The notes under the pieces are model-generated. The model searched no databases and was not told the DNA's origin. It saw nothing but the letters and a program-made list of their open reading frames with translations. A program made the position numbers and the translations under genes. This document shows, piece by piece, positions 1-64,000 of a stretch of 64,000 nucleotides of DNA. Numbering within the stretch: the first letter of the stretch is position 1; each line of letters begins with the position of its first letter. This DNA comes from Frondihabitans sucicola (GTDB lineage Bacteria; Actinomycetota; Actinomycetes; Actinomycetales; Microbacteriaceae), in NCBI RefSeq assembly GCF_030296615.1, contig NZ_AP027732.1, forward strand, positions 2,294,001 to 2,358,000, in the 5' to 3' direction.

Positions 1-99
1 CGGCGGTTCATCACTCGGCGTCTGCGCGAGATCTTCGGGTTCGAGGGGACGCCTATCACCGTCAACATGCGCGTGCGCGAGAAGCGCAAGCGTTCGTAG
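1..99 (+). CDS. der: Ribosome-associated GTPase Der (EngA), C-terminal end only
   Basis: The window opens inside this gene: 32 codons remain before the TAG stop. The visible tail ([19 protein letters not shown] followed by a basic VREKRKRS end) is the conserved end of the KH-like domain of Der, a double-GTPase needed for 50S subunit maturation. Both GTPase domains lie upstream of the window, so activity cannot be judged. A long inverted repeat follows 14 bp downstream and may end its transcript. Confidence 0.85.
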
Positions 100-113
100 C
101 TCGTGTCGTCGGC

Positions 114-183
114 GCCGCAAGACGTTTCCCGGACAACGAGACCGGCCGCGGCCGGTCGAAGTGTCCGGGAAACGTCTTGCGGC
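114..183. repeat. 70-bp inverted repeat downstream of der
   Basis: Perfect 22-bp arms lie at 114-135 and 162-183. A second, perfectly palindromic 18-bp block (140-157) sits at the same centre, so the whole element can fold into one long hairpin with small internal bulges. No T-run follows, so it is not a textbook intrinsic terminator. It could still stop transcription after der or be a dispersed intergenic palindrome. Confidence 0.6.
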
Positions 184-205
184 AGGGCTCTGAGATAATC
201 GGAGC

Positions 206-751
206 ATGGTCAACGCCGCGTCGACGCCGCCTCCGGGCACTCTCGGGGCGTTCGTAGACGGGCTGTTCCAGACGTTCCGGGTCGATCGGCTCGCGGGCGG
301 ACGCCAGCACTCCGTCGTCGCGCGCGAAGACAGGCGGGAGCACCCGCGCACCGTGCGCGCCTTCCAGCGCATCCGGTGGCTGCTGGTCGGCGAAACGGTC
401 GTCGGCCTGACCGCCGTGGTGATCGCGGTCCTGCTCGCCCTCGACGGGGTGCCCGTTCCGTGGGCGGTGTGGTTCCGTTCGACGGTCGTGCTGCTGATCA
501 CGCTGTCGCTCTACGTGTTCGCCTGGCGGGCGCAGCTCGGCTACTCCTGGGCGTTCGCGCGGCTGCGTCTCTTCTCGCGGATCTTCCCGCTCGTCACGAT
601 CGTGGTGGCGAGCCTGCCCGGCCTCTACCCGTTCTGGATGGTCGTCGAGCAGTGGGTCTTCTCGGTGCTGATGGTGGGGATCGCCGTTGTGCTGTCGAGC
701 GGGCACCTGCGGGCCGTGTTCCCGGCACCGCCGCGGCGGGTTGCTCGCTGA
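206..751 (+). CDS. Small integral membrane protein of unknown function
   Basis: 181 residues. The first 55 are soluble and basic. Four hydrophobic segments follow at about 58-79, 90-107, 127-146 and 149-165, so the protein should sit in the cytoplasmic membrane. I recognise no catalytic or transport motif. It starts with ATG about 20 bp after the inverted repeat and stands alone, with the next gene convergent. The 151 bp between its stop and the HxlR gene contain nothing I can support. Confidence 0.6.
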   Translation: MVNAASTPPPGTLGAFVDGLFQTFRVDRLAGGRQHSVVAREDRREHPRTVRAFQRIRWLLVGETVVGLTAVVIAVLLALDGVPVPWAVWFRSTVVLLITLSLYVFAWRAQLGYSWAFARLRLFSRIFPLVTIVVASLPGLYPFWMVVEQWVFSVLMVGIAVVLSSGHLRAVFPAPPRRVAR

Positions 752-902
752 GTGCTGCTGCCCGGCGCGCGCTGCCGCTGCCGGCTCGCCGCGCGGTGGT
801 CGTGCGCACAGGACGGCGTGTGCGGAAAGCGAGCGGCGTGTTGTGGACGACCACGGGGTTGGCCGGGCAGGGCCGGGCCGCCCGGGCCGGCGGAGCCGGC
901 GG

Positions 903-1355
903 CTAGGCGGGCTCGCGCCGGGAGAGATGCACGGCGCCGGGAGCGACCTCGCGGCCGTCGGGGTCGACGAAGGCCAAGCGGAGGGCGGCGCCGGAGTCGG
1001 GGTCGGTGTAGGTGATCCGGGATCCTGCGTCGACCGGCCGGTGTTCGACGCCCCAGGCGTTGAGGGCAGCCAGCACCGCGGAGAGTTCGCGGCCCGCGTC
1101 GGTGAGCAGGTACTCCTCGCGCTCGCGCTCGCCGGGCTCGCGGTAGGTCTGCCGGGTCAGGACGCCGAACTCGACCAGCGACGCCAGCCGCGCCGTCAGG
1201 ATGTCGGGGGAGACGCCGAGGTGCGACCGGAACTCGGAGAAGCGCGTGCGCCCCAGCATGGCGTCGCGGATCACGAGCAGCGCCCAGCGCTCGCCGAGCA
1301 CGTCGAGGCTGCGGGCGATACCGCAGGTGGGATCGGGGCAGGATCGCGAGGTCAT
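903..1355 (-). CDS. HxlR-family winged-helix transcriptional regulator
   Basis: 150 residues. It has the HxlR signature: an N-terminal cysteine pair (CPDPTC), then GIARSLDVLGERWALLVIRD, the winged helix (TRFSEFRSHLGVSPDILTARL) and the wing ending in EYLLTDAGREL. Proteins of this family are dimeric repressors or activators that often sense reactive electrophiles. The C-terminal 50 residues are a short extension of unknown role. It is divergent from an MFS transporter with only 55 bp between the start codons, so the transporter is its probable target. Confidence 0.85.
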   Translation of the reverse strand: MTSRSCPDPTCGIARSLDVLGERWALLVIRDAMLGRTRFSEFRSHLGVSPDILTARLASLVEFGVLTRQTYREPGEREREEYLLTDAGRELSAVLAALNAWGVEHRPVDAGSRITYTDPDSGAALRLAFVDPDGREVAPGAVHLSRREPA

Positions 1356-1410
1356 GTCGTTCAGTGTAGCTCAGTTGGGTTTTCCTATCCAGGGTGCTAT
1401 CGTCGGGCGC

Positions 1411-2619
1411 ATGCCAACTCAGAACCGCCTCGCCTTCTGGACCTGCGCCGCCGTCCTGGCCCTCGCGCTGTGGACGAGCGGCGCCGCCACACCGGTCTAT
1501 CCGCTCTACTCGGCCGACTGGCACCTCACGCCCTTCCTGACGACGTCGATCTTCGCGGTGTACCCGCTCGTACTCGTCGTGGTCCTTCTCGTCTTCGGAG
1601 ACCTGAGCGACGCCATCGGCCGTCGGGCGTCGATCCTGCTGGGGGTCGTCTCCTCGATCGTCGGCGTGCTGCTGTTCGCGTTCGCCCCGGACGTCGGCTG
1701 GGTGCTCGTCGGTCGGGCCTTCATGGGCCTCGGTGTCGGCCTCTCGCTCAGCCCGGCAACGGCCAAGATGATCGACATCGCGGGTCCGTCGAACTCGGCT
1801 CGCACCGGAGCCATCAGCACCGCGTCGACCGCCGTCGGCCTCGTGTTCGCCACGCTGCTCGGCGGGGCACTCGTGCAGTACGCGCCGTTCCCGCTGCACC
1901 TGACCTACTTCGTGCTGCTGGCCGTCGAACTCGTGGTGCTGGTGCTCGTGTGGCGGCTCGATCGCGACCGTGATCCTGCCGCGCGTCGCTGGAGACCGCG
2001 CGGCATCTCGGTGCCCCGTTCGCTCTGGGGAGCGGTCGCTGCGGCCGCCGTGTCGATCAGCGCGTCCTACGCGCTCGGAGCCGTCGTCCTCTCCCTGGGC
2101 GCCTCGATCGGCAAACAGCTGATCGGCAGCGACAACGCGTTCGTCACGGGGGCGATCATCGCCGTGTCGATGGTCGTCATCGGGGTGGTCGCGCTGGCAT
2201 CGCGCAGGATCCCGCTCGTCGTCGCCCTGCCCATCGCGTTCGTGGCGACCGCCCTCGGCTTCACCTCCCTCGTCCTGGCTGCGTCGGCGCACTCGCTCGG
2301 ACTGTTCCTGGCGTTCTGCGTGCTGGCCGGAATCGGCTACAGCCTCCTGTTCGCGGGCGGCCTCCAGATCGTCGGCCGGTTCGCGCCGGCCCACCACCGC
2401 GCGGGGACCCTGTCCGCCGTGTATCTGGTGGCCTACCTCGTGCAGGGCGGGACGGCTCTCTGGCTCGGCAGCGAGGCGACCGCCGGCGGCCTGGCGCACG
2501 CGGTCGACGTGGGCGCACCCGTGATCGTCGGGCTGGCGCTGCTCGCCCTGGTGTTCGTGGTGGTGCTGGTGCGGCCGCGGCGGGGCGCGCGCTCGGCGGC
2601 ACCCGTGGCTGTCGAGTAG
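1411..2619 (+). CDS. MFS transporter, drug or metabolite exporter
   Basis: 402 residues with about 12 hydrophobic segments. The loop after the second segment carries the MFS motif (GDLSDAIGRRASILLG), and a conserved GRAFMGLGVGLSLSPA stretch follows in segment 4, typical of proton-driven exporters. The ATG at 1411 is preferred because upstream in-frame codons would run through the divergent promoter into the HxlR gene. The substrate is unknown; the HxlR neighbour suggests inducible export of a toxic compound. Confidence 0.8.
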   Translation: MPTQNRLAFWTCAAVLALALWTSGAATPVYPLYSADWHLTPFLTTSIFAVYPLVLVVVLLVFGDLSDAIGRRASILLGVVSSIVGVLLFAFAPDVGWVLVGRAFMGLGVGLSLSPATAKMIDIAGPSNSARTGAISTASTAVGLVFATLLGGALVQYAPFPLHLTYFVLLAVELVVLVLVWRLDRDRDPAARRWRPRGISVPRSLWGAVAAAAVSISASYALGAVVLSLGASIGKQLIGSDNAFVTGAIIAVSMVVIGVVALASRRIPLVVALPIAFVATALGFTSLVLAASAHSLGLFLAFCVLAGIGYSLLFAGGLQIVGRFAPAHHRAGTLSAVYLVAYLVQGGTALWLGSEATAGGLAHAVDVGAPVIVGLALLALVFVVVLVRPRRGARSAAPVAVE

Positions 2620-2697
2620 GGCCGGCGTCGTAGGGGGCTTCGTGTGCGTCGTGCCTGGTGGTGTGGCCGACGTGCCGTTGCGGCCGGGCGTCCGGCC

Positions 2698-2797
2698 GTC
2701 GTGCCGGGCGTCCTCCCGTCGTGCCGGGCTCGTTCCCGTCGTGCCGGGCTCGTTCCCGTCGTGCCGGGCGTCCTCCCGTCGTGCCGGGCTCGTTCCC
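2698..2797. repeat. Tandem repeat, five units of 20 bp
   Basis: Five consecutive 20-bp units of the form GTCGTGCCGGGCTCGTTCCC, with a variant (GCGTCCTCCC at the end) in units 1 and 4. The period is not a multiple of three, so any protein read here would change frame from unit to unit; I treat it as non-coding. The last unit runs directly into the left arm of the hairpin element at 2794. Confidence 0.85.
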
Positions 2798-2880
2798 GAA
2801 ATCGAAGGGGATTCTGCTACGGGCTAGGCGTTCATGCGGATCCCGTGGGCGTCCAGCGAAAATCCCCTTCGATTTCGGGA
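2794..2880. repeat. Dispersed hairpin element, copy A
   Basis: Perfect 20-bp arms lie at 2794-2813 and 2861-2880, separated by a 47-nt loop. Inside the loop ACGGG (2819-2823) can pair with CCCGT (2842-2846). The arm core GAAATCGAAGGGGAT and the loop word CATGCGGATCC recur in the same order and spacing at 59696-59788. The two sites therefore share one element of roughly 90 bp. It has no terminator T-run and no ORF. Confidence 0.8.
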
Positions 2881-2978
2881 GGGGGCCGGGATCGGGGTGA
2901 CCGGGGCGCCGGGAGGGGGCCGGGATCGGGGGGACCGGGGCGCCGGGAGGGGGCCGGGATCGGGGTGACCGGGGCGCC
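2877..2978. repeat. Tandem repeat, three units of 34 bp
   Basis: Three units start at 2877, 2911 and 2945, each of the type GGGAGGGGGCCGGGATCGGG followed by a GACCGGGGCGCC tail. They abut the right arm of the hairpin element. The G-runs could form quadruplex structures on this strand. Together with the 20-bp repeat and the hairpin they fill the whole 2620-3015 gap between the MFS gene and the hydrolase. Confidence 0.8.
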
Positions 2979-3015
2979 GGCAGGGGGCGCGCGGGACGGG
3001 AAGCCCCGGGCGGGG

Positions 3016-3759
3016 TCAGGCGTGTGCGTCGAGGAAGGCCAGCGTCGACGTCCAGGCCTCGGCGGCGTAGCCGGCGTTGAAGGCGTGCGGGTTCTGGTCG
3101 TTGAAAAAGGCGTGGCCCGTGCCGGCGTAGACGACGGGGGTGAAGTCGACGCCGGCCGACTCCATGGCGGCCGTCACCTCGGGCAGCGAGGTGATGAGGC
3201 GCTCGTCCTCGTCGCCGTAGAACGCCAGGACCGGGGCCGAGATGCGCGCAAGGTCGGCCGACGCGGGCGGTGAACCGTAGAACGGGACCGCCGCCGCGAT
3301 GCGGGGGTCGGCGGCGGCGAGGGCGAAGCTGTAGCTTCCGCCGAAGCAGAAGCCCGTGACCGCGAGGTGACCCGAGCATCCTGGGATCTCCTCGAGGTGG
3401 TCGAGGACCTTCTGGAGCGCGCCGACGGCCCACACCGCGAACTCGGGCGAGCGCATGGGCGCGGACGCCTCGCGCATGCGCGTCTGCGACTCGTTCTTGG
3501 CCTGGTCGTCGTCTCCCGCTCGGATGGCCATCAGTTCCTCGCCGAGAGCGGGCTGCATGCCGCCGCGGCTCAGCACGTCCGGTGCCGCAGCGACCCAGCC
3601 GGCAGCGGCGAAGCGGTCGGCCACGCTGCGGATCTGATCGACGAGACCCCAGATCTCGTGGATCACGACGAGGCCGCCCTTGACCGCGACGCCGTCGGGC
3701 GGCGTGGCGAGGTAGACGTCGAAGGGTCCGTCGTGGTCGAGCTGCAGAGTCGTTGACAT
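3016..3759 (-). CDS. Dienelactone hydrolase family protein
   Basis: 247 residues from the ATG at 3759; an alternative TTG lies at 3771. It is an alpha/beta hydrolase with the family's cysteine nucleophile in GFCFGGS, the acid in FYGDEDE and the histidine in GTGHAFF, plus the N-terminal VVIHEIWGL strand-loop typical of carboxymethylenebutenolidase. It should be a soluble enzyme opening lactone or ester rings. No other aromatic ring-cleavage genes are nearby, so the true substrate is uncertain. It is divergent from the amine oxidase across a 65-bp gap. Confidence 0.8.
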   Translation of the reverse strand: MSTTLQLDHDGPFDVYLATPPDGVAVKGGLVVIHEIWGLVDQIRSVADRFAAAGWVAAAPDVLSRGGMQPALGEELMAIRAGDDDQAKNESQTRMREASAPMRSPEFAVWAVGALQKVLDHLEEIPGCSGHLAVTGFCFGGSYSFALAAADPRIAAAVPFYGSPPASADLARISAPVLAFYGDEDERLITSLPEVTAAMESAGVDFTPVVYAGTGHAFFNDQNPHAFNAGYAAEAWTSTLAFLDAHA

Positions 3760-3824
3760 AAGGGCAGTCAATCACTCCGTTCCGGCAGTGCCGTGATGTC
3801 GGAGGTGACCACTACCTTCGAGGC

Positions 3825-5795
3825 ATGCCGACGCATCCCCTCGAGCCCCTGTCCGCCGACGAGATCGCCGGGGTGTCCGCGATCCTGCGCCGTGATCGGG
3901 CACTTCCGGGCACCTCGCGCTTCGTCTTCATCGAGACGTTCGACCCGCCGAAAGACGTGGTGCTCGCCTGGCAGCCGGGCGACGAGTGGGATCGCCAGGG
4001 TTTTGCGGTCCTCCGCGAGAGCGCCGAGCACAAGACCTACGAGGCCGTCGTGTCGTTGACGCACGACCGCGTGGTCTCCTACGAGCACATCGAAGGCGTG
4101 CAGCCGCCCATCACCGTCGAAGAGTTCGACCTGTCGGAGGCCCTCGTGCGGAACGACCCGCGCTGGCAGGCGGCCATGCGGCTTCGCGGCGTCGACGACT
4201 TCGACTCGGCGATGATCGACAAGTGGTCGTCGGGTTACACCGGCCCCGGCGATTCCGCCGAGCGTCGCCTGGCCCGGCTCCTGACCTTCGTGCGAGCTGG
4301 CCAGTACGACAACGGCTACGCGCACCCCGTCGAGGGGCTCATCGTGACCATCGACATGGACACCTGGGAGGTCCTCGAGGTCACCGACCACGGCGTCGTG
4401 CCGCTCCCGCCGACGACCGGCAACTTCGAAGAGGCCCTCTGGTCGAAAGACACCCAGTACCCGCCGCTGTCCGGCTCGCGAGAGCCGATGAAGCCGATCG
4501 AGATCACGCAGCCGCAGGGCTCCAGCGTCGAGCTCGACGGGCACTCGCTGTCGTGGGGCCCGTGGCGCCTGCAGATCGGCTACACGCCGAGGGAGGGCGT
4601 GATCCTGCAGGATGTCCGCTATCTCGACCACGGCAAGCTACGGCCGATCCTCTACCGCGGCTCCGTCTCCGAGATGTACGTGCCCTACGGTGACCCCGCC
4701 GCGACGCACTGGAACAAGAACGTCTTCGACGAGGGGGAGTACGGGCTCGGGGTGCTGGCGAACTCGCTCGAGCTCGGCTGCGACTGCGTGGGCGAGATCC
4801 TGTATCTCGATGCGGTGGTGAACGACCAGGAGGGCGGAGCGGTCACGATTCCGAACGGCATCTGCGTGCACGAAGAAGACGCCGGCATCGGCTGGAAGCA
4901 CACCGAGTACCGCGACGGTCGCGGCGAGGTGCGCCGCAATCGTCGGCTCGTCATCTCGTTCTTCGTGACGGTCGGCAACTACGACTACGGCTTCTACTGG
5001 AACATCCACCTCGACGGCTCCATCGAGCTCGAGGTGAAGCTGACCGGCATCATCTCGACGGGAGCCCTGCAGCCGGGCGCCGTCGCACCCGGTGGCGAGC
5101 CCGGCTTCGGCACGCTGGTGGCTCCAGAGCTCTATGGGCCGCACCACCAGCACTTCTTCAGCGTCCGGCTCGACATGCAGGTCGACGGTCCGCGCAACAA
5201 CGTCGACGAGCTGAACTCCGCCGCGGTGCCGGCCGGCCCGTCGAACCCGTGGGGCAGTGCATGGCAGGTGGCTCGAACCCGCCTCACCTCCGAGGCGGAC
5301 GCCGCCCGCGACGCCTCGTCGTCGACCGCCCGGTCGTGGCTCGTCACCTCATCCGACACCGTCAACGGTGTGGGCGGCCGGCCTGGCTACCTCATCGAGC
5401 CGGGCACCGCGGCGCCGTTCTTCGCGCAGCCGGGGTCGCAGCAGCGCTCGCGCGGGGCCTTCGCGACGAAGCAGCTCTGGGTCACGGCCTACTCGCCGCG
5501 CGAGCGGTACGCGGCCGGCGAGTACATCGCGCAGCAGCCTGTCGACCAGGGCGTCTCCCGCTTCGTCGAGGGCGATCGCCCCCTCGTCGACGCCGACCTC
5601 GTCTGCTGGTACACGGTCGGGGTGCACCACGTGGTTCGCCCCGAAGACTGGCCGGTCATGCCGGTGGCCAAGGCCGGGTTCCATCTCAAGCCGGTCGGCT
5701 TCTTCGACGGCAACCCCATGCTCGACCTGGCTCCCGAGCCCCTGGGCGACCACTGCGCGCACCACAGCGAGGGCGGCCACGCGGCGCACGGGTAG
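3825..5795 (+). CDS. Primary-amine oxidase, copper and topaquinone dependent
   Basis: 656 residues, the usual length for bacterial copper amine oxidases. Tyr386 in VGNYDYG is the residue expected to be oxidised to topaquinone. His441 and His443 (HHQHFF) fit two of the copper ligands, and Asp302 in NVFDEGEYG fits the catalytic base. No signal peptide is seen, so the enzyme is probably cytoplasmic, as in Arthrobacter. It would deaminate a primary amine (for example phenylethylamine, tyramine or histamine) to the aldehyde, with H2O2 and ammonia. It is monocistronic here. The 229 bp after it hold only a weak, degenerate 15-bp repeat (5966-6011). Confidence 0.9.
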   Translation: MPTHPLEPLSADEIAGVSAILRRDRALPGTSRFVFIETFDPPKDVVLAWQPGDEWDRQGFAVLRESAEHKTYEAVVSLTHDRVVSYEHIEGVQPPITVEEFDLSEALVRNDPRWQAAMRLRGVDDFDSAMIDKWSSGYTGPGDSAERRLARLLTFVRAGQYDNGYAHPVEGLIVTIDMDTWEVLEVTDHGVVPLPPTTGNFEEALWSKDTQYPPLSGSREPMKPIEITQPQGSSVELDGHSLSWGPWRLQIGYTPREGVILQDVRYLDHGKLRPILYRGSVSEMYVPYGDPAATHWNKNVFDEGEYGLGVLANSLELGCDCVGEILYLDAVVNDQEGGAVTIPNGICVHEEDAGIGWKHTEYRDGRGEVRRNRRLVISFFVTVGNYDYGFYWNIHLDGSIELEVKLTGIISTGALQPGAVAPGGEPGFGTLVAPELYGPHHQHFFSVRLDMQVDGPRNNVDELNSAAVPAGPSNPWGSAWQVARTRLTSEADAARDASSSTARSWLVTSSDTVNGVGGRPGYLIEPGTAAPFFAQPGSQQRSRGAFATKQLWVTAYSPRERYAAGEYIAQQPVDQGVSRFVEGDRPLVDADLVCWYTVGVHHVVRPEDWPVMPVAKAGFHLKPVGFFDGNPMLDLAPEPLGDHCAHHSEGGHAAHG

Positions 5796-6024
5796 GGAGC
5801 GGGGTGCGGGTGTCGGGGTGGGGCGTCGCTGGGGAGGCGCGTGATCGGTGGTGCGTCGTCGATGGGGGAGAAGGGGCAGGATCACGTCCCGTCGCGAGGA
5901 ACCGCGGCCCGCGACTCCAACACCGCTGACCAGCCTCGGCGTCGGACGAGCTGCGCGGGATCGGTGCCGCCCAGCGAGAATGCCGCCAAGCGGGATGTCG
6001 CCCAGCACGCCATACGGTTGTCGC

Positions 6025-6600
6025 ATGACGAGGCAGACGGAGCAGGCGTGGCGCACGACGAACCGAGAAGAGGTCTACCGGGGTCGTGTCCGGTTGGTCG
6101 ATCACGCCGTGGAGTTCGCCGACGGCACCCGATCGCACTACGAGGTCGATGAGAGCATCCCGTTCGCCGTCGCTACCCTCGTCATCGACGGTGATGCGGT
6201 GATCCTGACCCGGCAGTATCGCTACCCGATCGACCGGTGGATCTACGACCTGCCCGGAGGCGCGGGAACAGACGGCGAAACTCCGGCGGAAGCCGCGAGT
6301 CGGGAGGTGGAGGAGGAGCTCGGGCTCGTCCCCAACGAGCTCGTGTCGCTGCACACCTTCTACGTGAACCCGGGCCGCGCTGCGTGGCCCGTGCACGTGT
6401 TCGTCCGCGACTCCGGAACGCGGAACGGCACGCCGGATCGCTCGGACCTCTCGGAGCAAGTCAGGCTCGTTCGATTGAGCGTGCGTGATCTGGACGCCGC
6501 GATCACGAGCGGTGAAGTTGTCGATCCGGCCCTGTTGGTGGCCCGTGCGGCCGCGGCGGTCCGGGGCTTCCTGCCGCCGTTGACCCCTGCGGCAGGCTAG
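6025..6600 (+). CDS. Nudix hydrolase, ADP-ribose pyrophosphatase-like
   Basis: 191 residues. The Nudix box is complete: the glycine of LPGGAG, the first Glu in DGETP, and the REVEEELGL helix that binds Mg2+. The preceding strand (LTRQYRYPIDRWIYDLPGG) is characteristic of the ADP-sugar pyrophosphatase branch. It should hydrolyse ADP-ribose or a related nucleoside diphosphate sugar in the cytoplasm. The ATG at 6025 gives the family N terminus; no Shine-Dalgarno sequence precedes it, so the mRNA may be leaderless. Confidence 0.85.
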   Translation: MTRQTEQAWRTTNREEVYRGRVRLVDHAVEFADGTRSHYEVDESIPFAVATLVIDGDAVILTRQYRYPIDRWIYDLPGGAGTDGETPAEAASREVEEELGLVPNELVSLHTFYVNPGRAAWPVHVFVRDSGTRNGTPDRSDLSEQVRLVRLSVRDLDAAITSGEVVDPALLVARAAAAVRGFLPPLTPAAG

Positions 6601-6651
6601 GGCGAGCCTGCTCGAACCGGGAGCCGGGCACCTCGGCATCCTGCGCTGCCG

Positions 6652-7017
6652 CTAGTGGACGCTCGGCGCCTTCGTCAGGGTCACGAGCTTCTTGCCGCGC
6701 TGAGTCAGGTCGATCGTCTTGCCGTCGTTGGTGAACTTCGCGGTGTACTTCTCGGAGTACCCGGTCTCGGTGACCTGCAGCGTGTAGCCGCCGCCGTCAG
6801 CGGTGCCGATGATGTGGCACATGCCCGGCTCGGCGATGGCCGTGAACTTCCCGCTGCGGTAGAGCATGCTCGTGCAGTTGCCGTCGTCGCTGATCGTCTT
6901 GTTCGGTGTTCCGTCGGAGGCCTTCCAGACGCCGGCGATATCGGGATACCCGGTCGAGCAGCCTGTGAGGGCAAAGGCGCAGGATGCCACGGCGACCGCG
7001 ACGAGAAGGCGTTTCAC
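6652..7017 (-). CDS. Small lipoprotein
   Basis: 121 residues. It has a short basic start, a hydrophobic stretch and a lipobox LTGC placing the acylated cysteine at position 20, so the mature protein should be anchored outside the membrane. The remaining 100 residues contain two more cysteines (NCTSM and MCHII), possibly a disulfide, and read as a small beta-rich domain (GVWKASDG, YTAKFTNDGKTIDL). Function unknown. It converges on the Nudix gene and is divergent from tRNA-Pro. Confidence 0.7.
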   Translation of the reverse strand: MKRLLVAVAVASCAFALTGCSTGYPDIAGVWKASDGTPNKTISDDGNCTSMLYRSGKFTAIAEPGMCHIIGTADGGGYTLQVTETGYSEKYTAKFTNDGKTIDLTQRGKKLVTLTKAPSVH

Positions 7018-7201
7018 TTCTCCAGCCTACGACGGGCTCGAGCGCGCGCTTCGCGTCACTCCGCCCCGGCCCCTCACCCGCAACGGGACGCACTCGATGG
7101 TTCGTGGCGAGCCGTCGAGTCGGGTATGCTGTTCAGGTTGCCTCGGTCGGGGCAACACCAAGATCTGCCGGTTCTCCGGCGCGCAGCCTGGCTGCAGATC
7201 T

Positions 7202-7278
<77 letters not shown>

Positions 7279-7284
7279 AATCAT

Positions 7285-7313
7285 AAAAGGTCGCCCTCGG
7301 GCGGCCTTTTCTT
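7285..7313 (+). terminator. Intrinsic terminator of tRNA-Pro
   Basis: An 11-bp stem (AAAAGGTCGCC with GGCGGCCTTTT, one G-T pair) closes a CTCG tetraloop at 7296-7299 and ends in a T-rich tract through 7313. It starts seven bases after the CCA end. Confidence 0.85.
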
Positions 7314-7414
7314 TGGTCGCGCTGACGGACGCGGAGTTGCGCGTGGGCCGGGGTTCGGCTTCGGACCTCGAGACATCGGCCCACGGCGGCAGTCGCGATC
7401 CAGCCCAAGCCCGA

Positions 7415-8627
7415 TTAACCCTGCCCGATGTGCCACGACGGCAAGAACAAGACGTCGCCCGACCAGCTCTGTTCGGACGTCATGTCCCTTCGGACGATCG
7501 CCGCGAGGATCCCGGGCATGACCTTCGACAGGACGAGTGAGCGGGGAGTTCGTCTGCCGAGCGCCAACCGGCACCGTATCCGAGGTGATCCATGGTCGTG
7601 AACCGCAGGTGCGTCAGCACCGCCGTCACTTCTTCTGACGACAGCCAGATGGGCGCGGAGAGCTGTGGCGAGATCGTCCGCCAGACATCCAGCTTTGTTC
7701 CTCTGAACGTTGGCTCGGCGAGGATGGCTCGAGCCACCGTCACTCGGTCGGCCAGGCCGTCAAGGTAGGAGGCCCACTGTTTTTCCACCTGATCGGAGAA
7801 GAGGGCGGTCAGTGTCCGGCCGATCACCGAGGACTTGGCCTGAAGGGCGCGGCGGTACTGCGCGATGAGCACGGGATCATCCAGGCCCTCGATGCTCTGA
7901 TCGATCTTCGGGGGGACACCTCGATTTCGACGTGCCTTCCCTCGACCGCGGCTACGACGGCGCGACCCACGAGCCGAGCGAAGTCTTCCTCGGTTGCGTC
8001 GGGTGTGAAATCGCTGCGCACGTCGAATCTGATCCGCTCAGGCGCACGACCTGGAGACGAGGGGGCAGACACCGCCACCGCTGCTTCCATCCGACGCGCC
8101 ACGTCGTCGGGCAGGTCACGAACAGCTCCGAGCATCTGGCCGACAACGCGCGACACCGCAACCCGATTGGCGACCGGGTCGGATTCGTACCAGGTCGATA
8201 CGAGGAACGCGATGGATTCTGACAGGGCTGCCAGATAGGCCCGAGTATCGGCCGATGCGTTCCGCGCCTCGGCCTGATCGGCAGCTGACATCTCGTCGCG
8301 AACGAGACGCGCCATGGCTGATGGTCCGACCAGGCTCTCTCGTATGATCTGTTGCCGCGGGTCCGATGCGAGCTTCGAAAAGGTTCGGGTGAGGACGTCC
8401 TCCGCCCACTCGCGATCTGCTGGAGCGACCGCCGTGAACTCGGCTGCCGAGCGGTGTGCCAGCTCCTCGTTGGCGCGGCTCACAAGAGATTCGATTTGGA
8501 CTCCGCGCAGATCTGTCACGTCTCCGATCGCATCGGCGAGATCGGAACCGCCGACGAGCCGCAGTGCAGCCTTCAGCAAGGTGATGCTTATTGCCGGCGA
8601 GTTTTTCCCGGGTAGTGCAGTCGACAT
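7415..8627 (-). CDS. Orphan protein with NACHT-type N-terminal helical-domain character (apparent frameshifts)
   Basis: The reading frame breaks twice, at the G6 run 7910-7915 and the G4 run 7543-7546. Adding one base at each gives a continuous 404-residue protein ending at TAA 7415-7417. It starts with ATG at 8627 behind AGAGGGG. The first 200 residues are helical, and motifs such as LRLVGGSDLADAIGDVTDLR resemble the helical N-terminal domain of actinobacterial NACHT NTPases. No Walker motif is present, so no NTPase domain is attached. Its base composition is visibly less GC-rich than its neighbours, and it points at the 3' end of tRNA-Pro, a common integration site. The function is unknown and the family suggestion is weak. 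Confidence 0.45.
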
Positions 8628-8773
8628 TCATGGTCCCCTCTGTTCAGCCTTCCCCTGCGCATCACCATAAGGGAGCCTCATCGCGCCGCGTTGCCTCTGG
8701 GGCCCCTGCGTCGCGAACCAGACTGAGACGGTGTTCTCGGCAGCCAAGCGTGCCCCGCGCCCTGGCGCGAGCG

Positions 8774-10471
8774 TCAGGATCGTCGCTCAGGCGGATTTCG
8801 CACCGGCGCACCCGCCCACCGGCTCAGAGCGGCGGTGAGGCCGATGCCGGCCTCGGTGGGGTCGGTGGCTTCGGTCGCCCAGGCGATGATGCCGTCGGGC
8901 CGGACCAGCAGGCCGGTCAGCGTCCGATAGGCGTCGGGGCACGCGACTGTCGCTGCGTCCTCGATGACGGTCGACACGCGCTCCGGCCAGCCGTCCGCGA
9001 TCCTGGTGAGGTTTCCCTTCAGGCGGTCGATCAGGACGAAGCTCGCGGTGTGGAAGTGGTCGGCGAGCCGGCCGCCGTCGGTGAGCGGCGCATCGCCGAC
9101 GAGCCGGCCGACGAGCGCGTGGCAGGGCTCCACGCCCGTGGCGGCCTCCGGTGCGACGTCGTACCGTTGGGCGACGCCGACGGTCGCGAGGACCAGGTGG
9201 GTCGTCGTGGTCGTGTTCGACAGGAGATCCTGTTGCACGATGCGGCGCAGCTGGATCGTCTTGTCGTCGCCCCGCATCAGGGCGACCTGGGCGCGAGTCC
9301 AGTCCAGAACCTGAGCGCCGATGGGGTGTCGCTCGGTGGAGTAGCTGTCCAGCAGTCCCTCGGGCGCCCAGCCGTTGACGGTCGCAGCGAGTTTCCAGCC
9401 GAGGTTGATCGCGTCGCCGGCGCCGAGGTTGAGGCCCTGCCCGCTGAACGGCGAGTGCACGTGCGCCGCATCTCCGGCGAGGAGGACGCGGCCGGCGCGG
9501 TAGGTCGTGGCCTGTCGGGCGTTGTCGGTCCACCGGGTCGCAGAGCCGTGGATGGCGCGGACGGTGACGTCGCGACCGGTCACCAGTCGGATGCTGGCCT
9601 GGAGCTCCTCCGTCGTCACCGGCTCGTCACGGACCGCCCGGTCGGGGGCACCCGTGAATTGGACGGTGAGAATTCGGCCCGGGATGGGCCCGAGGCAGTA
9701 CACCCCGGTGGGCGTGTGGTTCCAGCCCCGGCCGAGACCCTCGGTGCCTTCCAGATCGGCGATGGCCTGGTAGCCCGTGATCTCCGGGTCCGTGCCGACG
9801 AAATCGATGCCGGCCAGCCGGCGGATCCTGCTGCGCCCGCCGTCGGCCCCGACGACCCACGCGACGCGAATCGGGCAGCGACTGGTCGTGAGCGTCATCC
9901 CCGTCTCGTGCCCCTGGTCGTCGACGACGGACTGCATGCCCGTCACGTCGACGCCGCGCGCGACCTCGACTCCGAGGGCTGCGGCATGTGCTCCGAGCAG
10001 CGCTTCGACCTCGCTCTGTCGCACCATCGTGGAGCCGGCGGCCCCCGAGTGAGCGGCGATCTCGGGATCGGTCTGGTCGACGAGGTCGGGACGGAAGAAC
10101 ATCCCGGCGAAGTGACCCGTGCTGGGAAATGTGGGGCGTCCGTCGACTGCGGACGGACCGCCGGTCGGCGGCAGGGAGGTGCCGTTGGCGGCAGCGAACG
10201 CCCGGAGCTCCTCGAAGAACCGTTGTTGCGCGGCCTCTGCAGCCGGGCGCAGTCCACGACGGTCCAGGATCTCGGCCGTCGCCACAGTGATCGACCCCGC
10301 CTTGATCGTCGGATCTGGTGATTCGTGCCGGTCCAGCACGACGACGCTGACCCCGGCCGTGGCGAGCTCGGCCGCGACGAGGAGCCCGGTCGGCCCGGCG
10401 CCGATGACACCGACCTGGTAGTCGACGTCGGCGACCGCTTCGAGCGGAGGGATGCTGCTGTCGGACGTCAC
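8774..10471 (-). CDS. FAD-dependent aromatic monooxygenase (class A, Rox/PgaE type)
   Basis: 565 residues. The FAD-binding Rossmann start is GVIGAGPTGLLVAAELATAG; the second FAD contact is GDAAHVHSPFSGQGLNLGAG, and a thioredoxin-like C-terminal domain follows from about residue 400, as in polyketide and rifampicin hydroxylases. It should use NAD(P)H and O2 to hydroxylate a large aromatic substrate. It starts at GTG behind GAGGAGG. Its promoter overlaps an exact tetO-type palindrome and faces a TetR repressor, so substrate and inducer may be the same compound, possibly a tetracycline-like polyketide. Confidence 0.85.
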   Translation of the reverse strand: MTSDSSIPPLEAVADVDYQVGVIGAGPTGLLVAAELATAGVSVVVLDRHESPDPTIKAGSITVATAEILDRRGLRPAAEAAQQRFFEELRAFAAANGTSLPPTGGPSAVDGRPTFPSTGHFAGMFFRPDLVDQTDPEIAAHSGAAGSTMVRQSEVEALLGAHAAALGVEVARGVDVTGMQSVVDDQGHETGMTLTTSRCPIRVAWVVGADGGRSRIRRLAGIDFVGTDPEITGYQAIADLEGTEGLGRGWNHTPTGVYCLGPIPGRILTVQFTGAPDRAVRDEPVTTEELQASIRLVTGRDVTVRAIHGSATRWTDNARQATTYRAGRVLLAGDAAHVHSPFSGQGLNLGAGDAINLGWKLAATVNGWAPEGLLDSYSTERHPIGAQVLDWTRAQVALMRGDDKTIQLRRIVQQDLLSNTTTTTHLVLATVGVAQRYDVAPEAATGVEPCHALVGRLVGDAPLTDGGRLADHFHTASFVLIDRLKGNLTRIADGWPERVSTVIEDAATVACPDAYRTLTGLLVRPDGIIAWATEATDPTEAGIGLTAALSRWAGAPVRNPPERRS

Positions 10472-10513
10472 GGCGTCCTCCTCAAAAACTATCGGTGAAT
10501 GGGAACTTCGCCA

Positions 10514-10542
10514 TCATCAGCTATCACTGATAGTTTTGTCAA
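10514..10542 (-). promoter_or_regulatory. Promoter of the monooxygenase with tetO-type operator
   Basis: On the minus strand TTGACA (10542-10537) and GATGAT (10518-10513) form a -35/-10 pair with an 18-bp spacer. Inside the spacer lies CTATCACTGATAG (10521-10533), a perfect palindrome with the half-site and one-base centre of classical tetO. A degraded second site, CTATCGGTGAATG, starts at 10489. Repressor bound here would block the monooxygenase promoter and probably tetR too. Confidence 0.75.
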
Positions 10543-11130
10543 ATGGTCAAAATCAATCGAGACGTCGTGATCGGTGAAGCGCTCGAACTGCTCGACGAGG
10601 TCGGCCTCGACGCCGTGAGCACGAGGCGGCTCGCTCAGCGGCTCGGTGTCGAGCAGCCCTCGCTGTATTGGCATTTCCGCAAGAAGAGCGACCTCCTCAG
10701 CGGGATGGCCCAGGCGGCGATGCTCGGGCATGCCGAGGCACCGCTCCCCGACGACTCCGACGAGTGGCAGGCGTGGTTCGTGGAGAACTACCGCAGCTTC
10801 CGGCTCACCCTCCTGCACCACCGAGACGGCGCGCGACTCCACGCCGGCCTCCTTCCCGGACAAGCCGACTACGAGCGGATCCTGCTCAAACAAGCCTTCC
10901 TGGTCGCGTCAGGAGTCCCGGTGAGAGACGCTCAGATGGCCATGCTCGCCGCGAGTCGCTTCACGGTGGGCAGCGTCCTCGAAGAACAGGCCGACCCCGA
11001 GAGCGACCTCGGAGAGCGAGCGGCCGTGGAGCTCGGGGCGCCCAGGATCGATCACGAATCAGCTTTCGAGGACGGGCTCAGGCTGATCGTCGAGGGCCTT
11101 CGCGCGCGGGTCGAGAAGGAACCGGGATAG
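10543..11130 (+). CDS. TetR repressor of the tetracycline-responsive subfamily
   Basis: 195 residues. The helix-turn-helix (STRRLAQRLGVEQPSLYWHF, residues 27-45) is very close to that of the tetracycline repressor. HRDGARLH at 93-100 matches the inducer-binding HRDGAxxH stretch, with His100 at the position that binds Mg-tetracycline in TetR. The operator 10 bp upstream of the start codon has the tetO core. I infer that it represses itself and the divergent monooxygenase and responds to a tetracycline-like ligand. No ribosome-binding site is seen before the ATG, so the mRNA may be leaderless. Confidence 0.85.
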   Translation: MVKINRDVVIGEALELLDEVGLDAVSTRRLAQRLGVEQPSLYWHFRKKSDLLSGMAQAAMLGHAEAPLPDDSDEWQAWFVENYRSFRLTLLHHRDGARLHAGLLPGQADYERILLKQAFLVASGVPVRDAQMAMLAASRFTVGSVLEEQADPESDLGERAAVELGAPRIDHESAFEDGLRLIVEGLRARVEKEPG

Positions 11131-11139
11131 TTCGGGGCG

Positions 11140-11228
11140 TCAGCCCTTGAGGCGCATCACGACCGCGGCGGCGATCTGGTCGACGACGTGCGGATATCGC
11201 CGGACGCCTTCTCCTGACGTCGCCGGGG
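11140..11228 (-). pseudogene. Possible C-terminal gene remnant
   Basis: Downstream of the acetyltransferase on the same strand, one frame reads about 27 codons ending GVRRYPHVVDQIAAAVVMRL-KG-stop (stop at 11140-11142). It looks like the genuine end of a cytoplasmic protein but has no start, and its frame is not that of the acetyltransferase. It may be a decayed gene end. Confidence 0.25.
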
Positions 11229-11756
11229 TCAGGTCCGTTCGTCGCGCAGGATGCTGAAGATCTCGGAGTCTCGCCATCCCTCGGCGAGACGGTGGGTGTG
11301 GCGCAACCTGCCCTCGTAGGTCATGCCGATCCGGCGAAGGATTTTCGCCGAGGCACCATTGCGGGGGTCGCAGGTCGCTTCAACGCGTTCGACCCCGAGA
11401 GTGTCGAACGCCCGGGAGACGAGCAGCTCTCCGATGGCCGAACCGATGCCCCGCCCCCAGAGGGCGACGTCCACCGCGTACGAGATCTCTGCGCGATGGG
11501 AGCTGTGGATCCTGAGCTCGCCAAGACCGGTGACGAAACGGTGAGCATCCTCGGCAACCCAGATCCATCTCGACTGAGGGCGGGTCTCCCATGCCGAGAG
11601 GGCGTGGTCGACGAAGGCCGCGGTGTCTGCTTCGGTATTGGGCCCCCAGGGCTGAAACACGGAGGCTTTCGGGTTGGCGGCCCACTCGTGAATTCGCGGT
11701 GCGTCGGAGGGTCGAATCGGCCGCAACGTCAGGTCTTTCGCCTCGACGTGTTGCAT
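11229..11756 (-). CDS. GNAT-family N-acetyltransferase (RimJ/RimL type)
   Basis: 175 residues starting MQHVEAKDLTLRPIRPSDA, the usual opening of RimJ-like acetyltransferases. The acetyl-CoA loop is WGRGIGSAIGELLVSRAF, followed by RVEATCDPRNGASAKILRRIGMTYEGRLR, the conserved motif B region. It should transfer acetyl from acetyl-CoA to an amine, possibly a protein N terminus; the substrate cannot be told. The ATG at 11756 is chosen because the frame upstream enters the divergent HAD gene's leader. Confidence 0.85.
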   Translation of the reverse strand: MQHVEAKDLTLRPIRPSDAPRIHEWAANPKASVFQPWGPNTEADTAAFVDHALSAWETRPQSRWIWVAEDAHRFVTGLGELRIHSSHRAEISYAVDVALWGRGIGSAIGELLVSRAFDTLGVERVEATCDPRNGASAKILRRIGMTYEGRLRHTHRLAEGWRDSEIFSILRDERT

Positions 11757-11832
11757 GGCCCACAGCCTAGGCGCCCCAGGGATTCGGGGACGTACGAGCG
11801 CCGTCGGCGGAGCCGCCCGTAAACTCAGCCGG

Positions 11833-12540
11833 GTGATAACCGCGAGCGCCATCGTCTTCGATCTCGACGGAACCCTGTTCGACCATGCGACGTCGGCGCG
11901 GCGGGGCCTTCGCGCGTGGCTGGCGTCAGCGGGCGTCGAGTCGACCAGCGACCTGGAGGCCGCGTGGTTCGCCGCGGAAGCCAAGCATTTTCGGTCGTGG
12001 CGTGACGGGGTCGTCACGTGGAGCGAGCAGCGTCGCCTGCGGCTCCGGGAGTTCCTGCCCTTGATCGGCGACACTGCAGGCTCTGACGACGACCTCGACG
12101 CCGCCTTCGAAGACGGTTACCTTGCCGCGTATCAACGATCGTGGGTCGGGTTCGATGACGTGGACGAGGGTCTCTCCGAGCTCGCTGCCCTCGGGTTTCC
12201 TTTCGCCGTTCTGACGAACGGCAGTGAGCAGCAGCAGCGGGACAAGCTCGCGCACCTCGGCCTGCAGGATCGACTCGGCCCTCTCTTCACAGCGGAGAAG
12301 CTCGGTGTCGCCAAACCGAAACCCCAAGCGTTTCACGCGGTGTGCTCGGCGTTGGGCCTGCCGCCGCACGAGGTCCTCTACGTGGGCGACGAGTACGAGA
12401 CCGATGTCGAGGCGTCCCGCGCGGCTGGGCTGCAGGCGATCCACCTCGACCGCACCGGACCTCGATCGTCTCCCAGCGACGATCGGGTCGAGACGCTGGC
12501 CGAACTGGCGCGCGTCGTCACCCGCGGGGATCTCCGGTAG
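11833..12540 (+). CDS. HAD-superfamily hydrolase
   Basis: 235 residues with all four HAD motifs: nucleophile DLDGTLFDH, motif II LTNGS, motif III lysine in GVAKPKPQAF, and motif IV VGDEYETDVEASRAAG. The helical cap makes it a class I phosphatase, near the YjjG/pyrophosphatase PpaX groups. The GTG at 11833 puts the nucleophile at about residue 10, as expected. Its TAG stop overlaps a TAGAAT box that may be the -10 of the following short transcript. Confidence 0.85.
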   Translation: MITASAIVFDLDGTLFDHATSARRGLRAWLASAGVESTSDLEAAWFAAEAKHFRSWRDGVVTWSEQRRLRLREFLPLIGDTAGSDDDLDAAFEDGYLAAYQRSWVGFDDVDEGLSELAALGFPFAVLTNGSEQQQRDKLAHLGLQDRLGPLFTAEKLGVAKPKPQAFHAVCSALGLPPHEVLYVGDEYETDVEASRAAGLQAIHLDRTGPRSSPSDDRVETLAELARVVTRGDLR

Positions 12541-12556
12541 AATGACCGAAAGAAAT

Positions 12557-12583
12557 CCTCCACCGTTCGGTGGAGGTTTTTTT
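12557..12583 (+). terminator. Intrinsic terminator, possible attenuator
   Basis: An 8-bp stem CCTCCACC/GGTGGAGG with GTTC loop (12557-12576) is followed by seven Ts. It ends only two bases before the ATG of the next gene (12586). A TAGAAT box at 12538-12543 lies just before it, so the hairpin may terminate HAD transcripts or attenuate transcription into the acetyltransferase. Confidence 0.85.
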
Positions 12584-12585
12584 GT

Positions 12586-13086
12586 ATGACGCCTTCCTCT
12601 TCGCTCACCATCTCCCTCGCCACCGAGTCGCACCGAGTCGTTCTCGAACGGCTCTGGACGATGTTCCGCCACGACATGTCGGCCTACTCCGGCACGCTCC
12701 CTGACGAGAACGGTGGATTTCGTCAGGAGCGACTCGACAACGCTCTGACCAGAGATGGGTGGGACGGCTACCTGATCGGTCTGAAGTCGCGGCCGGTGGG
12801 TCTCTGCATCGTTCGCCACGTGGGCTCAGCGGAGCAGATCATCAGCAGCTTCTTCCTCGTGAACCCGGCACGCCGCTCCGGCCATGGACGCGCCGCGGTC
12901 CGCGCCGTGATGAATCGGCACCGAGGGCACTGGGCTGTGGCGTTCCACGAGGCCAACACGGCAGCGGCCGCTTTCTGGCGAACCATCGCTGCCGAGGCCG
13001 ATCCTGCTTGGACGATCGAGGAGGCCGATGCGCCGGGTCGCCCAGACCTGCCGCGCGACTCGTGGATCCGCTTCCGTGTCCTGTGA
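12586..13086 (+). CDS. GNAT-family acetyltransferase
   Basis: 166 residues. The fold is recognisable from the strand GLCIVRHV, the beta-bulge SSFFLVNPARRSGHGRAAV (acetyl-CoA loop RRSGHG) and the later HEANTAAAAFWRTIA helix. The start codon directly follows a terminator T-run and lacks a ribosome-binding site, so either translation is leaderless or the ATG at 12661 (MFRHDMSAYSG) is used. The substrate is unknown. Confidence 0.75.
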   Translation: MTPSSSLTISLATESHRVVLERLWTMFRHDMSAYSGTLPDENGGFRQERLDNALTRDGWDGYLIGLKSRPVGLCIVRHVGSAEQIISSFFLVNPARRSGHGRAAVRAVMNRHRGHWAVAFHEANTAAAAFWRTIAAEADPAWTIEEADAPGRPDLPRDSWIRFRVL

Positions 13087-13168
13087 CGGAAGCCTCACCA
13101 TTCGGCCAGGATCACGTTGGTGCGGCATTCAACGGAGCCCGACCGTCAGGCTCAGAGGCGCCGTGTCC

Positions 13169-13207
13169 GGGTGGGTACCGCCTCTTCTGGAAGGGGCGCT
13201 ACCCACC
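13169..13207. repeat. Intergenic inverted repeat
   Basis: GGTGGGTA (13170-13177) pairs with TACCCACC (13200-13207), extended after one mismatch by CGCC/GGCG. It lies in the 254-bp gap between the acetyltransferase and the convergent 2H phosphoesterase, so it may serve as a terminator, though no T-run follows. Nothing else is seen in this gap. Confidence 0.45.
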
Positions 13208-13340
13208 GGCGCGACCCACGGACTGAGGAACGCGGCCCGAGGACTCAGGAGGGTGGCCCGAGAACTCACGCCGCACTCAACCGAGGACGCTGGGCTGTCG
13301 CAGTCAAAGGGAGGTCGACTCTCCGCGAGTTGTTCGGCCC

Positions 13341-13811
13341 TCACACGAGGTCGACGGCGCGGAGGCGCTGGCCGACCGACCCTCGCAACGACACCAGAGT
13401 CAGCGCCCTGATCGTCAAGACATCCGCCTCGTGAACGTCTGCCGCGGGACCGATCGTGGCGTGCGGACGGTAGCCCCCATCCCAGGACGAAGGCGCGGCC
13501 GCCACGAAGCCCGGCATGCGTCGCAGCCGAGCTGCAAGCTCTTGGTGCACCTGATGGAAGACCGGGTGGGAGGCGAGGAGCACCGGGATGTCTCGTCCTG
13601 GGCCGAATCCGTCGCCCGGACCGAGGCCGACCGAGAAAGCGCCGACGTCGGCTGCTACCGACTCGAGTACCGTCGCCACCGAGGAGTCGTGCCCGTCATC
13701 GACGCGGAAGTTGCCCGCAACCGTGACGTGGACGGGCCAACGGTTTCGCTCGACGACAGCCGGGAGGTGCACCGGAGTCGCCACGATCACGAGCAGCCGG
13801 TCCGCTTCCAC
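13341..13811 (-). CDS. 2H phosphoesterase (2'-5' RNA ligase-like)
   Basis: 156 residues with the two defining histidine motifs, HVTVAG at about residue 28 and HATIGP at about 116, which together hold the catalytic HxT pair. Members hydrolyse 2',3'-cyclic phosphates or act as RNA ligases/cyclic phosphodiesterases; the short length suits a phosphodiesterase. The gene starts at GTG 13811, divergent from an exported protein. Confidence 0.75.
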   Translation of the reverse strand: MEADRLLVIVATPVHLPAVVERNRWPVHVTVAGNFRVDDGHDSSVATVLESVAADVGAFSVGLGPGDGFGPGRDIPVLLASHPVFHQVHQELAARLRRMPGFVAAAPSSWDGGYRPHATIGPAADVHEADVLTIRALTLVSLRGSVGQRLRAVDLV

Positions 13812-13924
13812 AAAACGAGACTAGCCGCCCGTTCCGGACGGACCGCGGGCCCGAACCGGGTTTCCCATCGAATTCGTCCCGAAGACGGATACCGCACCGC
13901 ACTGCTCTCTGTCACGCTGACCAC

Positions 13925-14350
13925 GTGCGGAGAAGAGTCGTCGTCGTCGCCGCGGCCGTGCTCCTGGTCGGCGGTGTCTCGGGGGCTCTTGTCCACCACC
14001 TTCGAGCACCGCGGGGCCCGATACCCGTAGCGTCCACCCCCGTGGCGACGGTGGCAGCGACGTACCTCGCCGCCGCGAAGAACCAGGACTGCGGTCTGAC
14101 TCGCGCATTGGCTGCGAAGGACGGCACCTGGTCGTGGTGCAGCGACCCGCGCCTCCTGAGCTACACCGACGTCGGTCGTCCCTTTGCCGTGGGCAAGCAC
14201 AGCTCACCGGTTCCGCAGGAGTGCGTCCGCTTCACGATGACGACCACCGGCAGCAGTGACGGCAGCATGCCGGTCGGCGAAGAGCCCTGGAGCCTCTGCT
14301 TCGTCCACGCGGCCGAGGGCTGGCGCCTCTACGACCAAGGGCAAGGGTGA
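13925..14350 (+). CDS. Exported or membrane-anchored small protein
   Basis: 141 residues from a GTG start. A basic MRRR start and one hydrophobic helix (residues 5-25) predict a signal or anchor. The exported part has four cysteines (DCGLT, WCSDP, ECVRF, LCFVH), which could form two disulfides, and a pattern like small actinobacterial NTF2-like or DUF4878-type domains (YLAAAKNQDCGLTRAL). Function unknown. Confidence 0.6.
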   Translation: MRRRVVVVAAAVLLVGGVSGALVHHLRAPRGPIPVASTPVATVAATYLAAAKNQDCGLTRALAAKDGTWSWCSDPRLLSYTDVGRPFAVGKHSSPVPQECVRFTMTTTGSSDGSMPVGEEPWSLCFVHAAEGWRLYDQGQG

Positions 14351-14463
14351 CGAAGCCAGGAAACCGTCCCCGAGCGCTCGGCTCATCGACTCGGAGCCGG
14401 CGATGCCTCGAGGTCCCGGAGTGCGCGGCGCTCGGGCATGGGACGCTAGCCGAATGACCACCG

Positions 14464-14628
14464 ATGAAGACACGCAATCCTCGCCGCATGCGGCGCGAAC
14501 TGTATGGCGTTCGTGATTCCTTGCACCGCGACTTCGGGTGGATCGACGGGATCGGATTCGCGCTCCTGGCCGACGAATGGATGGCCGCGCGGAAACCGGC
14601 ATCGGCGCCTACGGCAGTCGATGACTGA
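14464..14628 (+). CDS. Hypothetical small protein, 54 residues
   Basis: A short frame from ATG 14464 to TGA 14626. It begins MKTRNPRRMRRELYGVRDSL and continues with FGWIDGIGFALLADEWMAAR, a basic N terminus and an amphipathic helix. Composition looks protein-like, but there is no clear ribosome-binding site. It lies in the 14351-14904 stretch, which has no larger gene. Confidence 0.3.
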   Translation: MKTRNPRRMRRELYGVRDSLHRDFGWIDGIGFALLADEWMAARKPASAPTAVDD

Positions 14629-14681
14629 TTCGAGCGTAGGATCGCGTCACATCGGAGAGAAATCCACACGGGAGGGCTCGC

Positions 14682-14837
14682 ATGCGATGGATAGCTGTCG
14701 GCAGACATGTCGCGGGCGTCGTCGTGTCCACCCTCGGTCATCTGGCCAGTGCAGTGACCGCTGCGCAATCCGGCGCCGTGCCGCCGACGGCCGGCGCGGA
14801 TCCGACCTTCGCCAAGCGGGACGAGTACCGCCCGTAA
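14682..14837 (+). CDS. Hypothetical small protein, 51 residues, possibly exported
   Basis: The frame runs from ATG 14682 to TAA 14835 with a good GGGAGG ribosome-binding site seven bases upstream. The sequence starts MRWIAVGRHVAGVVVSTLGH, a possible signal or membrane helix, and ends FAKRDEYRP. With the preceding small frame it accounts for the 14351-14904 interval. Confidence 0.4.
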   Translation: MRWIAVGRHVAGVVVSTLGHLASAVTAAQSGAVPPTAGADPTFAKRDEYRP

Positions 14838-14904
14838 AAGCCGCCGACGCAGTCTGATCGACGGAGAGGGTCCGCGCGGCAGCGGCGACCGCACCGCGCC
14901 CGCA

Positions 14905-15762
14905 CTAGGCGTCGTCGACAGCGTTCCCGGCAGCACCTGGGAGCGAGTCCCCGGCCGCGTCCGCGCCCGCATCACCGCCATCCGCGTCCGCCACGGCCCG
15001 CGCCCGCACGTTGAGCACATGTTCGCGCATCGCTTCGGTCGCGGCCCCCGGCACGCCCGAGCGGAAGGCGGTGACGATGCGGCCGTGCTCGACCAGGGCC
15101 TCGGCGACGTCGATGTGGTGGCGCAGGACGGTCTGGCGCATGCGGTGCACGTGGGCGCTGAGGCTCTCGGAGAGCTCGAGCAGGAATCGGTTGCCGCAGT
15201 TCTCGAAGATGACGCGGTGGAAGGCCCAGTCGGCGTCGAAGTACTCGCGGAAGACGGACACCGGTACGTCGCCGGCCTCGGCGGCCCGGAGGAGGCGATC
15301 ACCCAGGATCGCGTGGCGGTCTTCCGCCAGCGAGAGGGGCGTGAGCAGAGACGAGGCGGTGACGGCGGCTCGTTCGGCGGCACTCGTCTCGAGCACGAGT
15401 CGCGCGTCGAAGAGCTCTTCCATCTGGCCTCGGTCGAGCGGGGGAGCGACGCGGTAGCCCTTCAGGGCCTCGCGCGTCACGAGGCCGGTGCGCTCGAGCT
15501 GCACCAGCGCTTCGCGCACCGGCGTCGGCGAGAGCCGCAGGCGCTTGGCCAACGCGTCGATGGTCAGCCGCTCGCCCGGGGTCACGACGCCGTCGAGGAT
15601 GAGATCGAGCAGGACCGCGTAGACCCGGTCGCGGAGCCCGCTGCGGTCGACGGTGGCGGAAACCGCGGAAACCGCGGAAACCGCGGAAGCCGCGGTAGCC
15701 GCAGAAACCGCGGAAGCCGCAGAAACCGCGGGAGCAGCAGGCGATACAGGGGTCTCTGGCAT
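14905..15762 (-). CDS. FadR-type GntR transcriptional regulator A
   Basis: 285 residues from the ATG at 15762. The winged helix-turn-helix (LSPTPVREALVQLERTGLVT) is at about 75-95, followed by a FadR/FCD all-helical ligand domain with the metal-ligand pattern (DADWAFHRVIFE, HVHRMRQTVLRHH, EHGRIVTAF). The first 40 residues are an Ala-Val-Ser-rich tail encoded by a 9-bp tandem repeat. It follows the ABC importer on the same strand by 65 bp and probably regulates sugar-acid use. Regulator C at 25529 is a close paralogue. Confidence 0.85.
   Translation of the reverse strand: MPETPVSPAAPAVSAASAVSAATAASAVSAVSAVSATVDRSGLRDRVYAVLLDLILDGVVTPGERLTIDALAKRLRLSPTPVREALVQLERTGLVTREALKGYRVAPPLDRGQMEELFDARLVLETSAAERAAVTASSLLTPLSLAEDRHAILGDRLLRAAEAGDVPVSVFREYFDADWAFHRVIFENCGNRFLLELSESLSAHVHRMRQTVLRHHIDVAEALVEHGRIVTAFRSGVPGAATEAMREHVLNVRARAVADADGGDAGADAAGDSLPGAAGNAVDDA
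15656..15736. repeat. 9-bp minisatellite within gntR A
   Basis: Nine in-frame units of the type GCGGAAACC, with variants GCGGAAGCC, GCGGTAGCC, GCAGAAACC and GCGGGAGCA, encode the Ala/Val/Ser-rich N-terminal tail of regulator A. The period is a multiple of three, so unit gain or loss would change only tail length. Confidence 0.85.
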
Positions 15763-15826
15763 GGGTGACCACGGTACCGCGCCAGAGCGCGACACCGGCC
15801 GGACGCCGCCGGAACTCACGACGAAC

Positions 15827-16789
15827 CTACTTCAGACTTCCGACGCTGAGCCCACCCTGCCAGTACCGCTGCAGCAGCAGGAACGACACCACGAGCGGGA
15901 TGATCGAGATCAGCGAACCGACGACGATGAGGGGGAACAGCGGCGTGTCGGTCGCGCCGTTGGAGTTGGCGAGGCTCTGCCACTGGCCGATGCCGACCGT
16001 GACCGGGTAGAGCTTCTCGCTCGACAGCACCGTCAGCGGCAGGAAGTAGTTGTTCCAGGTGGCGACGACGCTGAGCAGGAGCACGGTCACCACCGCCGGC
16101 CGCAGCAGCGGCAGCGCGACCTGCACGAAGGTGCGGAGTTCGCCCGCTCCGTCGACCCGGGCGGCGTCGAGGAGCTCCGTCGGCACCGCGTCCGTCGCGT
16201 AGACCTGCATCAGGTAGACGCCGAACGGGCTCAGGAGCGAAGGCAGGATCACCGACCAGACGGTGTCGATGAGGTGGAACTGGGCCATGAGCAGGAAGGT
16301 CGGGATGACCAGCGCGGTGAGCGGCACCATGACCGACCCCAGGAGCAGGGCCAGCGAGATCCTGCGCCCTCGGAAAGCGAATTTGGCGAACCCGTAGCCG
16401 GCCAGGACGGCGAGCACGGTGGCTCCGACGCCGCCGGTCAGCGCGTAGAGGAACGAGTTGCCCAGCCAGCGCCAATAGATGCCGCCGTTGTACGTGAAGA
16501 GCTGTTTGACGTTGTCGAACAGGGCGAACGTCTTGTCGAACCAGAGCGCTCCGCCCGTGCCGGAGAAGAGGCCGTGAGAGTCCTTCGTGCTCGCGACGAT
16601 GAGCCACCACAGCGGGAGCAGGAAGTAGACGATCAGGATCACGAGGAACGCGTGGGCGAGCACGTTGCGTCCTGCTCCGGGCCGCCCGCCTGCGGAGGAG
16701 GATCGGCGAGTGGTTCCGCGACGGGCGGCACGCGCCGGTGCGGCCTCCTGATCGCGGACGGGGCGGACGCTGGCAGTCGAGCTGGACAT
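15827..16789 (-). CDS. Sugar ABC transporter permease (MalG/CUT1 type)
   Basis: 320 residues. Six membrane segments follow a 40-residue cytoplasmic Ala/Arg-rich start. The EAA loop that contacts the ATPase reads ELLDAARVDGAGELRTFVQVALP. It is the last gene of the importer operon; its ATG (16789) overlaps the stop of the upstream permease as ATGA, so translation is coupled. No ATPase gene is in the operon, as is common in actinobacteria that use a shared MsiK-type ATPase. Confidence 0.9.
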   Translation of the reverse strand: MSSSTASVRPVRDQEAAPARAARRGTTRRSSSAGGRPGAGRNVLAHAFLVILIVYFLLPLWWLIVASTKDSHGLFSGTGGALWFDKTFALFDNVKQLFTYNGGIYWRWLGNSFLYALTGGVGATVLAVLAGYGFAKFAFRGRRISLALLLGSVMVPLTALVIPTFLLMAQFHLIDTVWSVILPSLLSPFGVYLMQVYATDAVPTELLDAARVDGAGELRTFVQVALPLLRPAVVTVLLLSVVATWNNYFLPLTVLSSEKLYPVTVGIGQWQSLANSNGATDTPLFPLIVVGSLISIIPLVVSFLLLQRYWQGGLSVGSLK

Positions 16790-17724
16790 CAGAGGATCCT
16801 GCCTTTCTTACGAGTGGCGAAGAGGAAGATGTAGACGGCGATGAAGACCACCGCGCCGAGGGCGAACGACAGGGCCGACGCGTAGTTGAACTGCGTGTAC
16901 GAGAAGGCCTGCGTGTAGGCGTAGATGTTGGGTGTGAACGACGGCGTGATGGCCCCGTTCGACGCGGCGGTCAAGATCTTCGGTTCGGTGAAGAACTGGA
17001 AGGTGCCGATGAGGGCGAACACCAGGATCAGCACGAGGGCCGAGGCGACCATCGGAACCTTGACCCGGATGGCGATCTGCCACGAGTTCGCCCCGTCGAT
17101 CTCGGCCGCCTCGTAGATGCTCGAGTCGATGCCCCGGAGCGCCGCGTAGATGATGATCATGTAGTAGCCGGCCCACTGCCAGTTGACGACATTGATCAAG
17201 CCGCCGAAGACGTTCCGGCTGCTCAGGATGTTGGGCGCCGTCTGGTGGAAGACGGAGAACAGGTCGGTCAGCGGGCCGAACTGCGGGCTGTAGAGGAAGC
17301 CCCACATGAGCGCCCCGATCACCGCCGGTACGGCGTACGGGACGAAGATCATGAGCCGGGAGAAGTTCGCCAGCCTCGTCGTCAGCGAGTCCAGGACCAG
17401 CGCGGCCGCCAGCGACACCGCCATCTGAACGGGGATCAGCACGACCGAGAAGAGCAGGACGAAAGCGACGCCCCCGAGGAAGAGCGGGTCGGTGAAGGCC
17501 TGGGCGTAGTTGGCGAGCCCGTCGAACGAGGTGCCGGTGGCGAGCTTCTGGGTGAACAGGCTGAGGCCGAAGGCGTAGGCGAGGGGCGCCACCAGGAACG
17601 CCAGGAAGACGATCCCGAAGGGGGCGATGAACAACCAGCCGATCCACTGGCGCCTGCCGCTTCGGCCGGTCCTGACGCGGGCGGTGCCGGCGGAGGTCGT
17701 ACGGACACGGATCGTCGTGCTCAT
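16789..17724 (-). CDS. Sugar ABC transporter permease (MalF/CUT1 type)
   Basis: 311 residues with six predicted membrane helices and the EAA loop SSIYEAAEIDGANSWQIAIRVKVP. It starts at ATG 17724, overlapping the end of the binding-protein gene by four bases. It forms the membrane channel with the following permease. The sugar is unknown; the flanking GH39 and sugar-acid genes suggest a plant-derived glycoside or oligosaccharide. Confidence 0.9.
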   Translation of the reverse strand: MSTTIRVRTTSAGTARVRTGRSGRRQWIGWLFIAPFGIVFLAFLVAPLAYAFGLSLFTQKLATGTSFDGLANYAQAFTDPLFLGGVAFVLLFSVVLIPVQMAVSLAAALVLDSLTTRLANFSRLMIFVPYAVPAVIGALMWGFLYSPQFGPLTDLFSVFHQTAPNILSSRNVFGGLINVVNWQWAGYYMIIIYAALRGIDSSIYEAAEIDGANSWQIAIRVKVPMVASALVLILVFALIGTFQFFTEPKILTAASNGAITPSFTPNIYAYTQAFSYTQFNYASALSFALGAVVFIAVYIFLFATRKKGRIL

Positions 17725-19069
17725 TTCTTCACCTGGAATCCCTGGCCCTCGGCGTAGGCCACTGTGGTCGACTGCAGTTTCTCGAGCGCCGCGCCGACCG
17801 GCTTGCCGGCTGCGACGGCGATCATCGCCGTGGTGACCTGCGCGTAGTAGAACTGCTGGAACGGGCTGTAGACGGTGCCCTTGTACCCGGACGACGCCGG
17901 GATCCAGACCTCTTTGTTGGCCTGCTGGAAGGCGAAGAAGGGATCCTTCGCGGGGGCGAACCACTTCTGGCTCTGCGTCGGCACGTGCTGCGGGAAGTGC
18001 GCGCCGATGGTGGTCGGCGTCTCGTGCGCGAAGAGGTTGATGGCGACCTCCGCGGCGAGCTTCGGGTGCTTGCTCTGCGTGGTGACCGTGTAGGTCGACC
18101 CGCCCCAGTTGACCTGCGCGTCGTCGCCGGCGCTCCACTGGGGGAGCGGTGCCACCCGCCAGGGGCTGCCCTTGCCCGGTGCGAAGCCGTTTCCGGTGAG
18201 GTGGCCGGGCTCCCACGAGGGCGCGATCATCGTGGCGTACTTGCCGCCTCCGAGTCCTGCCGTGTAGTCGGTGGTCTGCTGGCCCGTCGTCCCGACCAGT
18301 TTCTCGTCCACCATCTTCTGCCAGAAGGTGAGGACCTTCTGCCAGGCCGCGTTGGCCGTGTCGATGGTGATGTCGGTGCGATTGGCGAGCGAGTACTCGA
18401 ACGCCTTCGAGCCGGCCTGGTTCGCCAGCGCCTGCTGGAACTGCGGGGTGTCGCTCGGGAAGTCGGCCATCAGGGGCCGCCCGCGGCCTTGAGCTTCTGG
18501 GCGTCCTGCTCGAACTCGGCCCAGGTCGTGGGGATCGGCAGGTGGTATTTGTCGAAGATGTCCTTGCGGTACATCAGGGCGACCGGGCCGCCGTCGTCCG
18601 GGATGGCGTAGATGTCACCGTCGCTCGAGATGTCCTTCAGGGTTCCGGGGGAGAAGTCGCCGCGGACCTTCTCGGCTCCGTAGTCCGAGAGGTTGACGAG
18701 GGCGTGCCGGATCTCGAAGCTCGGCAGGTACTCCGTCTCGATCATGGCGACGTCGGGAGCCCCGCTCCCCGCGGCGATGGCGGTGTTGAGCTTGTTGTAC
18801 TCGTCGGTTCCGGCGCCGACGTTGGCCACGCAGGCCTGGACGTCGTCGTGCGATTTGTTGAAGGCGTCCGAGGCCACGCCGATGGTCGGCGACCAGGCCC
18901 AGACGGTGATCTTCACGGCGTCCGGCTTGAAGATCGTGTTGCTGCAGGTCGCCTTCGAGTTGTACTGGCTGCCCGCCGAGGTCGCGCAGCCGGTCAGGGC
19001 GGCGACCGTGGCGATGACGGCCGCGAGTGCGATCGTCCGGTGGCGGGCCCGTGTGCGTCGAATGAGCAC
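17721..19069 (-). CDS. Sugar ABC transporter substrate-binding lipoprotein (apparent frameshift)
   Basis: The lipobox LTGC sets the lipidated Cys28 when translation starts at GTG 19069, which has GGAAAGGA seven bases upstream. The protein follows the CUT1 binding-protein pattern (VKITVWAW, AAGSGAPDVAMIETEYLPSF, GDIYAIPDDGGPVALMYRKD). The frame breaks at the G4 run 18473-18476, after KLKAAGGP; one added base joins it to LMADFPSDT and gives 449 residues. It should deliver an extracellular sugar to the two permeases downstream. An operator and promoter lie just upstream at 19143-19165. Confidence 0.85.
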
Positions 19070-19142
19070 TGGTCGTCCTTTCCTCCGCGGAACGTCGTCG
19101 TTGCGACGCGGTGCGACCAGCATCGACGCGAGCCGACCACTT

Positions 19143-19165
19143 TGTCAAGGAAAGATTGTTAACAA
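19143..19165 (-). promoter_or_regulatory. Promoter and GntR operator of the importer operon
   Basis: On the minus strand the palindrome TTGTTAACAA (19156-19165) is followed after seven bases by TTGACA (19148-19143), a consensus -35. The AAAGATTGTTAACAA word (19151-19165) recurs exactly at 19898-19912. The -10 is not clear. Regulator B, encoded between the two sites, is the likely ligand. Confidence 0.7.
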
Positions 19166-19205
19166 AATTTGGGTCACGCGGGATCGCGTCGCCCCGACGC
19201 TGCGA

Positions 19206-19884
19206 TCAGTCCGGGTCGCTCTCGTGATCGGCGAGGAGCCGGGAGAGCGTCCCCCGACGTGGTCGACGATCGCGTCGGCCGCCGCCCCGGGTCTCCGGCG
19301 ACGAGGACGTCGCGGATCTGCCGGTGCTCGGCGTAGCCGACGGAGACGAAGTCGGGGTGGGAGCGGTTTCGCACCTGGAGGAAGAACGAGACCTGGCTGC
19401 GGATGTAGCGCCACGACCGCATCAAGCGGTCGTGGTCGGCCGCCTCGTACACCAGGTCGTGGAAGTCGAGGTCGAGGGCGACCGCCTCCGAGGCGGGAGC
19501 GTCGGGGGAGACGTGCTGCATGGCGTCCAGCACCTCGTTCATCCGAGCGAGGATCGCCGGTGTGATCCGGGTCGCGGCGCGCTCCATGGCGAGCTGCTCG
19601 AGAGCGATGCGAAGCGAGTAGACCTCTTCGATGTCGCGGCGCCGGAGCGTGGTCACGAAGGCTCCGCGGTGCCGGCGGAGCTCGATGAACCCCTCGTTCT
19701 CGAGCTGCTGGAAGGCCTCGCGGATCGGGCCGCGGCTCACGCCGAGGGCGTCGGCCAGCTCGCTCTCCTTCAGGTGCTCGCCCTCGCCGACCGCGCCCGA
19801 GGCGATCATGGCTCGCAGGGCGTCGACGACGTTCCGCGACAGGGCAGGGCTGGAGGCGAAAGTGATCTGGTCGGGCAGCGCCAT
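19206..19884 (-). CDS. FadR-type GntR transcriptional regulator B (apparent frameshifts)
   Basis: The ATG at 19884 has GGAG five bases upstream and is preferred over TTG 19899, which lies beside the operator. The winged helix (LGVSRGPIREAFQQLENEGF) and FCD domain (DLDFHDLVYEAADHDRLMRSW) are clear. The 3' end breaks at C4 19285-19288 and C5 19251-19255; adding one base at each restores a normal ending (AAADAIVDHVGGTLSRLLAD) and stop 19206-19208, giving 226 residues. Identical palindromes on both sides of the gene suggest it represses the importer operon, the GH39 operon and itself. Confidence 0.8.
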
Positions 19885-19902
19885 CCTGGCTCCAAACAAA
19901 GA

Positions 19903-19925
19903 TTGTTAACAATTATTCCTTGACA
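19903..19925 (+). promoter_or_regulatory. Promoter and GntR operator of the GH39 operon
   Basis: TTGTTAACAA (19903-19912), seven bases, then TTGACA (19920-19925). Operator, spacing and -35 match the importer promoter at 19143-19165 in mirror orientation. The site also lies just upstream of the regulator B start codon, so it probably controls gntR B as well. Confidence 0.7.
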
Positions 19926-20049
19926 ATGTCCCGGCGACGAGACGAGAGTCGATGCCACGAGGCTACCGCTGTCGCCATCCCGGAGGTGCTTTCACCCCGA
20001 TGCCGAGTCGGTCCGCCTCGTTCCCAGGACCCCGACGGAGAGGACCACA

Positions 20050-21789
20050 ATGACCATCGCAGAGGACAAGAACCCCGGGACGGCCATCGCTTCCGGCGTC
20101 CCGCAGTTCGCCCCGCACGACCCCGACGCGGCGCACGTGACATCGGCCCGGGTCGCGATCGACGCCGGCGCCGCGGGCACGGCGCTCGAGCCGATCTGGG
20201 AGAGCCTCGGCTACGACGAGATCAACTGGACCTACACGCCGACGGGCAAGACGCTGCTTCGCACGATCGGCGAGACGTCGAGCACGGGATTCCACGTCCG
20301 TCCGCACTACGTGTTCATCAGCGGCACCGGGTTCGGCCTGCCGCACTGGGGCAGCGGCAACGTCTACCACGAGGACGCAGAAGGCAACCCGGTCTACGAC
20401 TTCGCCATCGTCGACGACACCTACGACGCGATCGTCGGCGCCGGACACCACGTGCTCGTCGAGCTCGGCTTCACGCCGCGCGACCTGCTTCCCGACCGCG
20501 CTCTCACCGAGCACACGATCATCGACAGCCCGACCGTGTACAGCGCGTACGAGGCCGGTCAGTGGTCGTACCCGCCGAAGGATCTGACGAAGTGGGGCGA
20601 CCTCGTCGCAGCCCTCGCTCAGCACTCCGTCGAGCGCTACGGCGAGGCGGAGGTGTCGACCTGGCTCTGGGAGCTCTGGAACGAACCCGACATCTTCTAC
20701 TGGCGGGGCACGCACCAGGAGTTCTGCGAGCTGTACGAAGCCACGGCCGCCGCGGTCCGGCGCGTTCTGCCGGACGCGAAGGTCGGCGGGCCGACGGTCA
20801 CGGGTGGCCCCGACGGCGCCGAGTTCCTGCGCGGGTTCCTCGCCTTCGTCGAGGAACGAGAGCTGCCGATCGACTTCGTCTCGTTCCACACCAAGGGCTC
20901 GCACTTCACCCCGTGGCGCACCTACGGCGTGCTCGGCGCCGAGGCGCCCGAGAAGCAGTCGCCGTCGACCGGCAAGATGCTCTACGAGATGCGGACCCTG
21001 CTGAGGGTGATGGCCGAGTTCCCGCGCATCGCCTCGCTGCCGGCCATCGTGGACGAGTGCGACGCCGGTGTGCCGGCTCACTGGGGTGTCTACGACAACG
21101 CCAACTTCGCCTTCCAGAACACCGAGTACTACCCGGTGTTCCAGATCAACCTCATGAAGAAGATCCTGGACCTCAACGAGCAGGAGGTCGCCAGCGTCAA
21201 CCGGGCGACGACCTGGAGCTTCTACTTCGAGGGCGAGCGGTACTTCGAGGGAACGCGGTCGTTCCTCACCGCGGGAGGCATCGAGAAGCCGTTCCTGAAC
21301 GCGTATCGAGCGCTGGGCCGCCTCGGCGACCGACGACTTCCGGCGGTCTCCGATGCGGCCTGGCGCGTCGACGAGCTCGATGAGACCCTGACGTCCGGTG
21401 CTCCGGAGGAGGTCGACGCTCTCGCCTCCCGCGCGGACGACGGTCGGGTCGCCGCTCTCGTCTACCGGCACGCCGACGACCAGTACCTCCAGGACTCGCG
21501 CGAGGTCCCGGTCGCGGTCGCTTTCGCCGGACTCGCCGCCGGCTCGTACCGCCTCGAGCACTTCCGCATCGACGGCAGCCACAGCAACTCGCACACGGTG
21601 TGGCAAGAGCTGGGCAGCCCGCAGGATCCGACGCCCGAGCAGCTGAAGGCGATCCGCGCGCGCGAGGGGCTGGAGCTCCTCGAGGCGCCCTCGACCGTCA
21701 CGCCGCAGGCCGGGTCGATCGAGGTGACCGTCTCGCTCCCGCTGACGGCCGTCTCGCTGCTGATCCTCACTCCCGAGGCGGCTCAGTGA
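20050..21789 (+). CDS. GH39-type glycoside hydrolase (beta-xylosidase-like)
   Basis: 579 residues, no signal peptide, so cytoplasmic. A clan GH-A barrel is shown by WELWNEPD with the acid/base Glu212; the nucleophile is probably Glu336 in PAIVDECDAG. A C-terminal beta domain follows from about residue 480. GH39 contains beta-xylosidases, alpha-L-iduronidases and some arabinosidases; the exact sugar cannot be read. It starts behind GGAGAGGACC and leads an operon with two dehydrogenases, a TIM-barrel enzyme and a dehydrogenase of the 3-hydroxyacyl-CoA type. It would free the sugar imported by the neighbouring ABC system. Confidence 0.8.
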   Translation: MTIAEDKNPGTAIASGVPQFAPHDPDAAHVTSARVAIDAGAAGTALEPIWESLGYDEINWTYTPTGKTLLRTIGETSSTGFHVRPHYVFISGTGFGLPHWGSGNVYHEDAEGNPVYDFAIVDDTYDAIVGAGHHVLVELGFTPRDLLPDRALTEHTIIDSPTVYSAYEAGQWSYPPKDLTKWGDLVAALAQHSVERYGEAEVSTWLWELWNEPDIFYWRGTHQEFCELYEATAAAVRRVLPDAKVGGPTVTGGPDGAEFLRGFLAFVEERELPIDFVSFHTKGSHFTPWRTYGVLGAEAPEKQSPSTGKMLYEMRTLLRVMAEFPRIASLPAIVDECDAGVPAHWGVYDNANFAFQNTEYYPVFQINLMKKILDLNEQEVASVNRATTWSFYFEGERYFEGTRSFLTAGGIEKPFLNAYRALGRLGDRRLPAVSDAAWRVDELDETLTSGAPEEVDALASRADDGRVAALVYRHADDQYLQDSREVPVAVAFAGLAAGSYRLEHFRIDGSHSNSHTVWQELGSPQDPTPEQLKAIRAREGLELLEAPSTVTPQAGSIEVTVSLPLTAVSLLILTPEAAQ

Positions 21790-22639
21790 GCGCGTCCGCC
21801 GACCCCGATACGGACGGCATCAGGATCGCCGACGGCGTCGTCGTGCCCCGGGTCGGCTTCGGCGTGTTCCAGATCCCGCCGGACGACGCGCAAGCGGCCG
21901 TCGAGGCCGCGCTCGAGGTGGGCTACCGCCACATCGACACCGCGGCCGCGTACAACAACGAGTCGGGTGTCGGAGCGGGCATCCGCGCGAGCGGGGTGCC
22001 GCGGGACGAGATCTTCGTCACGACGAAACTCCGCAACGGCGACCAGGGCCCGGACTCCACGCGACGCGCCGTCGAGCGGAGCAGGACCACTCTCGGGATC
22101 GACCGCATCGACCTCTACCTGATCCACTGGCCCTCGCCCGCCCGCGACCTGTACCGGCAGAGCTGGGCCGAGCTGGAGTCCGCCGTGAACGACGGCGAGG
22201 TCCGCGCCATCGGCGTCTCCAACTTCCTCGCCGAGCACCTCGAGCGCCTGCTGCAGGGCTGCTCGATCCCTCCCGCCCTGAATCAGCTGGAGATCCACCC
22301 GACCTACCAGCAGCGCGCCCTCCTCGAGTTCTGCGACAGCCACGGAATCGCGGTCGAGGCGTACAGCCCCTCGGGCAGGGCGCCGACCTCGGGGCGCCCG
22401 TCGTCGTCGACCTCGCCGGGAGGCTCGGTGCGAGCCCGGCGCAGGTGATCCTGGCCTGGCATCTCGCTCACGGTCGGATCGCGATCCCGAAGAGCGTTCG
22501 CAGGGATCGCATGGTCGAGAACCTCCGAGCGGCGTCCCTCCGACTGAGCGACGAGGACGTGAGAGCCATCGACGGCCTCGAGACAGGGGTCCGGATCGGC
22601 GGGGATCCTGCGACCTTCGAGATCACCCAGATCCGCTGA
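21786..22639 (+). CDS. Aldo/keto reductase (apparent frameshift)
   Basis: The GTG start at 21786 overlaps the TGA of the GH39 gene. The AKR tetrad is visible: Asp in GYRHIDTAAAY, Tyr in YNNESGVG, Lys in FVTTKL and His in LIHWPSP. The frame breaks at the G-run in AGGGCG near 22378; one added G restores the NADPH-binding C terminus (IAIPKSVRRDRMVENL) and gives 284 residues. It probably interconverts a sugar aldehyde or lactol with its alcohol or lactone, acting on the sugar released by the upstream glycosidase. Confidence 0.8.
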
Positions 22640-22682
22640 CCCGCGGTCGGCGCCACAGCTTCATCAGAAGAGAGAACCGAAC

Positions 22683-23452
22683 ATGACAGCGTCATTCCCC
22701 ACCACACCGACCGTCGTCGTCACCGGAGCGGCGTCGCCGCGCGGCATCGGCCGCGCGACGGCGACTCGTTTGGCCGGCCACGGCTGGAACGTCGGGCTGC
22801 TCGACCTCGACGGCGGCGCGTGCTCGGCGCTCGCCGCCGACCTGCACGAGCGCTTCGGGATCGCCGCCTACGGCGTCGGCGCGGACGTCGTCGACCGCGA
22901 CGCGGTCCGCTCGGCTGTCGACGAGCTGGAGGCCGCGTTGCCGCCGCTCGTCGCCCTGGCCAACATCGCGGGCGTCAGCTCGCCCGTGCCCTACCTCGAC
23001 CTCGATGCCGCCGAGTGGCACCGGGTGCTCAGCATCAACTTGGACGGCGTGCACAACGTCTCGCAGCGCGTGGCCGAGAGTCTCGTGCGGAACGGGGTCG
23101 GGCGGATCGTCAGCCTGTCGTCTGTCTCGGCGCAGCGGGGCGGCGGGACCTTCAGCAAGGCGCCCTACTCGGTCGCCAAGGCCGGGGTCATCGGCCTGAT
23201 GCGGTCGCTGGCTCGCGAGCTGGGGAGTTCGGCGTCACGGCCAACGCGATCGCGCCCGGTCCGATCGACACCGACATCATGGGCGGCACCCTGACCGACG
23301 AGCGGAAGGCGGAGCTGGCGGAAGACCTCCTCATCCGGCGCGTCGGCACCGTGGACGACATCGGCGCGGCGATCGAGTTCCTCATCGGGGCCGAGTCGGG
23401 CTGGATCACCGGGCAGACCCTCAACGTCGACGGCGGCCTCTACATGCACTGA
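22683..23452 (+). CDS. Short-chain dehydrogenase/reductase (apparent frameshift)
   Basis: Classical SDR. The cofactor motif is TGAASPRGIGRA, NAG appears as ANIAGVSS, the catalytic Ser is in SLSSVSAQ and Tyr/Lys in APYSVAKAG. The break lies in the G4 run 23222-23225; one added base gives ELGEFGVTANAIAPGPIDTD and the usual C-terminal ITGQTLNVDGG, 256 residues. The missing basic residue before the glycine motif and the Asp after strand 2 (LLDLDG) favour NAD+, which suits sugar oxidation. It lies in the GH39 operon, 43 bp after the aldo/keto reductase. Confidence 0.8.
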
Positions 23453-23482
23453 GGCTCCTCGTGATGCACGAAGAACCATCTT

Positions 23483-23492
23483 TCCTATAGGA
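23483..23492. promoter_or_regulatory. Candidate operator TCCTATAGGA upstream of the TIM-barrel gene
   Basis: A perfect 10-bp palindrome 30 bp upstream of the GTG at 23522. The longer word TCCTAYAGGATCGAGGA recurs at 29288-29304, in the divergent region before the kinase operon and GH92. The two regions flank genes of the same proposed pathway, with GntR regulator C encoded between them. TAGGAT could double as a -10 box. Confidence 0.5.
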
Positions 23493-23521
23493 TCGAGGAG
23501 TCGATCGCCAACGGAGGACAC

Positions 23522-24511
23522 GTGAGCCCACGCACCAACGACCAAGACTGGGATCCCGCGACCTGGTCGTCCGAGACCTGGCCCATCGCCACCTGCCTCC
23601 ACGGGTTCGCACCGATCGACTCGCGGGGAGTCCCCCTCCACGACGCCGCGCCCGAGGTGTGGGACGACCTCTTCACCCAGATCGAAGACGTCGGCTTCAC
23701 ACTCGCCGAGATGGCCGACAGCCACATCCGGCCGGCCGACCTCGAGGCCACCAGGCGAGACGAACTCCTCTCCATCGCGGCCTCGCACGGAGTCGGCATC
23801 CCCTCCGTGCATCTCCAGCGACGGAGCGTCATCCAACCCGGGCACGAAGACGAGAACCTCGCCTACGCGCACCGCACCATCGACGGGGCGGCCGAGTGGG
23901 GCATGCAGGTCTTCTCGACGGGCCTGCACCAGCCGTTCAGCGAAGCCCAGCGTCGTGCGCTCTGGTTCTGGACCGCCGACGGACCGAAGGATCCCGCCGA
24001 TCCCGACGTCTGGAACAGAGCGGTCGCCTCGATCCGCGAGCTCGGCAAGCACGCCGCCGACGTCGGGCTGCCGCTCGCACTCGAGATGTACGAAGACACC
24101 TATCTCGGCACGGCCGAGAGCGCCGTGCGCTTCGTCGAAGACGTGGGGCTCGACAACGTCGGCCTCAACCCCGACGTCGCCAACCTCATCCGCCTCCATC
24201 GCCCGGTCGAGAACTGGCGCGAGGTCTTCGAGGCGACGCTGCCCTACGCGAACTACCTGCACGTCAAGAACTACACGCGCGACGAGGCGGGCGACGGAAG
24301 CTGGGCCACGTCGGTCCCGTCCACGATGGAGACCGGGCTGATCAACTACCGGCAGGTGTTCCGCGAGGCCGTCCGGGTGGGGTTCCGGGGCATCATCATG
24401 ACCGAGCAGTACGGCGGCGACAGCCTCGGCGTCTGCGCCACGAACCAGACCTACATCCGCGGCCTCCTCCCCACGGTGCCGCAACCCGCCGAGGCGTCGA
24501 CGGCGCGCTGA
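23522..24511 (+). CDS. Sugar-phosphate-isomerase-like TIM-barrel protein, possible keto-acid decarboxylase
   Basis: 329 residues, GTG start behind GGAGGACAC. It belongs to the xylose-isomerase-like TIM-barrel superfamily, with metal-ligand candidates in LALEMYEDTY, NPDVANLIRLH, YLHVKNY and IMTEQYGG. Members act as isomerases, epimerases, dehydratases or decarboxylases. Its partner 41 bp downstream is a dehydrogenase related to L-gulonate 3-dehydrogenase, and the opposing operon processes erythrulose phosphates. I therefore suggest it decarboxylates a 3-keto C5 acid to erythrulose, as OiaC does with 3-oxo-isoapionate. This role is inference. Confidence 0.6.
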   Translation: MSPRTNDQDWDPATWSSETWPIATCLHGFAPIDSRGVPLHDAAPEVWDDLFTQIEDVGFTLAEMADSHIRPADLEATRRDELLSIAASHGVGIPSVHLQRRSVIQPGHEDENLAYAHRTIDGAAEWGMQVFSTGLHQPFSEAQRRALWFWTADGPKDPADPDVWNRAVASIRELGKHAADVGLPLALEMYEDTYLGTAESAVRFVEDVGLDNVGLNPDVANLIRLHRPVENWREVFEATLPYANYLHVKNYTRDEAGDGSWATSVPSTMETGLINYRQVFREAVRVGFRGIIMTEQYGGDSLGVCATNQTYIRGLLPTVPQPAEASTAR

Positions 24512-24552
24512 CGCGCCGCCGACGAATCGACCGAGAAAAGGAGAACCCGACG

Positions 24553-25506
24553 ATGAGTTCACTCACGACAGCAGTGGTCGGATCCGGCTACATGGGCGGC
24601 GGGATCGCGCAGATGCTGGCGCTCTCCGGCGCTCACGTCGCTCTGGCCGACGTGTCGGCCGAGATCGCCTCGGCCAACTACGAGCGCCTGATCGACGAGG
24701 CCAGGCAGTTCGTCGCGGACGGACTCTTCCCGAGCGACGCCGTCGAGCGCATCGCATCCCTCGTCGAGCCCGCCGAATCGGTGGAGGCGGCCGTCGCCGA
24801 CGCCGACTTCATCGAGGAGGCGGTGCCCGAGAAGATCGCCATCAAGCACGAGACCCTGCGGCGCATCAGCGCCGCCGCCCGGGCTGAAGCCGTGATCGGC
24901 TCCAACACGTCGACCATCCAGATCGGTGCTCTGGCCGAGGCCGTGCTCCGGCCCGAGCGCTTTCTCGGAGTCCATTTCTCGAATCCGGCGCCATTCATCC
25001 CGGGAGTCGAACTCATCCCGCACGAATCGACCGACGAGTCGGCGATCTCGCTCGCCGAGAACGTCGTCCGTGCCACGGGCAAGCAGACGGCGCGCGTGAA
25101 CGACAGCGTCGGCTTCGTGCTGAACCGCCTGCAGTACGCGCTGTTCAGCGAGGCGACCGCGATCGTCGACGAGGGCATCGCCACGGCAGAGGACGTCGAC
25201 ACGATCGTGCGAACGACCTTCGGGTTCCGACTCCCCGTCTTCGGCCCGTTCGCGATCGCCGACATGGCAGGGCTCGACGTCTACGCCTTCTGCTACGAAT
25301 CCCTGCAGACCCGGTGGCCGGAGCGCTTCGCGACGCCGCCGTCGCTTTCCGAGCACGTCGCCGCCGGGCACTTCGGCACGAAGACCGGTTCGGGCTACCT
25401 CGACGTTCCGGCCGACCGGACGGCGGAGCTGGTCGCCTACCGCAACCGCGCCTACGTCGCCATGGCCACGATGCTGGCGGAACTCGGGCCGGCGCCGATC
25501 GCCTGA
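24553..25506 (+). CDS. 3-hydroxyacyl-CoA-dehydrogenase-family NAD-dependent dehydrogenase
   Basis: 317 residues. The Rossmann start is VVGSGYMGGGIAQMLALSGA; GSNTSTIQI and the catalytic-type His in GVHFSNPAP follow, then the helical domain VNDSVGFVLNRLQYALFSEA. The family includes true 3-hydroxyacyl-CoA dehydrogenases and L-gulonate 3-dehydrogenase, which oxidises C3 of a sugar acid. No thiolase, crotonase or CoA ligase is nearby, whereas sugar enzymes surround it, so a sugar-acid 3-dehydrogenase is more likely. It ends the plus-strand operon and converges with gntR C. Confidence 0.7.
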   Translation: MSSLTTAVVGSGYMGGGIAQMLALSGAHVALADVSAEIASANYERLIDEARQFVADGLFPSDAVERIASLVEPAESVEAAVADADFIEEAVPEKIAIKHETLRRISAAARAEAVIGSNTSTIQIGALAEAVLRPERFLGVHFSNPAPFIPGVELIPHESTDESAISLAENVVRATGKQTARVNDSVGFVLNRLQYALFSEATAIVDEGIATAEDVDTIVRTTFGFRLPVFGPFAIADMAGLDVYAFCYESLQTRWPERFATPPSLSEHVAAGHFGTKTGSGYLDVPADRTAELVAYRNRAYVAMATMLAELGPAPIA

Positions 25507-25528
25507 GGCGTCCGGCCGTCGCACAGAA

Positions 25529-26242
25529 TCAGCGGGTCGAGTCGAGCCGCGACCTCTCGCGCACCTTCTCGATGTGGACGCGCATGGCGTCGGCCGCCGC
25601 GCGCGGGCCGGCATCGAGGGCCGTGATGATGGCGCGGTGCTCGACGATCGCGTCGTCGGCATCGCTGATCCCCGTGTGCAGCGTCTGGCGCATCCGGTGC
25701 ACGCGGGTCGAGATCGCCTCGGACATGTCGAGCAGGAACGGATTGGCCGTGGCTTCGAAGATGACGTGGTGGAAGTTCCAGTCGTCGGCGAAGTAGGTGC
25801 GGATCACTTCGACCGGAAGGTCTCCGAGCCCGGACGCGGCCTTGACCCTGGCGGCGGTCTCGGCATGGCGAGCGAGAGCCCGTTCGAGCAGTGGCGCGAG
25901 CGAGGCCGAGTGGACGGCGGCCAGCTCGGTCGCACCCCCTTCGAGAAGGGCTCGGGCGTCGAACAGGGCGTCGAGTTGCTCGGCGACGAGCGGGGGCGAC
26001 ACGCGGTAACCCTTGTTGGCGACGCGGGTGACCAGGCCGGTCCGCTCGAGCTGGACCAGCGCCTCGCGGACCGGCGTCGGCGAGACGCCGAGCTCGCGGG
26101 CGATCGAGTCGATGGACAGCCTCGTGCCCGGCTCGACCGTCGGGCCGAGGAGCACGTCGAGCACGCGGTCGTAGACGTGGTCCCGTAGGCCTCGACGCTC
26201 GAGGGAGCGGACGGCCGTGAGGGGGAAGAGGGGGTCGCTCAT
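25529..26242 (-). CDS. FadR-type GntR transcriptional regulator C
   Basis: 237 residues. Its helix-turn-helix (LGVSPTPVREALVQLERTGL) and helical FCD domain (ADDWNFHHVIFEATANPF, RVHRMRQTLHTG) match regulator A nearly motif for motif, but it lacks that protein's repeat tail. The ATG overlaps the stop of the triose-phosphate-isomerase-like gene as ATGA, so it is the last gene of the kinase/isomerase operon. It is the best candidate to bind the shared ATCCTAYAGGAT sites at 23.48 and 29.29 kb. Confidence 0.85.
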   Translation of the reverse strand: MSDPLFPLTAVRSLERRGLRDHVYDRVLDVLLGPTVEPGTRLSIDSIARELGVSPTPVREALVQLERTGLVTRVANKGYRVSPPLVAEQLDALFDARALLEGGATELAAVHSASLAPLLERALARHAETAARVKAASGLGDLPVEVIRTYFADDWNFHHVIFEATANPFLLDMSEAISTRVHRMRQTLHTGISDADDAIVEHRAIITALDAGPRAAADAMRVHIEKVRERSRLDSTR

Positions 26243-27000
26243 GACGCCCTCAGCCTATGCACCTCGTCCAGGATGCTCCGGACGGCAGACGGGTCGTGAG
26301 CGAATCGGCCGAGGAAGAGTCCGTCGACGTGCTCGTCGATCTCGGTGAGCAGACCCGGCCCCGCGCTGCCGCCGTAGACGACCGGCGAGCCGCCCCGGTC
26401 TGCGAGCTGCCCGAGGCGGTCGCGCAGCCCCTGGCAGACGAGGGCGACGTGCTCGGCGGGAGCGGGCGCCGGCCTGCCGATCGCCCAGACGGGCTCGTAC
26501 GCGACCATCAGCGCGCCGGAGTGGCCCCGTTCGACGGCGAGCGACAGGGCCGAGTCGAGCTGGGCGAGGCAGACGGCCAGGGCTTCCTCGGGCGAGCCGT
26601 GCTCCTCCTCCCCGACGCACACCAGCGGCGTGAGACCCGCCCGGAAGGCCGCGGCCACCTTCTCGCTCACCACTTCCGGCGTCTCGCCGAACAGGCGTCG
26701 CCTCTCGGCGTGCCCGATCTCGGCGATGCTGCAACCGATCTCGGACAGCTCGACCCCGCTGACCTCGCCGGTGAAAGCACCGGCGTCGTCGGTGGCGAGG
26801 TCCTGCGCGCCGACCGCGACGATCGGCGACAGGATCTCGACGGCGCCGGCCAGGGACGGGAACGTCGGCAGCACGAAGAGCCGGGCCTCCCCGCTGCGGA
26901 CGGCGTCGTGATCCTGAGCCAGCCGCCGGATCTCCCGGCACCACTCGAGCGTGCGGGCGTGACCGAAGTACATCTTCAGGCTCACGCCGATGACGGTCAT
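26239..27000 (-). CDS. Triose-phosphate-isomerase-family protein, probable L-erythrulose-1-phosphate isomerase
   Basis: 253 residues with the TIM catalytic set: Lys9 in SLKMY, His in IGHAERR and Glu in VAYEPVWAIG, plus the phosphate loops GGSAGP and GLFLGRF. It starts like EryH/LerI proteins (VGVSLKMYFG type) rather than housekeeping TpiA, and it sits between an RpiB-type isomerase and a dihydroxyacetone-kinase homologue. In known tetritol pathways this trio converts L-erythrulose 1-phosphate to D-erythrulose 4-phosphate and on to erythrose 4-phosphate. Assignment to that step is by motif and context. Confidence 0.75.
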   Translation of the reverse strand: MTVIGVSLKMYFGHARTLEWCREIRRLAQDHDAVRSGEARLFVLPTFPSLAGAVEILSPIVAVGAQDLATDDAGAFTGEVSGVELSEIGCSIAEIGHAERRRLFGETPEVVSEKVAAAFRAGLTPLVCVGEEEHGSPEEALAVCLAQLDSALSLAVERGHSGALMVAYEPVWAIGRPAPAPAEHVALVCQGLRDRLGQLADRGGSPVVYGGSAGPGLLTEIDEHVDGLFLGRFAHDPSAVRSILDEVHRLRAS

Positions 27001-27010
27001 CGGGAGGCCG

Positions 27011-27469
27011 TCACTTGGTCTCGTAGGCGCGGATCTCCTCGACCTTGTCGTTGGAGGCGCTCGACGGATCGAACTCGTAGGTGAGCCACTCGCGGACGTT
27101 GCGCCGCGCGACTTCGAGGCCGACGACGCGCTGGCCCTGGCAGAGCACCTGAGCGTCGTTCGACAGGATGCTCCGTTCGACCGAGTAGGCGTCGTGCGCC
27201 GTCACGGCACGGATGCCGGGGACCTTGTTCGCCGCGATGGCCACGCCGAGGCCCGTACCGCAGAACAGGACGGCGCGATCCGCTTCACCGGCGGCGACGA
27301 GCTCGGCGGCGTGGGTCGCGACGGTCGGGTAGTTCGTGCCGCCCGAAGCGTCGACGCCGACGTCGATCACACTGACCACGAGCTCGTTCGCCTCGAGGTC
27401 TTTCTTGACCGCCTCCTTGTAGTCGTATCCGGCGTCGTCCGAACCGATCACCAACCGCCACGTCGTCAT
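27011..27469 (-). CDS. RpiB/LacAB-family isomerase, probable D-erythrulose-4-phosphate isomerase
   Basis: 152 residues, ATG at 27469 behind GGGAGAG. RpiB features are present: the [19 protein letters not shown] active-site loop with its cysteine, GTNYPTVA, and AHDAYS. The N-terminal loop reads [11 protein letters not shown], with Asp in place of the His usual in RpiB (GSDHAG). The operon context fits the EryC/DerI role, interconverting D-erythrulose 4-phosphate and D-erythrose 4-phosphate, which enters the pentose phosphate pathway. Confidence 0.8.
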
Positions 27470-27509
27470 GGTCTCTCCCTCTCGTCGTTCTCTTCGTCTG
27501 TCGTGGGTG

Positions 27510-29250
27510 TCACTCGGTCGAGGCGGCGAGCACCGCCTGGACGGAGCCGGCAAGGGCCGCGAACGAGACGGCGCCGGGATCGGGGATCCCACCGCCTTCT
27601 CGCCGTGCGTCTTCGCTCGCCCGAGCTTCGGCATCAGCGCTGCCGTCGACTCGGCTCCGCGCGTGGCGGCGTCCGTCGCGTCGGACCAGGCGCCGGCGAG
27701 GGTGCACCCTCCCCGACCCGCTGCGCCAGGGTGTCGGCGAAGGGGACGAGGGCGTCGACCATCGTCTTGTCGCCGAGTTCGGCGCCGCCGACGCGCATGA
27801 CGGCGTGACGGCCCTCGTCGACTCCGGCGACGACCTGCGCGGCCGTGGGACGCGCCGTGTCGGAGAGCTGAGTCGCCAGACTGCGCAGGATCACGCCCCA
27901 GAGAGCACCCGAGGTGCCGCCGGCTCGGTCCGCCCAGGCGGCCGCGGCCCGTTCGAGGACCGTGCGCGCTCCGGCGCCCTCGGCGAGGGCCGCGCTCGCG
28001 GCTTCGCGCGCGGCGGACGCCCCGCGCCGCATGCCGATGCCGTGGTCGCCGTCGCCGGCGACCGAGTCGAGGTGGCCCCACTCGGCGGCCGATCGGTCGG
28101 CCGTGGCGTCGATCGCGGCGAGAACGGCTTCGATCCGCTCGGCCGCCCTGCGCGAGTCGGCCGACGCCTCGGGAACCGCGGCCCCGGTGTCGTCGAGAAC
28201 GTCGGCATCGGGGGAGCGGTCGGCCGGGGGCAGAGCCGTGACGGAGCCGCGCCGGAACGCGGGGGTGTCTGCCGCCGCCGTCCAGAGACCCTCCAGTTCG
28301 TCGTCGACCCAGAGAAGGGTCAGCGAGGCGCCCGCCATGTCGAAGCTGGTGCAGAACTCGCCCACCTGCGGATCGACCAGCGTCACCCCGCGCTCGCCGA
28401 GAAGTAGCGCCAGGGAGCGGTAGACCACGAAGAGTTCCTCGCTCTTGACGGAACCGAGCCCGTTGAGGATCGGAACGCAACGTGCCCCGTCGATCGTGAC
28501 GCCGTCCGGGATCTCTCCCGGCGACAGCAGGTGCTCCACGAAGAGCTCGGCGAGACCCTCGGCGGTCGGGATGTCCGTCTCGTCGATGCCGGGCTCACCG
28601 TGGATGCCGAGGCCCACGGCCATGCGGCCTTCGGGCACCGAGAACAGGGGTTCGTCGGCTCCGGGCAGCGTGCAGCCCGTGAAAGCCACCCCCATCGACC
28701 GCGTGCGCTCGTTGCCCTGGCGGGCGACGCGCTCGACCTCGTCGAGGCTCCGGCCCTCCTCGGCAGCGGCGCCCGCGATCTTGAACACCGTGAGGTCGCC
28801 GGCGATCCCGCGCCGGGTGTCGCGGGCGTCCGGTGGCGCGCTGAAGATGTCGTCGGTGACGAGGACCGTGCGGCAGTCGATGCCGTCCGCGCGGACCGCC
28901 TCCTGGGCGGCCGTGAAGTTGAGGACGTCTCCCGCGTAGTTGCCGTAGCTCAGCAGGACTCCGTCGCCGCGGTCGCTGGCTCGGATGACCGACTCGATCT
29001 GTGTCGTGGAGGGTGACGCGAACAGGTTGCCCATCGCCGCGCCGTGCGCGAGACCGGGCCCGACGAGGCCGGCGAAGGCGGGGTAGTGGCCGGAGCCGCC
29101 GCCGATGACGAGTGAGGGACCCGGCTCGGGTGACCGCGTCGAGCGGGTGACGCCACCGCGGACCTTCCTGACGTAGCCGGCGTTCGCGAGGGCGAAGCCG
29201 TCGATCATTTCGTCGACGAATCGCTGCGGGTCGTTCCAGAGACGTGTCAC
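27510..29250 (-). CDS. Dihydroxyacetone-kinase family (DhaK-DhaL fusion), probable erythrulose kinase (apparent frameshifts)
   Basis: The N-terminal DhaK domain covers about residues 1-330, with the substrate-binding His in GLGIHGEPG and [10 protein letters not shown] before it. The C-terminal DhaL domain has the nucleotide site [11 protein letters not shown] and [11 protein letters not shown]. The frame breaks at C3 27707-27709 and C3 27588-27590; adding one base at each restores [15 protein letters not shown] and the normal end [15 protein letters not shown], 580 residues with stop 27510-27512. As an ATP-dependent ketose kinase beside LerI- and DerI-like isomerases it most likely phosphorylates L-erythrulose. 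First gene of the minus-strand operon. Confidence 0.8.
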
Positions 29251-29285
29251 GTGTGCTCCTCCATTGGACCATCTGTGTCGTCGTA

Positions 29286-29299
29286 GATCCTACAGGATC
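29286..29299. promoter_or_regulatory. Candidate operator GATCCTACAGGATC
   Basis: GATCCT and AGGATC arms surround a two-base centre in the 200-bp divergent region between the kinase operon (start 29250) and GH92 (start 29451). The extended word matches the site at 23483. On the minus strand TAGGAT within it could also be the kinase -10 box. Confidence 0.5.
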
Positions 29300-29383
29300 G
29301 AGGAATCGAGTACATCGTCCAGACCGAATCGCGGCGGGGTCTTTACAGACGGAGAGAACAGGCTCATGATCGAGACATCCACT

Positions 29384-29431
29384 AGACAACGTTGTCTGCC
29401 GCTCATTCGGGGGTCGTTGACAACGCTGTCA
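29384..29431. promoter_or_regulatory. Two palindromic operators upstream of GH92
   Basis: AGACAACGTTGTCT (29384-29397, perfect) and TGACAACGCTGTCA (29418-29431, one central mismatch) share GACAACGYTGTC with centres 34 bp apart, about three helical turns. The form is typical of LacI- or ROK-type repressor sites. TTGACA at 29417-29422 overlaps the second and may be the -35. They lie 20-67 bp upstream of the GH92 start. Confidence 0.65.
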
Positions 29432-29450
29432 CCATTGAAAGGTCCTTTCT

Positions 29451-32400
29451 ATGGCTGTTCGACCCCGGCGGCTCGCACTCGGTGTGACCGTCTCCGTCAT
29501 CGCGGCGGGCGTCTTCGTGCCGGGGGTGGCGGCGCAAGCCGCGACCACCGCGTACGTGCAGAACCCCGCCTCTCTCGTCGATCCGATCATCGGCACCTCG
29601 GGTGCCGTCGACGACTTCCCCGGCGCCGACGTGCCCTTCGGCATGGTGCAGTGGAGCCCCGACACCCCGTCCAGGCCCGCGGGCGGAGGCTACGAGTACA
29701 ACGACAAGAGCGTCACAGGCTTCAGCCTGACCCATGTCTCGGGCCCCGGGTGCGCCGCGTCGGGCGACATCCCGATCCTGCCCACGTCCGGCGCCATCGG
29801 TGCGGCGCCCGGCAACGCCACGCTGCCGCTCGACCACACCGCCGAGACGGCACAGGCGGGCTACTACAAGCTGGCCGCCTCCGGAATCACGACCGAGCTG
29901 ACGAGCACGCAGCGCACCGGCGCCGCGCGCTTCACGTTCCCGAAGGCCGATCAGTCGAACCTGACGTTCAAACTCTCCGACAGCGCTGCCGGGTCCTCGA
30001 ACACCCGGTTCCAGGTCGTCAGCCCCACCGAGGTGACCGGCTCGGTCACGAGCGGCAACTTCTGCGGAGCCACCGACACGTACACGGTGTACTTCGACAT
30101 GACGTTCGACCAGCCGATCACCGGCTACGGCACCTACCAGAACTCGTCGGTGCAGTCGGGCGCGAAGTCGCTCGACGTGACGAAGAACCTGGCACCGCGC
30201 GTGAAGCAGCAGGCGACACCGCAGACGAAGTCGTCGAACGGTGTGACCCGCACGCGTCCTGACGTTCAGGGCAAGGCCACCCCGAGCGCCGGAGCGGCGG
30301 CGCCGAAGCAGAAGGCGGTCGTCTCACCTCCCGTGACCGGTTCGGACGGCGCCTACGTGAGCTTCGACACCGCGTCGAAGCAGGTCGTCCAGGCGAACGT
30401 CGGAATCTCCTACGTCGGAACGGCCGGAGCGAAGCTCAACCGGACCACGGAGAATCCTGCGTTCGCCTTCGACAAGACGCGCACGGCTGCCACCGCCTCG
30501 TGGAACTCGATGCTCTCGAAGATCCAGGTGGGCGGCGGTGACGTCGCTGCGCAGAAGACCTTCTACACGGCGATGTACCACTCGCTCCTGCACCCGAACA
30601 TCTTCAGCGACACCAACGGGCAGTACGCCGGATTCGACGGGCAGACCCACAAGGCGGCGAAGGGACACGTCGAGTACGCCAACTACTCGGGCTGGGACAT
30701 CTACCGCAGCCAGGTACAGCTCGCCGCCATGGTCGCGCCACAGGAGACCAGCGACTCCGTGCGCTCGATGCTCAACGAGTACGACCAGACCGGGCAGCTG
30801 CCGAAGTGGGCGCTGAACAACGGCGAGTCGTACGTCATGGTGGGTGACCCGTCCGATGCCATCATCGCCGACGCCTACGCCTTCGGTGCGCGCGACTTCA
30901 ACACCGCCGCCGCGCTCACCGCGATGGAGACGGAGGCGACGACGCCGAACAACGTGCGGCCCGGCCTGACCGACTACCTCGACACGGGCTACCTGCCGCT
31001 CGACGGGTCGTACGGCTGCTGCAACTTCTACGGCGCCGTGTCGACGCAGCAGGAGTACAACACCGCCGATCACGCGATCTCGTCGTTCGCCTCGGCGCTC
31101 GGCAAGAAGTCGGTGGCGTCGACCTATGCCACGCGCGCGAACAACTGGCGGAACGTGTTCAACCCCGCGACGAACTACCTCGAGCCGAAACTGGCCTCCG
31201 GAGCGTACGCCGCCGGTTTCACCCCGACGTCGTCCAACGGGTTCGTCGAAGGGTCGAGCGCCCAGTACACGCCGATGGAGCCCTTCGACATCAAGGGTCT
31301 CGCGGCAGCAGCCGGCGGCAACACGGCCTGGATCGCGAAGCTGGACGCGCTGACCTCGACGATCAAGAACCCGACGGCCGCGAACGCGGACTTCGGCAAC
31401 GAGCCCAGCATCGAGATCCCGTGGGAGTACGACTACGTCGGCGCCCCCTACAAGACGCAGTCGACGGTCCGCAGCATCCAGCAGCAGATCTTCACCAATG
31501 CGCCCGCGGGCATCGCCGGCAACGACGACCTCGGCACGATGAGCGCCTGGTACGTGTGGAGCGCCCTCGGGTTCTACCCCGAGACGCCCGGCACGACCGA
31601 CCTGGCACTCGGCAGCCCGGTCTTCGCCAAGGCGGCCGTCCATCTCCCCTCTGGCAAGACGCTGACGGTCACCGCTCCGGCGGCCGCCACCGCCACGCCC
31701 TACGTGCAGTCGATGACCTCCGCCGCGACCGGGGCCTCTGCCGCGTCGTGGTCGAAGGCCTACCTCCAGCCGGGTCTCATCACCCGGGGCGGCAAGGTGA
31801 GCTTCGCGCTCGGCTCGACGCCGAACACGTCGTTCGCCTCGGCCGCTGCCGACGCACCGCCGTCGGACACGTCGGGGCTCGGCACGGCGCTCGGCTTCAG
31901 CAAGCAGGATGTCGTCGTCACGGCACCGGGTACCCCGGCCACCGTCACGATCGGCGCCCGCAACCTGACGGCCAAGGCGCAGTCGGTCTCGTGGACCGCG
32001 TCCGGCGACTCCGGCGTCTCGGTCGGCCCGGGTTCCGGTTCGCTGCTGCTCACGAAGAACGGTGATGCCACCGCAGCCGTCTCGGTCACCGCGCCCAAGG
32101 CGGAGGGCCGGTACCACGCGACCTTCAGCCTGCGGGACGCCACGGGCAACCCGCTTCCCAAGGTCGTCGTCGAGATCGACGTCGCGAAGCCCGGCTCGCT
32201 GTGGCCGTTCTACAACGACGCCGGGATCGCGTCCGACGGAGCGTCCACCTCGGGCAGCTTCGACGGCGAGGGCTGGTCGTACTCGCAGCAGGCGCTGGCC
32301 GCAGCGGGCGTGACCGCCGGATCCACGGTCTCCTCGAACGGTCTCGACTACACGATGCCGACACCGACCTCCGACGGGCTGGACAACATCCAGGCCGGGG

Positions 32401-32782
32401 GCCAGGTCATCCCGCTGGCCGGAACTCCGGGCGCGACCCGCTTCGGGATCCTGGGGGCCGCCGCCAACGGCAACCCGGGCTCGGAGGGCGACTACGTGAT
32501 CACCTACACCGACGGCACCACCCAGACGCTGCGCCTCGGATTGAGCGACTGGACTCTCAACGGAGGAGCGCGACCGCGCCGGCCGACGGCAACGCGATCG
32601 CGGCGACGACCGCCTACCGAGACACGTCGTCCGGCGGCCGGGACACGGTCAAGGCCTACCTCTTCACCGCCGATGCAGCGCTGACCGCGGGCAAGACGGT
32701 GGCCAGCGTGACACTGCCGAGCACGGTCACGAACGGGGCGTCGCACGTGTTCGCCTTCTCGGTGGGAACACCGAAGGGCTGA
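29451..32782 (+). CDS. Secreted GH92 alpha-mannosidase, multidomain (apparent frameshift)
   Basis: A signal peptide covers about residues 1-30, ending VAAQAAT. The GH92 N-terminal beta domain (VDPIIGTSGAVDDFPGADVP) and the helical catalytic barrel follow, with YSGWDIYRSQ, IPWEYDYVGAP and GNDDLGTMSAWYVWSALG at about 690. After about residue 790 come an Ig-like NEW3-type domain and a carbohydrate-binding-like C-terminal module. The frame breaks at the GG 32565-32566 in the last module; one added G gives 1110 residues. GH92 enzymes are Ca2+-dependent exo-alpha-mannosidases that trim fungal mannans or N-glycans. No cell-wall sorting signal is seen. Confidence 0.88.
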
Positions 32783-32802
32783 TCCGCGCGAGGTACGGCG
32801 GG

Positions 32803-32830
32803 CGGCTCGGATCCTGCGGGATCCGAGCCG
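32803..32830. terminator. Bidirectional hairpin terminator
   Basis: A perfect 12-bp stem CGGCTCGGATCC/GGATCCGAGCCG with a TGCG loop sits between the convergent GH92 and TIM-barrel genes. There is only a short TT after the stem, so termination may be partial on either strand. Confidence 0.7.
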
Positions 32831-32877
32831 TTCGCCGTGTCCGCCGCGCCACGGGACCGGCGATCGGTGGGGCCGGC

Positions 32878-33771
32878 TCAGCGGCCACCTGCGACGGCCG
32901 ATCCGAGGTGCGGGACGACCGCGGACGCGAACGCATCGGCGACTCGAGCGGCGACGGTGTCGACGTCGTCGTCCCAGATCGCCTGGTTGAAGATCTCGAC
33001 CTCGATGTCGCCGTCGTACCCGGTGGACAGCACCGCCTCCGTGATCCTGCCGAAGTCGATGACTCCGTCTCCCGGGTAGTGGCGCGCCAGCAGGACGTCG
33101 AGCGGGAGAGGCGTCTTCCAGTCGCAGACCTGGTAGCTCGCGATGCGCCCCGCGGCCCCGGCCCGGGCGACGTCGGCCTCGAGCGACGGATCCCACCAGA
33201 CGTGGAAGGTGTCGACGACGACTCCGACGATCGCGGGATCGAAAGGCTCTGCGAGGTCGAGCGCCTGACCGAGCGTCGAGACGACGGCGCGGTCGGACGC
33301 GTACATCGGGTGCAGCGGTTCGACGGCGAGCGTCACGCCGACCGACGCCGCGTGGGGGGCGAGCTCGGCGAGCGCCTCGGCGACCGCGGCGCGAGCCCCG
33401 ACGAGGTCTCGAGACCCCTCGGGCAGGCCGCCGACGACGAGTACCAGGGCGGGCGCGCCGATGGCCTCGGCCTCGTCGAGGGCACGGCGGTTGTCGTCGA
33501 TCGACAGGCGGCGAGCGGCGGGGTCGGTGGCGGTGAAGAATCCGCCGCGGCAGAGGCTCGAGACCCGGAGGCCGGACTCGTGCACCAGGCGTGCGGCCGT
33601 GGCGAGCCCGACCTCCGCGATCGGCTCGCGCCAGAGCCCGATGCTCTGGTAGCCGGCCTGTACGGCGGCGTCCAGGGCGCGGGGCAGCGACGCGTACTTG
33701 ATCGTCGCCTGGTTGAGGGAGAGCCGCGCGTGCGGAGTCGCGGAGGAGGCAGCTCGGCCGGTCGGGGTCAT
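32878..33771 (-). CDS. Sugar phosphate isomerase/epimerase-type TIM barrel
   Basis: 297 residues. Superfamily metal-site motifs are present: LAVEPLHPMYASD (Glu), VVDTFHVWWDP (Asp/His), YQVCDWKTPL and GDIEVEIFNQ (Glu). It resembles hydroxypyruvate-isomerase and 3-keto-glycoside-lyase relatives, and the reaction cannot be fixed from sequence. Its ATG overlaps the stop of the DUF993 gene, so it is the last gene of a coupled three-gene set (Gfo/Idh, DUF993, TIM barrel). Confidence 0.8.
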   Translation of the reverse strand: MTPTGRAASSATPHARLSLNQATIKYASLPRALDAAVQAGYQSIGLWREPIAEVGLATAARLVHESGLRVSSLCRGGFFTATDPAARRLSIDDNRRALDEAEAIGAPALVLVVGGLPEGSRDLVGARAAVAEALAELAPHAASVGVTLAVEPLHPMYASDRAVVSTLGQALDLAEPFDPAIVGVVVDTFHVWWDPSLEADVARAGAAGRIASYQVCDWKTPLPLDVLLARHYPGDGVIDFGRITEAVLSTGYDGDIEVEIFNQAIWDDDVDTVAARVADAFASAVVPHLGSAVAGGR

Positions 33772-34960
33772 CGCGCCACCGCCGGCGGACGCGTGACACC
33801 CGAGAGGGTCAGCAGCTGGTGCCAGCGGGCGGCGGCCAGCTCGGGCCGTTCCAGGGCTCCACAGGCGTTGGCCAGGCGCGCGATCTCGGACAGGTGCGGA
33901 AGGCTGCGCGCGGCGTGCAGGCCGCCGACCATCGCCGGGCTCGCCTGGTGGCCGTTCAGCCAGGCCAGGAAGGCGACGCCGGTCTTGTAGTACTGCGTCG
34001 GCGCCGCGAAGACCTGCCGCGCGAGGGCCTCGGTCGGGCCGAGCGTCGCACGGTAGGCGGCGGCGTCGCCGCGGTCGAGGTGCTGGACGGCGGCGGAGGC
34101 CAGCGGGCCGAAGGCCGCGAACGCGCCGAGCAGGGCGTCGGAGTGCCGGATGACCCCGTCGTCGTCCGACTCGTCGTCGATGAGCCGGACGAAGTTGTAG
34201 TCGTCGCCCGTGAACATGGCCACGCCCTCCGGAAGCCGCGCACGCAGCCGCCGCTCCGCGCTCTCGTCGAGGAGCGACATCTTGATGCCGGCGACGCGGT
34301 CGCGGTTCTCCGAGATGATGCGGACGACCGTGTCGGCAGCGACGGTGTCCGCATCGCCCCCGAAGTAGCCGTCGAGGACGGCGTCGAAGGCGGCACCCAG
34401 CCAGTGGAGGACGACCGGCCCGGTCGCCCGCTCCAGCACGGCGCGATACACGCGTTCGTAGTCGGCGGGATCCTGCGCCGCTCGCGCCAGATGCCGGCTG
34501 GCCATCAGCACGACGCCGGCACCGGCGCCTTCGGCCACCTCGAGCTGCTCGACGTAGGCGTCGATCACGCGCTCGATCGGGACGACGTCGTCGTCGAGCT
34601 GGTCGGTGTTGACGCCGACGACCAGCCGGCCGGACACCGAGGCCGCCTCGGCCGCGCTGCGCTCGATGAGTTCGCGCGTGGCCGTCCAGTCGAGGCCCAT
34701 GTTGCGCTGGGCGGTGTCCATGGCGTCGGCGACCCCGAGCCCCCACGACCAGAGGTGGCGGCGGAACGCGAGCGTGGCGTCCCAGTCGACGTCGGCGGGG
34801 CTGCCCGGTGTGTTGTCGGCGGCGACGCGGGGCACGACGTGGGCCGCCGCGTAGACGGTGCGGCTCGAGAGGGGCTGCGCGGCCGGGTCAGGTTCGGAGC
34901 CGCGGCGAGCTCGACGGAGGACGTCGAGCCGTCGGGGGAAAGCAGGAGCAGCTCGGTCAT
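33768..34960 (-). CDS. DUF993 family protein (DapA-like barrel, apparent frameshift)
   Basis: The ATG at 34960 starts MTELLLLSPDGSTSSVELA. The frame breaks at 34895-34897, and one added base gives AAPEPDPAAQ and a 397-residue protein. The body (DWDATLAFRRHLWSWGLGVADAMDTAQ, GAGVVLMASRHLA, VAGIKMSLLD, FTGDDYNF) is that of DUF993, uncharacterised relatives of dihydrodipicolinate synthase-type aldolases; GIKMSL holds the lysine expected for a Schiff base. It overlaps both neighbours by four bases. I infer a lyase or aldolase step on the product of the adjacent oxidoreductase. Confidence 0.75.
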
Positions 34961-36153
34961 GCGCCGGCGGTGGTGAGGTCGTGGGGCAGGATCACCGGTG
35001 ATCCGGAGTCGGGAGCCGTCAGGTCGATCCTGCGCCCCGTCTCGGAACTCCGCAGCCCCTCTTCGGCCAGTTGAAGCCCGCGCGCGCCGGCCCAGAAGTC
35101 GTAGGGGTGTTCGCCGTCGCCGACGACGTAGCGGAGGAAGTCCTCCCACTGCGTCTTGAAGCCGTTCTCGAACACCTCGTTGGTCGGAAGCTCCTGCCAG
35201 TCGCCGGAGTAGTCGTGGGTGTCGGGCAGATCGGGGTTCCAGGTGGGGCGGGGCGTCGCCACGCGCGGCTGCACCTTCGCGCCGAACAGGCCGACGACGG
35301 CGCTGCCGAGGGTGCCGTCGACCTGGAACTCGAGAAGCTCCGGTCGGTCGACCCGGACCGCCCACGACGAGTTGAGCTGCGCGGTGATCCCGCCCTCGAG
35401 CTGGAAGACGGCATAGGCGGCGTCGTCGGCGGTCGCGTCGTACCCCTCGCCGCGTTCGTCGACTCGCGCGGGGATGTGCGTGACGGCCTGCGCGTACACC
35501 GACTCGACGCGGCCGAAGAGGTTCTCGAGCACGTAGTTCCAGTGCGGGAACATGTCGACGATGATGCCGCCGCCGTCCTGCTTGCGGTAGTTCCAGCTCG
35601 GACGCTGGGCGTCCTGCCAGTCGCCTTCGAACACCCAGTAGCCGAACTCGCCGCGCACCGAGAGGATCCGGCCGAAGAAGCCGGAGTCGATCAGGCGCTT
35701 GAGCTTGCGGAGGCCGGGGAGGTAGAGCTTGTCGTGGACGACGCCGTGCTTGATGCCCCGCGCGTCGGCCAGGCGGGCGATCTCGACAGCGTCGGCGTAG
35801 CTCTCGGCGGTGGGCTTCTCGGTGTAGATGTGTTTGCCGGCCGCGATCGCCTTCGTGATGGCGGGGACACGCGCTTTGGTGACGAGGAAGTCGCTGTAGA
35901 TCGACCAGCGGTCGTCGGCCAGGGCGGCGTCGAGGTCGGTGGTCCAGTGCTCGAGGCCGTGGCGCTCGGCGATCTCGCGGAGGGTCGCTTCGTTGCGGCC
36001 GACGAGGAGGGGCTCGACCTGCACCCGGGTTCCGTCGGAGAGCAGGACGCCGCCCTGCTCCCGGATGGCGAGGATCGATCGGACGAGGTGCTGGCGGTAT
36101 CCCATGCGGCCGGTTGCGCCGTTCATGATCACGCCGATGGTCGGATTCGACAC
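34957..36153 (-). CDS. Gfo/Idh/MocA-family oxidoreductase
   Basis: 398 residues from GTG 36153. NAD-binding start GVIMNGATGRMGYRQHLVRS, cofactor-lysine motif YTEKPTAESYADAVEIA, and the catalytic region GGGIIVDMFPHWNYVLE are typical of sugar dehydrogenases of this family, some of which oxidise C3 of glycosides. A LacI-type operator lies 70 bp upstream (36223). First gene of the set with DUF993 and the TIM barrel, which suggests oxidation of a sugar before C-C or C-O cleavage. Confidence 0.85.
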   Translation of the reverse strand: MSNPTIGVIMNGATGRMGYRQHLVRSILAIREQGGVLLSDGTRVQVEPLLVGRNEATLREIAERHGLEHWTTDLDAALADDRWSIYSDFLVTKARVPAITKAIAAGKHIYTEKPTAESYADAVEIARLADARGIKHGVVHDKLYLPGLRKLKRLIDSGFFGRILSVRGEFGYWVFEGDWQDAQRPSWNYRKQDGGGIIVDMFPHWNYVLENLFGRVESVYAQAVTHIPARVDERGEGYDATADDAAYAVFQLEGGITAQLNSSWAVRVDRPELLEFQVDGTLGSAVVGLFGAKVQPRVATPRPTWNPDLPDTHDYSGDWQELPTNEVFENGFKTQWEDFLRYVVGDGEHPYDFWAGARGLQLAEEGLRSSETGRRIDLTAPDSGSPVILPHDLTTAGA

Positions 36154-36222
36154 GGTGGCTCTCTTTCGAAGGACCCGCAGGAGGCTCGGAACGAGCCGGT
36201 CTCGGCGAGACCGCTCCGGTGC

Positions 36223-36238
36223 GGGAAAACGCTTACCC
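36223..36238. promoter_or_regulatory. LacI-type operator upstream of the Gfo/Idh operon
   Basis: GGGAAAACGCTTACCC is a near-palindrome of the LacI/GalR class, centred on CG. Related sites lie at 38111 and 38167 before the importer operon, and the LacI gene lies between them. Confidence 0.7.
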
Positions 36239-36305
36239 CGACAGTAGGACGAAACCGGCGGTGCCCGCAAGGCAGGACGTCTCGCCGAGGCGGACGGTGC
36301 GCGAC

Positions 36306-37379
36306 TCAGCGTCGGGGTGTACTGGCGCGAACCACCACGGTCGTGGGAACGGCGTCGACGCTCGCCCGGTCGAAGTCGTCGCCGAGCGCGAGCCGCACCG
36401 CGCGCTCGCCGATGTCGACGAGGGGAGCCCGCACCGTCGTGAGCGCCGGAGTGACGTCGCGGACCGTGGGGATGTCGTCGAATCCGGCGACGGCGATGTC
36501 GCGACCCGGTTCGACTCCCGACTCGCGGAACGCCGCCATCGCTCCGAGCGCCATGACGTCGGTCACGGCGAAGACGAGTTCGATGTCGTCGAGCCCCCGC
36601 TCGAGCAGGCGCCGACCGGCGTCGTAGCCGCCGTCGCGCGTGAACTCGGTCTCGACGACCACGGTCTCGGAGTCCACTCCGGCGGCGAGCAGCCCGCGAC
36701 GGAACCCGTCGACCCGGTCGAGCGAGGTCCGGACGTTGGCGGTGCCCGCGATCACGGCGAAGCGCCGGTAGCCGAAGCCCGCCATGGTCGTCGCCAGCTC
36801 GAAGGCGCCGTCGTCGTTGTCGAGCGACAGCGTGGCGAACGGGAGGTCGCGCTGGCTGATCATCACGACCCGGCCGCCGGACGCCTCGAACGACTGGAGC
36901 TCTCCGATCAGGGCGTCGCGAACCGCGGAACCCTGGCTCCGGCTGCCGGCGAGCAGGATGATGCGCGGACGCTGCCCGCGGAGCGTGCGCACGATCTCGA
37001 GTTCCCGCTCGGGCGAGCGGCCGGTGACCGCCATCGTGACGACGAGCCCGGACTCTTCTGCCACGCGCATCGCTCCGGCCGCGATCGAGGAGAAGTACGG
37101 GTCGGCGATGTCGCTGACGACGAGCCCGACGGTCATCGTCGATCCGCGCGCGACGGCCTGCGCCGACAGGTTCGGCGAGTAGTCGAGCTTGGCTGCGGCG
37201 GCGAGCACGCGGTCGCGGTAGGCGTCGGCGACCCTGCGGGTGCTGCCGTTGAGCGACCGGGACGCGGTGGCGAGCGAGACGCCGGCCTCGCGCGCGACGT
37301 CGTGGAGGGTGGCGGGGGCGGCCGGGCCGACCGGCGCGGGTGCGCCCGTCTTGTCGGCGGGATTCTCGACGGTGCTCAC
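36306..37379 (-). CDS. LacI-family transcriptional regulator
   Basis: 357 residues from GTG 37379. The DNA-binding domain is complete (ATLHDVAREAGVSLATASRS with the hinge helix SPNLSAQAVARGS), followed by a periplasmic-binding-protein-like effector domain (TVGLVVSDIADPYFSSIAAG). Three operator-like sites flank it, before the importer operon and before the Gfo/Idh operon, so it is probably the local repressor of the 33-45 kb sugar locus. The start overlaps the upstream DUF624 gene by four bases. Confidence 0.9.
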   Translation of the reverse strand: MSTVENPADKTGAPAPVGPAAPATLHDVAREAGVSLATASRSLNGSTRRVADAYRDRVLAAAAKLDYSPNLSAQAVARGSTMTVGLVVSDIADPYFSSIAAGAMRVAEESGLVVTMAVTGRSPERELEIVRTLRGQRPRIILLAGSRSQGSAVRDALIGELQSFEASGGRVVMISQRDLPFATLSLDNDDGAFELATTMAGFGYRRFAVIAGTANVRTSLDRVDGFRRGLLAAGVDSETVVVETEFTRDGGYDAGRRLLERGLDDIELVFAVTDVMALGAMAAFRESGVEPGRDIAVAGFDDIPTVRDVTPALTTVRAPLVDIGERAVRLALGDDFDRASVDAVPTTVVVRASTPRR

Positions 37380-38028
37380 GAGCCCGACCCCGCCGGCGGG
37401 ACGAGGAAGGCGGGACGCCAGGTGATCGTCAGCGCGAGAAAGGCGGGAACCAGGCCGAGGCCGATCAAGCCGAGCGTCGGCAGGCGCGAGAGCAGCAGGA
37501 GCCAGGTGGCCATCAGGATCACGCGCCCGGCTCCGGCCAGCGGGTGGAGCGTGAGGACGCCCCATCCCGCTCGCGCCAGTTCGCGGGGCCCGGCGTCGTC
37601 GGGCAGTCGAGGTGCGGCGGCGAGGATGGCGAGGTAGAGCGCCAGGGCGAGGCCGCCGAGGGGGAGCAGGATCACGAGGGCGGCGACTCCCGGAGCGCCT
37701 CCCGCGGAGGTCCAGAACAGAAGGGCGACGACGTACATCACGACGACCGCTGCGCCGACGACTCCGACGAGCCACAGGCGGCGGAACGCTGCGGCGAGAT
37801 GCCTCGCGTAGAGCCGGGTGGGAGCGGGCCGCCCGTCGACCAGGACGTCGTGGAGCGTGCGCTGCAGCGCGGAGGTCGCCGGCCCCAGGGTCACCACTCC
37901 GAGCGACGTCACGAGCCAGAGCAGTTCGAGGAGCAGGACGTCGCCGACGGCCGTCGTGGCCGAGAAGACCCGGCCGCCGACCTGGGGGTGGGCGGCGGAT
38001 GAGGAGATGGACGAGTTGCTCGTTCCAC
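37376..38028 (-). CDS. DUF624 membrane protein (apparent frameshift)
   Basis: The family opening (LLLELLWLVTSLGVVTLGPAT) lies directly after a break in the G5 run 37984-37988; with one base added the gene starts at GTG 38028 behind GAAGG and has 217 residues. Five hydrophobic segments are visible. DUF624 (YesL-like) proteins accompany CUT1 sugar importers and are thought to help transport or its control. It is the first gene of the LacI operon, divergent from the binding protein. Confidence 0.75.
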
Positions 38029-38110
38029 GATCGTGCCTTCCGTCGTCGCCGCGCGGATCGGCGGTGATTCGCCCATGGTAACCAGGACGATCCTCTCCGC
38101 GCGAGCAATC

Positions 38111-38181
38111 GGGAAACTGCTTTCCCGCGCGCCCTTGACCACCCGGCCGAAACGCACCTAGAGTCTGGATAGCGCTTTCCC
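38111..38181. promoter_or_regulatory. Two LacI-type operators upstream of the importer operon
   Basis: GGGAAACTGCTTTCCC (38111-38126, arms perfect) and GGATAGCGCTTTCCC (38167-38181) lie in the 184-bp divergent region before DUF624/lacI and the binding protein, with centres 56 bp apart. They match the class of site at 36223. The downstream site would sit over the start of the importer transcript. Confidence 0.7.
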
Positions 38182-38212
38182 AGTCGCTCGTCGTTCGTCA
38201 AAGGAGACAACA

Positions 38213-39492
38213 ATGAAACGCAGTGCCATCTTCGGGGCCGTGGCCTCGGTAGTCGGTCTCACCGTCGTTCTGAGCGGCTGCTCGGCCGGCGGGTCGAACG
38301 GCCAGGCGGAAGGGGAGACCCCGCCAAGGCCACCGGCACCATCCGTGTCCTCACCCCGGCCTACCCGCCGAGCACCGAGGGGAAGGCCGCCTTCCAGGCC
38401 GTCGTCGACGACTTCCACAAGACGTATCCGAAGGTGAAGGTGCAGCCCGACCTGGCGACGTACGCCACCCTCAACGAGAAGATCTCGACCTCGATCGCCA
38501 GCGGATCCGGCTACGACGTCCTGGTCACCGGCGTCGGCTGGGTGCAGCCCTTCGCGGCGAAGAACGTCTTCGAAGACCTCGCCAACCACGGGGTGACCAA
38601 GAAGACTCTCGGTGACAAGACGACGCCGGCGATCACACCGGCGACGACCTACAACGGCAAGATCTACGCCTGGCCGCTGACCGCCGACGCGCGCGCCATC
38701 GCCTATCGCAAGAGCGCCTTCGTCAAGGCGGGCCTCGACCCCGACAAACCGCCGACCACGCTCGCGGGCATCAAGGAGGCGGCCGAGAAACTCACCATCC
38801 GCGACTCCAAGGGCAACATCACGCGCCCCGGGTTCGACTTCAACACCTCGCCGGGCAACTACCGCCAGGCCTTCGTCCAGCTGCTCGGCGCCGAGGGCAA
38901 AGACCTCTACGTCGACAACAAGCCGAACTTCGACAACGCTGCCGGCGTCAAGACGCTCGACTGGATGAAGAGCATGATCGGCAACGTCCAGAAGTTCGGT
39001 CAGCAGAACGCCGCGCAGAAGCCGATGACCTACACGGGAGAATCCGCGATGGGCTTCGTCGGCGGCAGCATCGACTGCTCGTCCGCCGGCGTCGGCAAGG
39101 CGAACTGCGACGACCTCGGCTACTTCCTCCTCGACGACAAGAGGCCGGTGGAGTACCTCGGCGGCAACCTCGCCTCGGTCGGTTCGACGAGCAAGGACAA
39201 GGACGCCGCCTGGGCCTTCATCAAGTCGATGAGCACCGACAAGGCGCTCGAGGCCCAGGCCAAGCTGAACAACCAGATCCCGGCGACGTCGAACGCGGCC
39301 GACTCCGAGATCGTGAAGTCGAACGACCTCAGCAAGTTCGTCGCGAAGAACCTCGACAAGGCGCTGTTCGAGGGCGGCATCCCGAACTGGCTCGAGGTGC
39401 GCAACAACTTCAACTCGTCCGTCGACGACGTCCTCCTCGGCAAGCGCGACGCCAAGGCCGTCCTCGACGAGTTGGCGCAGCAGTCGCGATGA
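38213..39492 (+). CDS. Sugar ABC transporter substrate-binding lipoprotein (apparent frameshift)
   Basis: The signal peptide ends in the lipobox VLSGC with Cys23 lipidated. The frame breaks at the C4 run 38319-38322; one added C gives ATGTIRVLTPAYPPSTEGKA and 426 residues. The mature part is a CUT1-type binding protein (ASGSGYDVLVTGVGWVQPF, GKIYAWPLTADARAIAYRKS, MGFVGGSID). It starts an operon with two permeases, a dehydrogenase, a TIM-barrel protein and an acyltransferase fusion, so its ligand is probably the substrate of those enzymes. Confidence 0.85.
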
Positions 39493-40421
39493 CGACCCTC
39501 ACACAGAAGTCGCGGCCGGCGGGGCGGAGCATCCCGGCCCGCCGCCGCGGCTCGGTGCTGTCGCGGCAGCGCCGGGCCGGCTGGTGGATGATCGCCCCTG
39601 CGCTGCTGCACTCGCTGGTCTTCATCACGCTCCCGACACTCGCCGCCATCGGCCTGGCGTTCACCGACTACAGCTTCGGCGGCACCCCGCACTTCATCGG
39701 GGGCGGCAACTTCGCCGAGCTGTTCGGCGACGTCCGGTTCCAGGCGGCGCTCAAGAACACGATCCTGTACGTGATCGTCGTGGTGCCGGTCAGCATGGCC
39801 ATCGCGCTGCTGGTGGCGATCGCCCTCAACCAGAAGATCCGCGGTCTCGGCGCGTTCCGCACGGCCTACTACATCCCGGTGGTCACCGCGACGGTGGCCG
39901 TCGGAACGGTGTGGCTCTGGATCTTCAACCCGGGTTCCGGCCTCGCGAACGGCGTCCTGTCGCTGCTCGGCCTGTCACCGGTCGGCTGGCTGACCGACCC
40001 CGGCCTCGCGCTGCCGTCGCTCATGGTCGTCGGCATCTGGCAGGGCCTCGGCTCGAAGATGATCATCTACCTGGCGGCGCTGCAGGGCGTCTCGCCGCAG
40101 CTCGTCGAGGCGGCGAACCTCGACGGCGCCGGGCGCTGGCAGGTGTTCCGCAACGTGACCTGGCCGGCGATCGCGCCCGCGCAGTTCTTCGTGCTCATCA
40201 CGTCGATCGTCGGGACGTTCCAGGTCTTCGACCTCGTCTACGTCACCACCAAGGGCGGCCCGGGTCTCGCGACCAACGTGCTCGTCTTCGACGTCTACAA
40301 CAACGCATTCCAGAGCCTCCGCCTGGGGTACGCGTCGGCCGAGACGGTCATCATGATGATCCTCATCGGCGCGTTCATCCTCATCGGACGCCGACTGCAG
40401 GGAGCGAACGCTCGTGACTAG
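39489..40421 (+). CDS. Sugar ABC transporter permease (MalF/CUT1 type)
   Basis: 310 residues, six membrane helices after a basic 30-residue start, EAA loop PQLVEAANLDGAGRWQVFRN. The ATG overlaps the binding-protein stop by four bases. No ATPase gene is present in the operon. Confidence 0.9.
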   Translation: MTTLTQKSRPAGRSIPARRRGSVLSRQRRAGWWMIAPALLHSLVFITLPTLAAIGLAFTDYSFGGTPHFIGGGNFAELFGDVRFQAALKNTILYVIVVVPVSMAIALLVAIALNQKIRGLGAFRTAYYIPVVTATVAVGTVWLWIFNPGSGLANGVLSLLGLSPVGWLTDPGLALPSLMVVGIWQGLGSKMIIYLAALQGVSPQLVEAANLDGAGRWQVFRNVTWPAIAPAQFFVLITSIVGTFQVFDLVYVTTKGGPGLATNVLVFDVYNNAFQSLRLGYASAETVIMMILIGAFILIGRRLQGANARD

Positions 40422-41376
40422 TCAAGACACCCGCCTCACGGGGCGCAGGATCACCGCGGCTCCGCCCCGGAGCACCGACACCGCGACCGCGGCCAGTCGC
40501 GCGCGTCGTCCCAAGAAGAAGATCACCGTCGGCCGCGTGCTGCTCTACGTGGTGCTCACGGCGGGAGCGATCGCGATGATCGCGCCGTTCCTGTGGATGA
40601 TCCTCACGGCCCTGAAGAGCGAGCTCGAGGTCTCGACCTTCCGTTGGCTGCCCGGCGAGTGGCGCTTCGGCAACTTCGTCGAGGCCATGCAGACAGCGCC
40701 GTTCCTCCGCTACTTCCGCAACAGCCTCCTGATTGCCGTCGGCGAGACCGCCGTGACGCTCGTGATCTGCACGATGGCCGGCTACGTCCTGTCGTCGATC
40801 CCGATCCGCGGCGCGAAGTTCTTCCTCGGGTACTTCATCACGCTGCTGATGATCCCGTTCCAGATCATCCTCGTGCCGCTGTTCATCATCGTGAAATCCA
40901 TCCCGCTGTTCGGCGGCAACGACCTCCTGGGGCAGGGCGGCACCGGTTGGCTCAACTCGTGGTGGGGCCTCATCATCCCGCTCGCCGCGGCGCCGCTGTT
41001 CACCTTCCTGGCCCGGCAGTTCTACGTGTCGCTGCCGGCGGACCTGGCCGACGCGGCGCGGATGGACGGTGTCGGCGAGTTCGGCATCTTCCTGCGCATC
41101 ATGACGCCCCTGGTGAAACCGGCCCTCATCACGATCGCCGTGTTTCAGATCGAGGCCGCGTGGAACGGGTTCCTGTGGCCCCTCATGATCACGAGCTCGG
41201 ACGACCTCCGACCGCTGCAGCTGGGTCTGGCGATCTTCTCGCAGAACCCGGCCAGCATCCAGTGGCCGTACCTGATGGCCGGAACGACGCTCGCTACGCT
41301 GCCCATGGTGCTGCTCTTCGTCTTCGCGCAGAAGCGCTTCGTCGAGGGCATGGCCAGCGCGGGCCTGAAGGGATAG
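40414..41376 (+). CDS. Sugar ABC transporter permease (MalG/CUT1 type)
   Basis: 320 residues beginning at GTG 40414, overlapping the previous gene by eight bases. Six membrane helices follow a 40-residue basic leader; the EAA loop is ADLADAARMDGVGEFGIFLR. It pairs with the preceding permease. A shared chromosomal ATPase would be needed to power the system. Confidence 0.9.
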   Translation: MTSQDTRLTGRRITAAPPRSTDTATAASRARRPKKKITVGRVLLYVVLTAGAIAMIAPFLWMILTALKSELEVSTFRWLPGEWRFGNFVEAMQTAPFLRYFRNSLLIAVGETAVTLVICTMAGYVLSSIPIRGAKFFLGYFITLLMIPFQIILVPLFIIVKSIPLFGGNDLLGQGGTGWLNSWWGLIIPLAAAPLFTFLARQFYVSLPADLADAARMDGVGEFGIFLRIMTPLVKPALITIAVFQIEAAWNGFLWPLMITSSDDLRPLQLGLAIFSQNPASIQWPYLMAGTTLATLPMVLLFVFAQKRFVEGMASAGLKG

Positions 41377-41383
41377 GAGAACG

Positions 41384-42393
41384 ATGCCGAAACTCCGGCT
41401 CGCTTTCGCCATGCGCTCGGACGAGCTCGCGGCGACCGTGTTCAGCGACGAGGCGAAAGAGCGGCTGGCGGGCGTGACCGACCTCGTCCGCCCGGACGTC
41501 CTCACCGAGTTCGAGAGCGACGAGGCGCTCGCCGTGCTCGGGTCGATCGACGTCCTCGTCACAGGGTGGGGAGCCCCGTGATCGACGCGCGAGTGCTCGA
41601 CGCGGCACCGCACCTGCGGCTGATCGCGCACTCCGCAGGCACCGTCAAGGGCCACCTCGACCGCGAGGTGTGGCGCCGGGACATCGCGGTGACGACGGCG
41701 GCGCAGGCGAACGGCGTTCCGGTGGCCGAGTACACGCTGGCTTTCATCCTGCTGTCGGCCAAAGGCGCCTTCCCGGCGGCCGCCGGCTTCCGGCGGCTGC
41801 ACGACATGCGCGCCAAGGAGGCCATGCCCGCGCACGTCGGCAACCTCGGCAGCACGGTCGGCATCATCGGCGCCTCGCGCATCGGCCGGCTCGTGCTGGA
41901 GATGCTCCGGCCCTTCCACCACCGCGTGCTCATCGCCTCGCCCGACCTCACCCCCGACGAGGCGACCAGGATCGGAGGCACGCTCGTCCCGCTGGAGCGC
42001 CTGCTCGAGGAGAGCGACGTCGTGTCGCTCCACGCGCCGATCCTGCCCCAGACGATCGGGATGATCGGCCGCGAGCAGTTCGCCCGCATGAAGTCCGGGG
42101 CCACCTTCATCAACACCGCCCGCGGCGTGCTCGTCGACCACGACGCCCTCCGCGACGAGACGTCGAGCGGCCGCCTGTCGGCGATCATCGACGTCACCGA
42201 TCCGGAGCCCCTCCCGCCCGACGACGTCCTCTACACGCTCGACAACGTGATCCTGACGCCTCACATCGCAGGATCGATGGGCAACGAGCTCCCGCTGATG
42301 GGCGACTCCGCCACGACCGAGGTCGAGCGGTTCGCGCACGGTGAACCCCTCGTGTACCCGGTGACACTCGACGACCTCGACAGGATGGCCTGA
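41384..42393 (+). CDS. D-isomer 2-hydroxyacid dehydrogenase family protein (apparent frameshift)
   Basis: The first 66 codons run to a stop, and the rest continues in another frame. One added G in 41568-41571 joins TGWG to SPVIDARVLDAAPHL and gives 336 residues. NAD site GIIGASRIGRLVLEMLRP; active-site Arg in NTARGVLVD, Glu in DVTDPEPLPPD and His in TPHIAGSMG are all present. It should reduce a 2-keto acid or oxidise a 2-hydroxy acid in the sugar-acid pathway of this locus. It starts eight bases after the permease. Confidence 0.85.
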
Positions 42394-42395
42394 CC

Positions 42396-43241
42396 ATGAC
42401 CCGACTCACCGCTTCGACGCTCGGCGCACCCGACGAGGACCTCGACGCCGTCGTCGACGCTCTCGCGCGCTCGCACGTGACCCACGTCGAGCTGCGCGTG
42501 AGCGGCGGCCAGATCGTCGATCCCGCCATGACGGCGCGCGAGGTGGCCGGGGTCCGGTCGCGATTCGACGCGGCCGGCATCTCGATCTCCGGGCTGGCGA
42601 GCTACGTCCGGATCGCGTCGGACGCCGGTGACGAGATGGTCGTCGGAGCGCTCGCCGAAGCCCTGCGGTTCGCCTCCGACCTCGGAGCGCCGGTCGTGCG
42701 CGTGTTCCCCGGGGCACCCACGCACCCGAGCGACTACTCGGCGGTTCCCCGCCTGCGCGAAGAGGCCGGCGTCGCCGACGAACGAGCGGTTCGGCGGCTC
42801 GACGCCGTGGCAGGGCTGGCGGGAGACCTCGGCGTCTCGCCCGTGCTCGAGACGCACGACTCCCACCCGCGAGGCGCCGACATCCTGCGGATCCTCGAGC
42901 GGGTCTCGGGGCCAATCGGCGCGGTGTGGGACCTCATGCACCCGTGGCGGGTCGGCGAACCCCTCGAGACCACCTGGGGGCTCCTGCAGCCCTGGATCGA
43001 CGGGGATCGCGGCTCGGTCCAGGTGAAGGACGCGAACCTGCCGGGTGATGCCACCCCGGTCGAGATCGGTCGCGGCACCGTCCCCACCGCCGAATTCGGT
43101 GCCCTCCTCCACGGGGCGGAGTTCGACGGGACCGTGTGTCTCGAGTGGGAGCGCACCTGGTACCCCGAGGCTCTGCCGCTCAGCGACGCGCTGGTCTCCG
43201 CGCGCGCGTGGTTCGATCGATACTTCGAGGAAGGTGCCTGA
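42396..43241 (+). CDS. Sugar phosphate isomerase/epimerase-type TIM barrel
   Basis: 281 residues, starting two bases after the dehydrogenase stop. Superfamily motifs: HVELRVSGGQ, PVLETHDSHPRG (Glu/His), AVWDLMHPWRVGE (Asp/His), VQVKDANLPG and VCLEWERTWYP (Glu), a full metal-site set. Paired with a hydroxyacid dehydrogenase and an acyltransferase fusion, its substrate is unclear. It differs clearly from the TIM barrel at 32878, so the locus holds two distinct members. Confidence 0.8.
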   Translation: MTRLTASTLGAPDEDLDAVVDALARSHVTHVELRVSGGQIVDPAMTAREVAGVRSRFDAAGISISGLASYVRIASDAGDEMVVGALAEALRFASDLGAPVVRVFPGAPTHPSDYSAVPRLREEAGVADERAVRRLDAVAGLAGDLGVSPVLETHDSHPRGADILRILERVSGPIGAVWDLMHPWRVGEPLETTWGLLQPWIDGDRGSVQVKDANLPGDATPVEIGRGTVPTAEFGALLHGAEFDGTVCLEWERTWYPEALPLSDALVSARAWFDRYFEEGA

Positions 43242-43242
43242 C

Positions 43243-44991
43243 ATGACGGATCATCTGGACCGCCTGGCGGAGGACGACCTCCGGCTCGACTACAACGGCT
43301 GGCTCTTCTGGCGCGAGGCCGGCCCCGAGGCGCAGGATCGCCAACGCGCCCGGCAGCAGGACCTCCGCGTCCGCACCGGCGCCGTGATCGACGAGACCGC
43401 CTTCGTCTCCGACCTCGCGATGGTCGCTCCCGACACCTTCCGCATCGGGGCCCGCAGCTACATCGCCGCCCACGCCTACGTGACCGGCGACGTCACCTTC
43501 GGAGACGACTGCACGGTCAACGTCTTCACTGTGGTGCGCGGCCGGGTGCACCTCGGAGCCGGTGTCCGGATCGGCGCCCACACGTCGATCCTCGGGTTCA
43601 ACCACTCGATGGACCCCGAGCTCCCGGTCTACCGGCAGCCCGTCACGGAGAAGGGGATCGTGATCGGCGACGACGTGTGGGTCGGCTCCAACGTCGTGAT
43701 CCTGGACGGGGTCTCGGTCGGATCGCACGCGGTCGTCGCTGCGGGAGCGGTGGTGACCAAGGACGTCGCCGACTGGGCGATCGTCGCCGGCAACCCGGCG
43801 AGGGTCGTGCGCGACCGGCGCATTCCGAAGGGGACGAGCCCGTCGGCCGCCCGGTTCGACGCTCTCGCCGATCGGCTGGCGACGTTCGCCGACCGGGCGC
43901 GCGCCGAGGCGGACGCCGTCGTCGAGCGAAGCTGGGAGTCCTCCGGCGCAGCGCCGGACGGCACGCTCTCCGGGCGCTGGGTCGACGCTCCGGGGGCCGC
44001 TCCGGCCAGACGACCCCACGCCGACGCGGTCGAGATCAGCATGCTGCTCACGGGGCGCCCGCCGGTGCAGCTCGACCGGGACGAGCACATCAGGCGGTTG
44101 CGGTTCGGCCAGGATCCTGCGACCGGCCTCACTCCGGAGGTCGACGAGACGGGACGCCACACCGCGACCGCGACCTCCTACGAGAGCGGTGACGAGCAGT
44201 ACCACGTGCTCAGCCTCGGCTACGCGCTCGACGTGCTCGGCAGCCGCCTGGAGCACCCCGTGCGAGCCGTCGCCGCGATGTCGCCGGACGACGTCCTCGC
44301 CTTCTGCGAGACGCGGCCGTGGCACGAGCAGGGGTGGTCGGCCGGTGCGGCCATCGACAGCCTCGGCACCGCACTGCTGTGGAACCTGCGCTACGGCGAG
44401 ACCGACCCCACTGGTACCCGGCGCAGCGTCGACGCGCTGATCGGGTGGCTGACCACCCACGCCTCGCGAACGACCGGCCTGTGGTCGCAGGCGCGGCTCT
44501 CGGACGGTCTGCTGCAGCCCGTCAACGGGTTCTACCGGGCCTCGCGCGGGACGTTCGCGCAGTTCGGCGTTCCGATCCCGTACCCGGAGCGCGTCATCGA
44601 CGAAGCTTTCGAGCAAGTCGCGGATCCGCGCCACTTCGGCCCCGGCCGCACGACGGCCTGCAACATGCTCGACGTCGCGCATCCGTTCTGGCTCGCGGTG
44701 CGGCAGACCGCCCACCGGCGGGACGAGATCCGCGAGTTCGCGGCCGCCGCCCTCGACCAGGCTCTCGTGCAGTGGGTGCCGGACGCGGGGTTCCCGTTCC
44801 GGTTCGCACCGTCGAGCGGGCCGACCGCCGTCGACCAGGTGCCCGGGTTCAAGGGCACCGAGATGTGGCTCTCGACCGTGTGGTACCTCGCGGACCTCGC
44901 CGGTGTCTCCGAGTCGCTCGGTTACCGGCCGACGGGAGTGCATCGCCCCGAGCCCGCCTGGGACCTCGCGCGAGGGGTGCCCGCGGTCTGA
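43243..44991 (+). CDS. Hexapeptide acyltransferase fused to an alpha-toroid-like domain
   Basis: 582 residues. About 60-190 is a left-handed beta-helix O-acetyltransferase (FGDDCTVNVFTVVRGRVHLG, RIGAHTSILGFNHSM, VWVGSNVVILDGVSVGSHAV, GNPARVVRDRRI). After a 70-residue linker, residues 265-582 form an all-helical, aromatic-rich domain with repeated patterns (YHVLSLGYALDVLGS, WSAGAAIDSLGTALLWNLRYG, FWLAVRQTAHRRDE, FKGTEMWLSTVWYLADLAG), like terpene-cyclase, glycosidase or lyase toroids. I know no named family with this pairing. It may acylate or deacylate the imported sugar. Last gene of the operon. Confidence 0.65.
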   Translation: MTDHLDRLAEDDLRLDYNGWLFWREAGPEAQDRQRARQQDLRVRTGAVIDETAFVSDLAMVAPDTFRIGARSYIAAHAYVTGDVTFGDDCTVNVFTVVRGRVHLGAGVRIGAHTSILGFNHSMDPELPVYRQPVTEKGIVIGDDVWVGSNVVILDGVSVGSHAVVAAGAVVTKDVADWAIVAGNPARVVRDRRIPKGTSPSAARFDALADRLATFADRARAEADAVVERSWESSGAAPDGTLSGRWVDAPGAAPARRPHADAVEISMLLTGRPPVQLDRDEHIRRLRFGQDPATGLTPEVDETGRHTATATSYESGDEQYHVLSLGYALDVLGSRLEHPVRAVAAMSPDDVLAFCETRPWHEQGWSAGAAIDSLGTALLWNLRYGETDPTGTRRSVDALIGWLTTHASRTTGLWSQARLSDGLLQPVNGFYRASRGTFAQFGVPIPYPERVIDEAFEQVADPRHFGPGRTTACNMLDVAHPFWLAVRQTAHRRDEIREFAAAALDQALVQWVPDAGFPFRFAPSSGPTAVDQVPGFKGTEMWLSTVWYLADLAGVSESLGYRPTGVHRPEPAWDLARGVPAV

Positions 44992-45803
44992 CGCGTCGAG
45001 CAGCGCCGTCGAGCAGCGCTGTCGGCGGGCGCTGTCGGCGGGCCCGCGCGGTTCAGGAGCGGGAGGAGCGCTTCGAGCCATTCGCCGAACGTCTGCGCGC
45101 CTTCGTCGTGACAGCCCACCGGCAGCAGCGTCCCGTCGCGCAGGGCTCTGCCGAAACCGCCCGGCACCGGGATCTGCACGAGGCGTCCGCTGCTGCCCGT
45201 CCTCGCGACGTACCGCTCGACCATGTCGATCATCCGATGCTGCTCGGGGCCGGCGAGGTCTCGGACCCGCCCCTGCGGTTCTCCGACGGCGAGCTCCAGC
45301 AGGCGCTCCGCGACCTCCCGGGCCGCCACCGGCTGAGACCTCATCGACGGGATCAGGACGAACGGCCCGAAGCGGTACTGCCCGAAGACCTGGGCGGCGA
45401 ACTCGTGGAACTGGGTGGCGCGCAGGATCGTCCACGGCACCGGCCCGGCCTCGACCCTCTCCTCCTGGGCGACCTTGCCGGCGTAGTAGCCGAACGGCGC
45501 CAGGTCGCTGCCGACGATGCCGAGGGCCAGGTGGTGGGCGACCCCCGCGTCCCGTTCGGCGTCGAGGAGGTTCCGGGTGACGGCGCCGAAGAACGCCCGC
45601 GACTTCGCGGACGACTGCGTCTGGACGCCCGTGACGTCGATGACGGCCGCGACGCCGTCGAGGGCAGCCGGCAACCCGGCCGCGCTGACGAGATCCGCGC
45701 CGGTCGAGCGGGACAGCACGACGACCTCGTGGCCGCGCTCTCGGGCAATGCCGGTGAGGTGGTTTCCGACGGTGCCGGTGCCTCCGGCGATGGCGATCTT
45801 CAT
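44922..45803 (-). CDS. NAD(P)-binding NmrA/SDR-like oxidoreductase
   Basis: 293 residues, ATG 45803 behind AGAAGGAG. Atypical SDR with IAIAGGTGTVGNHLTGIARE and no catalytic YxxxK, like NmrA and ECF41-associated oxidoreductases. It lies 64 bp downstream of the ECF41 sigma gene on the same strand, the usual place for such a partner. Its last 40 residues (Ala/Pro/Arg-rich) overlap the convergent acyltransferase gene by 70 bp, so the true end may be earlier, near residue 255. Confidence 0.8.
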   Translation of the reverse strand: MKIAIAGGTGTVGNHLTGIARERGHEVVVLSRSTGADLVSAAGLPAALDGVAAVIDVTGVQTQSSAKSRAFFGAVTRNLLDAERDAGVAHHLALGIVGSDLAPFGYYAGKVAQEERVEAGPVPWTILRATQFHEFAAQVFGQYRFGPFVLIPSMRSQPVAAREVAERLLELAVGEPQGRVRDLAGPEQHRMIDMVERYVARTGSSGRLVQIPVPGGFGRALRDGTLLPVGCHDEGAQTFGEWLEALLPLLNRAGPPTAPADSAARRRCSTRQTAGTPRARSQAGSGRCTPVGR

Positions 45804-45867
45804 CGGTGGTTCTCCTTCTGAGTGGTGGTTCGGCGACGGTGCGGTCGAGCGGCGGTCAGGCGGGCGG

Positions 45868-46764
45868 TCAGCCCTGCCACGCACCGAGCTTCTCGGGAGT
45901 GACCACGAGCCAGACGTCGGTCACCAGGCCCGCCTCGACGCGCAGGTTCGTGATGCCGTAGACCCGATCGCCGAGGCGCATCGAGTAGCCGAGGCCATCG
46001 GCCGTCGCCTCCTCGACGAAGTCCAGCGCAGCCTGTTTGGCGAGCACCCCGAGCACGAAGCGGGCGACGTTCGAGGGACCGTGGACGGGATTGATCGCGG
46101 CGCGCACGAGACCGCCGCCGTCGGACCTCAGCGTGACAGCAGGATCGAGCAGGGCCATGAGCGAGGCGAGATCGCCCTCGCGGCACGCCCTCCCGAATGC
46201 GGCGACGACGGCGTCGTGCTCCGAGCGCTCCACCGGCACCGCCCGTCCGTCCTGCACGCGACGGCGGCCCGAAGTCGCCAGCTGGCGGACCGCCGCGGGG
46301 CTCCGCCCGACGATCTCCGCGATCTCCGGGAACGGGACGGCGAAGACGTCGTGCAGGACGAAAGACACCCGTTCGGCGGGCGTCATCGCCTCGAGCACCA
46401 CGAGGAGCGCCATGCTGACGGCGTCGTCGAGGGCGACGGCGTCGAGCGGGTCGGCCGCGACCGGAGTGCCGAGGAACAGGTCGGCCGGTACCGGTTCGGG
46501 CAGCCACTCGCCGACGTAGTTCTCGCGGCGCGCTCGGGCCGAACCGAGGACGTCCAGGCAGATCCTGCTGACCACGCGCGTCAGCCACGCCTGAGGGTTC
46601 TCGATGGCCGCCCGGTCTGCGTCGTCGAGGCGGTACCACCGGAAGTACCCCTCCTGGACGGCATCCTCGGCGTCGCCCAGGGTTCCCAGCATGCGGAACG
46701 CGAGGGCCATGAGCTGTCGTCGCTCACTCATCACCTCGGCCAAGTTCTCTCCATCGGTCGACAC
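45868..46764 (-). CDS. ECF41-family RNA polymerase sigma factor with SnoaL-like C-terminal domain
   Basis: 298 residues from GTG 46764, which has AGGAGG five bases upstream; an ATG seven codons earlier (46785) is possible. Sigma2 region (LMALAFRMLGTLGDAEDAVQ), sigma4 region (VSFVLHDVFAVPFPEIAEIV) and a C-terminal SnoaL-like domain (HDAVVAAFGRACREGDLASL) define ECF41, in which the extension replaces an anti-sigma factor. CCTCACA-N16-CGTC motifs are present before this gene and before the divergent CMD gene, fitting ECF41 promoters. It should control itself, the oxidoreductase and the CMD protein. Confidence 0.9.
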   Translation of the reverse strand: MSTDGENLAEVMSERRQLMALAFRMLGTLGDAEDAVQEGYFRWYRLDDADRAAIENPQAWLTRVVSRICLDVLGSARARRENYVGEWLPEPVPADLFLGTPVAADPLDAVALDDAVSMALLVVLEAMTPAERVSFVLHDVFAVPFPEIAEIVGRSPAAVRQLATSGRRRVQDGRAVPVERSEHDAVVAAFGRACREGDLASLMALLDPAVTLRSDGGGLVRAAINPVHGPSNVARFVLGVLAKQAALDFVEEATADGLGYSMRLGDRVYGITNLRVEAGLVTDVWLVVTPEKLGAWQG

Positions 46765-46814
46765 GCGTTCCTCCTCGGTGATCATCCCATCCCGTCGGGA
46801 CCTCCTGGGAGACC

Positions 46815-46841
46815 GACGACACAGGCTCGAGCGGTGTGAGG
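46815..46841 (-). promoter_or_regulatory. ECF41-type promoter of the sigma gene
   Basis: On the minus strand CCTCACA (46841-46835), 16 bases, then CGTC (46818-46815). This fits the ECF41 pattern of a TCACA-type -35 and CGTC -10 and points to autoregulation. An identical motif pair faces the other way at 46863-46889. Confidence 0.75.
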
Positions 46842-46862
46842 TCCGGCCGACGACCGCCGTCG

Positions 46863-46889
46863 CCTCACAGTCCGGGATCCTGCGTCGTC
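46863..46889 (+). promoter_or_regulatory. ECF41-type promoter of the CMD gene
   Basis: CCTCACA (46863-46869), 16 bases, then CGTC (46886-46889), 47 bp upstream of the CMD start codon. It is identical in motif and spacing to the promoter of the divergent sigma gene. Confidence 0.78.
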
Positions 46890-46935
46890 GGTGTGTCGGA
46901 GGCGGATGACCGCCCCGTCACCTGAAAGGAAACCC

Positions 46936-47379
46936 ATGACCACGGTCGACATCGGCACCACCTTCCCCGCGTCGTACAAGGCGATGTACGCGCTCAGCAC
47001 CACGGCCGAGGAAGCGGCCACGACGGCCGGACTCGACCCCAAGCTCGTCGAGCTCGTCAAGATCCGCGCCTCCCAGATCAACGGCTGCGCGTTCTGCCTC
47101 CGGATGCACGTCCGCGACGCGATTCGCCACGGCGAGACGGCGGATCGGCTCGCGGTCGTCGCGGGCTGGTGGGAGTCGCAGTACTTCGACGCCGCCGAGC
47201 GCGCAGCCCTCGCGATCGCCGAGCGCGTCACGTCGATCTCCGAGAGTGGCGACGCCCACGAGTCGCCCGCCGAGGGTGCTCTCGACGACGCTCAGATCGC
47301 CGCGGTGACCTGGCTGACCATCGTGATCAACGCCTGGAACCGCATCGCGATCTCGAGCCACTACGCCGTAGCGCCCTGA
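46936..47379 (+). CDS. Carboxymuconolactone decarboxylase/AhpD-like protein
   Basis: 147 residues, ATG behind GAAAGGAAA. The AhpD-type active site is present: the redox pair in GCAFCLRMH with the following histidine and the upstream ELVKIRASQ helix. Such proteins are small peroxidase-like or decarboxylase-like enzymes. Their pairing with ECF41 sigma factors is well known, and the CMD gene is typically the sigma factor's target. It is divergent from the sigma gene with matching promoters. Confidence 0.9.
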   Translation: MTTVDIGTTFPASYKAMYALSTTAEEAATTAGLDPKLVELVKIRASQINGCAFCLRMHVRDAIRHGETADRLAVVAGWWESQYFDAAERAALAIAERVTSISESGDAHESPAEGALDDAQIAAVTWLTIVINAWNRIAISSHYAVAP

Positions 47380-47431
47380 GTCGCGGCTCTCCGGCGGCCG
47401 CACCCGGCCCCGCCCCGGGTACGGTCGACGC

Positions 47432-48460
47432 ATGCCGACCACGCCCCTCGATCGATTCTTCGGCTGGCTCTTCGAGTTGTTCCCGGTGCGGGTCTTCCTG
47501 GCGTTCGGGAGCAAGAACGGGTTCGTCCTCGCGGCCGGACTGGCGTACCAGGCGCTGTTCGCCCTCTTCGCGGCCCTCTGGTCGGGATTCTCGGTCGCCG
47601 GGCTCGCACTGTCCGGGAGCCCTGAGCTCCGGGACTCCCTGTTCGACGTCATCAACACGTCGGTGCCGGGGCTGATCAAGTCGGGAAACGACGCGACCGG
47701 AGCGATCGACGCGACCAAGCTGCTGCACGCGGGCATCTTCGGTTTCACCGGGGCGGTCGCCGTCGTCGTCCTGGTCTTCACCGCCGTCGGCTTCCTGGGC
47801 TCGGCACGCGGATCGGTGCGGGCCATCTTCGGTGTTCCGCAGTCGACGGAGGATTTCTTCGTCCGGAAGGGGAAAGACCTCGTCCTCGGACTCCTGTTCG
47901 GGGTCGCCGTGCTGCTCTCGAGCGTGCTGTCGCTCATCAGCACCTCGTCCGTGCGGTTCCTGCTCGGCCTGCTGGGAGCGGACGTGTCGACGTTCGGCGG
48001 GACGATCCTGCTGCGCGGGGTCGGCCTCGTCATCGTCTTCGCCTTCGACACCGTCGTGCTGATGGGCCTGTTCAAGGTGCTGTCCGGCCTGTTCATCCCG
48101 CGTCGCCGCCTCGTCGCCGGCAGTCTGCTCGGGGCGGCGGCGCTCGGCGTGCTGAAGGCCGTCGGCGGAGTGCTCCTCGGCCACGCGACGACGAATCCGC
48201 TCCTGGCCTCCTTCGCGGTGATCGTCGGACTACTGATTTTCCTCAACCTCGTGTGCCAGGTCCTGCTCCTCACCGCCTCCTGGATCGCCGTGCAGATGGC
48301 GGCGGACGGCGTCCTCGCCGACCCCGTCGCCGAGCGGGCGCGCCTCGCGAAGCTCGAGGCGGAACGACAGGCACTGATCAGGAGCCGCGCCCTCCGCGCG
48401 CAGCCGCGGTGGGTGCGCGCTGCCTCGAAGCTCCGGGCTCGGCTGCCGCGCCGGCGCTGA
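47432..48460 (+). CDS. YihY/BrkB-family inner membrane protein
   Basis: 342 residues with six hydrophobic segments. The family features are the N-terminal GFVLAAGLAYQALFALFAAL, then LGLLFGVAVLLSSVLSLIS, and a basic cytoplasmic tail. The family is of unsettled function (once called RNase BN) and is proposed to act in transport or envelope processes. It starts 52 bp after the CMD gene and may be read with it, but is not obviously part of the sigma-factor response. Confidence 0.85.
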   Translation: MPTTPLDRFFGWLFELFPVRVFLAFGSKNGFVLAAGLAYQALFALFAALWSGFSVAGLALSGSPELRDSLFDVINTSVPGLIKSGNDATGAIDATKLLHAGIFGFTGAVAVVVLVFTAVGFLGSARGSVRAIFGVPQSTEDFFVRKGKDLVLGLLFGVAVLLSSVLSLISTSSVRFLLGLLGADVSTFGGTILLRGVGLVIVFAFDTVVLMGLFKVLSGLFIPRRRLVAGSLLGAAALGVLKAVGGVLLGHATTNPLLASFAVIVGLLIFLNLVCQVLLLTASWIAVQMAADGVLADPVAERARLAKLEAERQALIRSRALRAQPRWVRAASKLRARLPRRR

Positions 48461-48578
48461 TCCTGTCCGCCGCGCCGGGCGGCCCCTCGACGAGGCCGCC
48501 GGCTTTCGACCGGTGGGCCCAGGCGCCGCCGGCATGACGATGACACGTTCGGCCGCGCCCTCCGTGTAGCTTGTCGCC

Positions 48579-49037
48579 ATGCGTATCGTGAAGGGCCGCT
48601 ACAAATTCCTCTACGTCGTGGCCTTCCTCCTCGGGCTCGGAGCGCTCACCGAGGTGTTTCAGCGAGCGGGGATACCCGGCGCCGTCGACTGGGTGGGCGC
48701 GCTGGGGTTTGCGCTCCTGACGGTGATCGCCGTCCGGATCTTCCGAGTCCCCGAAGAAGATGTTGCAGCGCCGCGCCCGCTCTGGCGCATGACCGGTCGT
48801 CCGACGGCGGGTTTCCTCCTGGGCGGCCTCAACGCCCTCAGCGCGGCGACGGTGATCTGGGCACTGGTCTACTCGCGCGTCGTCGAGAGGCCGTCCGTGG
48901 TCGCCGCCTCGTTCCCCGGCAGTGGCCTCACCGTGCAGATCGTGAGCGTGGTCGTCGAGGCGGCGCTCGCGGTCCTGTACCTGCGGTCGTCGTTCCGGCT
49001 GGCTCGCCGCGTGCCTGCGCCGTCCTGGGTGCGGTAG
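48579..49037 (+). CDS. Small membrane protein of unknown function
   Basis: 152 residues with four hydrophobic stretches (about 9-25, 36-52, 77-100, 112-135) and basic ends. I recognise no family motif. The opening MRIVKGRYKFLYVVAFLLGL gives a clear positive-inside start. It converges on the APC transporter with 66 bp between them. Confidence 0.6.
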   Translation: MRIVKGRYKFLYVVAFLLGLGALTEVFQRAGIPGAVDWVGALGFALLTVIAVRIFRVPEEDVAAPRPLWRMTGRPTAGFLLGGLNALSAATVIWALVYSRVVERPSVVAASFPGSGLTVQIVSVVVEAALAVLYLRSSFRLARRVPAPSWVR

Positions 49038-49103
49038 CGCACCGGCCGACCCGGGCGCGGTAGCGCGCGGGCACCGAGCGCGCGCGCCGACCGCCCCGCG
49101 CCC

Positions 49104-50524
49104 TCAGCTGAGATCGGCGGGAACCTCGTCGGGGGCGGCGCGCTTGCCGAGGCGACGGACGGCGAACGTCACGCCCCACAGCACGACGCCGATCGCGAGG
49201 AGTGCCCCGGCGATTCCGTACTGCTCCGCTCCGCGGCCGGACGACCAGGGCAGGACGAGCCAGAGGCAGGCCAGGATGCCGACGATCGGGAGGATCCTGC
49301 CCGCTCTGAAGTGGCCGTGCGGCACCCGGTCGCGACGCAGGACGAGAACGACGAGGTTCACGACGGCGAAGACGGCGAGCAGCAGCAGCGACGTCGTGCC
49401 GCCGAGTACCGCGACGATGGGCGACTCCGGCGACAGCGAGACGTAGCCGATGAGCAGGAGGCTGAGGCCGGTGGTGAACAGGATCGCGGTCCAGGGCGTC
49501 CGGTTGCGCGAGTGCACCTTCGACAGAAAACCAGGCAGGACGCCCTGCTTGCTCATCCCGTAGAGGAGGCGGCTCGCCATCATCATGTTGATGAGCGCCG
49601 AGTTGGCCACGGCGAACATCGAGATGAACGGAAGCAGCGCTCCGATCGGGAAGCCCGGCGCTGCGGTCTCGACCACCGTCACGAGCGGTGTCTCGTTGTC
49701 GGCCAGCTGACCGATCGGGACCACCGCGACGGCGCACAGCGACACGAGCACGTAGATGACGGCGGTGATGCCGAGACCGGTGAGCATGACGCGCGGGAAG
49801 ATCCTGCTCGGATCCTTCGTCTCTTCGGCCATGTTGACGCTGTCCTCGAACCCGACCATCGCGAAAAAAGCCAGCGAGGTCGCGGCCGAGATGCTGAGCA
49901 GGAGGGCCTTGTCGCCCGGCGTCTCGAAGAGCACGACGCGCGAGAGGTCGGCGTTACCGCCCGCGATGGCCCAGAACCCGATCAGGATCACCAGGACGAG
50001 ACCCGACAGCTCGACGAGCGTGAGGACCACGTTGGCCTTGACGCTCTCGCTGACGCCTCGGAAGTTGACGGCCATCACGAGCAGCATGAACCCCATCGCG
50101 ACGAGCATGATCGTGCCGTTCCCGAGCTCGACCTCGATGCCTGCGGCGAGGTTGGCGGCGAAGGCGCGCGCGGCCGTCGAGGCCGACGTGATGCCCGAGC
50201 ACATGACGATGAACGTCACCAGGAACGTGACGAAGTGGACGCCGAAAGCCTTGTGCACGTAAAGGGCGGCGCCCGCGGTCTGCGGATACTTCGTCACGAG
50301 TTCGAGGTACGAGAACGCCGTCACCAGGGCAACGCCGAACGCGATGAGGAAGGGAGCCACGCCGCACCACCCACTTCGGCGGCGACCTGCCCGGTCAGCG
50401 CGTAGACGCCGGTGCCGAGGATGTCGCCGACGATGAAGAGCAGGAGGAGCTTCGGCCCGATGGCCCGCTTCAGCTCGGTGGGCTGATCGGTGCCGGGTGT
50501 CGGGGTCGTCGTCGTCGATGCCAT
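49104..50524 (-). CDS. APC-superfamily amino acid or amine permease (apparent frameshift)
   Basis: The ATG at 50524 has GGAGG five bases upstream. The first helix carries the APC unwound motif (LLLLFIVGDILGTGVYALTG). The frame breaks at the CC 50357-50358; one added base gives GGAAWAPFLIAFGVALVTAF and 473 residues. Later helices (VGFEDSVNMAEETKDPSRIF, the family's Glu-rich loop) confirm the APC fold with about 12 segments. The substrate is unknown; the amine oxidase at 3.8 kb is too far to be a linked clue. Confidence 0.85.
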
Positions 50525-50741
50525 GGGAGCCTCCGTTGTCGTGACGTGCGGTGTCGGTCTGCGGTGGGTTCCCGTCATCCTGCCCGCTTCACCCGCTCTG
50601 CGTTAGAGGAGCGCAGGATCTTGCGCGGCACGTAACTATGCGCGTCGCGCAGCAACTCGGGTCATTCTCGGTCGGGGGCCCGGCTCGGTCGTACTATCGG
50701 GCTCAGCGGGCTCACCACCCCGCGGAACGGGTCGGGGCGGC

Positions 50742-52408
50742 ATGTCGAACGAGACACGGACGGCGACGCGCGGCGTCAGCGGCAGGTTCGGCGTCAGCCG
50801 CTGGGTGTTCGGCCCCGCCGCCGTCATCGTGCTCGGGTTCGTGGTGTTCGCGCTCATCGCCCCCGGCAGACCGAGGCCGCGTTCGCCGCCCTGCAGGCGA
50901 ACATCGTCCGCGACTTCAGCTGGTACTACGTGCTGGTCGCGGCGGCGTTCGTCGGCTTCGTGCTGTGGATCGGGTTCAGCCGCTTCGGCGACATCGTCCT
51001 CGGGAAGGACGAGGACAAGCCGGAGTTCTCGACCGTGTCGTGGTTCTCCCTCCTCTTCGCCGCGGGTATGGGCATCGGCCTCGTCTTCTACGGCGTCTCG
51101 GAACCCCTCAGCCACTTCGCCTCGCCGCGGCCCGGCGTGACCGGGACGCCGGCGCACCTCGCTCAGCAGGCCCTGACGCAGACCTTCCTGCACTGGGGGC
51201 TGCACGCGTGGGCCATCTACGTCGTCGTCGGGCTCGCGCTCGCCTACGCGATCCATCGCCGCGGGCGTCCCGTGTCGATCCGCTGGGCACTCGAACCCCT
51301 GCTGGGCACACGGGTGCGGGGCGGCTGGGGCAACGCCATCGACGTGATCGCCCTGGTCGGCACGCTGTTCGGCGTCGCGACCTCGCTCGGCCTCGGGGTG
51401 CTGCAGATCAACGCCGGGCTGGCGGCGATCGGGGTGCTCGAGAACTCGCTCGGTGTGCAGATCGTGTTGATCGTGGTCGTCACCCTGGTCGCGATCGTGT
51501 CGCTCGTGACGGGTGTGTCGAAGGGCATGAAGATCCTGTCGAACTTCAACCTGTTCCTGGCGGCCCTGCTACTCGTGTTCGTGCTCGCCGTCGGGCCGAC
51601 GCAGTTCTTGCTGCGGGAGTTCGTCCAGACGATCGGCGACTACCTGCAGAACTTCGTCGGGCTCGCGTTCGACGTGAGCGCCTTCAGCGGAGCGCGCGGT
51701 GAGGCCTGGCAGGGGGCGTGGACCACGTTCTACTGGGGCTGGTGGATGTCGTGGGCACCGTTCGTCGGCATCTTCATCGCCCGCATCTCGAAGGGCCGTA
51801 CGGTGCGGCAGTTCGTCTTCGGAGTGCTGCTGGTGCCGACGCTGCTGACGTTCCTCTGGTTCGCCATCCTCGGCGGCGCGGCCCTGCAGGCGCAGATGTC
51901 GGGGCGGGTGTCGCTCGTCGGCCCGCACGGGGGCGTGGACGTCGAAGGGGCGCTGTTCCAGCTCCTGGGCTCGCTCCCGGCCGGTACTGTCCTGATCGCC
52001 GGCGCGATCCTGTTGATCGGCGTCTTCTTCGTGACGTCGGCCGACTCGGGCGCCCTCGTCATGTCGATGATCGCGACCGGAGGGCAGCTCGAGCCGAAGG
52101 CGTGGATTCGCGTGTTCTTCGCCGGGGTGACGGCGCTCGTGGCGATCTCGCTGCTCGTGTCGGGCGGACTGACCGCTCTCAAGACGGCGGCGATCACGAC
52201 CGCTCTGCCGTTCAGCGTGGTCATGATCCTCATGTGCTGGGCGACGGTGATCGCCTTCACCCGGGAGATCCGGGCCTACCGCGCCGCCGAGCGCGCGGTC
52301 CTGCTGGAGGAACTCACGGCGCACTACGAGCAGGAGGTCGAACGGCCGTCGCAGGTCGACCCGAGGACGGGCCCCATCGCGCTGCTGCGGAGGCGCTTGC
52401 GCCGCTGA
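50742..52408 (+). CDS. BCCT-family betaine/choline/carnitine transporter (apparent frameshift)
   Basis: The frame breaks in the C5/G2 run 50860-50866; one added base gives FALIAPGQTEAAFAALQANI and 555 residues. The BCCT signature is clear: FYWGWWMSWAPFVGIFIARI with the tryptophan-rich substrate segment, SRFGDIVLGKDEDKPEFS, and GMGIGLVFYGVSEPLSHF. It should import betaine or a related quaternary amine with Na+ or H+, often for osmoprotection. It is divergent from the APC permease over 217 bp in which I see no clear operator. Confidence 0.88.
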
Positions 52409-52448
52409 CGCGACGGCCGGTCGTCGCTCGTCGCGAGAGCGCGCAGGC

Positions 52449-54569
52449 TCAGCCGACGAGAGCCAGCGCGAAGGGCAGGACGGCGGGAGCCCCGGCGCGG
52501 CGAAGGGCCCGGCCGGCCACGGTGAGGCTCCAGCGGCTGTCGACCAGGTCGTCGACGAGCAGGACGGGGCCGCTCTGGCCGGCGAGGGCCTCGGCCAGCG
52601 AGGGGCTCACCTCGAACGCCTGCCACACGTCGGCGAGCCGATAGACGCTGTTGGCGCCGCCACGGGCGCGCCCGGTCGTGGAACCCGGGCCGGTGGCCGT
52701 GAGGGGCGGGAGCAGCGTCAGCCGCCCGACCGAGCTGAGCGCCTCGGCGAGCGAGGAGACGAGCTCGGGGTGGGAGGTCGACGGCATCGCGACGACCGCG
52801 GTCGGGCGCTCGGCCCACGGCCACTCCTTGAGGACGCGGACACAGCCGTCGAGAAGGCCCCGGGAGAGCGGGGCGTCGGGGGATCCGGCGGCGAACACCT
52901 CGCGGAGCGTCGTCCCCCAGCCCAGGTCGGTGAGGCGCGCCAAGGCGCGGCCCGACTCGACGCGCTCTTCGGGAGGGATCTTGCCCGTGAGCGAGACGCC
53001 GGCGCGGTCGGCGCCCGCGGGCCACTGCGCACGCGGCTCGACCTCGACGCCGACGCGGTCGAGAGCCGTGGTCGCGCGGCCGGCGGCTTCGGAGGCGACG
53101 TCGGTCGGGTACCAGACCCCGGCGCAGATGTCGCAGCGCCCGCAGGGGGCCGCGGCAGGATCGTCGAGGTCGGCCTGGAGGAGCTGCATGCGGCAGGTGG
53201 TGGCCGACTCGTAGCGGAGCATGGAGTCCTGTTCGGCGACGCGGGCCGCCGCGATGCGCTCGTAGCGCTCGCGGTCGTACCGCCAGGCCAGCCCGGTCGA
53301 CACCCAGCCGCCCTGGACCTTCTGCACGGCGCCGTCGACGTCGAGCACCTTGAGCATCAGCTCGAGCGGCGTGCGCTTGAGGTCGACCCGCGCCTCGAGC
53401 GCGGGCGTGGAGAGCGGCGTGCCGGAGAGCTCGGCCAGGACGGCCTTCGCCCGCGACTCGGACGGCATCGACGCGGTGGCGAAGTACTGCCAGATGTCGG
53501 CGTCTTCGCGGCCCGGCAGCAGGAGGACGTCGGCGTTGTCGGTGGCGCGGCCGGCGCGGCCGATCTGCTGGTAGTAGGCCACGGGGGACGACGGGGCGCC
53601 GAGGTGCACGACGAAGCCGAGGTCGGGCTTGTCGAAACCCATGCCGAGGGCGCTGGTCGCCACCAGGGCCTTGAGGTCGTTCGTCTTGAGCCGCTGCTCG
53701 AGGACCTCGCGCTCTTCGGGGTCGGTGCGACCCGAGTACGCGGCGACCTCGTGGCCGGCTTCGCGAAGGAGCCGGGCGGTGTCGTCGGCGGCGGAGACGG
53801 TCAGCGTGTAGATGATGCCGCTGCCGGGGAGGCTCACGAGGTGCGACAGCAGCCAGCCGAGTCGCTCGCGACTCGTGGGGAGGGTCAGGACGCCCAGCCG
53901 GAGGGAGGCGCGGGCGAGGCTGCCCCGGATCGTGAGAACGGGCGTTCCTGAGCCGAGCTGCTCTTCGACGTCGGCGACGACGCGTTCGTTCGCGGTGGCC
54001 GTCGTCGCCAGCACGGGGATCTCGCCGGGCAGGGTGCGGATCAGTTCGGCCAGACGGCGGTAGTCGGGCCGGAAATCGTGGCCCCAGTCGGAGATGCAGT
54101 GGGCCTCGTCGACCACCAGCATTCCCATGGTGCGCATCAGCTCGGGCATCTGCTCGTCGCGGAAACGCGGGTTGTTCAGGCGCTCGGGTGAGACGAGGAG
54201 GACGTCGACCTGCCCCTGGGCGATCTGCCGCTGCACGTCGCCCCACTCGTGGGCGTTCGCCGAATTGACGGCGGCGGCGCGGACGCCCGCCCGGGCCGCC
54301 GCGGCCACCTGGTCACGCATCAGCGCCAGCAGCGGGCTCACGAGCAGGGTCGGGCCGGCGCCGCGACGGCGGATCAGAAGGGTCGCGATGAAGTACACGG
54401 CGGACTTGCCCCAGCCGGTGCGCTGGACGACGAGGGCCCGACGGCGATCGTCGACGAGGGCGCGGATCGCCTCGAGCTGACCGTCGTGGAACACCGCGTC
54501 GGCCCGGCCGGTGAGTGCTCGGAGGAGGTCGAGCGCTTCGGCGTCGAGGTCGGTGCTGGTCGTCGTCAT
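52449..54569 (-). CDS. recQ: RecQ-family ATP-dependent DNA helicase with PRTase-like C terminus
   Basis: 706 residues. Walker A TGWGKS (51-56), DEAH at 154-157 within LVVDEAHCISDWGHDFRPDY, motif VI QQIGRAGR, and a zinc-binding cysteine set near 535-560 (PCGRCDIC). It lacks the HRDC domain of classical RecQ. The last 130 residues instead carry a phosphoribosyltransferase-like motif (VLLVDDLVDSRWSL), as in many actinobacterial RecQ homologues. It unwinds 3'-5' in replication repair. It is monocistronic and convergent with the BCCT gene. Confidence 0.9.
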   Translation of the reverse strand: MTTTSTDLDAEALDLLRALTGRADAVFHDGQLEAIRALVDDRRRALVVQRTGWGKSAVYFIATLLIRRRGAGPTLLVSPLLALMRDQVAAAARAGVRAAAVNSANAHEWGDVQRQIAQGQVDVLLVSPERLNNPRFRDEQMPELMRTMGMLVVDEAHCISDWGHDFRPDYRRLAELIRTLPGEIPVLATTATANERVVADVEEQLGSGTPVLTIRGSLARASLRLGVLTLPTSRERLGWLLSHLVSLPGSGIIYTLTVSAADDTARLLREAGHEVAAYSGRTDPEEREVLEQRLKTNDLKALVATSALGMGFDKPDLGFVVHLGAPSSPVAYYQQIGRAGRATDNADVLLLPGREDADIWQYFATASMPSESRAKAVLAELSGTPLSTPALEARVDLKRTPLELMLKVLDVDGAVQKVQGGWVSTGLAWRYDRERYERIAAARVAEQDSMLRYESATTCRMQLLQADLDDPAAAPCGRCDICAGVWYPTDVASEAAGRATTALDRVGVEVEPRAQWPAGADRAGVSLTGKIPPEERVESGRALARLTDLGWGTTLREVFAAGSPDAPLSRGLLDGCVRVLKEWPWAERPTAVVAMPSTSHPELVSSLAEALSSVGRLTLLPPLTATGPGSTTGRARGGANSVYRLADVWQAFEVSPSLAEALAGQSGPVLLVDDLVDSRWSLTVAGRALRRAGAPAVLPFALALVG

Positions 54570-54721
54570 GCGGCCACTCTGCCAGGCGCGGGTGACACCC
54601 AGCCCCGAGTTGACGCGGACCCGCTCCGGGCGGTAGACCGAACCTGCAGACCCGGACCCCGTCTGGACCGCGAGCGACGCCTCTCACGCGTCACCAGCTC
54701 GCGCGACCGGATCGGAACTCC

Positions 54722-56001
54722 GTGCGGGATCACCTCACCTCCCTCTTTCGCCCCTTCATGCGGCTGCGCCTTCGCCAGCGCGGCGCCCAGTTCCCGAACG
54801 TCCCGACCCCGCTCGATGCGCCGCAGGCGCACGTGGCCGGCCCGGACCCCGATCGCGTCCTCGTGTTCGGCACTCCGGCGACGATCGGGTCCGGCGTCCT
54901 GACGCACGCCCTGGGGCTCCTGGGCCACGTGGCCCGCGAGCTCTCCCGCCGCACCGGCCGCGGCGTGGACGTCGACCTCCACGCCGACGCCGACCTGCGG
55001 ATCGAGACCGCGGTGCGCGCGACCGCCGGCCTGGACGTCTGGCGGTACGACGCGATCCTGCTCGTCCTCGGCGGAGCCGACGCCCTGCGGCTCACCCCGG
55101 TCGACGTCTGGCGCCGGGAACTCGGCGTGCTCCTCGGGGCGCTGGCGATGGAGAGCTCGGCGTCGACCCGGGTGTTCGTCGTCGGGATCCCGCCGCTGCT
55201 CGACGTCCCGACCTTCGGCGGACCGTTCGGCCGCGTGGGCGACCGGCACGCGCGCCTCCTGAACGCCGCGACGGCCGGAGTGTGCACCGCCTACGGCGCC
55301 GAGTTCGTCGCGCTCCCGGCGCAGGAGCCGACCGGCTCGCGGTACCGCGCCCCGGCCGACTACCGGGTGTGGGCATCGATCCTGGCCGAGCGGGTCGCGA
55401 GCGTGATGGCGGCCGAGACGCAGGATCGCGACGACCGCGCTTCGGTCGAACGGGCCGCCCCGATCGACATGGTCGCCATGTACCGCACGCTGCCCGACGA
55501 GACGGCCCGGGTCCGGCGCGACGAGGCGCAGCGGGAGGACGAACGCCAGGCTGCGCTCGACGCGCTCCGCATCCTCGACACGGCCCCGGAGGTGGCGCTC
55601 GACGCCGTCGTCGGGGCCGCCGCGTCGGCGTTCGGGACCCGGTACGCGGCGTTCACCCTGATCGACCACGACCGCCAGTGGGTGAAGAGCCGCATCGGAT
55701 TCGACGACGTCGAGGGTGATGCGGTCGACGAACTGTGCGTCCGCACGATCCTGCGAGGATCCGCGCTCGTCGTACCCGACCTCGGCCGCGACTCGACGAA
55801 TCGCGCGGCGGAGGAGCCGGGCAGGCTCCGGCAGTGCGCTTCTTCGCGGGACACCCGGTCGAGAGTCCTTCCGGGCATCGCATCGGCGTGCTGTGCGTCT
55901 TCGACCCGGAGCCGCGCGATCCGGGGTCGCTCGAGCAGACGCAGCTCGCCGCGTTCGCGCACGCGATCCAGGAGGAGATCTGGCGGCGCGGCACCGACTG
56001 A
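54722..56001 (+). CDS. SGNH-like domain fused to a GAF domain (apparent frameshift)
   Basis: GTG start at 54722. The first 235 residues look like an SGNH/GDSL-hydrolase-type alpha/beta domain ([37 protein letters not shown], ending [17 protein letters not shown]); the usual GDS serine is replaced by [12 protein letters not shown] domain follows from about 280 ([47 protein letters not shown]). The frame breaks near GGG 55819-55821; one added base gives 426 residues. Such SGNH-GAF proteins are frequent but uncharacterised in actinobacteria, perhaps as redox or ligand sensors. Confidence 0.65.
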
Positions 56002-56020
56002 CGAACCGTCGAGAGCACGC

Positions 56021-59000
56021 CTACTCGAGCAGGCCGCGGATGTCGTCGGCGGTGAGCGCCGCCCCGAACGCCTGCTCGTCGTCGTCCATCATCGCGTCGA
56101 AGAGCTTGGCCTTCTTCTCCTTGAGCTGCATCACCTTCTCTTCGATCGTGTCGTTGGCGATCATGCGGTACACGAAGACGCCGCGCGTCTGACCGATGCG
56201 GTGCGTGCGGTCGATCGCCTGCGCCTCGGACGCCGGATTCCACCACGGGTCGAGCAGGAAGACGTAGTCGGCCTCGGTGAGGTTCAGCCCGAAGCCGCCG
56301 GCCTTCAGGCTGATGAGGAAGACCGTGGAGGTTCCCGACTTGAAGCCGTCGATCACCTCGGAGCGGCGTCTGGTCGAGCCGTCGAGGTAGTCGTACGTGA
56401 TGCCCTCTGCATCGAGGCGGGCGGCGACGAGACGCAGGTACGACGTGAACTGGCTGAAGACGAGGGCGCGGTGACCGCCGGCGATCACGTCGGCGAGCTC
56501 CTCGACGAGGACGTCGAGTTTCGACGACGGAACTCCGGCGTACGCCTCGTCGTCGACGAGCGTGGCGTCGAGGGCGAGCATCCGCAGGAGGGTGAGCGAC
56601 CGGAAGACGATGAACCGGTTGCGGTCGAGGTCGTCGACGAGGTCGAGCAGTTTCATGCGCTCGCGCTGGAGGAACAGGTCGTACAGCTTGCGGTGCGCGG
56701 GTTCCAGGTCGACGCGGAGCAGCTGCTCCTGTTTCTCGGGCAGGTCGCTCGCAACCGTCTCTTTGGTGCGGCGGAGCATCAGCGGTCGGATTCGGGTGCG
56801 GAGCCGCGACAGCAGTTCGGGGCGGTCGTGCTGCGAGATCGGCTTGACGTACTCGTCGGTGAACCGCAGACCGGTCGACAGCAGGCCGGGGAGACCACGT
56901 GGAAGAGCGACCAGAGATCCATCAGGTCGTTCTCCATCGGCGTGCCCGTGATGGCGAGCTTGAAGGGCGCCCGGAGGTCGGCCGCGGCCTTGTGCGCCTT
57001 CGACTGGCGGTTCTTGATCATCTGCGCCTCGTCGAGCACGAGTCCGGCCCAGGCGACGGCCTGGTACTTGGCGAAGTCGATGCGGAACAGGGCGTACGAC
57101 GTCACGACGACATCGACGTGGCCGGCGAGCTCGTCGAGGTTCAGGCGACCCTTCGCAGCCGTCGTCGTCACCGCCCGCACGCGAAGCTCGGGTGTGAAGC
57201 GGGCCGCCTCGGCCGCCCAGTTGGAGACGACGGAGGTGGGAGCGACGACCAGGAACGGGCCTCGGGAGGTCTGCGTGGTGTTTGCGGTGTTTGCGGTGTT
57301 CGTGGTGTGTGCGGTGTCCTCAGCGTTTGCGGTGTGTGGAGCGTTCGCGGCCCTCGCGTGCTCGAACAGCGCGAGCGTCTGCAGCGTCTTGCCGAGCCCC
57401 ATGTCGTCGGCCAGGACGCCGCCGAGCCCGTGGTCGTGGAGGAAGGCCAGCCAGCGGAAGCCGTCGAGCTGGTACGGACGGAGGGTGGCCCTGACTCCGT
57501 CGGGCACCGGCGTCTCATCGAGACTGTCGCCGCGGGAGATGCGGAGGAGGCCGCCGACAGTGCGGCTCCAGGCCTCGCTCTGCCGGGTGGCGTCGGCGAG
57601 CTCTTCGAATTCCGACCAGAGACTGGCCTGGTAGCGGTTGAGGTGGAGTTCGCCGGTCTCCCATTCGTCGAGGGCGGTGGCCTCGGCGATGAGCCGCTTG
57701 AGCCCGTCGAAGATCGGCTGCCGGAGCGACAGGTACGACTTGTCGACGAGCAGCAGCTTGTCGCGCCCCTTCGACAGTGCCGTGAACAGCGGCGCGAACG
57801 GGATCGATCGCCCTTCGACGGTGACCAGGACGCCGAGGTCGAACCAGTCGCGCTTGTCCGTCTCGACGGTCGTCACCTCGAGGGTCGGCTCGGCGGTGAG
57901 CTCACGGTAGTCGGGGCGCTCGCCGACCTGCTCGACCCGGACGTCGTCGCGCGCTTCGAGAACGGGGAGGACGCGGTCGACGAACTCTGCGGAGTCGAGA
58001 CCGTGCAGGGTGAGCGCGACCGGTGGGGCGCCGAGGTCGGCGATCAGCCCGGGCGGCAGCGGGTACGTGCCGAGCTTCTCGCGGCGGCCCGCGTCGAGCC
58101 ACGACCAGGCGAGGTCGAGGCGATCGCCGGCGCCGAACGTCACCGTCAGGACGAGGACGGGCGGCAGGATCTCGGGAAGACTCACCGACGAATCGGTGCT
58201 GACGACCTCGACGACGCGCGACAGGCGCGGATAGAAGTCGCGAAGGAACTCCGCCGAGTCGGACGCGGGCACCTCGATCGGCTTCTGGGAGGTGACGAGA
58301 GCGCGTTGTTCGTCGGTGAGGGGACCGGTCGGAGCGAGGACCAGGTGCAGAGCGGGGCCGAAGCGCCAGGAGTAGACGCCGTGGTCGGCGATCACGCCGA
58401 TGGAGGCGGCAGGATGTGCTCGGCCGTCGATCTGCACCGCCGCCGTGAGCTGCAGGTCGGCGGCGGCCGGCGCGGGAGTCTGCGGGTCGCGCGCGGCGTC
58501 TGCGGCTGCTTCGCGGGCGGCGTCGGCGGCCGCCGCGGCGACTGCGGCCGCTGCTCGCGCGCGGGGGCTCGTCGGGCGGTCGGTGGTAGTGGTGCTGGTG
58601 CTGGTGCTGGTGCTGGTGCTGGTGCCGGTGGTGGTGCTGGGCTGCGGCTGGCTGGCGGGCCCCGGGGCTGGCGGCGACGACTCGGCCTCTCCGGTCCGCT
58701 CTGCGGATGCCACGTCGATGGTGACGGCGGCGCGCTCGGCGACGACGACGTCGATCTCGCGCTTGCCGGTCACGAGCGTGATGCCGAGCCGTGCCCCCTC
58801 GGCCAACAGCGGCCAGAGCAGGGGCTGGCGAACTCGTCGAGGAAGAGCCACTCGGAGTCACCCGGCACGTAGGCGTCGCGCGCCGACTTGTGCAGCGCCT
58901 GGAACTGCCCGAACCAGCGGTGCTGCTCGGGGCTGGCGCCGAGGCGGTTGAGGGAGAAGGGCAGCGTTGTCCACGTGAGATCGCCGCGGACCCAGTTGCC

Positions 59001-59570
59001 GGTCGCGCTCTGCGTCACCGGCCGCACACCGAGCCGGAAGGTCGCTCCCGCGGCCGCGCTCGCCGCCGTCCCCGCGCGGGACTTCGGGGCGCCCCAGCGG
59101 GCGCTCTGCGACCGAGTTCGCTCGCGCAGTTCGAAGAGGAGCCCCATCGTTGTGGCCGGCGTGCGATCGCCGGCAGGAGACCCGGCGAGGGCGTCGAGAG
59201 CGTCCTTCCAATTCGAGGAGGCCGTCGAGGCGGAGCCGGTGCGCACCGGCTTCTGCTGTCGAGCGATGGTCTCGGCATTGCTCTGCAGCAGGACGGCCGC
59301 GACGTGCTTGCACTCGCTGCCGACATAGCAGGTACAGGAGCTGTCGGCGGGCCGCGCGTTGTCGCCGCGGGTGCGCGCCAGGAGGACGCTCGCCTCGTAG
59401 GGCTCGGGCTCGCTGCCCTGCACCATCCCCTCGAGCACGAGTGCGTCGGCGTCGAAGCGCACACCCGTCACCCGTCGCTCGCGAACGAGAGCTTTTGCAC
59501 GATCGAAGGCCCCCGGCCCGACGAGCCGGATGACATCGGTCGCGTCGACGAGAGGAACGGCCGGCGGCAT
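56021..59570 (-). CDS. SNF2-family DEAD/DEAH helicase with SWIM zinc finger (apparent frameshifts)
   Basis: Breaks at G4 58821-58824 and CC 56886-56887 are each repaired by one base, giving 1183 residues. An N-terminal SWIM finger ([11 protein letters not shown]), a long beta-rich linker with Thr/Ser and Ala/Thr low-complexity tracts, and the Walker [16 protein letters not shown] follow. Motif II is LDEAQMIKN, and the helicase C half has [11 protein letters not shown] and [11 protein letters not shown]. HepA/RapA-type members move along DNA and remodel protein-DNA complexes; the SWIM finger suggests DNA binding. It converges on the GAF gene with a 19-bp gap. Confidence 0.88.
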
Positions 59571-59609
59571 GCCTCCAGCTTGTCACGACCCCCCGACACC
59601 GGCGGCCCT

Positions 59610-59695
59610 GTGCTCCGCCCTGCCCCCACCCCGCCCCCGCCCCCACCCCGCCCTGCCCCCACCCCGCCCCCGCCCGCCGCCCCCTCGCGCCCGCC
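59610..59695. repeat. C-rich low-complexity tract
   Basis: A nearly pure C/A/G-poor-T tract of repeated CCCCGCCCCC and CCCCACCCCG words follows the SNF2 promoter region and leads into hairpin copy B. The complementary strand is G-rich and could form quadruplexes. No ORF of interest is present. Confidence 0.7.
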
Positions 59696-59788
59696 CCCTC
59701 CAGAAATCGAAGGGGATGTGCGCAGATGGCGACTGCCCATGCGGATCCGAGGGCCGTCGCGCAAAAATCCCCTTCGATTTCCGGAGGG
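59696..59788. repeat. Dispersed hairpin element, copy B
   Basis: Arms 59696-59717 and 59767-59788 pair over 22 bp with one mismatch, around a 49-nt loop. The core GAAATCGAAGGGGAT and loop word CATGCGGATCC are identical to copy A at 2794-2880, and the 3' part of the loop is also similar. Like copy A it lies beside a long GC-biased simple repeat, here a C-run of (CCCCAC)n type at 59610-59700. Between the SNF2 and methyltransferase genes (59571-59834) there is no coding sequence. Confidence 0.8.
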
Positions 59789-59834
59789 TGGGACGGGACG
59801 GGGCGGGGCAGGAGGGAGGTGAGGGGACCGGGGA

Positions 59835-60670
59835 TCAGCGGCGGCGGGCGTGCAGGACGGCGTCGGAGCCCGGGCGGGTGGGGTGGGGACGGGATTCGGC
59901 AGCGACGACGTCCCAGTCGGTGGGGGAGAGCAGGTCGACGAGTGCCTCCGCCGTGAAGAACAGGTCGGGGTCGAACGCCGGGCGCTCGCCGTCGGCGAAG
60001 ACCGCCCCGTGGCCGGCGTCACCGTCGTGCGAGTCGCCGTCGGCGTCACCGTCGTGCGAGCCGCCGCCGGCGTCACCGTTGTGCGAGCCGCCGCCGTGCG
60101 CACCACCGTGCGAGTTGCCGCCGTGCGCACCAAAGCCATGCGCACCAGCACCGCGCGCAGCGACCCCGTGCACCGCAGCCCCGTGCACCGCAGCCCCGTG
60201 CGACGGCGCACCGTCCGGGACGCCGCGGTGCTCCGAGTCCGCGTGCCCGACGACGAGGAGCGTGCCGCCCGGGCGCACCGAGGCGGCGAGCGCGGTGACG
60301 AGGGCGCGCATGTCGGGCGAGGGCAGGTGCATGTACTGCGACGAGACGAGGTCGAAGCTGGAGGCGGGGGAGTCCACTCGAGCAGGTCGACGTGCTGCCA
60401 CGTGATCCGGGCGACCGTGGCCGGATCGTGAGCGCCGGCCTCCTGCGCCCTCGCCAGGGCGACCGTCGACAGGTCGACGCCGGTCACGCTCCAGCCGCGT
60501 CCCGCCAGCCAGATCGCGTCGCCGCCCTCGCCGCTGCCGACGTCGAGGGCGGTGCCCGCTCGGAGGTCGGTGGCGACCGTGACCAGGTGCGGGTTGGGGC
60601 TGCCGCTCCAGAGCGGGGCGGTGCCGTAGAGGTCGTTCCAGAAGGCTTCGTCGAACACGGGGGAGGTCAT
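59835..60670 (-). CDS. Class I SAM-dependent methyltransferase with His/Gly-rich insertion (apparent frameshift)
   Basis: The ATG at 60670 starts MTSPVFDEAFWNDLYGTAPL. SAM motif I is LDVGSGEGGDAIWLAGRGW at about 42-60, then VTGVDLS and the post-motif QYMHLPSPDMRALV. The frame breaks at the G5 run 60366-60370; one added base gives 278 residues. Between motif V and the end lies an unusual stretch at about 157-222 made of repeats such as HGAAVHG, AHGGNSHGG and GDADGDSHDG, rich in His, Gly and Asp. The core resembles small-molecule or tellurite-type methyltransferases; the substrate is unknown. Confidence 0.8.
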
Positions 60671-60776
60671 GGGCTCAGCGTGACCGATCCGCGCGCGACG
60701 CGCCGAGCGTTTTTGCCGGGGTGGCAAGCCCGGAACCCGCAGCATTCGCCCGGCCTTCGGGCCTACTCTGGCGCCC

Positions 60777-62438
60777 ATGACCCTGCGCCACGCCCCCGCC
60801 GCCGAAAGCGGCCGGGCGGCCGCACCTAGCGACGCACCCGGCGCGCGGGCGGCGCGCATCCTCGCCGGCGCGTCCGGCCTCGTGGCGCTCGCCGGGTTCC
60901 TCGCCGGTGCGGAGGTCGTGGCCGTGTTCGTCGGCGCCGGTTCGAGCCCGCTGGTGGGGGTCGGGTCGGCGGTGATCGACCTCGCCCCGCCCGGCGCGAA
61001 GACCACGATGGTGGGCTTGTTCGGCACGGGAGACAAGCTGGCCCTGTTCGCGCTGATGGGGATCCTGCTGGTTGTGATCGCAGCCGCTGCGGGGTTGCTC
61101 GAGCGCTCCCGCGCGCCCTGGGGCCGCAGCATCTTCGGTGTCGGAACCCTGCTGGCCGTCATCGCCGTCCGCACCCGCGCCGACGCGACCGATTTCGACA
61201 TGGTGCCGAGCGTCGTCGGGGGCGTGGTCGCCGTCGTCCTGCTGCACGCGCTGATCGGGCGCCTGTTCCGGTGGCAGGCGGCTGCTGCCAACGCTGCCGC
61301 CGAGGCCCGCGGCGACGAGGTCGTGCAGCTCACTCCGCCGCTGCGGCAGACGCCCGTCGAACGTCGCGCGTTCCTGAGGCTGGGCCTCGTGTCGGCGGCC
61401 GCTTCGGTCGTCCTGGGCGCCGGGGCCCGCGTCATCAACGCCTCCGCCGTCAACGCCGCAGCCCTCCGGGGCGCGGTCCGTCTGCCGCGGGCTGCCGTGA
61501 AGGCGCCGGCGATCCCCGCCGGTTCCTCTCTGCGCATCGCCGGGCTCGCCCCGTACGTGACGCCCAACGCCGACTTCTACCGGATCGACACGGCGCTCTC
61601 CGTGCCCCAGGTCGATCCCACCACCTGGAAGCTCGAGATCACCGGTCTGGTCGACACCCCGCTGACGCTCACCTGGAAAGAACTGCTCGACCTCCCGCTC
61701 GTCGAGCACCTCGCCACCCTCAGTTGCGTCTCGAACGACGTCGGCGGCGACCTGATCGGCAACGCTCTCTGGCTCGGCTATCCGCTCCGTTCGCTGCTCG
61801 CCAAGGTCGGCGTTCACCAGGACGCCGACATGGTCCTCTCCCGGAGCATCGACGGCTTCACCGCCAGCACGCCGCTGTCGGTGCTGCAGGATCCCGGAAC
61901 CCAGGCCCTTCTCGCGATCGGCATGAACGGCGAGCCGCTTCCGATCGAGCACGGCTTCCCGGTGCGCATGGTCGTGCCCGGCCTCTACGGATACGTCTCG
62001 GCGACCAAGTGGGTGACGTCGCTCCACGTGACGAGGTTCGCCGACGAGAAGGCCTACTGGACGACCCGCGGGTACACGGCGCGCGGCCCCGTCAAGCTCG
62101 AGTCGCGCATCGACACTCCGAGCCCCGGATCGACCGTCGCGCCGGGAAACGACGGAACGGTGCCTCTGGCCGGCGTGGCCTGGGAACCACACACGGGGAT
62201 CGCCTCCGTCCACGTGCGGATCGACAGCGGCCAGTGGCGCGAGGCCACGCTCGCGAACTCGGTGTCGGACGACACCTGGCGGCAGTGGGTGTACCGCTGG
62301 CCGGTGACGTCTGGCACGCACCGGGTGCAGGTGCGGGCGACCTCCAAGGACGGCACGACGCAGCCCGCCAAGTACGTCTCGCCCGCGCCGAACGGAGCCG
62401 AGGGGTGGGACGAGATCTCGGTGACGGTTCGCCGCTAG
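60777..62438 (+). CDS. Membrane-anchored molybdopterin oxidoreductase (sulfite-oxidase family)
   Basis: 553 residues. Four hydrophobic segments (about 26-52, 80-105, 118-131, 145-165) precede a twin-arginine-like ERRAFLRLG (195-203) and then the molybdopterin domain. Cys317 in LSCVSNDVGG is the Mo ligand, and an Ig-like dimer domain (AWEPHTGIASVHVRIDSG) closes the protein. Such proteins act outside the membrane as sulfite- or nitrate-reductase-like oxidoreductases; the partner electron carrier is not nearby. It is divergent from the methyltransferase. Confidence 0.85.
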   Translation: MTLRHAPAAESGRAAAPSDAPGARAARILAGASGLVALAGFLAGAEVVAVFVGAGSSPLVGVGSAVIDLAPPGAKTTMVGLFGTGDKLALFALMGILLVVIAAAAGLLERSRAPWGRSIFGVGTLLAVIAVRTRADATDFDMVPSVVGGVVAVVLLHALIGRLFRWQAAAANAAAEARGDEVVQLTPPLRQTPVERRAFLRLGLVSAAASVVLGAGARVINASAVNAAALRGAVRLPRAAVKAPAIPAGSSLRIAGLAPYVTPNADFYRIDTALSVPQVDPTTWKLEITGLVDTPLTLTWKELLDLPLVEHLATLSCVSNDVGGDLIGNALWLGYPLRSLLAKVGVHQDADMVLSRSIDGFTASTPLSVLQDPGTQALLAIGMNGEPLPIEHGFPVRMVVPGLYGYVSATKWVTSLHVTRFADEKAYWTTRGYTARGPVKLESRIDTPSPGSTVAPGNDGTVPLAGVAWEPHTGIASVHVRIDSGQWREATLANSVSDDTWRQWVYRWPVTSGTHRVQVRATSKDGTTQPAKYVSPAPNGAEGWDEISVTVRR

Positions 62439-62469
62439 CAGATTCGGCGGGCGGGTGAATACTGAGGTC

Positions 62470-63279
62470 ATGACTGACCTGCAGCTCGACGAGCACTCCA
62501 CCCCCGTCCGCGGAACGTCTCTCGCCTGGACCGAAGAGGGGCACGGCCCGACCGCGATCTGGGCCCACGGCCTCAGCTCGTCACGTGACGCGCAAGAGAC
62601 GCAGGGCATGTTCGACTGGGCTCCGGTCGTCGCGTCGGGGCACCGGCTCGTCCGCTACGACGCCCGCGGGCACGGCCACTCGACGTTCACCGGCGCGTCG
62701 TCCGACTACGAGTGGAAGAACCTCGCGCACGATCTCCTGGCCCTCCTCGACGAGGTGGCACCGGGCGAGCGCGTGGCCGGCATCGGGTCGTCGATGGGAA
62801 CGGCGACGCTGCTTCACGCCGCCGTCCTCGATCCTGATCGCTTCTCCGCTCTCGTCCTGACGAGCGCGCCGACCGCCTGGGAGACCCGGGCCGGGCAGGC
62901 CGGCGTGTACACCCAGCTGGCCGATCTCGTCGAGCAGCAGGGGGTGGCCGCCTTCGAGGCGATGATGGCCGATGCCCCCGAGCAGCCGCCGGTCTTCGCC
63001 GAGGTCGACATGCTCGGCGGCGAGCTCGGGGTCACCGCCGAGGCGATGCCGACGATCTTCCGTGGTGCGGCTCGCTCCGACCTGCCGTCAGCGACAGCGA
63101 TCGCGGCGGTCGACGTTCCGACGCTGCTGCTGTCGTGGGCCGGCGACCCCGGGCACCCCGTCGTGACCGGTGCCCTGCTGGCGGAGTACCTCCCCGACGC
63201 CGCCCTGCGCGTCGCCGCGACCCCCGCTCAACTCGCCGCCTGGGGTGGCTACGCCGCCGACTTCCTAGCCTCGCGCTGA
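62470..63279 (+). CDS. Alpha/beta hydrolase
   Basis: 269 residues from the ATG at 62470; GTG 62455 is possible. Oxyanion loop AHGLSSS, nucleophile elbow GIGSSMGTA and acid in LLSWAGDPGHP are in place. The C-terminal catalytic His expected late in the fold is not seen in the last 30 residues; the end reads AAWGGYAADFLASR, so the triad may be incomplete or the end altered. Substrate unknown. It starts 31 bp after the molybdopterin gene and may be co-transcribed. Confidence 0.75.
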   Translation: MTDLQLDEHSTPVRGTSLAWTEEGHGPTAIWAHGLSSSRDAQETQGMFDWAPVVASGHRLVRYDARGHGHSTFTGASSDYEWKNLAHDLLALLDEVAPGERVAGIGSSMGTATLLHAAVLDPDRFSALVLTSAPTAWETRAGQAGVYTQLADLVEQQGVAAFEAMMADAPEQPPVFAEVDMLGGELGVTAEAMPTIFRGAARSDLPSATAIAAVDVPTLLLSWAGDPGHPVVTGALLAEYLPDAALRVAATPAQLAAWGGYAADFLASR

Positions 63280-63389
63280 GGGTGTTCGGGGTTCGATGGC
63301 CGTTCGTCGTGCGCCCCTGACCGCCTCACCCGAAGACGAGCGTCGAGTTCTGCACGATTACGGGGCTGTCGGCCGGTCGCGCCCCGGCC

Positions 63390-64000
63390 TCACCAGAGCG
63401 TCTCGAACACGGGGAGGAAGGCCTTCCAGGCTTCGCGTCGCTTCCGCCGGGGATCCTGCTCGACGCGGTCTTCGGAATCGATGATGAGGGTCTCGCGATC
63501 CTGCTCGGAGTAGGCCGGCCACGACGCAGGGAGGGTGCCATCGGTGGCGAACCGGAGCCAGGCGAGGCGCATGCGCTGGCCGGCGGCCGCGTACTCCTCT
63601 CGCCCTCCGAGCGACGTCATGGTGCGGACCAGCGGCAGGTCGAAGCGGTCGAACAACGCGAACATCTCGACGCCGTGGGTCGCGTCCAGGCCGGCCAGGC
63701 GGAGGAGGCGCGGAGCGAAGTCGAAGCGGTACGCGTAGGTCGCCGCGTGGCGGGAGTGCCAGTCGGCGAGCACCGTGCTCGGGTACCAGAACCCGTAGTC
63801 GCCGCCGAAGTCGCGGGCGTCGCGACGCCGGTGGCCGAGCTCCGGGTAGACGTCGAGCATCGCCTGCTTGGCCGAGCCGGGGGCCCGCGCGAACATCGCG
63901 CCGATGCGCGGAGCCGTGGTCGGCAGGATGTCGAGCGGGCCCCGGAAGACGGCGCCCTCGCGCGCGTTCGAACCGATGATGAGCGGCACGTCGTTGCCGC
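63390..64000 (-). CDS. Carboxylesterase type B, C-terminal part (runs off the window)
   Basis: About 203 codons are visible; the 5' end lies beyond the window. The catalytic Glu region (PLIIGSNAREG) and the His (LAGLDATHGVEM) are characteristic of para-nitrobenzyl-esterase-type carboxylesterases. The serine nucleophile would lie upstream, outside the window. No signal peptide can be judged. It converges on the alpha/beta hydrolase. Confidence 0.85.
   Translation of the reverse strand, partial: GNDVPLIIGSNAREGAVFRGPLDILPTTAPRIGAMFARAPGSAKQAMLDVYPELGHRRRDARDFGGDYGFWYPSTVLADWHSRHAATYAYRFDFAPRLLRLAGLDATHGVEMFALFDRFDLPLVRTMTSLGGREEYAAAGQRMRLAWLRFATDGTLPASWPAYSEQDRETLIIDSEDRVEQDPRRKRREAWKAFLPVFETLW

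Follow-up and report, generated by a model that had tools for sequence, protein, structure and literature searches.

A tetO-like operator pair upstream of a Rox/PgaE-type hydroxylase gene in Frondihabitans sucicola: a putative two-gene switch of hybrid origin

The analyzed stretch of Frondihabitans sucicola DNA (64,000 nucleotides, hereafter the window; genome G000, 4.68 Mb, 2 contigs) carries a divergent gene pair, composed of a flavin monooxygenase (FMO-A) and a TetR-type repressor, which overall is best explained as a self-contained two-gene chemical switch, hybrid in origin; we consider this explanation rather probable. The operators, the promoter-like elements, the homologies and the difference in partner can be read directly from the DNA. 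The mechanism that we propose comprises the following steps: (i) a TetR-type dimer would bind the tetO that lies between the -35 and -10-like elements of FMO-A; (ii) it would also bind a second, variant operator just downstream; (iii) this binding would silence FMO-A and probably the repressor gene as well; (iv) a chelating aromatic polyketide, tetracycline-related but perhaps not identical with tetracycline, would release the repressor; and (v) FMO-A would then hydroxylate that compound. By descent, the repressor would belong, together with the control region and its two operators, to a widespread module that normally has a Tet(50)/Tet(56)-like monooxygenase (FMO-B) as its partner, and FMO-A may have taken the place of FMO-B in the window lineage. 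The unusual feature of the locus is which monooxygenase is controlled, not monooxygenase control as such.

Table 1. Predicted features of the divergent pair (positions in the window)
Feature	Position	Strand	Basis or remark
FMO-A, class A flavin monooxygenase, 565 aa	8774-10471	-	FAD_binding_3 and Rng_hyd_C, conserved motifs
Distal operator variant CTATCGGTGAATG	10489-10501		8/10 arm bases; 32 bp from the proximal operator
FMO-A -10-like element GATGAT	10513-10518	-	Consensus match alone
Proximal operator, exact tetO core CTATCACTGATAG	10521-10533		Inside the FMO-A -35/-10 spacer
FMO-A -35 element TTGACA	10537-10542	-	Promoter scan
TetR_N and TetR_C_1 repressor of the tetO-associated clade, 195 aa	10543-11130	+	Divergent to FMO-A

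The proximal operator (Table 1), whose reverse strand CTATCAGTGATAG we take to be the tetO2 core of Tn10, is the sole site with at most two mismatches to the tetO core in the 64 kb, where shuffled sequences average 0.08 matches. The core was originally predicted to lie between the -35 and -10 of the monooxygenase, and it does so, because the promoter scan places an 18-bp spacer around it; the combination of TTGACA, an 18-bp spacer and GATGAT on the minus strand, a consensus match, is expected 0.1 times in shuffles. The start codon of FMO-A is GTG, preceded by GAGGAGG. The distal operator had been overlooked in the original prediction and is an addition to it. Two trivial readings were discarded: a chance palindrome at the tetO core is ruled out by the shuffle rate of 0.08 together with the positional conservation in relatives, and a decayed, meaningless distal site is contradicted by the same variant in 17 of the 47 relatives described below (among the matches listed).

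A search of genome contigs with the repressor alignment gave at least 80 loci, picked by two stretches of the repressor. Because the recognition helix was one of these stretches, some of the operator agreement follows from the selection itself, which did not extend to the identity of the partner. We analyzed 47 loci with repressor identity of at least 57% (L046-L091 and L115), leaving out L092 (50%), L093 (55%) and 31 loci in which this identity does not exceed 43%. Among the matches listed, the divergent partner is FMO-B in all 47 related loci; the proximal tetO-like site is perfect in 42 and none of the 47 falls below 8 of 10 arm bases there; the distal site is perfect in 21 and matches 8 or more of the 10 arm bases in 45, the distal variant of the window (CTATC[AG]GTGAATG) occupying this position in 17; the operators are spaced by 31 bp in 23 loci and by 32 bp in 7; and TTGAC lies near the repressor start in 42. 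In 20,000 draws of shuffled DNA, a perfect proximal core never appeared and a distal score of at least 8 was reached in 0.38%. Predicted control of FMO-A by the repressor through tetO, as originally claimed, is well supported by the conserved operator position, spacing and -35 element of these relatives. At a repressor identity of at least 50% (49 of the 80 listed loci), 48 have FMO-B, including L093, outside the 47; at the exception, L092, none was found.

Six loci of Pseudomonadota (L046, L050, L058, L065, L090 and L091) contain the same repressor/FMO-B module, with both operators perfect in L046, L050 and L065. The 31 loci at 43% repressor identity or less (among the matches listed) have no adjacent FMO-B. 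Seven loci (L097, L106, L108, L114 and L123-L125), in which repressors of 33-40% identity are divergent to FMO-A-like enzymes (35-42%), no tetO was found upstream and most tetracycline contacts are absent, are a separate TetR/FMO-A-like association; L122 has a partial FMO-A-like neighbor (33%).

The FMO-A protein matches both domains of three-domain aromatic hydroxylases (PF01494, 239.3 bits with a gathering cut-off of 22; PF21274, 69.2 bits with a cut-off of 27.5), and its translation contains the GxGxxG (VIGAGPTG), DG (GADGGRS) and GD (AGDAAH) motifs. When a profile of the FMO-A clade was used to search solved structures, the top matches were 4k2x (403 bits), 4k5r (402 bits), Rox (5kow and 5vqb; 368-382 bits) and PgaE (2qa1; 364 bits); we take 4k2x to be OxyS of oxytetracycline biosynthesis and 4k5r to be MtmOIV. 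Judged by these matches, FMO-A is a three-domain hydroxylase of the OxyS/MtmOIV/Rox/PgaE group, unrelated to FMO-B. This agrees with the original description of the partner as a 565-residue Rox/PgaE-type hydroxylase, with regard to both length and profile scores. A grouping with simple phenol hydroxylases, which had been named as grounds for rejecting that description, does not hold, because phenol hydroxylase structures reach 87-98 bits in the same search, vs. 403 for 4k2x and 382 for the rifampin monooxygenase. Compared with 4k5r, FMO-A is about 37 residues longer between positions 76 and 147.

Narrower assignments of FMO-A were also considered, and it lies below the curated cut-off of every one of the best 25 NCBIfam models listed. 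We rejected it as (i) a Rox orthologue (NF033145; 297 bits vs. a cut-off of 800), (ii) a type 1/2 tetracycline destructase (NF033476, cut-off 550; outside the best 25 models, which extend down to 55.7 bits), and (iii) a phenol hydroxylase (NF006144; 101.7 bits vs. a cut-off of 560, with the profile scores given above). The only close homologue of FMO-A among 249 genomes of the family is that of genome G097 (74% identity), all others being at most 45% identical; the best homologues among 345 genomes of the class reach 54%.

Across the 47 loci, the usual partner, FMO-B, is 60-88% identical to that of locus L005, with the exception of L085 (L085 and L005 being one and the same locus); the match in L076 extends over just 231 residues. 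Among solved structures, FMO-B reaches 169-181 bits with its six top matches and 65 bits with the next. Four of the six are the tetracycline destructases Tet(56), Tet(55), Tet(51) and Tet(50), and the other two (8twf and 8twg), deposited as 6-hydroxynicotinate 3-monooxygenase, are presumably Tet(56-2) and Tet(56-3). Residues D47 and E102 (Tet(50) numbering) have been reported as marks of tetracycline destructases, and both are present in FMO-B of L005 in an alignment read by eye. Two FMO-B proteins tested scored 182 and 197 bits vs. the destructase model cut-off of 550.

Within Microbacteriaceae, the repressor is found (E <= 1e-38) in 7 of 398 genomes, with FMO-B as the partner in five and FMO-A in two, the window and G097. 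Both FMO-A-linked repressors fall within a 54-row clade of the repressor tree (support 97/99), in which 51 of the other 52 rows are linked to FMO-B and the remaining one is the structure 3fiw, a 94% identical relative of which adjoins FMO-B. In the FMO-A tree, the enzymes of the window and G097 are sisters (100/100) within a 12-row clade (100/96). Five of its other 10 members (L126-L129 and L155) adjoin a divergent regulator of another type, TetR_C_14, recognized by Pfam (L126 and L155), by similarity (L127 and L128) or by eye (L129); two (L036 and L037) have a weakly similar regulator (35%), L132 has a 48-residue TetR-like match, and no regulator was found beside L130 and L131. The tetO pattern is absent from all nine scanned members of these 10 (L155 left out), and the operators of G097 are degenerate (7 of 10 arm bases). 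An exchange of partners is the simplest interpretation, FMO-A having come to occupy the position of FMO-B next to a shared type of control region: FMO-B accompanies the repressor in all 47 listed relatives, FMO-A stands in its place at the window and G097, and half of the other members of the FMO-A clade adjoin a different regulator. A constraint holding the two FMO-A-linked repressors together gave a p-AU of 0.056; a single origin is not rejected, and the exchange may have taken place once or twice. The G097 repressor forms a long branch, whose placement was flagged as unsure.

The similarity between the window and G097 is confined to the pair. Using blastn, the shared part spans only 8811-10857 (75% over 2,059 aligned bases), which covers FMO-A, the control region and the 5' half of the repressor gene, and the rest of the 64 kb has no match to the 19 kb around the G097 pair; a protein comparison of the ORFs of the first 30 kb of the window with the G097 region also gave matches only within the pair. 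A phage-type integrase gene (L184:12216-13643) starts about 1.4 kb past the repressor at the G097 locus.

On a Frondihabitans plasmid the FMO-B module adjoins two recombinase genes. A plasmid of Streptomyces coelicoflavus (L157:375-4624) carries two adjacent divergent pairs of TetR_C_1-type regulators and monooxygenases, one FMO-A-like (35%) and one FMO-B, one enzyme having Rng_hyd_C and the other lacking it; the FMO-A-like protein lies outside the 12-row FMO-A clade. As a conjecture, the exchange could come from such side-by-side pairs by deletion. The surroundings of the pair in the window include a tRNA-Pro (ggg) gene (7202-7278), located about 1.5 kb past FMO-A on its 3' side, a neighboring acetyltransferase gene (11229-11756), with a strong match (53%) only in G618 among six genus-mates, and a gene (5848-6597) with a 53% match only in G201 among the same six and, over 55 residues, a 62% match in G004. 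The locus may lie in a variable region; a search of PHROGs gave no match.

The repressor keeps the HRDGARLH stretch, including His100, and a recognition helix (VEQPSLYWHF) nearly identical to that of TetR(A) (VQQPALYWHF), just as first described; its identity with TetR(A) is 46%. With 195.8 bits it stays below the threshold curated for the tetracycline TetR model NF010319 (265 bits), and features of the NF010319 type, namely tetO in the regulated promoter and a matching recognition helix, are present at the window. Eight conserved tetracycline contacts of TetR are named in one source (His64, Asn82, Phe86, His100, Thr103, Arg104, Gln116 and Glu147), which ranks His64, Asn82 and Phe86 as most important for tetracycline binding and cites Thr103 as a key to induction (PMC8326586). 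Four of the eight (Asn82, Phe86, His100 and Glu147) are kept in the window repressor and four are replaced (Ala64, Leu103, Leu104 and Lys116). The retained His100 had been taken as an inducer motif; the residue is indeed there, but His100 alone makes no tetracycline sensor, and the argument is weak because only half of the contact residues are kept.

Among the matches listed, all 47 relatives share Asn82, His100, Glu147 and Lys116. Ala occupies position 64 in 41 of them, and 46 have His at position 63; at position 103, Ser or Thr is found in 40 and Leu in five, and Arg104 is present in five. Changes at 64, 104 and 116 are usual in the repressor clade. On the Mg-chelate side, the clade has kept a large part of the pocket, with other contacts remodeled. 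A chelating aromatic polyketide is the likely inducer, and tetracycline itself is a possible one. The repressors of the window and G097 are 78% identical in the DNA-binding part and 46% in the ligand domain. The TetR-family structure 3fiw, a member of the same clade with 66% identity to the window repressor, gives 78% and 59% for the respective halves; we take its locus to be SCO0253/SCO0252, on which no paper was found in the open-licence literature.

Several points weigh against the two-gene switch in the form favored here: Thr103 is replaced by Leu (as in 5 of the 47 listed relatives), and His64, Arg104 and Gln116 are also changed; the G097 operators are degenerate; and the repressor remains below the TetR model cut-off. 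The ligand domains of the window and G097 are 46% identical vs. 74% for the enzymes, and it would therefore be odd if both repressors sensed the substrate of the enzyme. A substantial possibility, though not a probable one, is that the switch senses some other aromatic polyketide or a soil or plant phenolic, which FMO-A would detoxify or catabolize, tetO being inherited and uninformative on the ligand. The DNA-binding half, more conserved than the ligand half in the comparisons with both G097 and 3fiw, argues for this, and Lys116 in 47 and Ala64 in 41 of the 47 relatives (among the matches listed) point to a pocket altered throughout the clade; against it, His100 and Glu147, invariant in the 47 (among the matches listed), would fit a chelated, tetracycline-like keto-enol ligand.

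We regard as possible but doubtful a true tetracycline-inactivation module, analogous to MabTetRx/MabTetX, in which tetracycline releases the repressor and is inactivated by FMO-A. The four replaced contacts speak against it, as do the lack of any destructase-model match of FMO-A above 56 bits (cut-off 550) and the about equal scores of angucycline, rifamycin and mithramycin-type enzymes with FMO-A; consistent with it are the tetO core with the retained His100, Asn82, Phe86 and Glu147, the resemblance of the usual clade partner FMO-B to type 2 tetracycline destructases, the top profile match of FMO-A to 4k2x, presumably OxyS, and the response of MabTetRx to tetracycline, doxycycline and anhydrotetracycline, documented in the source cited below. 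That the pair is a remnant of biosynthetic tailoring, neither a resistance nor a detoxification unit, is suggested by the many polyketide-pathway oxygenases among the solved relatives of FMO-A, but seems very unlikely given that the DNA similarity to G097 is limited to the pair and that no polyketide synthase was noticed in the ORF list over about 6-16 kb (four flanking genes scanned, one in G097). The locus is a plausible candidate for an antibiotic-inactivation pair.

The analysis provides a list of tetO-controlled monooxygenase loci of non-clinical bacteria in which the inducer could be tested, and a natural case of the same operator pair serving two unrelated oxygenases. Should tetracyclines prove to be the inducers, the TetR sensor would be tied to enzymatic inactivation widely outside pathogens; otherwise, a tetO match cannot predict a tetracycline response. 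A wider proposal, which we hold to be rather unlikely, is that tetO/TetR is an exchangeable sensor cassette of environmental Actinomycetota and Pseudomonadota, mainly driving destructase-like monooxygenases and here re-plugged onto a second oxygenase of different structure; FMO-A would then be a further enzyme inactivating tetracycline-type compounds, and the efflux-linked tetR one use of an older sensor.

The original prediction that known tetracycline repressors mostly control efflux or ribosome-protection genes, on which the novelty of the locus was based, proved too strong, since MabTetRx/MabTetX is known and the close relatives of the window repressor that were examined also adjoin a monooxygenase. 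A TetR-controlled tetracycline monooxygenase is already known, and what is notable here is the exchange of the controlled enzyme. MabTetRx acts on MabTetX as a repressor via tetO; tetracycline and doxycycline relieve the repression, and anhydrotetracycline is a further inducer (PMC6143652). MabTetX did not raise resistance in Mycobacterium smegmatis (PMC9430549), and a destructase survey records no resistance from MabTetX in Escherichia coli (PMC10944477); an E. coli tetracycline reporter with TetX is described in a further source (PMC2949611). The system of Mycobacterium abscessus (MAB_1497c/MAB_1496c) resembles the window in that a TetR-family repressor and tetO govern a flavin monooxygenase, but is an operon with a 35-bp operator, in contrast to the divergent genes and two sites of the window. 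With at most one mismatch, 22 bases of the published MabTetX forward primer were found in 22 of 326 genomes of the PPE-bearing genus, taken as Mycobacterium; of 10 primer-matching loci read by eye, only L165 resembles a related monooxygenase, with an interrupted FMO-A-like gene and an exact match to the 22 bases.

Among solved structures, FMO-B, which is the partner usually found in the clade, is closest to the type 2 destructases Tet(50), Tet(51), Tet(55) and Tet(56), whereas FMO-A belongs to another class A group, with an Rng_hyd_C domain; in the part of the open-licence literature surveyed, we found no account of actinomycetes in which a Tet(50)-like enzyme is paired with tetO and TetR. The tetR/tetA genes of Tn10 are divergent and have two operators. 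The window shares this layout with Tn10-type systems, as well as the tetO core and a near-identical recognition helix, but has a monooxygenase instead of an efflux pump, and its repressor, 46% identical to TetR(A), has half of the ligand contacts changed.
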